Shown in pieces: positions 1 to 27,206 of a stretch of DNA of 27,206 nt. A model generated the notes under the pieces. The model was given only the letters and a program-made list of their open reading frames with translations, did no database searches and had not been told where the DNA came from. The DNA is taken from positions 1 through 27,206 of IMG/VR virus record IMGVR_UViG_3300043395_002342; one strand, 5' to 3'. The position numbers and the translations under genes are program-made. This DNA comes from a virus. The first letter of the stretch is position 1, and every line of letters starts with the position of its first letter.

Positions 1-1
1 T

Positions 2-238
2 CGGTTCGTACTGCCCTTAGCAACGCCCACAAGACTCTATATGACCGGTTCTGTAAGGTCATGGATCCATTACATTGATCTTCGTTCGGCACACGGAACA
101 CAGAAGGAACATATGGAGATTGCTGAACTGATTCGTTGTATTTTTACATGTCAGTTCCCTGCTGTATCTGAAGCACTTGGTTGGACTCGTGAAGGTTGTT
201 CCGAGTGTAATGATGCTCCATCTATTACCATTGAATAA
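2..238 (+). CDS. thyX: Flavin-dependent thymidylate synthase ThyX, C-terminal part (start lies before the window)
   Basis: The reading frame is open from base 2 to the TAA at 236-238 (78 codons), so only the C-terminal part of the gene is present. The family makes dTMP from dUMP using FAD, NADPH and methylene-tetrahydrofolate, supplying thymidylate for phage DNA. The visible part begins R-F-V-L-P, as in the ThyX core that binds substrate, and continues with the S-V-R-S-W...[11 protein letters not shown] block in which the family has conserved Arg and His/Gln residues near the active site. It ends with the QFP..SEALGW stretch common in cyanophage ThyX. The ATG at 41 is internal. It is followed by a late-promoter-like AATAAATA overlapping its stop codon. 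ThyX is a frequent cyanomyovirus nucleotide-metabolism gene; the call rests on motif recognition. Confidence 0.85.
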
Positions 239-241
239 ATA
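234..241 (+). promoter_or_regulatory. T4-type late promoter AATAAATA
   Basis: AATAAATA matches the cyanophage/T4 late consensus NATAAATA recognised by the gp55-gp33-clamp-modified RNA polymerase. It overlaps the thyX stop codon. Initiation about 6 bases downstream would give a leader of about 20 bases that carries the GGAGG ribosome site of the next gene. Inferred from motif and position only. Confidence 0.55.
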
Positions 242-267
242 TTCCCATATAAAATGGAGGAATCAAT

Positions 268-516
268 TTGGCAACATATCCTGTGATCAATAAAGAGACT
301 GGTGAACAAAAAGAAGTTACAATGAGTGTTCATGATTGGGACCAGTGGAAAAAGGATAACCCAGAATGGGATAGAGATTGGAGTGATCCTTCAACATGTC
401 CTAGTTCTGGAGAAGTTGGAGAAATCTATGATAGACTAAAGAAGTCTCATCCAGGATGGAACCAAATCTTACATAAAGCTTCGAAGGTCCCCGGGTCAAG
501 AGTTAAACCAGTTTAA
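268..516 (+). CDS. Small conserved cyanophage protein, possibly FmdB-like without the zinc ribbon
   Basis: An 82-residue protein starting at TTG (268), chosen because a strong GGAGG (256-260) sits 7 bases upstream; the nearby ATG at 254 is in another frame. The sequence opens MATYPVINKETGEQKEV and has a Trp-rich middle (DWDQWKKDNPEWDRDW) and a HPGWNQILHKASK tail. I associate this short-protein pattern with T4-like cyanophage proteins sometimes annotated as FmdB-like, but it has a single Cys and therefore no zinc ribbon. Function unknown; probably soluble, with no signal peptide or membrane segment. It lies in the thyX-phoH replication/metabolism block behind a late-promoter-like box. Its stop codon overlaps the first arm of the hairpin that precedes the HNH endonuclease gene. 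Confidence 0.75.
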   Translation: MATYPVINKETGEQKEVTMSVHDWDQWKKDNPEWDRDWSDPSTCPSSGEVGEIYDRLKKSHPGWNQILHKASKVPGSRVKPV

Positions 517-521
517 ACCAG
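503..521 (+). repeat. Short tandem direct repeat TTAAACCAG (503-511, 513-521)
   Basis: The 9-mer TTAAACCAG occurs twice with one base between the copies. The second copy, plus the next G, forms the 5' arm of the leader hairpin of the HNH gene. The first copy could pair with the same 3' arm (CTGGTTTA), so there are two competing 5' arms. Confidence 0.6.
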
Positions 522-559
522 GTTTATTATAAATAATTATATTATTCCATCCTGGTTTA
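514..559 (+). promoter_or_regulatory. Leader hairpin hiding the HNH gene start, with a late promoter in its loop
   Basis: TAAACCAGG (514-522) and CCTGGTTTA (551-559) form a perfect 9-bp inverted repeat; the second arm runs into the ATG at 559. The 28-base AT-rich loop holds a perfect T4 late promoter TATAAATA at 528-535, predicted to start RNA near 541, after the first arm. Read-through RNA from upstream would have both arms and could close the start codon; late RNA would lack the first arm. This matches the established logic of the T4 I-TevI leader. The hairpin is visible in the sequence; the regulation is inferred. Confidence 0.6.
528..535 (+). promoter_or_regulatory. T4-type late promoter TATAAATA (HNH gene)
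   Basis: Exact T4 late consensus TATAAATA, lying in the loop of the 514-559 inverted repeat and about 24 bases upstream of the HNH start codon. Expected initiation near 541 would leave an 18-base leader with no clear Shine-Dalgarno sequence. Confidence 0.7.
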
Positions 560-1155
560 TGAAAAAAAGAAATCTTACAGTCTTTAAGGGACAAAAATTT
601 TATGATTTAATAGTTTTAGATGATACCATTGAATTTAAAATTGAACCCTCTGGAAGAAAAAAGAGATCTGTTTTATGCAAATGTATTTGCGGAAAAACTA
701 AATTAATTCCTTTAGGGAATTTGTATGATAAAAGAGAAACTGCTAAAGCAAAAAGTTGTGGATGTACTAAAAAATTTGTTAATGGTATTAATGCACAATC
801 AAGAAGAAAACCTGAAAGTGTTTACCGATACATTTATGAACAATATCAATCTAGTGCTAAAACTAGAAATATAAATTTTTCTTTAACTAAAGAGGAATAT
901 GTTGAAATAGTAAAAAAAGATTGTCATTATTGTGGAGATCCTGCTCCAATTAAACAACCAAATAGGGGAAAAGAAAAATATGTAGGTGTTCCTGTTCCTT
1001 ATAATGGAATTGATCGAATAGATAGTAATAAGGGATATGAAAAAGAAAATTGTGTTCCTTGCTGTACTAAGTGTAATTATATGAAAAGTGATATGAATGT
1101 ATCCTTATTTACCGAACATATTTTGAAAATTGCAAATCATTTAGAGAAATTTTAA
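559..1155 (+). CDS. Free-standing HNH homing endonuclease
   Basis: A 198-residue protein. Residues about 39-70 hold a Cys cluster (CKCICGK...SCGC), the zinc-finger-like N-terminal module seen in phage HNH endonucleases. Residues about 122-176 hold the HNH core: CHYCG (122-126), NGIDRIDSNKGY (149-160), then ENCVPCC..CNYMKSDM (163-179), giving the paired Cys zinc ligands, the catalytic region and the trailing Asn. These enzymes nick or cut DNA at target sites in related genomes that lack the insert, so the gene spreads by recombination. It sits between the small 268-516 gene and phoH, and its TAA overlaps the phoH ATG by one base (TAATG), a precise fit. It looks more AT-rich and Lys/Asn-rich than its neighbours, as expected of a mobile gene. 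There is no good ribosome site; the leader hairpin with embedded late promoter controls it. Confidence 0.88.
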   Translation: MKKRNLTVFKGQKFYDLIVLDDTIEFKIEPSGRKKRSVLCKCICGKTKLIPLGNLYDKRETAKAKSCGCTKKFVNGINAQSRRKPESVYRYIYEQYQSSAKTRNINFSLTKEEYVEIVKKDCHYCGDPAPIKQPNRGKEKYVGVPVPYNGIDRIDSNKGYEKENCVPCCTKCNYMKSDMNVSLFTEHILKIANHLEKF

Positions 1156-1907
1156 TGGCAAGAAGAAGAAAGGATGATCAACCAATTGGTGTTGGACTTA
1201 CTGCTAAGCAAATGAAGCGTAAGAAACCAATTAGTGCTGATTTAATGAGAGATATTGATCCTCTCACTGATAATCAAAAACTACTCTATAAAGCATACGA
1301 AGATAGTAAAAATATTGTTGCTTATGGAGCTGCTGGTACAGGAAAAACCTTTATCACACTCTACAACGCACTTCAAGATGTTTTAGATGAAAGATCTCCT
1401 TACGAAAAAATTTATATTGTACGTTCCCTTGTGGCAACTAGGGAGATTGGTTTTCTTCCGGGTGATCATGAGGATAAATCCTCCCTTTATCAGATTCCGT
1501 ATAAGAATATGGTAAAGTACATGTTCCAAATGCCAGATGACGCATCTTTTGAAATGCTCTATGGCAATTTGAAACTACAAGGTACAATTAGTTTTTGGAG
1601 CACTTCTTTTATTCGTGGAACTACTTTAGATAATTGTATTATCATTGTTGACGAATTCCAGAATCTTAATTTCCACGAACTTGATTCAATCATTACTCGT
1701 GTTGGTGAAAATAGTAAGATCATGTTCTGTGGCGATGCCACTCAAAGTGATTTAATCAAGACCAATGAAAAGAATGGTATTATTGACTTCATGAAGATTC
1801 TACGAGTAATGCCTTCTTTTGATGTTATTGAATTTGGAATTGAAGATATTGTTCGTTCAGGATTAGTTAAAGAGTATATTATTGCGAAAACGGAATTGAA
1901 TCTATGA
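1155..1907 (+). CDS. phoH: PhoH-like P-loop ATPase
   Basis: A 250-residue protein with Walker A GAAGTGKT at residues 58-65 and Walker B IIIVDEFQN with D166-E167, followed by a GDATQSD block, the usual PhoH/SF1-helicase-like core. The N-terminal 25 residues are basic. PhoH is named for phosphate-starvation induction in bacteria and is one of the commonest accessory genes in marine phages; its biochemical role in infection is not settled (RNA metabolism has been proposed). The ATG at 1155 overlaps the stop of the HNH gene, and the phoH stop overlaps the exonuclease start (ATGA at 1904), so the three are translationally linked. The upstream ribosome site is weak (gagaaat), which suggests coupling to the HNH gene or disturbance of the original leader by the insertion. 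Confidence 0.93.
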   Translation: MARRRKDDQPIGVGLTAKQMKRKKPISADLMRDIDPLTDNQKLLYKAYEDSKNIVAYGAAGTGKTFITLYNALQDVLDERSPYEKIYIVRSLVATREIGFLPGDHEDKSSLYQIPYKNMVKYMFQMPDDASFEMLYGNLKLQGTISFWSTSFIRGTTLDNCIIIVDEFQNLNFHELDSIITRVGENSKIMFCGDATQSDLIKTNEKNGIIDFMKILRVMPSFDVIEFGIEDIVRSGLVKEYIIAKTELNL

Positions 1908-2584
1908 CATTTATTCATCATAATTACCTAGGTGATCTTGAATTAGAAAAGAAAGAACAAAACGGCATCCGTCTTTATAATCTACCAAGTGGAGCATGGG
2001 TGCCATCTATTACATCAGTGACTTCTTTTTATAATCGTCAGGTCTTTGTTGAGTGGAGAAAAAGAGTTGGTGTAGAAAAAGCAAATGCAATTACAAGAAA
2101 GGCAACAGCAAGAGGAACTGATTTTCACCAAGTCTGTCAAGACTATCTTGAGAACAAAGAATTGAACTGGGATGATTATCAACCCCTAACAAAGTTCATG
2201 TTTCATCATGCGAAACCTTATCTTGATAAGATAAATAATATTCATGCGATTGAAAGAACACTTTACTCCGAGTATCTTGGGCTCGCTGGAAGAGTAGATT
2301 GTATTGCTGAATATGAAGGAGAGTTAGCAGTTATCGACTTTAAAACCTCTGATAAGATTAAACCAGAGGAATGGATTGAAAACTATTTTGTTCAAGAAAT
2401 GTTCTATGCTGCTGCTTATTATGAACTTACCGATATTCCCCCAGTCAAATTGATTACTTTGATGGTCACTCCTGGTGGAGAAGTCAAAGTATTTGACAAA
2501 AGAAACAAATCGGATTATATTAAACTATTAGTTCGTTATATTAAAGAATTTGTATCTCACAGTACTAGGCAAGATGGAGAATGA
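1904..2584 (+). CDS. PD-(D/E)XK exonuclease (MGME1/RecB-like)
   Basis: A 226-residue nuclease of the PD-(D/E)XK fold. The metal-binding motif is visible: GRVD with D132, then VIDFKTS giving D145-x-K147, and a trailing QxxxY motif (Q164-Y168, within QEMFYAAAYYE), which is typical of the RecB/MGME1-type exonuclease branch. It probably degrades or trims DNA ends during phage replication and recombination or host DNA breakdown. The start overlaps the phoH stop by 4 bases. Its 3' end contains a sigma70-like promoter (2493-2521) and overlaps the gp33 start. Cyanomyoviruses commonly carry such a gene beside phoH; the exact substrate is not deducible here. Confidence 0.82.
   Translation: MTFIHHNYLGDLELEKKEQNGIRLYNLPSGAWVPSITSVTSFYNRQVFVEWRKRVGVEKANAITRKATARGTDFHQVCQDYLENKELNWDDYQPLTKFMFHHAKPYLDKINNIHAIERTLYSEYLGLAGRVDCIAEYEGELAVIDFKTSDKIKPEEWIENYFVQEMFYAAAYYELTDIPPVKLITLMVTPGGEVKVFDKRNKSDYIKLLVRYIKEFVSHSTRQDGE
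2493..2521 (+). promoter_or_regulatory. Sigma70-type early promoter TTGACA-N17-TATATT upstream of gp33
   Basis: TTGACA at 2493-2498 and TATATT at 2516-2521 with a 17-base spacer, inside the 3' end of the exonuclease gene. Initiation near 2528 would precede the gp33 start (2574) and feed gp33, gp59 and the DUF1825 gene. An early host-type promoter makes sense for gp33, which is needed before late transcription. Motif-based inference. Confidence 0.5.
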
Positions 2585-2831
2585 ATTAGAAAAAGTTCTA
2601 GAAAGTAAATTTTTCTGTCCATCAAGATTTGCTCAAGAAATTGAAACTCTTGTTCAAGTTAATGTGGAAATGAATTATATCGATGCGATTATTCATTTTT
2701 GCGAGAAGAATAATATTGATTTGGAATCAGTTCCTAAATTGATTTCCAAACCATTGAAAGAAAAACTTAAGTATGAAGCAATGGAACTTAACTTTCTAAA
2801 GAGGAGTTCTAGAGCGAAACTACCCCTTTGA
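2574..2831 (+). CDS. 33: Late transcription co-activator gp33
   Basis: An 85-residue protein corresponding to T4 gp33, which bridges RNA polymerase beta-flap and the sliding clamp so that late promoters fire. The match to T4 gp33 is in the central and C-terminal part: MNYIDAIIHFCEKNNIDLESV...LIS..LKEKLKYEAMELNFL follows the T4 MSYLEATTAFLEENSIPE...IIEKIQSEAIDENLL pattern. It ends in a basic-hydrophobic RAKLPL tail, comparable to the clamp-binding C-terminus of T4 gp33. I chose the ATG at 2574; the frame also offers an ATG at 2550, but the 8 extra residues look unlike the family and overlap further into the exonuclease. It overlaps the exonuclease end and is followed directly by gp59. This gene makes the NATAAATA motifs in the window functionally meaningful. 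Confidence 0.75.
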   Translation: MENELEKVLESKFFCPSRFAQEIETLVQVNVEMNYIDAIIHFCEKNNIDLESVPKLISKPLKEKLKYEAMELNFLKRSSRAKLPL

Positions 2832-2834
2832 TAA

Positions 2835-3431
2835 ATGATGCCTTATGATGCCTATAAAACTTATCTGTCCTTGAAGAATCATTTCACCAAGGACAGTTAT
2901 GATTATTTTAAATATTGTGGAAAGAGTCGCGCAACACTTCAATCTTTCTACAAACGTAAAGACCGAATGTGGTTCGAAAAAGTTTCCAGACAAAAAACAG
3001 ACCAAGAGGTTGTAGACTTCTTTGTTTCTAATTTTGTATCTTGTAATGATCCAGAAACACTTTGGATTGGTGAGATGATTAAGGAAGGTGAAACAAGATA
3101 TCAAAACTGGCAAAAGAAAATCCAATCACTTTCTTATATCTTCAAAGAAGAATCGCAAAGTCTTTTTGAAGAGAATAAATTTGAGGATGTCTTTAAGTGT
3201 TCTAAAGGACATCCTGTACTTCTCAAGAAATTCCTGAACGGTAAAATTAGCCTAGAAACACTAGTCATCTACGATAGAATATTCCTGTTCGGGAATACGT
3301 TTGATAAGAAACTTCAAGACCCGGTGTGGCAAACCGTCAGTCGTAGGATTAAAAAATATAATCCATTTCTAAATATTGATGTATTTCGTTTTCGTAAAAT
3401 TTTGAAAGAGATTATTCTGGAGGGTTCATGA
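2835..3431 (+). CDS. 59: Replicative helicase loader gp59
   Basis: A 198-residue protein of the T4 gp59 family, which binds fork DNA and gp32 and loads the gp41 helicase for recombination-dependent replication. The N-terminal Y..Y..LK.HF....YDYFKYCGKSR pattern and the following KRKDRMWFEKVSRQ block correspond to T4 gp59 (YKLYLMIKQHM..YDVIKYN.....KRRDKYFFQKLS). The C-terminal LVWN/PVWQ...IKKYNPFLNID segment also matches. T4 gp59 is 217 residues. The frame begins ATGATG at 2835/2838 and either Met could be used; there is no clear Shine-Dalgarno. It lies 3 bases after gp33 and its stop overlaps the next start (ATGA at 3428). The 59-32 neighbourhood is as in T4. Confidence 0.85.
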   Translation: MMPYDAYKTYLSLKNHFTKDSYDYFKYCGKSRATLQSFYKRKDRMWFEKVSRQKTDQEVVDFFVSNFVSCNDPETLWIGEMIKEGETRYQNWQKKIQSLSYIFKEESQSLFEENKFEDVFKCSKGHPVLLKKFLNGKISLETLVIYDRIFLFGNTFDKKLQDPVWQTVSRRIKKYNPFLNIDVFRFRKILKEIILEGS

Positions 3432-3772
3432 GTTTCTTTAAATCTGAAGTTGTCCGCGCAGAGATGACTGAGATTGCAGAATTACAAGAAGAAGTTTATT
3501 CAAACGTCTTTAAGTTTCCTGCTATGTCAAAGGAAGAGAAACTTGAGCATGTAGAACTTCTGGAAAGACTTCTTGATAAACAAAAAGTTCTTTATACAAG
3601 AATGAGTTTATCTGATGATCCAGAAGCACTTGAAATGAAAGAACGTATTGTTCAATCTGCTATTATGATGGGAATGCCTCCTGGTACTGATATGAATATC
3701 ATTCTCAACAATATGTCTCAGATGCTTGATATGATGAAAAAGCAGATTGACAAAACAGGTTCCGACCTGTAG
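3428..3772 (+). CDS. DUF1825 family protein (cyanobacterial-type)
   Basis: A 114-residue helical protein with the opening M-S/A-F-F-x-S-E-x-V, the Leu/Lys-rich heptads and the M...M-x-x-M-K C-terminus that I recognise as the DUF1825 family, best known from cyanobacterial genomes and found in cyanomyoviruses. Function unknown. No catalytic motif, signal peptide or membrane segment. A strong GGAGGG lies upstream of the ATG and the start overlaps the gp59 stop. Its placement between helicase loader and gp32 suggests a role early or during replication, and the host-like family suggests acquisition from a cyanobacterium. The last 26 bases of its coding region hold a sigma70-like promoter whose -10 box uses the gene's TAG stop codon. 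Confidence 0.75.
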   Translation: MSFFKSEVVRAEMTEIAELQEEVYSNVFKFPAMSKEEKLEHVELLERLLDKQKVLYTRMSLSDDPEALEMKERIVQSAIMMGMPPGTDMNIILNNMSQMLDMMKKQIDKTGSDL

Positions 3773-3775
3773 AAT
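3747..3775 (+). promoter_or_regulatory. Sigma70-type early promoter TTGACA-N17-TAGAAT with a palindromic spacer
   Basis: TTGACA at 3747-3752, 17-base spacer, TAGAAT at 3770-3775. The spacer contains most of a 16-base palindrome, ACAGGT-TCCG-ACCTGT (3755-3770), which could be an operator or an RNA hairpin. Initiation near 3782 would produce RNA with the full leader structure of the GIY-YIG gene and could continue toward gp32. The -35 and -10 boxes and spacing are identical to the promoter at 4432-4460. Confidence 0.55.
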
Positions 3776-3779
3776 ATGG

Positions 3780-3787
3780 AATAAATA
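3780..3787 (+). promoter_or_regulatory. T4-type late promoter AATAAATA (upstream copy)
   Basis: AATAAATA directly downstream of the sigma70-like box. Initiation near 3793 would start RNA right at the 5' foot of the structured leader (3794 on), so this transcript would contain both hairpin arms. It may instead make the structured RNA itself. Confidence 0.4.
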
Positions 3788-3793
3788 TTTACA

Positions 3794-3869
3794 CCTAAGT
3801 GTCGGCAAACCTTAGGGGGGAGGGTGAAAGTCCCTCCATTTTAATATAAATACATATGCCGACACTTAG
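3794..3869 (+). ncRNA. Structured leader RNA of the GIY-YIG gene with possible pseudoknot and embedded late promoter
   Basis: Three helices can be drawn. (a) CCTAAG (3794-3799) with CTTAGG (3811-3816), loop of 11. (b) GGAGGG (3819-3824) with CCCTCC (3832-3837), loop TGAAAGT. (c) CTAAGTGTCGGCA (3795-3807) with TGCCGACACTTAG (3857-3869), a perfect 13-bp long-range pairing that ends 8 bases before the ATG at 3878. Helices a and c compete in full, but the loop of (a), TGTCGGCA, could pair with 3857-3864 while (a) stays closed, which would be a pseudoknot. A late promoter lies between the arms at 3845-3852. Helices are visible in the sequence; the role as start-codon gate or separate small RNA is inferred. 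Confidence 0.5.
3845..3852 (+). promoter_or_regulatory. T4-type late promoter TATAAATA (GIY-YIG gene)
   Basis: Exact TATAAATA between the two arms of the 13-bp inverted repeat. Expected initiation near 3858 falls within the second arm, so the late mRNA lacks the first arm and the start at 3878 would be accessible. Same geometry as at 528-535 and, on the other strand, 9035-9042. Confidence 0.65.
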
Positions 3870-3877
3870 AAAGAATT

Positions 3878-4435
3878 ATGAAAAAGTATTTTTACGTTTA
3901 TTATTCCTACGAAGAATTTGGTAGAGGATATATTGGAAAGAGGGAATCTGAATGTCCTCCAGAAGATGATATTAAATATCTTGGTAGTTCTAAAGATAAA
4001 ACTTTTAAACCAAATCAAAAAATTATTTTGGAAACATTTAATAATGTGGAAGAAGCACTTGAAGCGGAGTGTATTCTTCATAATTTTTATGAAGTAGATA
4101 AAAATCCACATTTTGCGAATAAAGCAAGACAAACTTCCACTAAGTTTTATTATTGTTCTTTCGGTGATAATAATCCATCAAAAAGAAAAGAAGTTAAGGA
4201 AAAAATAAAAAAAAGTAAGACTGGCAATAATAATCCGTCAAAAAGACCAGAAGTGAGGCAAAAATTAAAAGAAGCAAGAAATAAAAGGATAACAACAGAA
4301 GAAACAAAGAAAAAAATGAGTGAAGCACATAAAGGAAAACCTGGAACTTTTGGAATGAAAGGAAAAACTCATAGCGAAGAAACAAAACAAAAAATGAGAG
4401 ATGCGTGGAAAACTAAAAATAAATCTAGGGCTTGA
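3878..4435 (+). CDS. GIY-YIG homing endonuclease (Seg-like) with NUMOD3 repeats
   Basis: A 185-residue protein. The N-terminus carries the GIY-YIG nuclease signature: VYY (7-9) and GYIGKR (17-22), followed by E-rich LEAECILHNFY (61-71) that should include the catalytic Glu. Residues about 97-180 hold NUMOD3-type DNA-binding repeats (NNPSKR..V..K, twice; GMKGKTHSEETKQKMRDAW). This matches the T4 Seg family of free-standing homing enzymes. It lies between the gp59/DUF1825 genes and gp32, the same neighbourhood as T4 segG, whose product targets gene 32 of a relative. It has no clear Shine-Dalgarno; the structured leader with embedded late promoter precedes it. Its TGA overlaps the -35 box of the gp32 promoter. 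Strongly A-rich coding sequence compared with gp32. Confidence 0.88.
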   Translation: MKKYFYVYYSYEEFGRGYIGKRESECPPEDDIKYLGSSKDKTFKPNQKIILETFNNVEEALEAECILHNFYEVDKNPHFANKARQTSTKFYYCSFGDNNPSKRKEVKEKIKKSKTGNNNPSKRPEVRQKLKEARNKRITTEETKKKMSEAHKGKPGTFGMKGKTHSEETKQKMRDAWKTKNKSRA

Positions 4436-4460
4436 CATCCCTTTCTATTGCAAGTAGAAT
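4432..4460 (+). promoter_or_regulatory. Sigma70-type early promoter TTGACA-N17-TAGAAT of gene 32
   Basis: TTGACA (4432-4437) overlaps the stop codon of the GIY-YIG gene; TAGAAT (4455-4460) follows after exactly 17 bases. Initiation near 4467 gives a leader of about 40 bases to the gp32 ATG, which has an ACGAGG ribosome site. It provides gp32 early, independent of the inserted endonuclease. Confidence 0.65.
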
Positions 4461-4505
4461 AAAGTTGTTCTAAAGGCCAAATCTAAAAAAATACGAGGTA
4501 ATTAA

Positions 4506-5453
4506 ATGTCTTTTGACGCTCTTAAAAAACAATCTAAACTGGGTTCTTTAACTCAAAAGTTGGTTAAAGAAGTAGAAAAAATGAGTACTCCAACTTCTGG
4601 AGGATCTGATGAACGCCTATGGAAACCAACTCTTGACAAAACAAATAATGGTTTTGCAGTTATTCGTTTCCTTCCTGCTCCTGAGGGCGAAGAACTTCCT
4701 TGGGCAAAAATGTATTCCCACGCTTTCCAAGGTCCAAATGGTTGGTATATAGAAAATAGCCTCACCACCATCGGACAAAAAGATCCACTTGGTGAATATA
4801 ACCGTGAACTGTGGAACAGTGGTATTGAATCTAACAAAGAAACTGTTCGTAAACAGAAGCGTAAACTGAACTATTACAGCAATATCTACGTTGTAAAAGA
4901 TCCTACAAATCCTCATAACGAAGGTAAGGTCTTCCTTTTCAAGTACGGTAAGAAGATCTTTGATAAGATTATGGAAGCAATGCAACCCGAATTTGAGGAT
5001 GAAACTCCCATCAATCCTTTTGATTTTTGGCAGGGTGCTAATTTCAAACTCAAAATCGTAAAGAAAGATGGGTATTGGAATTACGATAAGTCGGAATTTG
5101 ATCGTGTTGCTCCTCTACTGGATGACGATGATGCTCTGGAAGCACTCTGGAAGAAAGAGTATTCTCTGAGTGCAATCACTGCACCAGACCAGTTCAAGTC
5201 TTATGAAGAACTTGAGCGTCGTATGAATATGGTTCTGGGTCTTAAGAACTCTTCTCCTGCTCGCTCCCGCGCAGTGGTTGAGCAAGAAGATGATCTTGAA
5301 GAGTTTACTCAAACTCCTACAGTTCAAGATCGTGTAGTGGAAGAACTAGAACAGTCTTATGCTCGCTCTAAGTCTCCTTCACTTCCTCAAATCTCTCAAG
5401 ATGAGGATGAAGATGATGCTCTCTCGTACTTCCAAAAATTGGCAGAGGATTGA
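4506..5453 (+). CDS. 32: Single-stranded DNA-binding protein gp32
   Basis: A 315-residue protein (T4 gp32 is 301). It coats ssDNA in replication, recombination and repair. The N-terminal basic stretch (KKQSKLGSL) corresponds to the cooperative LAST-type region; the OB core includes NYYSNIYVVKDPTNPHNEGKVFLFKYGKKIFDKI and NPFDFWQGANFKLKI, matching T4; the C-terminus is acidic (DEDEDDALSYFQKLAED), the tail that in T4 binds partner proteins such as gp59. The region equivalent to the T4 zinc-binding loop (about residues 78-112) has none of the ligands, and the protein contains no cysteine at all. It starts after ACGAGG with its own sigma70-like promoter. The gene ends base-to-base against the stop of gp53 on the other strand. 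Confidence 0.95.
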   Translation: MSFDALKKQSKLGSLTQKLVKEVEKMSTPTSGGSDERLWKPTLDKTNNGFAVIRFLPAPEGEELPWAKMYSHAFQGPNGWYIENSLTTIGQKDPLGEYNRELWNSGIESNKETVRKQKRKLNYYSNIYVVKDPTNPHNEGKVFLFKYGKKIFDKIMEAMQPEFEDETPINPFDFWQGANFKLKIVKKDGYWNYDKSEFDRVAPLLDDDDALEALWKKEYSLSAITAPDQFKSYEELERRMNMVLGLKNSSPARSRAVVEQEDDLEEFTQTPTVQDRVVEELEQSYARSKSPSLPQISQDEDEDDALSYFQKLAED

Positions 5454-6149
5454 TTAAGAATAAAGTCTAATATTATCTGCTCTCTTGAGGTCCTCACGAA
5501 CATATTGTGAGGACCCTTCTTTGTATTCCATTAAATCCTTGATATCATTTAGAATGATATTCAGATATCTTGGTTTAAGTACAAAGATATTTCTTTTATC
5601 ATTCTCAAGTTTTTCTTCATAATCATAATTGGATACTGGAACCGCAATATTTCCTGTGCTAACTTGACTGTCAATAAAGTAGTCAAAATAATTTACTGAA
5701 TAACCATTCTGAACTTGAAGACCTGCTGGAACAATTACGACACCTTGACTGTTCTTTACTTCTGTAGTTTCATAATGATGTATTCCACTGTAAATATTAT
5801 TGTAAATTTCTTCTTCCGTTGTTAATCCAACTCCATACTTTTCCTTCAAATAGGTATCAAAAGAAGTTTGAGTTAATGGCCATTCGGTTTGGATGTTCAA
5901 AATGTTATTTGATACTAATACCACCCAATCTAAAGTTGAGTCATCATAAACTTTAAAGGAAACATTGTCAGGACGATCATCTCCTTCAATCTTATATTTT
6001 TCAAAGAACGCAACATTTTGGAAAATATCTGGTCGAAGATCTCCTCTCTTAAAAAGATTTTTAACCTCCACATAATCGCCTATCTTAGCATCAGGGAGTC
6101 TGCTAATATATTCTAAAGATGGTAGTTGTCTGAAGTATGGATTTGCCAT
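5454..6149 (-). CDS. 53: Baseplate wedge subunit gp53
   Basis: A 231-residue protein of the T4 gp53 family (T4: 196), a wedge component that joins wedge arms to the hub. Shared features are the N-terminal YF..LP..EY start, the segment with WVVLVSNNILNIQTEWPLT (T4: YWVLLMCNDNYDPYYGW), the YETTEVKN segment, and the C-terminal ILKPRYLNIILNDIKDLM, like the T4 DINSFMNDLIRIME end. It is the last gene of the minus-strand island, starts one base after the gp48 stop and ends immediately beside the gp32 stop, so gp32 and gp53 transcripts converge with no gap. Confidence 0.82.
   Translation of the reverse strand: MANPYFRQLPSLEYISRLPDAKIGDYVEVKNLFKRGDLRPDIFQNVAFFEKYKIEGDDRPDNVSFKVYDDSTLDWVVLVSNNILNIQTEWPLTQTSFDTYLKEKYGVGLTTEEEIYNNIYSGIHHYETTEVKNSQGVVIVPAGLQVQNGYSVNYFDYFIDSQVSTGNIAVPVSNYDYEEKLENDKRNIFVLKPRYLNIILNDIKDLMEYKEGSSQYVREDLKRADNIRLYS
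5489..5515. terminator. Hairpin downstream of gp32, inside the gp53 coding end
   Basis: GGTCCTCAC (5489-5497) and GTGAGGACC (5507-5515) form a perfect 9-bp stem with a 9-base loop, 36 bases after the gp32 stop. On the plus strand it is followed by CTTCTTTGT, a poor U-tract, so it may stop or stabilise the gp32 transcript end. It lies within the C-terminal codons of gp53. A coding coincidence is possible but less likely for a perfect 9-bp stem. Confidence 0.5.
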
Positions 6150-6150
6150 T

Positions 6151-7533
6151 TTAGTATCCTATTAAGTTATCTGAATCGCCATCAGCTGCCGTATAATCAT
6201 CATCATATAGAGGTTCTAGTTCTTGGAATTGTAAGTCAAGTTGATAAGAAACCATTGATGGATTTTGTGAGTCGTCAAATGCCATATAGTTTCCTTCTGG
6301 AGTGTAATTTACATTACAACTCGTTAGAGCGCATTCTTTAAACTTATTTAAGTAAGGATGTTCTTTATTTTGGAAGATATATGAAATACCAAAGGTGTGT
6401 GGTGTTTGTAGTAGCATGGAAGCTTTGGATCTTTTCACTGACATTGCTTGTTTGAAATATCTAATAATTTTTTTAACTCTTACTGCTTCGTCTGCTGATC
6501 GTGGTGAAAGTTTAAAACTAAAACTGAAAGTACGAAGATCTGGATTGTTAAATAACAATTCTAAATTTGGGTTTACAATAGTTCCAAATTGTCTTTGCAT
6601 GATACCACCATCACCTAAAACACCCTTCATAAGACTTGAAACTATAGATGTTCTTGCCCCGCTTCCTGGTTGGGCAGCCGCTTCTGCTTGCCCTCTTGCT
6701 TCACTTGCCACATCTCCACCCATTATCCCGGTTGCCATCACACTCCCTAGAGCTTGTTGGAGGTCGGGTAAATCTAACCCAGACCAATTAACTGTATTGG
6801 CGTCTTGGATTCCTCCTGGTATTGGTAAAACGATTGTTGATAATACTGTTCTATCTTTACCCAATGGTTTAGGTATTTTATCACTGACACCGATTCTTCT
6901 TAAGTTTTCATCTCCAGCAGCAAATCCTTTTAGACCTGATTGCTTGTATTCAATTATTGAAAACTTTATACAGTCTTGGAGAGTAGAATCTAAACCAATT
7001 GGATATACTACTACAGAATCATACTTTCCTCTTGTATTTCCTTTTATTGTTCCTCTTTCGTCATCAAATTGTTTTTTCTGTTCCTCTGATATATCTGGCG
7101 TTGTAGTAGTTGTTATACCTGCTGCCGGAGTAGTGGCAGCATTTCCATTATCTAATTGGTTTACTTGCTGATCTGTAGCTCCATTTAACTTCGCGTCAAT
7201 TTTTGCTGCGCTTCTTGCTGCCGTATATAATTTGCCGCCGGGATATAGAGCAGCAAGTTGATTTGAATTTATTATTGTTTTTCCTTCAGAATCTTTTTCT
7301 GGAATCCAAGTTTTTCCTCCATCAGTTGATGTTGCTAGTGCTCTTGGTGTTTCTCCAGTTCTTCCCGAAACAGTATCTTGTAAAGTTAATTTTGAAGCAC
7401 CTACTTGCCCATTTGTAATATTTGAATCTGTTTTTAAAGTGTATTTTGTCTTCTCAGTTCCAAGTGCTACTTCAAATGGAGCACTCGTACTTGTTTTTGC
7501 TCCATCAGATTTCCATTGTTGACTAGCTGGCAT
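6151..7533 (-). CDS. 48: Baseplate tail tube cap gp48
   Basis: A 460-residue protein starting at the ATG at 7533, preceded at about 7 bases by GGGAGG; an in-frame TTG five codons upstream overlaps that ribosome site and is rejected. The C-terminal half (NPNLELLFNNPDLR.FSFSFKLSPRS..EA..VKKIIRYFKQAM, then FGISYIFQN...YLNKFKECALTSCNVNYTPEGNYMAFDD) is the tube-fold region of cyanophage gp48, which caps the hub and starts tail tube polymerisation with gp54. The N-terminal 150 residues are low-complexity (Thr/Ala/Gly) and poorly conserved, longer than in T4 (364 residues). It lies between the 131-residue unknown and gp53. Confidence 0.8.
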   Translation of the reverse strand: MPASQQWKSDGAKTSTSAPFEVALGTEKTKYTLKTDSNITNGQVGASKLTLQDTVSGRTGETPRALATSTDGGKTWIPEKDSEGKTIINSNQLAALYPGGKLYTAARSAAKIDAKLNGATDQQVNQLDNGNAATTPAAGITTTTTPDISEEQKKQFDDERGTIKGNTRGKYDSVVVYPIGLDSTLQDCIKFSIIEYKQSGLKGFAAGDENLRRIGVSDKIPKPLGKDRTVLSTIVLPIPGGIQDANTVNWSGLDLPDLQQALGSVMATGIMGGDVASEARGQAEAAAQPGSGARTSIVSSLMKGVLGDGGIMQRQFGTIVNPNLELLFNNPDLRTFSFSFKLSPRSADEAVRVKKIIRYFKQAMSVKRSKASMLLQTPHTFGISYIFQNKEHPYLNKFKECALTSCNVNYTPEGNYMAFDDSQNPSMVSYQLDLQFQELEPLYDDDYTAADGDSDNLIGY

Positions 7534-7606
7534 CAAACTACCTCCCAACTAAAGGAACAAACAATCTCAATTTTTTGTAGAGTATGAGACATTTATGAGG
7601 AGGTTT

Positions 7607-8002
7607 TTATTTATTTAGACGGAATTTTGCATATGGTATAGAAAGCATCTCATCTAATTCATTGTATTCAATAACGTGAAGTTTGCCCGCGACTTCTTCC
7701 CAAGTATAATTTCTCGATTGTCTCCAATGAAAGTTAATTGCTTTAAATCCCCAGTTATAAAGTTCAGTACAAGCAATTAAAGGATGTTGATCGTATTCAA
7801 TATCTGGCGTCTTAGGATTGTAAATGAATGTATAAAACTTTCCTGGTTCTGGATATAATACTTCTTTCTTTAGAGTGTCTAAGATTATTAGCATTAGATC
7901 TTCAGGATCTGATGTTCCTGAGGTATCAATTTTTTTGAGAAGATCTCTCATTCTTTGAGTAGTAGATATTTTCTCTACATACTTCCCAAAACCTTCTGCC
8001 AT
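7607..8002 (-). CDS. Conserved unknown, probable morphogenesis protein
   Basis: A 131-residue protein whose ATG (8002) overlaps the gp4 stop by one base (TAATG), so it is co-translated with gp4. I do not recognise a named T4 homologue. It has an N-terminal helical region (VEKISTTQRMRDLLKKID), then a compact aromatic-rich domain with GKFYTFIYNPKTPDIEYDQHPLIACTEL, followed by YNWGFKAINFHWRQSRNYTWEEVAG and a PYAKFRLNK end. The HPL.....YNWGFKAINFHW segment looks like a conserved core. No signal peptide or transmembrane helix. Position between gp4 and gp48 suggests a virion or assembly role. A weak late-promoter-like CATAAATG (7597-7590, minus) follows it, in front of gp48. Confidence 0.75.
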   Translation of the reverse strand: MAEGFGKYVEKISTTQRMRDLLKKIDTSGTSDPEDLMLIILDTLKKEVLYPEPGKFYTFIYNPKTPDIEYDQHPLIACTELYNWGFKAINFHWRQSRNYTWEEVAGKLHVIEYNELDEMLSIPYAKFRLNK

Positions 8003-8454
8003 TATTTGATACCTAGTTCTTGTTCGGTGATTACGCGGAATTTAATTAAACGATCTTCGCACCATTCTTGAATTGACCTCCACTTTGATTGATTGATGGC
8101 ATAAGTATTTACTTCATTGATATATGTTTTGGATTTCTTTTTCCCCTGAATTGGTGGAACTGTTTGGTTTTTTGGTTTTATTTCTATTACATATTTTTGT
8201 GTTTTGCCATTACTCTCAAGTACTTCAATAATAAAGTCCGGAAAGTATCTACATACTTTTTGTTTTACTGGATTATAATAAGGTATACAAAATTCTTCCG
8301 ATCCATATTTCAATATGTTAGGTGAACGATCGCACCATTGCATAAACTTAAGTTCCCAGCTACTTCTATAAACTATATTTTGTGGATTTCCAATATATTT
8401 TTCTGGATTTCTTGGATGAAAATATCCTTGATGGTATTTAGAATCACGCGGCAT
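8002..8454 (-). CDS. 4: Head completion protein gp4 (PD-(D/E)XK nuclease-like)
   Basis: A 150-residue protein, the same length as T4 gp4, which acts at the portal end of DNA-filled heads before tail joining. The core reads YRSSWELKFMQWCD (T4: a similar E..F..WCDE motif), YGSEEFCIPY, YFPDFIIEV, and YVIEIKPK; the PDF...EIKPK pair is a TnsA-like PD-(D/E)XK nuclease motif. I start at 8454 (MPRDSK...); the frame is open further upstream, but those residues overlap the endonuclease-like gene by 60 or more bases, and an AAAGG lies upstream of 8454. The first codons overlap the end of the NUMOD gene, whose last codons (Lys-Gly-Trp-Lys) supply the gp4 ribosome site. It overlaps the downstream 131-residue gene by one base. 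Confidence 0.82.
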   Translation of the reverse strand: MPRDSKYHQGYFHPRNPEKYIGNPQNIVYRSSWELKFMQWCDRSPNILKYGSEEFCIPYYNPVKQKVCRYFPDFIIEVLESNGKTQKYVIEIKPKNQTVPPIQGKKKSKTYINEVNTYAINQSKWRSIQEWCEDRLIKFRVITEQELGIK

Positions 8455-9013
8455 TTTTCCAACCTTTATGTGATTTATTTCTTCCATTAACAACATGCTG
8501 TAAGCACCCAATACTTAGATTATTTTCTTTTGCAAATTTAGTGAGGTTTTTAATTTCTACAATATTGCCTTCGGGAGAAAGTAATTTGTATTCTTTACTA
8601 TTTTTATCGGATAACGCTTTTTTTGTACTCTCTAAACAAGGTTTACCTTTATTTGGACTTTGATTATTTTTGAACCATTCTTTTCTTTTATTTCTTTGCT
8701 TTTGTTTTGTTTCTTCTGAGTGAGTTTTCCCCCACATTGGATTTAATTCACCGAACCTTTTACTGTTATACATTCCATTTTTTTCTCCATAATTTGCACG
8801 AGACATTCTAAACGAATCATTTTTACATAGTTCTAATGTGATATCCCTTAATTTTTCTTTAGTTTCTCTAGAATGTTTTTTACCGTAAAACGGATTGAAT
8901 TTTCCCTCATATCCGGAGTATCCTTCATATTCTTCATAGATTATTTCTGGTGGTAAATCAATGTTAAATACTTCGTTTAATTTTTTAGTATTAAATTTAA
9001 TAATCTTTTTCAT
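8444..9013 (-). CDS. Homing-endonuclease-like DNA-binding protein (NUMOD3 + NUMOD1), no nuclease domain seen
   Basis: A 189-residue protein. Three NUMOD3-type repeats are visible: FNPFYGKKHSRETKEKLRD (39-57), LNPMWGKTHSEETKQKQRN (90-108) and QSPNKGKPCLESTKKALSD (118-136). A C-terminal NUMOD1-like domain follows (about 142-186; YKLLSPEGNIVEI then LTKFAKENNL then HKGWK). These are DNA-recognition modules of GIY-YIG and HNH homing enzymes, but the first 35 residues contain no GIY-YIG or HNH motif. It may be a nuclease-less remnant, a DNA-binding partner, or carry an unrecognised catalytic part. It is inserted directly before gp4 and overlaps its start by 11 bases. The gene is AT-rich, and the leader has the same hairpin-plus-late-promoter layout as the two other endonuclease genes. 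Confidence 0.8.
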   Translation of the reverse strand: MKKIIKFNTKKLNEVFNIDLPPEIIYEEYEGYSGYEGKFNPFYGKKHSRETKEKLRDITLELCKNDSFRMSRANYGEKNGMYNSKRFGELNPMWGKTHSEETKQKQRNKRKEWFKNNQSPNKGKPCLESTKKALSDKNSKEYKLLSPEGNIVEIKNLTKFAKENNLSIGCLQHVVNGRNKSHKGWKNAA

Positions 9014-9018
9014 TATGA

Positions 9019-9052
9019 ATTAAGAATTCCATATTATTTATGTGTTCTTAAT
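9019..9052 (-). promoter_or_regulatory. Leader hairpin of the NUMOD gene with a late promoter in its loop
   Basis: On the minus strand ATTAAGAA (9052-9045) pairs with TTCTTAAT (9026-9019), 8 bp, ending 5 bases before the ATG at 9013. The 18-base loop contains CATAAATA (9042-9035), so late RNA would start near 9029 and lack the first arm. It is shorter and weaker than the other two leaders but has the same order: arm, promoter, arm, start codon. Confidence 0.45.
9035..9042 (-). promoter_or_regulatory. T4-type late promoter CATAAATA (NUMOD gene)
   Basis: CATAAATA on the minus strand fits the cyanophage NATAAATA form. It lies in the hairpin loop about 22 bases upstream of the start codon at 9013. 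Confidence 0.5.
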
Positions 9053-9064
9053 ACTTTCTGCCAT
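9038..9064 (-). CDS. Possible 8-codon leader peptide (MAESIKNT)
   Basis: On the minus strand an AAGG (9071-9068) precedes ATG GCA GAA... and eight codons ending in TAA at 9040-9038. The codons cover the first arm of the leader hairpin, so ribosomes on it would open the hairpin in read-through RNA. The start context ATAATGGCAGAA is also found at the start of the 131-residue gene (near 8004). It is too short to be sure it is translated. Confidence 0.25.
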   Translation of the reverse strand: MAESIKNT

Positions 9065-9097
9065 TATCCTTACTACATAATATATAAAGTCAAAAAG

Positions 9098-9105
9098 TAT
9101 TTATA
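9098..9105 (-). promoter_or_regulatory. T4-type late promoter TATAAATA for the minus-strand island
   Basis: Exact TATAAATA on the minus strand, ending just before the start codon of the divergent gp54-like gene. Initiation near 9092 would transcribe the leader peptide, the hairpin and then the NUMOD-gp4-gp48-gp53 genes. Confidence 0.6.
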
Positions 9106-9106
9106 A

Positions 9107-9943
9107 ATGCCTACCCCAAGGTCAGTAGCACAGATTAAATCCAATTTACTTAGACCTGCCCTAACTTCTCATTTTGAGGTTGAAATTCCATTTCAAAAAA
9201 TAAGTAATAAACTTGTAAATAATATTCCTGGGATGAATTTAAATTCATCCGATATTCAAAAATTGAATCTATCTTGTTCTGAAGCTTCTTTGCCTGGTTC
9301 GTCATTAGCTACATTAGAAATTAATAATGATTTTACAGGTGTTACAGAAAGACACGCGCACAGAAGAATCTATGATGATAGAATGGATTTTACATTTTAT
9401 GTTGATGCCGAAAAATATTTACCTATTGTGTTTTTTGAATCGTGGATTAAATATATTGCTGGAGAGGGTATAGCAGAAGACACTAGAATGAGGGGAAATG
9501 TTGGAGCTAAAAGTAGAAATTATTTCTATAGAGTTAGATATCCTAATGATTACATTATAGATCAGGGTCTTAAAATTATTAAATTTGAGAGAGACTATCA
9601 AAGTAAGTTGGAATATGAATTTATAGGAGCATATCCTATTAGTATACAATCAATACCAGTTTCATATGATTCTTCAAGTTTACTTAAGTGTACTGTATCT
9701 ATGACTTACATTAGATATATAATTACTGATTTATCTACTACTTATCCACCAGATCCAAAATCTGTTGCCGATAATAATTCCACTCCAAATTATGAATGGA
9801 CTAGCAATCCAAATATTCCATCACAAGAAGCCCAATTTAGTGCTGGTGGAGTTCCTGATTTTGGTTCTTTTGGAAATACTGTATTTACTTCGGAGAGTGA
9901 AGGTCCACAATCAACACTTGGACAGATATATCAAAACATATAA
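9107..9943 (+). CDS. 54: Baseplate tail tube initiator, gp54-like
   Basis: A 278-residue protein with the tail-tube fold pattern: an N-terminal FEVEIPF strand, the LSCSEASLPGSSLATLEI motif (as in gp19: YCENASLPGIQLAT), FTFYVDAEKYLPIVFFESWIKYI, and the LEYEFIGAYPISIQSIPVSYDSSSLLKCTVSMTYIRY region. T4 gp54 (320 residues) binds gp48 and nucleates gp19 tube polymerisation; finding it beside gp48 fits. It could also be annotated as a gp19 paralogue, but being in the baseplate cluster I prefer gp54. The ATG has no visible Shine-Dalgarno; the leader is TATTTATAA. Divergent from the minus-strand island across a 93-base gap full of promoter-like AT boxes. The Pro/Ser-rich C-terminal 60 residues look disordered. 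Confidence 0.68.
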   Translation: MPTPRSVAQIKSNLLRPALTSHFEVEIPFQKISNKLVNNIPGMNLNSSDIQKLNLSCSEASLPGSSLATLEINNDFTGVTERHAHRRIYDDRMDFTFYVDAEKYLPIVFFESWIKYIAGEGIAEDTRMRGNVGAKSRNYFYRVRYPNDYIIDQGLKIIKFERDYQSKLEYEFIGAYPISIQSIPVSYDSSSLLKCTVSMTYIRYIITDLSTTYPPDPKSVADNNSTPNYEWTSNPNIPSQEAQFSAGGVPDFGSFGNTVFTSESEGPQSTLGQIYQNI

Positions 9944-9949
9944 TAAATA
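9942..9949 (+). promoter_or_regulatory. T4-type late promoter AATAAATA upstream of gp26
   Basis: AATAAATA overlaps the TAA of the gp54-like gene. Initiation near 9955 gives a leader of about 22 bases carrying the TAGGAC ribosome site of the gp26 gene (ATG at 9977). Confidence 0.6.
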
Positions 9950-9976
9950 ATCAAACTGAAACTTCTATAGGACATT

Positions 9977-10696
9977 ATGCCTTTACCAAAGATCTCTACG
10001 CCAACGTATGAGTTGGAATTGCCATCAACCGGACAAACAGTTCAATATAGACCATTTCTTGTTAAAGAAGAGAAAGTATTAGTAATTGCTTTAGAAAGTG
10101 AAGATACTAAGCAAATTACTAATGCTATTAAGAATGTAATTAAAAATTGTATCCTTACTAAATCGATAAAAGTAGAAACATTACCTACCTTTGATATTGA
10201 ATATCTTTTCCTTAACATTCGCGGCAAGTCAGTTGGAGAGGAAATTGAGGTTAATATTATTTGTCCAGATGATGAAACTACAACAACTAAAGTTAATTTG
10301 AATCTTGATGATATTAAGGTTCAGAAGAATGAAGATCATACAAATAGGATCAAAGTTGACTCAAGTATTATGATGGAAATGAAGTATCCATCATTGGATC
10401 AGTTCATTAAAAATAACTTTGATTTTAATGATAGTAGTGCGATGGATCAATCCTTTGATCTGATTGCTTCTTGTATTGATAAGATTTATACGGAAGATGA
10501 AGTGTGGGCAGCTGCTGATGTCACTAAAAAAGAACTTGTCGAATTCTTGGAGCAGATGAATTCATCTCAGTTCAAGGAGATTGAAAAATTCTTTGAGACA
10601 ATGCCAAAACTTTCTCATAAAGTTTCTGTAGTTAATCCAAAAACTAAAGTTGAGAGTGAAGTTGTATTAGAAGGGTTAGCAAGTTTTTTCGCATAG
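9977..10696 (+). CDS. 26: Baseplate hub assembly protein gp26 (tail chaperone G-like, zero-frame product)
   Basis: A 239-residue protein (T4 gp26: 208) with the family N-terminus TYELELPSTGQTVQYRPFLVKEEKVLVIALESED. The middle carries LPTFDIEYLFLNIRGKSVGEEIEV and a Cys/Asp loop like a small beta domain (ICPDDE); the rest is helical with acidic patches. In T4 gp26 takes part in hub assembly. Here it stands immediately before the tape measure gene, where many long-tailed phages carry the G/GT chaperone pair. The last codons AGT TTT TTC GCA TAG contain a -1 slippery heptamer (10684-10690) with a downstream hairpin, so a fraction of ribosomes probably continue in the -1 frame into the 10708-10887 ORF, giving about 303 residues. 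A good ribosome site (TAGGA) precedes the ATG. Confidence 0.82.
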   Translation: MPLPKISTPTYELELPSTGQTVQYRPFLVKEEKVLVIALESEDTKQITNAIKNVIKNCILTKSIKVETLPTFDIEYLFLNIRGKSVGEEIEVNIICPDDETTTTKVNLNLDDIKVQKNEDHTNRIKVDSSIMMEMKYPSLDQFIKNNFDFNDSSAMDQSFDLIASCIDKIYTEDEVWAAADVTKKELVEFLEQMNSSQFKEIEKFFETMPKLSHKVSVVNPKTKVESEVVLEGLASFFA

Positions 10697-10717
10697 CCCT
10701 AGTCCATATGGACTTGG
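10684..10717 (+). promoter_or_regulatory. Programmed -1 ribosomal frameshift site (slippery T_TTT_TTC plus hairpin)
   Basis: In the gp26 frame the heptamer T_TTT_TTC (10684-10690) has the canonical X_XXY_YYZ form. After a 7-base spacer, CCTAGTCC (10698-10705) pairs with GGACTTGG (10710-10717) over an ATAT loop with one T-T mismatch. The zero frame stops at TAG 10694-10696. The -1 frame reads TTT TTT CGC ATA GCC CTA GTC CAT ATG and is open to 10887. Site, spacing and reading frame are all directly visible; efficiency is unknown. Confidence 0.75.
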
Positions 10718-10887
10718 AGAGTTATTTTAGACTCAATTTTGCCTTGATGCAGTATCATAAATATTCTTTGACAGAGATTGAAAATATGATGCCTTGGGAA
10801 CGAGACATTTATATTGCTTTATTACAACAGCATCTTGAAGAAGAAAAATTAAAACAACAGCAATCTAATGGCAATCAATTCTTCTAG
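10708..10887 (+). CDS. 51: gp51-like T extension of the tail chaperone, reached by -1 frameshift
   Basis: A 59-residue ORF (MDLESYFRLNF...) overlapping the next gene by 20 bases. Its ATG has no Shine-Dalgarno, but the frame is continuous with gp26 after a -1 slip at 10684-10690. The sequence LTEIENMMPWERDIYIALLQQHLEEEKLKQQQ has the look of the T segment of G/GT chaperones and of small gp51-like cyanophage proteins: a short helical domain with an MPW motif and a charged coiled tail. In the G/GT model the fused form binds the tape measure and recruits tube subunits. It could also be translated on its own at a low rate. The CATAAATA at 10756-10763 lies inside it. Confidence 0.72.
   Translation: MDLESYFRLNFALMQYHKYSLTEIENMMPWERDIYIALLQQHLEEEKLKQQQSNGNQFF
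10756..10763 (+). promoter_or_regulatory. T4-type late promoter CATAAATA inside the gp51-like ORF
   Basis: CATAAATA fits NATAAATA and would start RNA near 10769, about 100 bases before the large tape-measure-like gene. It overlaps coding sequence (codons Tyr-His-Lys-Tyr), so a chance match is possible. Confidence 0.35.
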
Positions 10888-13021
10888 TATTGTACCGATA
10901 ACAAAAAGGAAGAATGGTCGTGCCTTAGTCAATGAGAAGATTGATGAAAGGATATTAAGATTACTTGGGTTAGAAGATGTTTTTGATATTGATTATGATA
11001 CATATTCAACTCTTTTGAAGGAGGCGATGGTGAAGGGTAGGATGCCCAAGACATCAATACCTACAGAAGAAATTGAATTAGTTACCGGTGAGTGGAAAAG
11101 AGTAAAAGGTAAAAGTGGTAGGTTTAAAGTTAAAAAAATTACAGCAGCAAGTTTTAAGAAGGGAACTGCGGTTGGTGTTAATTTAGGAAAGAAAAAACTT
11201 CTTACTGGAATCAGACCTCTCGCTCTCCCTCCAGCCGTTGATAAAATGTCTGGAGGAGATGATCTTACTGAAATTAGAGATCTTCTTGGTAATATTATTA
11301 AAAATTTAACGCAACAAAATAAAGCACAGAAAGACGCTACCGAAAGATCTAGGAAAGAAGCAGAGAATGCTAAGAGAGCATTAGCAGAATCAAACTTAGA
11401 GAAGGGTTTTAAGTTTGCGATTAAGGCAGCAGAAAAAGTTATTGCTCCAGTTAAATCATTGCTATCAAGAATCATTGACTTCTTTATGGCAATTTTTTGG
11501 GGTAAAGTATTCCTCAAACTTTTAGATTGGTTTGCTGAGAAAGAAAACAAAAAGAAAATTGATTCTCTGTTTAGATTCTTTGGAGATCATTGGCCAAAAC
11601 TTTTAGCACTATACTTGAGGTTTGGCACTGGTCTTGGTAAGTTTGTTGGTGGATTTACGAAATTAGTTTTCTTCGGAACAAGGAAACTACTCCAAGTTGT
11701 TGCCAGTATGGTTGGCGCAAAGGGAGCAGCAAGATTTCTTGGTGGTCGTGGTGGAAGGTTTGTTGCTGCGGGTCTACAGGTAGCAACAACTGTTGGAACC
11801 ACTATGGCATTGAGTGGTGGTATTGAAAACTTTGTTGGTGGTGGTAAAGAGAAAGAAGATAATTTTAAGATCCCTACATTTTCTGGTGGAGGATTATCAA
11901 GTCTTAAAAAGTTATTTGGATTTTATGGTGGTGGTCCTGGTCGTGTAAGCGGACAGAAAGGTGTTGATAAGATACCTGCGATGTTAAGTGATGGTGAATT
12001 TGTTATGTCCCGTGGAGCAGTTCAAAAGTATGGAGTTGGCACACTGGAGTCTATGAATGCTGCTGGTGGAGGAACAAATAGACCAAAGATGATTAGTGGG
12101 ACTACTTATGCTGCTGGTGGTGGATTGATTGGATACGCCGGTGATATGATCAAACACCACGAAGCATTATCTTCATTACAACCCGGACAGAATTATTATG
12201 TTTCGGTAAAAAGTCCTGAGTATAGAAAGGTTTCTAATACAACTAAGATATATCCATATCTTGATAGTGTTAATGTTCCTACTATTGGATGGGGTGCGAC
12301 TTATTATGATAGTCTATTGAAAGGATCTAAAAAAGTTAAGATGAGTGATCCCCCTATTACAAAGGCAGCAGCAGATAATCTATTAACAAAACATCTTTCT
12401 CAACTTATTCCACTAGCAAAATCCAAACTTCCTTTGTGGAATAAGATGTCTCCTCAACAGCAGGGAACAGTTATTTCTTTCCTTTATAATGCTGGTCCAA
12501 ACTCTATTGATCCTAAAGGTCCATATCCAAAGTTTTCTAGAGCATTGATTGCTGGTAATATGATTGAGGCATCTAGAAATACTACTAGAGGTGGACCAGC
12601 ACCTTCAAGAATTAATGAAGAGAGAAAATTATTAAGCACCGGTCCCTCTGATCTAACTAAAGTAAAGCAACCTACATCAACAAGACCGAATAAAGAACCA
12701 AATATATTTGAAAGACTTTCTTCCGGGTTCTCTTCAATGATTGGAAAGTCTGGTTCTGTCATTGCTCCTCCAGCACAAGCAAAGGAACCTAGATATGCTA
12801 AGGGTGGAATGGTTCCTGCTAGATTATCAAAGGCACCCGCAAATATCAAAAACATTTCTCCGCCAGCAAAACCTTCTGTAGTTGTAAGAACTATGAGTAG
12901 TTCTAAACCAGAAAATATGAATATTCCTGGAGCACCTGGAGCACCAAGACTTCCTTCATTCAGCTCCGCTCGTATTGATAAAGAAAGAAGAAGAATTCTT
13001 GATATTCATAGTATCGGATAA
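10868..13021 (+). CDS. Tape-measure-like tail protein with GH24 lysozyme domain
   Basis: A 717-residue protein. Residues about 150-185 form a charged coiled coil (QQNKAQKDATERSRKEAENAKRA in part); about 200-320 hold hydrophobic helices and Gly-rich stretches usual in tape measures. Residues about 365-400 contain GVDKIPAMLSDGEFVMSRGAVQKYG, a motif common in tail tape measure and hub proteins. About 420-595 is a phage-lysozyme (GH24, T4-lysozyme family) domain: HHEAL with E432 as likely catalytic acid, YLDSVNVPTIGWGATYY (T472-I-G-W-G), ITKAAADNLL, SPQQQGTVISFLYNAG, and RINEERKLL. It follows the gp26/gp51-like chaperone, as tape measure genes do, so it may be the gp29 counterpart. No Shine-Dalgarno. 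The lysozyme could cut peptidoglycan during injection, replacing the one lost from gp5. Confidence 0.72.
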   Translation: MAINSSSIVPITKRKNGRALVNEKIDERILRLLGLEDVFDIDYDTYSTLLKEAMVKGRMPKTSIPTEEIELVTGEWKRVKGKSGRFKVKKITAASFKKGTAVGVNLGKKKLLTGIRPLALPPAVDKMSGGDDLTEIRDLLGNIIKNLTQQNKAQKDATERSRKEAENAKRALAESNLEKGFKFAIKAAEKVIAPVKSLLSRIIDFFMAIFWGKVFLKLLDWFAEKENKKKIDSLFRFFGDHWPKLLALYLRFGTGLGKFVGGFTKLVFFGTRKLLQVVASMVGAKGAARFLGGRGGRFVAAGLQVATTVGTTMALSGGIENFVGGGKEKEDNFKIPTFSGGGLSSLKKLFGFYGGGPGRVSGQKGVDKIPAMLSDGEFVMSRGAVQKYGVGTLESMNAAGGGTNRPKMISGTTYAAGGGLIGYAGDMIKHHEALSSLQPGQNYYVSVKSPEYRKVSNTTKIYPYLDSVNVPTIGWGATYYDSLLKGSKKVKMSDPPITKAAADNLLTKHLSQLIPLAKSKLPLWNKMSPQQQGTVISFLYNAGPNSIDPKGPYPKFSRALIAGNMIEASRNTTRGGPAPSRINEERKLLSTGPSDLTKVKQPTSTRPNKEPNIFERLSSGFSSMIGKSGSVIAPPAQAKEPRYAKGGMVPARLSKAPANIKNISPPAKPSVVVRTMSSSKPENMNIPGAPGAPRLPSFSSARIDKERRRILDIHSIG

Positions 13022-13030
13022 TAAAAAGAT

Positions 13031-15982
13031 ATGGCACCTAAAGCACTTCCTTCAGCAAAAATTAGTCCAACAAAACTCTTAGGGGGAAGTTCCTTAGCGA
13101 CTACCGTTAAGAAGATAAGTGTTAAGTCAACCGCTGTAGGAGATCGCTATCTTGAACTTGGTGTTATTAAAAAACAAGTCATAAAAATTAATGATTTAGT
13201 AAAGACAAATACTTTACTTAAGGCAAAAGAAGAAAATAGAAAAAGAAAACTTGCTGAACAGAGGAGGTTTGCTGAGAAAGAAAAGAAACTTGAAGAACCA
13301 AAGGGAAAAGAAAATAAACTGCCATCTTTACCATCACTACCAAAGTTGGGGTTCCTTGATAGAATTAAAAGTTTTCTGTTTAATATTTTTCTTGGTTATA
13401 TTTCTCTTCGTTTACTTCCATATCTACCAAAACTTGCTGGTGTTGTTGGGACGATTGTAAAAGTTCAAGATGTTATTATTGATATTTCTGGAAAGATATT
13501 AAATGGTCTAGTTTCTTTCGTTGATAAGGCATATGAAGTTCACGATAAAACTAGGAAGTTCTTAGGAGATCTTGGTGGCGAAAGTTTCACCAAGACATTT
13601 GATGGATTTATTGGTGCGATGGATAAAGTTATTTTAGCATCTATTGCCGCTGCTATTGCTTTTGGAGAACTTCGTGATACTGGTGGTCCTAGTCCTGATG
13701 GTTTTGGTGGAGGAAGAAGAGGTCAAATAAGAGGTGATATTACTGACCAGGGATTTTTTAATAAAAAAACTGGACGTTGGCAGGGAAGTTTTAGTGGAAA
13801 AAATGGTGTCTATAGAACTGAGGAAGCGGCAAGAAGATACGCACGAAGATTTGGAAGAGATGCTGCTGTTCGTAGATTTGGTGAAAAGGGAGTTGGATAT
13901 CTTGGTGGCAAGTATGCTAGATCTCAGGCAACAAATCTTGCAAGGAGGGGTATTATTGGTCTTGCTGGTAAAGGTGGAACAAAATTAATCCTTGGAACAG
14001 TGAGACCTCTGCTTAAAAGACTTCCAATTATTGGAGCATTACTTGATTTTGGTTTATCTGTAGCTCTTGGAGAGGATCCCGGAAGAGCGGCATTTAAATC
14101 AATTGGTGCGGGACTTTTGGGTTCTGTTGGCGCTGCTGTTGGTTCTCTTGCTTTTGGTTTTGGTGGAATTGTTGGTGGTATTCTTGGAAGCATTGGTGGA
14201 GATGCTATTGGTGGAGCTTTATATGATATGTTTTTTGGCAATAAAAATCCAACATCAAAACAAAAAGTTCAAGGTCGTGCTCAAGGTGGTCCAATAACAA
14301 GGGGTGGTCAATTACCATCATCAATAAAAAGAACAGTACAAAAACCAAAAATTACTAGAAGTCTAAAGGTACAAACTACTGAAGTAAAACCCGGACAATC
14401 CGTTGGTGGTGAAGATAAAATTGAAAAAGTATTCCCTGAGACAGAAACAAGAAATTCTGATACTGTAAATCCACTCGGTTATATGAAGAGTTCTTATAAA
14501 ACTGCTTCATCTACTCTTGGGTTTGGTGGAATAGCAGCAATCTTTATGAAAGCTCAACTTGGAGAACAACCATCCAATGTTGATTATCAAAATGCTGCTG
14601 ATGGATTAACTGCTTGGATGCAGAGAACTCTTGGTGGAGGAATTCAAAGAACTAGTGCCTTTGCTGGCGGTGGAGAGGTTGATGCTGGAATGTTTGGTAA
14701 TGGTGATGATATGAAAAATATAATTGCCAAATCACTTCAAGATAGTGTTGCTCCAAAAATTGAAGATATGATTAATGATTTGAAAAAACAGATTGAATTA
14801 AAACCTAGGGAAGTTAAGAAAGAAAAGGAAGTTAATGAACCTTCTCCAGGGGAAGAATTGGGTAATGCTACAGAAATGATTGGTGGGGCTAGATTGTTTA
14901 TGGATCTTGGATTTCCACCTCTAGCTGCTGCTATACTTGCTGGTAATGTTCAAGCAGAGTCTGGATGGAAGGGACAAAGAACTCCTTGGGTTCTTAATGA
15001 CGGTGCTGGAACTAATAAAGGATTGATAAGTTGGAATCAGAGTAGAATTACTAATGCCGAAAAATTCTTAGGAAAACCTCTTGAAACTGCTACTAATGCT
15101 GAGCAAGTGAAATGGATTAAAGAGGAATTGAAGCAATATGGACTTCTTGATGAGTTTATGGATCCGAATAGAACTGAGGCGCAGTTAAAATCGGATTCTT
15201 ACAAATATATTGGATGGGGAATAGAAGGAGACAGATGGAAATATTCATCCCGAATTTACTCCGCTCTCCAGAGAGGTGAGAGGGGAAGTTATGTTCCATC
15301 TACAACAGCAACTTTAGGCACTGGTAGTGGAAATCTTTCCGCAGCAAAAAGTTTAGCCAAAGATATGGGACTTAGCTTAACAAGTTCAACACATTGGAGT
15401 GATGGTAGAAGAAGATCTGGATTGCATGGTGCCGGAAGAGCACTTGATTTTTCAAATGATTCTGTTGGAAGAGGAACACCGGAGCAAATGACATATGCTA
15501 AAGAAATGATAAAAAGATATGGTAGTAGTTTGGAACAATTAATTTATACTCCGCTTGGATATGGTATTGCTAAAGGTCAAGTTGTCAATTTAGATCATTG
15601 GGGGGATAAAGTAAACGCACAACATTATAATCACGTCCATGTTGCTTTCAACAAAGGTGGTAAAGTTAAAGGAAAGAGAGGTATCGATCAAATACGTGCG
15701 ATGCTAACTCACGGAGAATTTGTTCTTGATGTTGACTCAACCACAGCATTGGAGAAAAACTTCCCAGGATTTTTAGATGCTCTTAATAAAGCAAACTATG
15801 ATGGTGCGATCAATGTTTTAAGATCCTATGCTCAATACGAACAGGGATCTACTATACACGCAGTAGTCGATGAAAAACTAATACCAGTTCCAATCCCAAT
15901 TTCTTCTCCACAACAATCTCCAGTTGTTATTTCTTCTGGATTTGGTGGTGAAGATAGTATGTCTTCCAATTATATGAGGTAA
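13031..15982 (+). CDS. Second tape-measure-like tail protein with tail-lysozyme and M15-peptidase-like domains
   Basis: A 983-residue protein. A basic coiled region (about 55-100) is followed by hydrophobic helices at about 107-143, 197-214 and 327-404 (Gly/Ala-rich, possible membrane-insertion segments). Residues about 611-755 resemble the phage tail lysozyme domain (AAAILAGNVQAESGWKG with Glu in QAESG, GLISWNQSR). Residues about 765-880 resemble a zinc M15/VanY-type peptidase: LHGAGRALDF gives H799 and D806, and HYNHVHVAF gives H868 and H870. After it comes GIDQIRAMLTHGEFVLDVDS, the same motif as in the preceding gene. Two wall-cutting domains in one tail protein would help the tube pass the cell wall. 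The hydrophobic segment LDRIKSFLFNIFLGY..LRLL also resembles the neighbour (LLSRIIDFFMAIFWGKVFLKLL), so the two may be paralogues. Confidence 0.7.
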   Translation: MAPKALPSAKISPTKLLGGSSLATTVKKISVKSTAVGDRYLELGVIKKQVIKINDLVKTNTLLKAKEENRKRKLAEQRRFAEKEKKLEEPKGKENKLPSLPSLPKLGFLDRIKSFLFNIFLGYISLRLLPYLPKLAGVVGTIVKVQDVIIDISGKILNGLVSFVDKAYEVHDKTRKFLGDLGGESFTKTFDGFIGAMDKVILASIAAAIAFGELRDTGGPSPDGFGGGRRGQIRGDITDQGFFNKKTGRWQGSFSGKNGVYRTEEAARRYARRFGRDAAVRRFGEKGVGYLGGKYARSQATNLARRGIIGLAGKGGTKLILGTVRPLLKRLPIIGALLDFGLSVALGEDPGRAAFKSIGAGLLGSVGAAVGSLAFGFGGIVGGILGSIGGDAIGGALYDMFFGNKNPTSKQKVQGRAQGGPITRGGQLPSSIKRTVQKPKITRSLKVQTTEVKPGQSVGGEDKIEKVFPETETRNSDTVNPLGYMKSSYKTASSTLGFGGIAAIFMKAQLGEQPSNVDYQNAADGLTAWMQRTLGGGIQRTSAFAGGGEVDAGMFGNGDDMKNIIAKSLQDSVAPKIEDMINDLKKQIELKPREVKKEKEVNEPSPGEELGNATEMIGGARLFMDLGFPPLAAAILAGNVQAESGWKGQRTPWVLNDGAGTNKGLISWNQSRITNAEKFLGKPLETATNAEQVKWIKEELKQYGLLDEFMDPNRTEAQLKSDSYKYIGWGIEGDRWKYSSRIYSALQRGERGSYVPSTTATLGTGSGNLSAAKSLAKDMGLSLTSSTHWSDGRRRSGLHGAGRALDFSNDSVGRGTPEQMTYAKEMIKRYGSSLEQLIYTPLGYGIAKGQVVNLDHWGDKVNAQHYNHVHVAFNKGGKVKGKRGIDQIRAMLTHGEFVLDVDSTTALEKNFPGFLDALNKANYDGAINVLRSYAQYEQGSTIHAVVDEKLIPVPIPISSPQQSPVVISSGFGGEDSMSSNYMR

Positions 15983-16008
15983 ATAATATGATAGGAGTTT
16001 TAAATTAA

Positions 16009-17379
16009 ATGCAGGAAAGTTCAAGAAATTATTCGCTTGAAAAGTTTATAATAACCCCCTCAAAGGAAAGGAAGACAACTCCTATTGACTTGGGAGCGGA
16101 TGGAACTACTATTACTGATTTTTATTATTTTGAAAGTATCTTGAATGAAACTATTAAAGCAAGTGTCACATATACTGATATTGGAAAATACCCTGTTGGT
16201 GATGGGGTCACAAAAACAGTTATGGAGGGAATGCCAATAGAGGGTGGAGAGGATGTTGATATTAGTTTCAAAGATATGAATCATGATTCTACTTTGAAAT
16301 TCAAACTTCAAGTTAGAACTCCAAATCAAATATCTAGAGATACTACTAGATCAGTTGTGAATTTAGATCTAGTGTCTCAAGAAAGTATTATGAATTATAA
16401 GAAAGTTTTGAATAGTAAGTTTGATGGTAAAATATCCGAACACATAAAGAAAATTCTTACAACTAGTTTTGGTATTGGAGAAGATAAGTTAGATATTGAA
16501 GAGACTGATAATAACTATAATTTTATAGGTAATAATTTTCATCCATTTTATGTTTCTCATTGGTTAGCTAATAGATCTGTTCCTAAAGGTTTACTTGGAA
16601 ATAGTGCTGGATTTTTATTATTTCAAACCTCTGATGGTTTTAAATTTAAATCAATTGACAACCTGCTGTCATTACAGGATGAGAATGGCAATCAAAAAAA
16701 GATGAAGAAATTTATATTCAATCAAACTGTAGATCTTCCAGTAGATTATGATGCTAAAATTTTAGAACTTGAACCACCAAGTCCAAATGGTGATATTGTA
16801 AGTAAGTTGGAAGCGGGAACTTATTCGACGAGAACTATTCTTTTCGATCCCTTTGATTGTTATTATGAGGTTGTCAATCCTAATACTCAGGGAGGTGAAG
16901 GTGTATTAGCCAGTGAAAAGAAAACTAAGAAGGCTGGAAAAAATTTACCAAAGATAAATTCCAAGTTTAATAATACTGAAACAAATAAAGACTTTTCTAA
17001 AACAAAATACTACCTTATAGATAGAGGTTCTCTACCATCAGGACCAACTGATGAGCAAATTAAGAAGTCGAAAGATCCTAATTTTGATCCAAGGCGTATT
17101 TTGAATCAATCCTCTATGAGATATAACCAACTGTTTTCTTCTAGAACTACTATTACTATTTTTGGAGATTTTAGTCTTCACGCTGGAGATTTGATTTGGA
17201 TTGATCCGCCCAGAGGATCAAATAAAGATGGTCAGGGATTAGACGACCATTTAGGTGGAGCATATTTGATTGCTGATTTATGTCATTATTATAATTTGAC
17301 TCACGGATGTTATACAAAAATTACAGCAGTTAGGGATTCTACAGGCAAAAAAGGAAATCCATCATATAATGCTTTATAA
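16009..17379 (+). CDS. 27: Baseplate hub protein, gp27-like
   Basis: A 456-residue protein (T4 gp27: 391). It opens with FIITPSKERKTTPIDLGADGTTITDFYYFESILNETIKASVTYTDIG, a pattern of phage hub proteins, and contains DLVSQESIMNYKKVLNSKFDGKISEHIKKIL, a shared gp27/gpD-type region. The C-terminal part includes SMRYNQLFSSRTTITIFGDFSLHAGDLIWIDPP...GGAYLIADLCHYY. Gene order hub then gp5 matches T4-type logic, since gp27 trimer and gp5 form the central hub and spike. An AGGAG lies 11 bases upstream of the ATG. The identity to gp27 is by position and overall pattern, so moderate certainty. Confidence 0.65.
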   Translation: MQESSRNYSLEKFIITPSKERKTTPIDLGADGTTITDFYYFESILNETIKASVTYTDIGKYPVGDGVTKTVMEGMPIEGGEDVDISFKDMNHDSTLKFKLQVRTPNQISRDTTRSVVNLDLVSQESIMNYKKVLNSKFDGKISEHIKKILTTSFGIGEDKLDIEETDNNYNFIGNNFHPFYVSHWLANRSVPKGLLGNSAGFLLFQTSDGFKFKSIDNLLSLQDENGNQKKMKKFIFNQTVDLPVDYDAKILELEPPSPNGDIVSKLEAGTYSTRTILFDPFDCYYEVVNPNTQGGEGVLASEKKTKKAGKNLPKINSKFNNTETNKDFSKTKYYLIDRGSLPSGPTDEQIKKSKDPNFDPRRILNQSSMRYNQLFSSRTTITIFGDFSLHAGDLIWIDPPRGSNKDGQGLDDHLGGAYLIADLCHYYNLTHGCYTKITAVRDSTGKKGNPSYNAL

Positions 17380-17384
17380 AGTTG

Positions 17385-17392
17385 TTAAATAG
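17385..17392 (+). promoter_or_regulatory. Possible variant late promoter TTAAATAG upstream of the CP12-like gene
   Basis: TTAAATAGTA occurs just after the gp27-like stop, 34 bases before the CP12-like ATG. The same 10-mer lies at 22746, 32 bases before the spike-like gene. It resembles NATAAATA with one change and a fixed distance to the start. Weak evidence. Confidence 0.3.
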
Positions 17393-17418
17393 TAGTAATT
17401 AGTTTATATACTAACGCT

Positions 17419-17631
17419 ATGGAAAGCGTAGAAAAGCACATTGAGCACGATAAAAAGATTCTTGATGATCCTATGATTTCTGCTCAATCAAGAAGACACA
17501 CTGAAGAAGAACTACAAGCACTTGAGAGATGGGCTGATACTCATCCAGAAGATCACCACGATCCATCTTCTCTTGAACTTTATTGTAATGATAATCCCGA
17601 TGCTTTAGAATGTAGGGTTTATGAGGACTGA
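17419..17631 (+). CDS. CP12-like Calvin cycle inhibitor
   Basis: A 70-residue protein whose C-terminus, SLELYCNDNPDALECRVYED, carries the CP12 signature: a CX8C pair (C56, C65), D-N-P and the C-R-x-Y-E-D end that inserts into GAPDH. In cyanobacteria CP12 ties GAPDH and phosphoribulokinase into an inactive complex; cyanophages carry CP12 genes and are thought to shift carbon toward the pentose phosphate pathway. The N-terminal half lacks the first Cys pair and the AWD.VEEL core, having instead ISAQSRRHTEEELQALERW, so it may act mainly on GAPDH. It is in the middle of the baseplate operon, overlapping the gp5 start by one base (TGATG). No Shine-Dalgarno. An unrelated structural protein with a chance CP12 tail is unlikely but not excluded. 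Confidence 0.75.
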   Translation: MESVEKHIEHDKKILDDPMISAQSRRHTEEELQALERWADTHPEDHHDPSSLELYCNDNPDALECRVYED

Positions 17632-19136
17632 TGAGTTTATATAATCCTGGGTTTCTTGGTGAACACTTTAAGTGGTGGATCGGACAGATTGCCGATGATT
17701 CCACTTGGCGTGATAATATTTTGCCTGGAAAATTTGAAAGTAAAGATCAAGTTCCTGGGCACGGGTATCGATATAAAGTAAGAATCATCGGTCTTCACGA
17801 TCAAGGTGAGACTGAAATTCCTTCTGATCAGTTGCCTTGGGCACAGGTTATGTATCCTGTGACTGGTGGTGGTGGACAGGCTAATGCTGGAGCAACATCA
17901 AACTTAAGACAGGGAATGTTCGTTTTCGGTTTCTTCCTTGATGGAATGGACCAGCAAGTTCCTGTTATAATGGGAGTACTTGGCAATAACATTCAAACTA
18001 AACTTGCTTCTACTATTGGCGATAATAAAGTCACTAATAATAATCCTGGATCATTAGCAGTAAGTGGAAATGCTAACTCCGCAAAAGGAAATACTGATCC
18101 ATTTAGAAAAGTTCCAGATAAGGGACTTGACATTCGGGGATCATCTGAAACTAAACCAACAGTAGAAACTGTAACTGGTGTTCACAAAGTAACTAAAGCA
18201 GACGTAGTTAGAAATGACTACTATCAGAAGAAAACTGTTTTAATGTCTCCTTGCGAACATGTTAAGTCAGCACTAAAAGCAATTCAAACTGAACTTGATA
18301 ATTTAGTAAAAGAAATTGATAAAGTTTTAAACGCAGCGCAATCTTATATTGATGCCGTTTCTAATTTTATCTCAAGCATCCAGGATTTGATTGCTGACTT
18401 TGCTTGTAAAATAGCAAAGTATATGAAGATTGTTTTTAATAAGATTAAAGAGTATGTATTAAAAACAATTAACAAAGCGTTATCACCAACAATAGACGCA
18501 TTACCACCAAATCTTCGTTATACTTATTTTGATGTGAAGTCTTCTATTACGGAATTAATTAATTGTCTATACGCTAAAATTACAAATAACCTTTGCGGAT
18601 TAATTCAGTCTCTTTTGAATGGGCAAATAGAGAGATCCTTACCTAAAGATAAGAGACTTAGATCTCCCAAACCTCAGATATGCGCTGCTGAAAAGTTTAC
18701 TGGAGATTTAATCGCATTAAATATGGATGAAATGAACACCGGTGTTAATGGTATTTTAGATAATATTAATAATTTTCTAAATGATATTCAATCTCAACTT
18801 GGAGTTGTTTCTGGTGGAATTGGTGCGGTAAAAGATATAATTGGTGGAGTAAGTGGAAGTATTACCTCAGCACTCAGTTTTGAAAATATTAAATTGAATG
18901 TTTTTGGATGTGATCTTAAACCAAATTGTGCGACATCAGATTACTACACCTTACAAAATGGATCAGGTGCTGCCGAAGATCCACAACAACCAAGACCATC
19001 TGAAGTTGATAAAGCAGCACAGGGAACTCCACCAACAGCTAAAGCAACGGAAAAACCATATGCTCAACCAAGTAGAAATCAACCAGATGTAATAAACAGC
19101 ATCAATCAGGCAACACAATTTATAAGATCAATCTAG
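17631..19136 (+). CDS. 5: Baseplate hub/spike protein gp5, without lysozyme domain
   Basis: A 501-residue protein. The first about 130 residues match the OB-fold domain of gp5 (WWIGQI..D.....RYKVRIIGLHDQGETEIPSDQLPWAQVMYPVTGGGG, then MFVFGFFLDGMDQQVPVIMGVLGN), the part that in T4 sits on gp27. T4 gp5 then has a lysozyme and a C-terminal beta-helix; here neither is visible. Instead residues about 200-330 are helical (LVKEIDKVLNAAQSYIDAVSNFISSIQDLIADFACKI...), with Cys residues, and the C-terminus is Pro/Gln-rich and probably flexible. Start ATG at 17631 overlaps the CP12-like stop. The cell-wall and spike functions are probably supplied by other genes here (10868, 13031, 22778). Confidence 0.78.
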   Translation: MSLYNPGFLGEHFKWWIGQIADDSTWRDNILPGKFESKDQVPGHGYRYKVRIIGLHDQGETEIPSDQLPWAQVMYPVTGGGGQANAGATSNLRQGMFVFGFFLDGMDQQVPVIMGVLGNNIQTKLASTIGDNKVTNNNPGSLAVSGNANSAKGNTDPFRKVPDKGLDIRGSSETKPTVETVTGVHKVTKADVVRNDYYQKKTVLMSPCEHVKSALKAIQTELDNLVKEIDKVLNAAQSYIDAVSNFISSIQDLIADFACKIAKYMKIVFNKIKEYVLKTINKALSPTIDALPPNLRYTYFDVKSSITELINCLYAKITNNLCGLIQSLLNGQIERSLPKDKRLRSPKPQICAAEKFTGDLIALNMDEMNTGVNGILDNINNFLNDIQSQLGVVSGGIGAVKDIIGGVSGSITSALSFENIKLNVFGCDLKPNCATSDYYTLQNGSGAAEDPQQPRPSEVDKAAQGTPPTAKATEKPYAQPSRNQPDVINSINQATQFIRSI

Positions 19137-19139
19137 ACC

Positions 19140-19147
19140 AATAAATA
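19140..19147 (+). promoter_or_regulatory. T4-type late promoter AATAAATA with strong ribosome site
   Basis: AATAAATA immediately after gp5, expected start near 19153. The leader holds AAAGGAGAT directly before the ATG at 19168, the strongest Shine-Dalgarno sequence in the tail operon. Confidence 0.6.
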
Positions 19148-19167
19148 TCATTAACTAGAAAGGAGAT

Positions 19168-22100
19168 ATGTCGTTTAATTTATTTGCTTCACCTACTAAA
19201 GATGATATTAGAGTTGGTTATGTGGACCCAACTCTTGGGTATGTTGATGGAGTTTCTGTCTGCGAAGCAAATGATTATGCGAAAAATAATCCGGGGACTG
19301 TTTTTGTTTTTAGAGACGGCGATAATAATATCAAATATTTGAACATTAATGAGGTTAATGGTCTGACTCCAAATGATCTCACCGCAAAAAATGGTGAGTG
19401 TGGTGGAGTACAAAACTATAGTGAGTGTGGTACACCGAGAATTCAGTTCTTTGGTGGTGGGGGAATAGGCGCTGTAGGAAATCCTGTTATAGGTATAGAT
19501 GGTTCTTTACTTGCTGTTGATATTGTAAGTGGCGGACACGGATATCAATATGCCCCTATTGTTGCTGCTAGAGATGATTGTGAGATTGGAAATGGTGCTG
19601 TCCTTACCGCTATTCTTGGGGAGACTGTTGATGAAATAGAAGTTTATGAAGGTGAGGAAGACTTTGAAGACTATGAAATATGCGAAGATACTGATGTTGG
19701 ATATGGCGTTAGGTATGGTTTAAATGGAGAAGTTCTGGGACCCTGGGAACCATCTGCGTATACGAAGATAGGTGCTGATCCTATTCAAAGAGAAATTGAA
19801 GCATTTCAGAAAGCACTTAAAAATCCATTTTGGACAACAAGAGAAAAGCAACCTGATAGAATCACTGTAGTTGGAGAATCATTCGCAACTCAAGAAGCAG
19901 TTGGTGTAACTTTCCCAGACTGGGGAGAGTTTATGAATAAGTATGCGATCTCTCCAGTTCCTCCCTCCGATACAAGAGGAAGTGATCAGGCAGGAAAAGT
20001 TTTTAATATCGAATGGGAAACTAATTTCCCTGTTAGTGGTGAATATATTTTTAGGGGTGTTTGTGATAACATCGGTAAAGTTTATATTGACAATACCTTA
20101 ATTGGAGATTTGAAGGGATTTACTGATAACCCAACACCACTTCAAAAAACAATTCAAGAAGGTAATCATATCATTAAAGTTGAATTGTTGAATGTCCCTA
20201 TTATGAAAAAGGTAGAGACTAAGGCAAGTATAAATGACGTTGATGTGACCTTTACTATTACTGGTCAAGGGAGAAATACCAATAAAATGAAGTTTTCTTT
20301 TGTAAGTGGTGATAAGACTTTTACTCTTAATGGAAATAATAGTAGTGGTACTAGTAGAACTCAAACTATAAAATTAAATCCAAAATCAACATTTAAAGTT
20401 TATGCTTCTTCCACAAAGGGAACTGTCGAGCAGGGTATAATTAAAAATGGCACAAAGAATAAAGAAGGTGGTATAGGAGAGTCGAATAGAATTTTTGCGG
20501 ATCATATTCAATCTGATAATGATAATGATGATATCCAAATTACAACTAGCATTGGAACTTTTAAAGCAACTAATAGATCAAAAACTCCAGAAGGTAGAAC
20601 TACTTTTGATTTGACTTTTGAAGTTGGGTCAACTACATCTCCTGGCATTACGGTTAGTGAAGTAATTTCTCCAAAATCTTGGAATGAAAATCCTATGGGG
20701 GTATCAATGATTATTGATGCTCCTCAACCTCCAGTTCCTCAGGAGCAACCTCCAGTACAAACAGGAAGATGTCCACCCAATCCTATTTGGTCTACAAGAT
20801 TTCCTGGTTCTCAGCAAAAATGGTATCCAGTTAGAAACAAAGAGTGGTCGAAATTCTTTAATAGATATGCCGTATCTCCAGTTCTTCCTTTAGATACTCC
20901 TGGAAGTGATGTAAGCGGAGTCGTTCATAAAAATTCTTGGGATCTAGAAATTCCTTATAGGGGATTTTATAAGTTCCAAGTACAAAGAGATAACACAGCA
21001 AGGATTTATGTTGATGGAAAGATTGCTTTTGATGTTTTAACTTCTGGTGATGAGAAATGGGTGAAGGAGGGATTAGTTGGAAGAGTAAAATCTCAGAAAG
21101 TTTTTCTAGAAAAAGGTCGTCATACTATATCCATTGAACTTGAAAACACCCCACAGAATACCCAGTCAGTCATAGATACGAAGATCTTTAGTACACAGGA
21201 TTGGAGAGTTTCTGGCACTCAAAATAGTTCTTCCAAACTTAAGGCTAAATTTATTCAGCAGGGAGCGGGTTTTTATTTACAAGTTGATGGATCTGGATCT
21301 GGAGAAATATCTTTTGTTATGGATGTTAGCGATAACCCAGGAATTGCTGGACTAGCTGCTACTGAAATTAGAATTCCTTCAGATTCTGGAAAAGTTAAAT
21401 TTATAAGGTCTTCTTTTCAAACAGAACAAACTATAAAAGAAAGTGGTAAATTTACAGGTGGTAAAAAGTATGGACCAATAGAAATTATTGGTTCCGGTGT
21501 GGGGGCAAGGGGACCAATAATTAATGGTTCAAATATACTTGGGATCAGAGATGCTGATGGGGATGATCAGAATATTAAGATTACAATTGATAACGTAAAG
21601 TCATCTTCACCATCAGCTCCAGCAACCTCACAAAGTCCAACAAAAAATGGGGTGACTTACACTGGACCTTCTTTGATTGGATACAGTGATAAAAGGTGGA
21701 GTAAATTTATGAATGAGTTTTCTGTCTCACCTTCGGATGTTAATGCTCCTGGAACATTTACTTTAACTTGGTCCGGAGTTAACTTTCCTTATAATGGAAC
21801 TTATAAGTTTAATTTACAGGCAGATAACAGCGCAAAATTAAAAATTGGCGGTGTTGACATAGTAGAAATTGCTGATTTTGTTGGTGAAAAAGTTCAATAT
21901 ACATTTAATTTAACTGCTGGTAAGTACGATGTTCAACTTACTTTGAATAATGTTACCCCACCTGGATTAAGTACCAAAGATAACCCAACGGGTGTGGCTC
22001 TTTTTATCAGTAAAGATGTTGTATTTTCTGATAACAATAAAACTTCCTGGACTACCAATCCCGTAGCAATATCTGCTATTTTAATTCCTCCACCATGTGC

Positions 22101-22740
22101 TAAAAGGATAGGTGGAAAAGGAGTAGTTCAAGAAGTTATAGTGAATGACCCCGGAAATGGTTATGTTCCTGTGGAAAGTCCTGGAACTGGTTATCCAGTC
22201 ACTCTTGTTTTGGATAGGGTTATTGTTGAAAATCCTGGAATCAATTATTCTTGTGGAGAAGACCAAATTGTAATTACCCCAAGTAATGGTGCCCAACTTT
22301 CTTATGATTGTGATCCATTTGGTAAAATAAGATCAGTTAAAGTTTTAAATCCTGGTCTTGGATTTAATGTTTATCCTGAAATAAGTATCCCATCATTAAC
22401 TGGAGTTAACGCATCCTTTAGACCTGTTTTCCGTATAGTAAGAGACCCGTTAATCGAACCAGAAAAACTCATTCAAGTTACTGATTTGGTTGGTCTTAAG
22501 CAGACTGGATATGTGGATGGTAGAGCATACTTTGGCGCTATTTACTATGATGAAGGTATTCCATATGCTGGTTTCTACAAAACCGCAGGACCTCAAACAA
22601 GAGTATACGCAACCCTACAAGAAAGCATCACTGCTCAAATCACTACGCCACCAAGTGCTATTCAGAGGTCTGGTACTGACATTAGAAGTAATGATCCTCG
22701 TCTTAATATTCCTGGAACTCCAGAATCAACTACAGAATAA
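19168..22740 (+). CDS. Large virion structural protein with three tandem beta-sandwich-like repeats
   Basis: A 1190-residue protein not matched to a T4 gene. Three copies of a domain of roughly 300 residues are visible, starting near residues 219, 539 and 838. Each has a W-(G/S)-(E/K)-F-(M/F)-N-(K/R/E)-(Y/F)-(A/S)-(I/V)-SP segment, then NFP..GEYIF / EIPYRGFYKFQ / NFPYNGTYKFN, then a DN..K(V/I)Y(I/V)D(N/G) type element, and an Asn-Pro-(M/T)-(G)-V segment. The pattern recalls carbohydrate-binding or PA14-like beta-sandwiches. Flanking modules at about residues 100-150 and 980-1090 share Gly-Tyr motifs (GGHGYQYAPIV; NDPGNGYVPV; NPGLGFNVYPEI). It is probably an adsorption or baseplate-peripheral protein. 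The strong promoter and ribosome site before it suggest high expression. No signal peptide. Confidence 0.7.
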   Translation: MSFNLFASPTKDDIRVGYVDPTLGYVDGVSVCEANDYAKNNPGTVFVFRDGDNNIKYLNINEVNGLTPNDLTAKNGECGGVQNYSECGTPRIQFFGGGGIGAVGNPVIGIDGSLLAVDIVSGGHGYQYAPIVAARDDCEIGNGAVLTAILGETVDEIEVYEGEEDFEDYEICEDTDVGYGVRYGLNGEVLGPWEPSAYTKIGADPIQREIEAFQKALKNPFWTTREKQPDRITVVGESFATQEAVGVTFPDWGEFMNKYAISPVPPSDTRGSDQAGKVFNIEWETNFPVSGEYIFRGVCDNIGKVYIDNTLIGDLKGFTDNPTPLQKTIQEGNHIIKVELLNVPIMKKVETKASINDVDVTFTITGQGRNTNKMKFSFVSGDKTFTLNGNNSSGTSRTQTIKLNPKSTFKVYASSTKGTVEQGIIKNGTKNKEGGIGESNRIFADHIQSDNDNDDIQITTSIGTFKATNRSKTPEGRTTFDLTFEVGSTTSPGITVSEVISPKSWNENPMGVSMIIDAPQPPVPQEQPPVQTGRCPPNPIWSTRFPGSQQKWYPVRNKEWSKFFNRYAVSPVLPLDTPGSDVSGVVHKNSWDLEIPYRGFYKFQVQRDNTARIYVDGKIAFDVLTSGDEKWVKEGLVGRVKSQKVFLEKGRHTISIELENTPQNTQSVIDTKIFSTQDWRVSGTQNSSSKLKAKFIQQGAGFYLQVDGSGSGEISFVMDVSDNPGIAGLAATEIRIPSDSGKVKFIRSSFQTEQTIKESGKFTGGKKYGPIEIIGSGVGARGPIINGSNILGIRDADGDDQNIKITIDNVKSSSPSAPATSQSPTKNGVTYTGPSLIGYSDKRWSKFMNEFSVSPSDVNAPGTFTLTWSGVNFPYNGTYKFNLQADNSAKLKIGGVDIVEIADFVGEKVQYTFNLTAGKYDVQLTLNNVTPPGLSTKDNPTGVALFISKDVVFSDNNKTSWTTNPVAISAILIPPPCAKRIGGKGVVQEVIVNDPGNGYVPVESPGTGYPVTLVLDRVIVENPGINYSCGEDQIVITPSNGAQLSYDCDPFGKIRSVKVLNPGLGFNVYPEISIPSLTGVNASFRPVFRIVRDPLIEPEKLIQVTDLVGLKQTGYVDGRAYFGAIYYDEGIPYAGFYKTAGPQTRVYATLQESITAQITTPPSAIQRSGTDIRSNDPRLNIPGTPESTTE

Positions 22741-22745
22741 GTCTA

Positions 22746-22753
22746 TTAAATAG
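22746..22753 (+). promoter_or_regulatory. Possible variant late promoter TTAAATAG
   Basis: Same TTAAATAGTA word as at 17385, placed 32 bases before the ATG at 22778 in a 37-base intergenic gap. Confidence 0.3.
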
Positions 22754-22777
22754 TATTACATTGATTCTTCAATACTA

Positions 22778-23446
22778 ATGGCAACAGTAAGAAATACCAA
22801 TAATACTAAGGTTGGTTCTCGACCTAAAGCGGGGAGAGAAGAACTTCTTGCTGCTAATATTTCAAAGAACAATACTGCTAAACAAAATTATACGGCAATA
22901 ACATATGGAAATGATCATGGTTCAATAAGTTTTGGGCATATCCATAAACAAGGTGATGTAACATCTGATGTATTAATTGAGGCATCAGATGCTAGACATT
23001 CTATTGTCCTTGATAAAGATGGTGTTAGGAAAGGTGGAACACAAATCACGGCACCTGGAAGAATATCCATTGAATCTGGAATTGATAAGAGTGAAGGAGA
23101 AGATACATTATTCATTCATTCTTGGAATGGAAATATAGATATAGTAGCGACAAATGGAAAACTTAGACTTCAGGGAACTGATATTGAGCTTACTGCTGTA
23201 GGTGAGGGTGGGACAAAGGGTAATATTAGGTTCACCGCTAAAGGAGGGACCATTGAATCTGATAGTGATAAATTATTACTCAATGCATCAACTTTATATA
23301 AATTAGCAACTCCCGGAACAGCACAAATACTTTCGAATACTGTTATGCAGATATACTCTCCGTTAATTCGTGGAGTTACTGACGCTGTCACTAATAAGAA
23401 TGATAAGAATAACAGTCAAAGAATGAGACAACAACTTTCAAAGTAG
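22778..23446 (+). CDS. Beta-helical structural protein, possible spike tip/needle
   Basis: A 222-residue protein. Residues about 65-200 are short alternating strands with Gly/Asn/Asp turns (NGNIDIVATNGKLRLQGTDIEL, GNIRFTAKGGTIESDSDKLLL), like the C-terminal beta-helix of T4 gp5 and VgrG proteins. The HGSISFGHIHKQGD stretch is characteristic. In T4 this needle is part of gp5; here gp5 (17631) lacks it, so this gene may supply it. The C-terminus is charged and disordered. No clear Shine-Dalgarno, and a variant late promoter lies upstream. The role is inferred; a fibre or collar function cannot be excluded. Confidence 0.6.
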   Translation: MATVRNTNNTKVGSRPKAGREELLAANISKNNTAKQNYTAITYGNDHGSISFGHIHKQGDVTSDVLIEASDARHSIVLDKDGVRKGGTQITAPGRISIESGIDKSEGEDTLFIHSWNGNIDIVATNGKLRLQGTDIELTAVGEGGTKGNIRFTAKGGTIESDSDKLLLNASTLYKLATPGTAQILSNTVMQIYSPLIRGVTDAVTNKNDKNNSQRMRQQLSK

Positions 23447-23455
23447 GAGAAAAAA

Positions 23456-24118
23456 ATGGCATTTTTGATGGATGATAGTGCGGTTGGTGGTCAAATGATG
23501 GTTGGTGCTGGAGTACCAAAAGCACTTGGTCTTGGAAAAAATAAAATTAATGGATCTGGATATGTTGAAGGACCCTTTCAAGCTGGTCAAGCAGGTGCTC
23601 ATAATACCTGTAAAGCAACTTTAATGCTTGGACCACTAACAAATCCAGACGCAAAAGTGTCTCCACTATATTCTTTATGGTCTCGACTTTATTCGAGATT
23701 TCAAAGTTTTGTGAGAGTTGATCTTCTTTTGAAGTCAACTTACATTGAAGCAAGTGTAGTAAGGACCAAAGTTCTTCAAGCATCAATTAAGAACTTTGTA
23801 ATTCCACATCCAACAAAACCCGGAAAGCAATTAGTTCACACTTGCCTTGAAGGTCCCGAAAATGGTGTTTATGTTCGCGGAAAACTTACAAATAATACTG
23901 AAATTATATTACCAGAATACTGGACAAATCTTGTAGATGAAAGTACAATTACAGTATCAATAACTCCAGTTGGAGCACATCAAGACATTATTGTTAAAAG
24001 AATCGGAGATAATAAAGTATATCTTCAGGCAAAACCTGGAATACCTATTAATTGTTTTTACCATGTTTTTGGTACAAGAAAAGATGTACCACAACTAGTC
24101 ACGGAGATTGAAGAATAA
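23456..24118 (+). CDS. Virion structural protein A of a tandem paralogous pair
   Basis: A 220-residue protein preceded by TAGGAG. The N-terminal 110 residues are variable with a Gly-rich start; the C-terminal domain from residue 112 (KNFVIPHPTKPGKQLVHTCLEGPENGVYVRGKL...LPEYWTNLVD...ITVSITPVGAHQDIIVK) is a domain I have seen in cyanophage tail-fibre and structural proteins. The next gene carries the same domain at the same residue offset. The stop overlaps the next ATG (TAATG). It is likely a fibre or baseplate-peripheral protein; T4 homologue not recognised. Confidence 0.72.
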   Translation: MAFLMDDSAVGGQMMVGAGVPKALGLGKNKINGSGYVEGPFQAGQAGAHNTCKATLMLGPLTNPDAKVSPLYSLWSRLYSRFQSFVRVDLLLKSTYIEASVVRTKVLQASIKNFVIPHPTKPGKQLVHTCLEGPENGVYVRGKLTNNTEIILPEYWTNLVDESTITVSITPVGAHQDIIVKRIGDNKVYLQAKPGIPINCFYHVFGTRKDVPQLVTEIEE

Positions 24119-24825
24119 TGGCATTTTCTTTTAGAAAATATGGGACTTTTACTGGTCCTGGTGTAGATATAGAATATCGTGATAATGATGATTTTTCATT
24201 AGAACCATTTAGTGGATACTTCAATTTGAATGATGTATCAATGGTTCTTGTTAATACTTCTGAATCTCCTCCAGATTATGTGTATTTTCATTTGAAGGGA
24301 TCTAACACAAAAAATGTAACTTTAGAAGCTAGTTATGGTCCCATTAAAAAACTTAACATCGAGTCTGAGATTTTAAAAGTCAGTGGAATGGTAAAGGCTG
24401 ACATAGTTAAAGCTAAACAGTTTGTTGGAAAAATTAACACTCAGAGTTGGAAACATTTTGATATTAAGCATCCGAACAAGGAAGGTTATCGTTTACGCCA
24501 TAGTTGTATAGAGGGACCTGAAAATGCTGTTTATCATAGAGGAAAATTGGTCGATAGTAATGTAATAGAATTGCCGGATTATTGGACAAACTTTGTTGAT
24601 CCAGAATCAATTACTGTAAACCTTACTCCATTTGGTGTCTATCAAGAATTATTTGTGAAAAATATTGAATGGGGGAAAAAGATAAACATAGTGAATAACT
24701 TAGGTGGACCAATCAATTGCAGTTATATTATTTGTGGAGAAAGAATTGATGGGCATAAATTGATTGTTGAATATGAAGGACAGAGCTCTGAAGATTATCC
24801 CGGAATTTATGAAGAGGAAGACTGA
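24118..24825 (+). CDS. Virion structural protein B of the tandem paralogous pair
   Basis: A 235-residue protein. From about residue 112 it has WKHFDIKHPNKEGYRLRHSCIEGPENAVYHRGKLVDSNVIELPDYWTNFVDPESITVNLTPFG, parallel to the previous gene; the first 110 residues differ. The C-terminus is acidic (EEED). The pair presumably arose by duplication of the shared C-terminal domain, with different N-termini that may direct them to different partners. The ATG overlaps the previous stop by one base, so translation is coupled. Confidence 0.72.
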   Translation: MAFSFRKYGTFTGPGVDIEYRDNDDFSLEPFSGYFNLNDVSMVLVNTSESPPDYVYFHLKGSNTKNVTLEASYGPIKKLNIESEILKVSGMVKADIVKAKQFVGKINTQSWKHFDIKHPNKEGYRLRHSCIEGPENAVYHRGKLVDSNVIELPDYWTNFVDPESITVNLTPFGVYQELFVKNIEWGKKINIVNNLGGPINCSYIICGERIDGHKLIVEYEGQSSEDYPGIYEEED

Positions 24826-24834
24826 GGAATATAA

Positions 24835-25800
24835 ATGACTAACATATCAAGCGTTAAGACTTCAAACACTGAAGCGTTAGAAGATATTTCTAAATCAAAC
24901 ACCGCACTTAGTGGTGCTTTAGGCACTGCTAGTACAGATTTTGCTACTTATTTGTTTCCCTGTGCCGAATTTGATAAATTAATTCTCAATAAACTTGATG
25001 AGATTAATGTCAAAAAAACTCAGATAGTTACTTTATTAACCGATAACTACAATAAATTAATTATCAATTGTGGAATAGCGACAAAAGATCCTGGTGTTGC
25101 TGGGATTTCTAGTGGTTCTTTTGTTCCCGCATCTGGGATAAAAAGCGATGCTTGCCTAATCGCAACTAGTATAGTAAGTATATCATCTACAGCAGTCGTC
25201 TCTGGATCTTCCACTACATTTAATTATAATTGTCAGGTTTATATTGACGGATCTGGTGGAGTTGGTCTTGGCACAACGGAACAGTGTGATATTGGGGCTC
25301 GTGGAGAAGTAAGAAAAGAAACTGTTTATTCTCTTGTTTATCCGTATCTGGAAAATATGATAGTGACAGTAGATGACTGGACTGGAATTACTCCTTTAGA
25401 TGGAAACATAATTGCGGCTGGTGGTGGTCCAGTTGGGGTTCTTACTTATGTTGGGATTGGAACAACTAACTTGGGTATAGGAAATTCTGTTTTTTATTTT
25501 TCTGATGCGTATGATCCAAAATCAATTCACAAAAATCAATCACAATTGATTGGTTATTATTATCCAATTGATGATCCTGGTTGTGGCACTACGATTACGA
25601 GTTCAGTTCAAACATTAGAGAACGAAATTATTACGATTAGAAGTGGAATAAGTACTTTATTATCTCCAACAAATAATGCTAGAATTTTAAAAGTAGATTC
25701 TCAAACTGATGTCTGGTGGATCACAAAAACCCAGTCTACAAATTCGAGTTCTACTTCGTCTATAAACACACTTAACTCCGATTTGGATAATATTCTTTGA
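24835..25800 (+). CDS. Virion structural protein, unknown
   Basis: A 321-residue protein following a GAGG ribosome site, 10 bases after the previous stop. The N-terminus is Ser/Thr-rich and helical, about 30-70 holds a LDEINVKKTQIVTLLTDNYNKLI helix, and the rest is beta-like with Gly/Ser/Thr-rich strands (e.g. GGPVGVLTYVGIGTTNLGIGNSVFYFSD). The C-terminus is a helical, Ser-rich segment that could trimerise. The composition fits a tail or fibre-related protein. I do not recognise a T4 homologue. It ends in a late promoter box (GATAAATA overlapping its TGA). Confidence 0.65.
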   Translation: MTNISSVKTSNTEALEDISKSNTALSGALGTASTDFATYLFPCAEFDKLILNKLDEINVKKTQIVTLLTDNYNKLIINCGIATKDPGVAGISSGSFVPASGIKSDACLIATSIVSISSTAVVSGSSTTFNYNCQVYIDGSGGVGLGTTEQCDIGARGEVRKETVYSLVYPYLENMIVTVDDWTGITPLDGNIIAAGGGPVGVLTYVGIGTTNLGIGNSVFYFSDAYDPKSIHKNQSQLIGYYYPIDDPGCGTTITSSVQTLENEIITIRSGISTLLSPTNNARILKVDSQTDVWWITKTQSTNSSSTSSINTLNSDLDNIL

Positions 25801-25806
25801 TAAATA
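25799..25806 (+). promoter_or_regulatory. T4-type late promoter GATAAATA
   Basis: GATAAATA overlaps the TGA of the preceding gene. Expected start near 25812 gives a 15-base leader to the ATG at 25827, with no strong Shine-Dalgarno. Confidence 0.55.
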
Positions 25807-25826
25807 TTTAAAATCGTTCTAGTTAA

Positions 25827-26162
25827 ATGGCAGTTGCTGAGATCACTAATATTGTAATTGAAAAAGGAACTGATTTTGAAGCGACTTTCAATTTATTCGA
25901 ACCGGATCAGTCGGCAACAGTTTTGTCTGGTCTTACTACAACATATGCTACAATAAGAAAATATCCAGAATCAACAACTGGCGAAGAGTTTGGTAAAACA
26001 ATTACCGCTGGAACTGGTACTATCAAACTGACATTAACTTCTACTCAAACTGCAAATCTCAAAGCGGGTAGAAATTACTTTGATGTTGTTTTAACTATTG
26101 GTGGAAAGAAAACTAAAGTTATTAAAGGAACCGCAATAGTTGAGGAGAGTGCTTCCGTATGA
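25827..26162 (+). CDS. Small beta-sandwich structural protein
   Basis: A 111-residue protein with ITNIVIEKGTDFEATFNLFE, TTTYATIRKYPES and IKLTLTSTQTANLKAGRNYFDVVLTIGGKKTKVIKGTAIVE: the strand pattern of small Ig-like/BppU N-terminal-like domains found near phage tail fibres. Probably a fibre-attachment or baseplate decoration protein. Its stop overlaps the next start (ATGA at 26159). Function is inferred from pattern. Confidence 0.65.
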   Translation: MAVAEITNIVIEKGTDFEATFNLFEPDQSATVLSGLTTTYATIRKYPESTTGEEFGKTITAGTGTIKLTLTSTQTANLKAGRNYFDVVLTIGGKKTKVIKGTAIVEESASV

Positions 26163-26500
26163 CTTACAAGGTTTCTGTTTCTTCCCCATATAACTTCACA
26201 GTAAAGTCATTACAATCAAAAAAATATAAAACATCACTCAACTTTAATATAGAAATTATGCCCCAATCATTAGACGAACTTGCAGATGTTCAACTTAGTG
26301 GAAATAATTATAATGGATATGTCTTAATGTATGACTCTGTAAGTGGAAAGTGGGTAGATAAAAATCCAGATGAAGTTCTATCAGCGGCAACTACAGAGTT
26401 GGATGCTAACAGAATCACGACAACACTTCCAACAGATTTCGAAACTAAACTTGACATTGATCTTGATGATCGTATTGATTTGGATGCAGGTGGTTTTTAA
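26159..26500 (+). CDS. Small structural protein, tail-fibre associated
   Basis: A 113-residue protein. The middle SLDELADVQLSGNNYNGYVLMYDSVSGKWVDKNPDEVL follows the D-V-x-L...G-x-V-L-x-Y-D-x-x-x-G-K-W-V repeat seen in many phage fibre proteins. The C-terminus is Asp/Leu-rich. It overlaps the previous gene by 4 bases and precedes the fibre-like gene, and could be a connector or chaperone. Confidence 0.65.
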   Translation: MTYKVSVSSPYNFTVKSLQSKKYKTSLNFNIEIMPQSLDELADVQLSGNNYNGYVLMYDSVSGKWVDKNPDEVLSAATTELDANRITTTLPTDFETKLDIDLDDRIDLDAGGF

Positions 26501-26505
26501 TATAT

Positions 26506-26513
26506 TCTAAATA
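26506..26513 (+). promoter_or_regulatory. Possible variant late promoter TCTAAATA
   Basis: TCTAAATA in the 45-base gap upstream of the ATG at 26546, differing from NATAAATA at one position. Leader of about 27 bases. Weak. Confidence 0.3.
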
Positions 26514-26545
26514 ATATTATTAGGAAAACTACATAGGTAATTAGA

Positions 26546-27206
26546 ATGGCTTCACCAGTCTTACAGTTTAAGCGTGGTAATATTGGAGTAGCAGCAACTA
26601 TTCCTGCTCTCCGTCCAGGTGAACCAGCATTTACTCTTGATAAGTTTGATTTATTCGTTGGTTTTGATACTTCGGTTGTTGGTAATAAATTCTTTGGTTC
26701 TCATCGCTATTGGGAAAGAGAAGATACTTCAACATCTCTTCGCCTAAAGTTGGTGGACAAAGATGGTACTAATTATGTTGCTGTCAAGTCTCCAAATACT
26801 CTTGCTGGAAGTGTTACTTATGTTCTTCCAGGAACTCAGGGAGCAACAAGTTCTGTTCTTACCAATGATGGTAGCGGAAACCTAACCTGGGCAAGTGGAT
26901 CTGCTAACCCAGTTTTCAGTGGTATTGCTACTTTCACTGATACCACTGATAACACATTAGGTGATGCCAATACTGGTTCCGTTCAGATTGATGGTGGAGT
27001 TGGAATTAATAAGAATGTCACTGTTGGTGGTAATTTAAATGTTCAGGGATATAGTGAATTTGTAGGAGTTGTAACATTTAAAAGTGGCACAATCAATCTT
27101 GGTGATGATACTGGAGATAATATTAATGTTGGTGGTGAGTTTACTTCTGGATTATATCCAAATACAACAGATACTTATGATTTAGGAGATGGATCAAGGC
27201 AGTGGA
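26546..27206 (+). CDS. Tail fibre-like virion protein, N-terminal 220 codons (runs off the window)
   Basis: Open from the ATG at 26546 to the window end, so C-terminally incomplete. It starts MASPVLQFKRGNIGVAATIPALRPGEPAFTLD..DLFVGF, the LKRG...P..GEP.....T..LFVG signature found at the N-terminus of many cyanophage fibre and structural proteins. It continues with Ser/Thr/Gly/Asn-rich repeats (GVGINKNVTVGGNLNVQGYSEF, then SGTINLGDDTGDNINVGGEF) and a LYPNTTDTYDLGDGSRQW segment, as in trimeric fibre shafts. A TAGG lies upstream of the ATG. Likely host-recognition or structural role; the diagnostic C-terminal end is outside the window. Confidence 0.75.
   Translation, partial: MASPVLQFKRGNIGVAATIPALRPGEPAFTLDKFDLFVGFDTSVVGNKFFGSHRYWEREDTSTSLRLKLVDKDGTNYVAVKSPNTLAGSVTYVLPGTQGATSSVLTNDGSGNLTWASGSANPVFSGIATFTDTTDNTLGDANTGSVQIDGGVGINKNVTVGGNLNVQGYSEFVGVVTFKSGTINLGDDTGDNINVGGEFTSGLYPNTTDTYDLGDGSRQW

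Follow-up and report, generated by a model that had tools for sequence, protein, structure and literature searches.

Gene 26 of a cyanophage-like virus contig and the gp51-like segment downstream of it very probably constitute a single tail assembly chaperone gene of the TAC-N/TAC-NC (G/GT) type, its two parts joined by a programmed −1 frameshift. The junction carries a slippery heptamer and an open −1 frame under coding constraint, and the two parts are homologous to T4 gp26 and gp51. A fusion of this kind had been proposed in a preliminary description of this DNA. It can now be considered very probable because the heptamer is invariant (80 of 80 related junctions), the pattern of variation switches reading frame at this point, and some distant relatives have no usable start codon for the downstream part.

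The gene 26 junction

The window, meaning the whole 27.2-kb stretch analyzed (27,206 nt), is an uncultivated virus contig, a fragment whose best-matching isolate genomes are those of Kyanoviridae cyanophages and their relatives, among them SynMITS9220M01 (84.5% protein identity) and S-SM2. Features of the junction are collected in Table 1.

Table 1. Features at and around the gene 26 junction (coordinates in the window).
Feature	Position	Strand	Evidence or remarks
Gene 26, short form (TAC-N, G-like), 239 aa, T4_baseplate family	9977..10696	+	Pfam PF12322, E = 1.4e-76; phrog_150, E = 2.5e-81
Putative slippery heptamer T_TTT_TTC, in the gene 26 frame	10684..10690	+	Invariant in 80/80 related junctions; also in Aeromonas, Vibrio, Stenotrophomonas, Acidovorax, and Desulfovibrio phages
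Gene 26 stop codon TAG, predicted to be bypassed by shifted ribosomes	10694..10696	+	
−1 frame extension (T-like domain), 65 codons plus stop	10690..10887	+	phrog_634, E = 3.8e-29; C-terminal end of phrog_150; −1 coding constraint from the heptamer on
Possible stimulatory hairpin, 7 nt after the heptamer	10698..10717	+	Predicted in the window; full 5-bp core in roughly half of 65 relatives
ATG usually taken as a separate gp51 start; most likely an internal Met codon	10708..10710	+	ATA in L022, other codons in distant relatives; no Shine-Dalgarno
Following gene, for a long, tape-measure-like structural protein that has a lysozyme domain	10868..13021	+	Weak PHROG tape-measure matches; Phage_lysozyme

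The PF12322 profile scores 257.5 bits against the window gp26, with a curated cut-off of 24.5. The gene ends GCA AGT TTT TTC GCA TAG, which gives the heptamer the phase that a tandem −1 slip requires; its position in the last codons and its phase had both been given correctly in the preliminary description, as had the other coordinates. As also described there, the −1 frame continues past the gene 26 stop: its translation reads FF|RIALVHMDLESYF...NQFF*, with the 65 codons counted from 10690 and the stop at 10885-10887. The predicted fusion has 238 + 65 = 303 residues, the length anticipated, and the residues spanning its junction would be ...ASFFRIALVHMDLESYFR. For S-SM2, the predicted tryptic junction peptides are ...GFFR followed by IALIHMDLENYYR, the second of which begins before the ATG. 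In other records, the −1 extension is annotated as gp51, baseplate hub assembly catalyst.

An argument from rarity was considered and dropped: TTTTTTC is not rare in the window (15 found, vs. about 23 expected). The case rests on where the heptamer lies, its phase, and its conservation.

A tail-tube-like gene lies upstream of gene 26, and the gene directly after the −1 frame is long, with weak PHROG tape-measure matches and a lysozyme domain; its first 20 nt are shared with the end of the −1 frame. It is the first of two successive long tape-measure-like proteins (10868-13021 and 13031-15982) with different lysozyme-type domains (Phage_lysozyme, and Phage_lysozyme2 just below cut-off). Elsewhere in the window, an ORF on the minus strand (8444-9013) has a NUMOD3 motif (homing-endonuclease-like) and no recognized nuclease domain, and overlaps the start of a gp4-like TnsA-fold gene (8002-8511). 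A gene for CP12, a Calvin-cycle inhibitor and known cyanophage metabolic gene, lies within the baseplate gene cluster (17419-17631), directly 5′ of a gp5-like gene.

Conservation among close relatives

Eighty gp26-relative loci were taken from IMG/VR, of which three end before the junction; the remaining 77, with the isolate phages P-SSM2 and S-SM2 and the window itself, gave 80 junctions, reduced to 65 by dereplication at 85% nucleotide identity. An alignment of this kind had been suggested as a check. TTTTTTC is found at the same place in all 80 junctions, and codon usage there is unusually fixed: 59 full-length gene 26 sequences have 83 strongly conserved columns other than Met and Trp, and in just three of these do all sequences have the identical codon, the two Phe codons of the heptamer being among the three (elsewhere in gene 26, 73% of Phe codons are TTT). 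The Ser codon just before it may be TCT (32) or AGT (29), its final base always T.

Variation by codon position points the same way. In pairwise comparisons of the 65 junctions, differences at the first, second, and third positions are 0.31/0.10/0.57 upstream of the heptamer, read in frame 0; 0.35/0.21/0.51 between the gene 26 stop and the ATG at 10708, read in frame −1; and 0.21/0.14/0.44 after this ATG, also in frame −1. Because the pattern before the ATG fits frame −1, these bases evidently evolve as −1-frame codons. The codon just before the Met specifies His in 62 of 65 junctions, through both CAT and CAC. A gene beginning at the ATG would not be expected to place such protein-like constraint on the bases before it. 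In all the IMG/VR loci that hold the −1 frame, it runs for 57-64 codons without a stop. In one of these loci (L022) ATA replaces the ATG, leaving no start codon from the heptamer to codon 10 of the −1 frame. An unconserved heptamer beside a downstream ORF with its own start had been named as evidence that would count against the frameshift; what was found is an invariant heptamer, with some copies having no start codon.

Distant relatives

Further junctions were read from isolate and complete virus genomes. T_TTT_TTC is present in Aeromonas phages phiAS5 and AS-yj, Vibrio phages CZ01 and D484, Stenotrophomonas phage Mendera, Acidovorax phage ACP17, Desulfovibrio phage 7757, P-SSM4, and S-PM2; T_TTT_TTT in Ochrobactrum phage OC, Methylophilales phage Melnitz-3, and Agrobacterium phage Atu_ph04; and T_TTT_TTG in Rhizobium phage RL2RES. 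In OLIVR5 the heptamer lies two codons earlier. The conserved domain is present in the −1 frame of all these distant phages with the heptamer, although some of their GenBank annotations omit the −1 segment or start it late. The whole −1 frame of Desulfovibrio phage 7757 has no ATG, GTG, or TTG anywhere, and in AS-yj, phiAS5, Melnitz-3, and ACP17 none of these codons precedes the conserved domain. With no usable start in these five phages, a frameshift is the only ordinary way for them to express the domain.

The canonical T_TTT_TTN heptamer is absent from four Ackermannviridae-type junctions (L091 4221, L118 2170, L116 2221, and L110 2239; K474, D532, VP-1, and Det7). In K474, D532, and VP-1 the stop overlaps an ATG in the −1 frame (TAATG); Det7 has neither heptamer nor overlap of this kind. 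Stop-start coupling may have taken the place of the shift in these lineages, or they may slip at another site.

A predicted hairpin downstream of the heptamer

The stem noted in the preliminary description (10698-10705 with 10710-10717) is predicted to have an AUAU loop and one U·U mismatch. The 45 nt from 10691 to 10735 fold with z = −3.0, but the 107 nt from 10684 to 10790 with only z = −1.0. All five inner pairs are present in about half of the 65 relatives, the rest being without the full stem or having it in another register. This 5-bp core covaries more than controls made by shuffling or sliding (84% of cells are paired, with 35 double changes vs. 14 expected), part of the pairing stemming from CAYATG codons. 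RNAalifold found no consensus structure for the 65 junctions, and a strictly conserved pseudoknot or stem was rejected on this ground; a covarying 5-bp hairpin in part of the family stays. The stem thus stands as a prediction for the window with a covarying core, but not as a feature of the whole family, and it is best seen as an optional booster, not a conserved element of the putative site.

The two-gene arrangement of T4

Phage T4 has two PF12322 proteins, gp26 (208 aa, E = 9e-64) and gp51 (249 aa, E = 4e-52), encoded on opposite strands. T4 gp51 spans the whole of phrog_150 and in addition matches phrog_634 (E = 1.2e-23), the family of the −1 extension, so that this C-terminal domain is common to T4 gp51 and the window extension. 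T4 gp51 is thus a gp26-like domain and the extension in one frame, a natural hard-wired fusion and a paralog of T4 gp26. The 3′ end of T4 gene 26 (GAG TTC TTT GAG) has no heptamer, nor do any of the eight T4-type gene 26 ends read, T4 included. T4 itself uses no frameshift, having two paralogous genes instead. The proposed correspondence of 26 and 51 with the G/GT pair is strongly supported, both T4 proteins belonging to PF12322 and gp51 combining the two parts, with the correction that T4 makes them from two genes, with no shift.

Complete records searched with PF12322 gave two genes for T4, RB43, and T4-type genomes. A single PF12322 gene was found in 23 genomes or records, with a −1 extension wherever the junction was read. 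A third match in one genome (G006) comes from a broken gp51 frame. The window contig has one gp26 relative, and the PF12322 gene is likewise single in complete relatives such as S-SM2; judged by gene content, the window does not have the T4-type split arrangement of two genes, one of them the long fusion. The simplest history would be that an ancestral frameshifted gene was duplicated and the short and long copies then fixed, a direction that we infer.

Several details of the T4-type loci may be recorded here. In RB43 (L115 2501-3794) the two PF12322 genes adjoin on the same strand, the long fused form first and the short one second, unlike the opposite strands of T4. In another T4-type locus (L102 4001-4746) the gp51 gene is split into two frames, with an in-frame TAG near 4360; this may be a real inactivation, recoding, or a sequencing error. 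T4 gp26 also weakly matches the gp28 profile (phrog_1140, E = 9e-4; T4 gp28 is L084 7849-8382), hinting that gp28 may be a third relative in the T4 hub.

Other routes to expression of the downstream segment

Shine-Dalgarno pairing is absent before the ATG at 10708 (−0.3 kcal/mol), as had been claimed for this ORF, but the accepted next gene at 10868 has none either (+1.1 kcal/mol), and several other window genes are alike in this. The missing ribosome site is therefore not diagnostic, and was dropped as an argument for frameshifting.

One possibility is that both routes operate, with a frameshifted long form and a re-initiated free T-like domain, for three products in all. The ATG is nearly invariant within the window's cyanophage subgroup, and the stop shares bases with an ATG (TAATG or TGATG) in Vibrio phages CZ01 and D484, Mendera, and others, an arrangement suited to this reading; against it, other lineages have Asn, Glu, Ala, or Asp instead of this Met, and the window ATG has no Shine-Dalgarno. 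We consider it unlikely. A specific version, in which terminating ribosomes would re-start at the ATG inside the hairpin to make the free domain, the hairpin both aiding the shift and masking the start, seems at best a slim possibility.

As a second possibility, gp51 might be a separate small protein only, initiated at the ATG at 10708 (or, in relatives, an ATG nearer the stop) on its own or by coupling to the stop. It is annotated this way throughout GenBank cyanophage records, and nearly all cyanophage copies have a suitable codon: of 65 relatives, 60 have an ATG at +14 past the stop and 38 have one at +5; weak or absent Shine-Dalgarno sequences are, moreover, common in the window. A separate gene would, however, leave unexplained the invariant heptamer, the protein-like constraint before the ATG, the copies without any start codon, and the natural fusion in T4 gp51, and is very unlikely.

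As a third, the fused message might be made by transcriptional rather than ribosomal slippage, on the conserved run of six Ts. A run of six is short for polymerase slippage, and the exact codon phase of T_TTT_TTC, together with its invariant C, marks it as a ribosomal heptamer, making this reading highly improbable. A sequencing or assembly error splitting one gene is already refuted by the relatives, with the same frame arrangement across 80 independent contigs and in isolate genomes of several families. A programmed ribosomal −1 frameshift remains the preferred reading.

Proposed mechanism and protein function

Under the frameshift reading, most ribosomes would stop at 10694-10696 and release the 239-residue short form. 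A minority would slip back one base on U_UUU_UUC, tRNA-Phe in the P and A sites re-pairing on UUU UUU, and read CGC AUA GCC ... to 10887, yielding the 303-residue long form with its extra, helical C-terminal domain. If the pair works as lambda G/GT does, the short form might coat the tape-measure protein, and the tail-tube protein might be recruited by the long form through its C-terminal domain. The efficiency of the shift, the short:long stoichiometry, and these binding roles are what we infer here.

AlphaFold2 models of the window gp26 (pLDDT 85.5, pTM 0.80) and of a T4-type gp51 (pLDDT 82.9, pTM 0.77) were both of fair confidence; the latter is predicted to have three C-terminal helices after residue 205. 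In a Foldseek search of the PDB with the gp26 model, the HK97 tail assembly chaperone (2OB9) ranked third (prob 0.77; rmsd 3.2 Å over 60 columns) and fourth (prob 0.69) and YqbN (3KLU) seventh, with E-values that were not significant (0.97 and above, about 1-2 for 2OB9 and YqbN). The likeness of the modeled fold to the HK97 chaperone, the best plausible match, is a supporting hint. Foldseek with the gp51 model gave nothing convincing in the PDB, and no related protein came up when PDB sequences were searched with the PF12322 alignment or T4 gp51.

Comparison with known systems

The closest parallel is in the T4-like phages themselves. Their tail assembly chaperones (gp26/gp51) were identified by Vladimirov, Gautam and Davidson (2022, Virology 566:9-15), according to papers citing that work (PMC10885494, PMC12846349), which also credit it with the split short and long genes of some T4-like phages (PMC10885494) and with poly-T slippery sequences in their TAC-N genes (PMC12846349). 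The TAC-N/TAC-NC proteins share the PF12322 family and the short/long logic with the window pair, and by the same citing papers the poly-T −1 slippery sites as well; the difference is that T4 has two paralogous genes for the two forms, while the window has one gene and a frameshift. In the literature searched, where Vladimirov et al. (2022) was represented by its citing papers, no description of the cyanophage site itself was found.

In lambda, gpG and gpGT are likewise a short and a frameshift-extended long chaperone encoded directly before the tape-measure gene, and the tape-measure and tube binding roles of G/GT come from this phage; a 2016 review of the subject calls the G-T frameshift widely conserved “except T4” (PMC5009743). 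The lambda pair has no detectable sequence relation to that of the window. The lambda slippery site is G_GGA_AAG, the window's T_TTT_TTC. In the Pakpunavirus and Vandenendeviridae frameshift, likewise, a myovirus TAC-N carries a poly-T motif, GTTTTT, and the −1 frame is open ahead of the tape measure (PMC12846349); these are different virus families with a different motif, and the likeness is one of gene layout.

T4 gp26 and gp51 have been classed as chaperones of hub assembly, with gp51 needed for assembly and absent from the particle (PMC3004832). In T4 gp51, the “baseplate hub assembly catalyst,” the last 48 or so residues are homologous to the −1 extension, but the 249-aa protein has its own gp26-like N-terminal domain, which the cyanophage “gp51” does not. 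The absence of the first 200 or so residues from cyanophage gp51 was noted in 2010 (PMC3037559), and is the look of a frameshifted C-terminal half. Cyanophage “gp51” is thus very probably no truncated gp51 gene (compare PMC3037559) but the latter half of a gene expressed by frameshifting.

Implications

Frameshifting was already known as the way tailed viruses make their chaperone pair, and the idea has been published for T4-like phages; new here are the breadth, the quantification, and the corrected annotation. The “gp51, baseplate hub assembly catalyst” of hundreds of cyanophage records is very probably no free-standing gene. The T4 hub genes 26 and 51, in turn, would be a duplicated, hard-wired version of a frameshift that marine, vibrio, aeromonas, and rhizobial relatives have kept.

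Follow-up and report, generated by a model that had tools for sequence, protein, structure and literature searches.

Why would a cyanophage keep a gene for CP12, the proposed switch for cyanophage shutdown of host carbon fixation, among the genes of its baseplate, and when would such a gene be read? The question is raised by a 70-aa open reading frame at positions 17419-17631 (+ strand, ATG start) of the window, by which we mean the whole 27,206-nt stretch of viral DNA analysed here. The initial annotation had described a CP12-like protein that binds GAPDH without contacting phosphoribulokinase (PRK), encoded at an unusual place that implied late expression or a second role.

Identity and conservation of the CP12 gene

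Pfam, PHROG and PDB matches all identified the frame as CP12. The Pfam CP12 profile, PF02672, whose cut-off is 22.7 bits, scored 46.8 bits (E 5e-12), PHROG 627, a family with no function label, matched with E 4e-29, and the best PDB sequence matches were CP12 chains, with the CP12 of 6gfo at the top (E 3e-6). The protein matched 372 phage records, whose organism names start with Synechococcus, Cyanophage, Prochlorococcus or Marine; in 362 the match spans 80% or more of the query. An AlphaFold model (mean pLDDT 92.8) contains helices at residues 4-16, 22-41 and 51-58; its best Foldseek match, itself weak, was CP12 chain 6gfo_F (E 0.028, probability 0.93), and the VIA structural alignment of the model to CP12 was also weak (Z 2.9).

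The protein contains exactly two cysteines, C56 and C65, in a CX8C spacing (17584-17613, + strand) that is invariant in 16/16 and 26/26 aligned phage CP12s, and it ends in CRVYED. The proposed identity and both C-terminal signatures were thus confirmed. This pair is described in passages of PMC9623430 as the redox hairpin of CP12 that binds GAPDH. The N-terminal half (residues 1-40; 17419-17538, + strand), with two predicted helices, has neither a cysteine pair nor AWD. When aligned with 6gfo, the CP12 of T. elongatus, the N-terminal cysteine positions are taken by L15 and S24, and in the core region HTEEELQA aligns with DALEELQA, with loss of AW. The N-terminal cysteine pair is therefore absent, as first noted, since both cysteines are C-terminal. 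The AWD.VEEL core, said to be absent altogether, has indeed lost AWD but retains EEL; E31 and L32 are invariant in alignments of 16 and 26 phage CP12s, as are H7, I8, D11, R26, H27 and L35.

The median dN/dS of phage cp12 was 0.15 (388 pairs with dS of 0.2-1.5, from 62 distinct 70-aa genes), and mean pN was 0.17 in codons 1-40 and 0.13 in the last 30 codons. Phage cp12 is under purifying selection and both halves are constrained. Given the family matches and the median dN/dS, cp12 is a maintained gene and a chance frame is ruled out. The N-terminal half has been conserved without decay and so probably has a binding partner, which may be host PRK, contacted through other residues.

Relation to phage and host CP12s

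The cyanophage CP12s grouped as T4-GC 337 or PHROG 627 (S-SM2, S-SSM7, S-RSM4, S-WAM2) are 70-75 aa long, have the same C-terminus as the window protein, likewise lack the N-terminal cysteines and AWD, and are encoded in the order hub gene-cp12-gp5. In S-SM2 the cp12 and gp5 genes also overlap by one base and a PA14 protein comes next, as in the window. The window CP12 has at best 67% identity to those of isolates among the matches listed, and P-HM2 CP12 is of the same protein type at 56% identity. We found no near DNA match for positions 16009-27206 among phage records.

The CP12s of picocyanobacterial hosts (Cyanobium, Synechococcus, Prochlorococcus) are 72 aa long, with two cysteines and no AWD, and share with the window protein, at ~43-51% identity, a type marked by an HPED-HDP linker and an ECRVYDD-type tail. 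The phage proteins have two residues fewer than the host N-terminal half and carry DDPxxSxQxRRH in that region. The canonical CP12-N/C of Synechocystis and plants shares with the window CP12 the C-terminal cysteine pair, the tail and the EEL of the core, whereas its N-terminal cysteine pair and AWD are missing from the window protein. All 80 CP12 loci from cellular records had two cysteines and no AWD; the scan that retained these 80 of 546 was anchored on C-terminal patterns and is therefore biased to the C-type, and a few of its records resemble mis-binned phage contigs. A whole-genome search of ten picocyanobacterial genomes with PF02672 gave 11 matches, the best being of the C-type in 10/10 genomes. 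Ten of the 11 are the already extracted C-type genes, judged by place and length, with six re-read directly; the eleventh (L195), a second copy in one genome, also lacks the canonical core.

Judged by these comparisons, the window gene is a true CP12 of the picocyanobacterial C-type, and its half-missing motif is a host trait rather than a phage innovation. Passages of PMC9623430 tie the N-terminal cysteine pair and AWD to PRK. They also report that Synechocystis CP12 without the N-terminal pair complements growth with glucose to almost the wild-type level, that the GAPDH-binding pair is the critical one, and that the authors rank GAPDH inhibition as more critical than association with PRK. 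Inhibition of host GAPDH is, from the sequence, the most likely role of the window CP12. Binding of GAPDH without PRK contact, as first suggested, is thus plausible, but its phage-specific part falls, because host CP12s share the same make-up; in the C-type as a whole, the contact with PRK may be weak or of another kind.

Two groups of related proteins were noted in passing. Seven loci (L105-L107, L109, L111, L121 and L161) encode CP12s with a phage-type extra 5 residues while being filed under Euryarchaeota, Nonlabens, Rhodopirellula or Anaerolineales, and probably stem from cyanophages whose contigs were binned into the wrong genomes. On two marine virus contigs from single cells (L093, 3806-4075; L096, 3809-4075), proteins of 88-89 aa combine a C-terminus resembling that of CP12, EVYCDNHPDxxECRVYD, with a longer N-terminal half that differs from that of CP12.

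Placement of cp12 between baseplate genes

The gene upstream of cp12 (16009-17379, + strand) belongs to PHROG 350, annotated 'tail protein', and to T4-GC 15 in isolates. Pfam and PDB sequence searches with this frame gave no match. Its structure model (23 sequences, pLDDT 80), however, matched T4 gp27 (1k28_D, E 1.8e-16; 2z6b_D, E 2.6e-17) and 9mkb_iC with a TM score of 0.61 on the query, suggesting a gp27-like central hub protein. Cyanophage T4-GC 15 / PHROG 350 proteins, labelled 'tail protein' or 'hypothetical', would thus have the T4 gp27 (VgrG-type hub) fold that sequence searches missed, and in light of the model this family is likely the missing gp27 of cyanomyoviruses. Downstream lie a gp5-like baseplate spike gene (17631-19136, + strand; Pfam and PHROG matches) and a gene for a PA14-domain virion structural protein (19168-22740, + strand; gene order as in S-SM2). 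With a T4 gp27 fold upstream and gp5 downstream, cp12 sits between two genes of the cell-puncturing device, in agreement with the two baseplate hub genes named initially.

The overlap with gp5 was also borne out: the cp12 stop codon shares one base with the gp5 ATG in TGATG (17629-17633, + strand). Among 69 distinct cp12 tails, 36 have TGATG or TAATG, and this arrangement makes translational coupling of cp12 and gp5 likely. The idea that a gp5 Shine-Dalgarno sequence is fixed inside the cp12 tail was rejected, as GAGG, AGGA or GGAG is present in only 12 of the 36 coupled tails.

A survey of cp12 locations showed that the hub position recurs. When proteins of the window itself served as queries (a tally with neighbour-built profiles was set aside as circular), the hub gene and gp5 directly flank cp12 in 63/80 IMG/VR loci. 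Five more have gp5 on contigs that start no more than 39 nt upstream, two have the hub gene on contigs that end no more than 64 nt downstream, and ten (L069-L076, L078, L079) have cp12 without either neighbour. We also looked at 23 regions from isolate or single-cell records, picked from the matches for variety and not at random. There the hub gene and gp5 are the immediate neighbours of cp12 in at least 10 (S-WAM2, DSL-LC03, S-CAM4, S-SSM7, S-SM2, DSL-LC02, SynMITS9220M01, S-RSM4, S-PRM1, S-CAM9), or 11 with S-T4, whose neighbours are labelled hypothetical. Extra genes, among them cpeT, tRNAs and an oxygenase, intervene between cp12 and gp5 in seven (S-RIM50, S-TIM4, S-SSM4, Syn9, ACG-2014a, ACG-2014d, S-RIM2), cp12 is elsewhere in the genome in three (P-HM2, S-TIM5, S-SRM01), and two are unannotated single-cell contigs. 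Sullivan et al. (2010) state that cp12 can be located "near gp5". On these counts and that report the position is ordinary and published; the placement first thought unusual is the commonest site examined.

Of the ten non-hub loci, three (L069, L071, L074) were checked for their other frames: a DNA methyltransferase is nearby in two and a MazE-like protein in two, and no metabolic neighbours of cp12 were seen in the three. The cp12 region of S-SRM01 resembles the ten.

A late-type element ahead of cp12

The gap before cp12 contains TGTTAAATAGTA (17383-17394, + strand), a late-promoter-like element 36 nt before the cp12 ATG, with its TAAATA core at 17386-17391, 33 nt upstream of the ATG. The cyanophage late promoter consensus is given in the text of PMC2984593 as NATAAATA; the window element reads GTTAAATA, the A at the second place of the consensus being absent. 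The TTAAATAGT variant before cp12 recurs ahead of the gene at 22778, which shares the TTAAATAGTA late-element variant with cp12 (window 22747-22778).

After removal of duplicates and of loci with <50 nt upstream, 74 of 103 entries remained; L043, cut at its contig start, was left out of the upstream analyses. TAAATA stands at -45 to -18 in 56 of these 74 distinct cp12 upstreams, compared with 282 of 14,800 random positions. Its presence follows the gap before cp12 (38/39 where the gap exceeds 20 nt, 8/24 where it is smaller), and it was found in 10 of 11 cp12 upstreams with no long frame within 400 nt. None of the ten non-hub loci is among the upstreams without it. At other ORF starts of the same loci the counts were 86/153 for gaps of 20-200 nt and 9/170 for gaps up to 20 nt, and in the rightward late region of the window 7 of 8 genes with a gap >20 nt, cp12 included, have TAAATA at -45 to -18. 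Where the gap leaves no room for the element, cp12 is presumably transcribed together with the hub genes upstream.

In the window's clade, which differs in this from the T4-GC 337 isolates, TGTTAAATAGTA is invariant in 15/15 aligned gaps while other bases vary; these gaps were chosen among loci carrying TTAAATAG, so that the count shows a contrast with the flanks and not a frequency. Across 1.18 Mb of viral loci, TGTTAAATAGTA occurs 36 times, each time 29-37 nt before cp12. We rejected the element as a cp12-specific regulator site, as shared descent of the syntenic gap accounts for this uniqueness. An IMG/VR scan with the 12-mer plus ATG returned at least 80 loci, none of those 80 encoding CP12, and was uninformative, being swamped by chance matches. 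No conserved RNA structure was predicted in the gap (zero pairs over 15 sequences), and in the window the gap ahead of cp12 showed no sigma-70-like promoter on the cp12 strand. Across the 74 cp12 upstreams, 18 have sigma-70-like sites scoring at least 9/12, compared with 7.5% of random positions, a comparison confounded by other genes.

Proposed role and timing of cp12

We consider it probable that the window gene, a C-terminal-type CP12, was gained from a picocyanobacterial host lineage, has for a long time been a settled part of T4-like cyanophage genomes between gp27 and gp5, and acts on host GAPDH. Under oxidising conditions a C56-C65 disulfide hairpin would form and enter the NADPH site of the host photosynthetic GAPDH (Gap2), blocking the Calvin cycle, and NADPH, ATP and sugar phosphates would be diverted to nucleotide synthesis. 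Less certainly, transcription may run from the TAAATA element through cp12 into gp5, so that CP12 might be produced alongside tail proteins and not with psbA and talC.

The history of the locus bears on what the protein does. Over the 46 loci in which both neighbours are present, pairwise identity averaged 68% in CP12 and 40% in the hub gene; in gp5 it averaged 51% over the first 150 residues and 31% over the remainder. CP12 distances correlated with those of the hub gene (Mantel 0.68) and of the two gp5 parts (0.63 and 0.70; 999 permutations, p 0.001); the hub gene and gp5 correlated more strongly with each other (0.88-0.92). By these sequence distances cp12 has long travelled with the hub module while being more conserved than the module, as expected for a protein that fits a conserved host enzyme. 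No evidence was found for the second role first suggested, and it is very improbable that CP12 has turned into, or doubles as, a hub component in the virion or in assembly: the fixed position between the gp27-like and gp5-like genes, the overlap with gp5 and the tracking of hub distances speak for such a role, but CP12 is far more alike among phages than its neighbours are, it keeps the metabolic cysteine pair, and the Syn9 record labels gp16, and not gp17 (cp12), as structural. Moreover, cp12 is off the hub in P-HM2, S-TIM5, S-SRM01 and ten IMG/VR loci, and is therefore not required at the hub. We regard as unlikely the reading of the initial annotation, in which a loss peculiar to phages removed the PRK half and left an effector of GAPDH only; the window protein does lack the features tied to PRK (PMC9623430), but these are missing from host CP12s as well, and the N-terminal half has been kept in phages rather than decaying.

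As to timing, P-HM2 cp12 is the only measured phage cp12 that we found. Unlike that of the window, it adjoins talC near psbA, with an endonuclease gene on its other side, has a sigma-70-like site, and was measured as middle (Thompson et al. 2016); the text of PMC5082946 places the P-HM2 auxiliary metabolic genes, cp12 included, exclusively in the middle cluster and reports psbA as a middle gene. Upstream of P-HM2 cp12 are TTGACA-17-TAGGAT and also CATAAATA, with TAAATA at -30; P-HM2 psbA has TAAATA at -43, and the element precedes 9 of the 29 spaced genes of the P-HM2 early/middle region. Because P-HM2 middle genes carry TAAATA too, the late-type element is enriched at late genes and not exclusive to them, and because P-HM2 cp12 has a similar element, late expression of the window cp12 is unproven. 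Passages of PMC2984593 propose that cyanophage middle genes combine early and late promoters. The late expression first suggested does gain plausible support from the element, and from the sequence we judge it about as likely as not that a hub-embedded cp12 is expressed late, or both late and earlier. In the literature searched we found no description of a late promoter ahead of cp12, which is no proof of absence.

We tentatively propose, as a quite possible arrangement, two temporal regimes set by place in the genome: cp12 beside talC and psbA would be middle, whereas cp12 locked between gp27 and gp5 would be late, with a dedicated late promoter (in the window's clade, on the same tentative footing, TGTTAAATAGTA) and coupled to gp5. 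Somewhat doubtful, though to be taken seriously, is a CP12 of the same function that is expressed in the middle period as in P-HM2, with a TAAATA that is there by chance or belongs to a dual early/late promoter, and with a site beside gp5 that is no more than an insertion hot spot. The P-HM2 measurements and the CATAAATA before its cp12 argue for middle expression, Sullivan et al. (2010) call the region near gp5 a hot spot, and other genes have entered between cp12 and gp5 in 7/23 regions; but the good sigma-70-like site of P-HM2 has no counterpart on the strand before the window's cp12, and gene order and spacing in the window's clade are far more constant than a hot spot would lead one to expect.

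If the commonest cp12 copy is late, the timing model based on P-HM2 fails for most such phages, and the CP12 inhibitor would be of use in assembly or in the final rounds of genome replication rather than in redirecting carbon early. Should the two-regime proposal be true, Calvin-cycle shutdown would coincide with tail assembly in these uncultured phages, an exception to the rule that cyanophage metabolic genes are middle genes.

Two further observations concern individual genes. Syn9 gp17 (L098, 15325-15537), named only gp17 in its record, is a CP12, so expression data for Syn9 bear on the timing question. In the window itself, the frame at 559-1155 has its best matches among HNH and endonuclease families and weaker ones to families named anti-sigma factor Srd and decoy of host sigma70.
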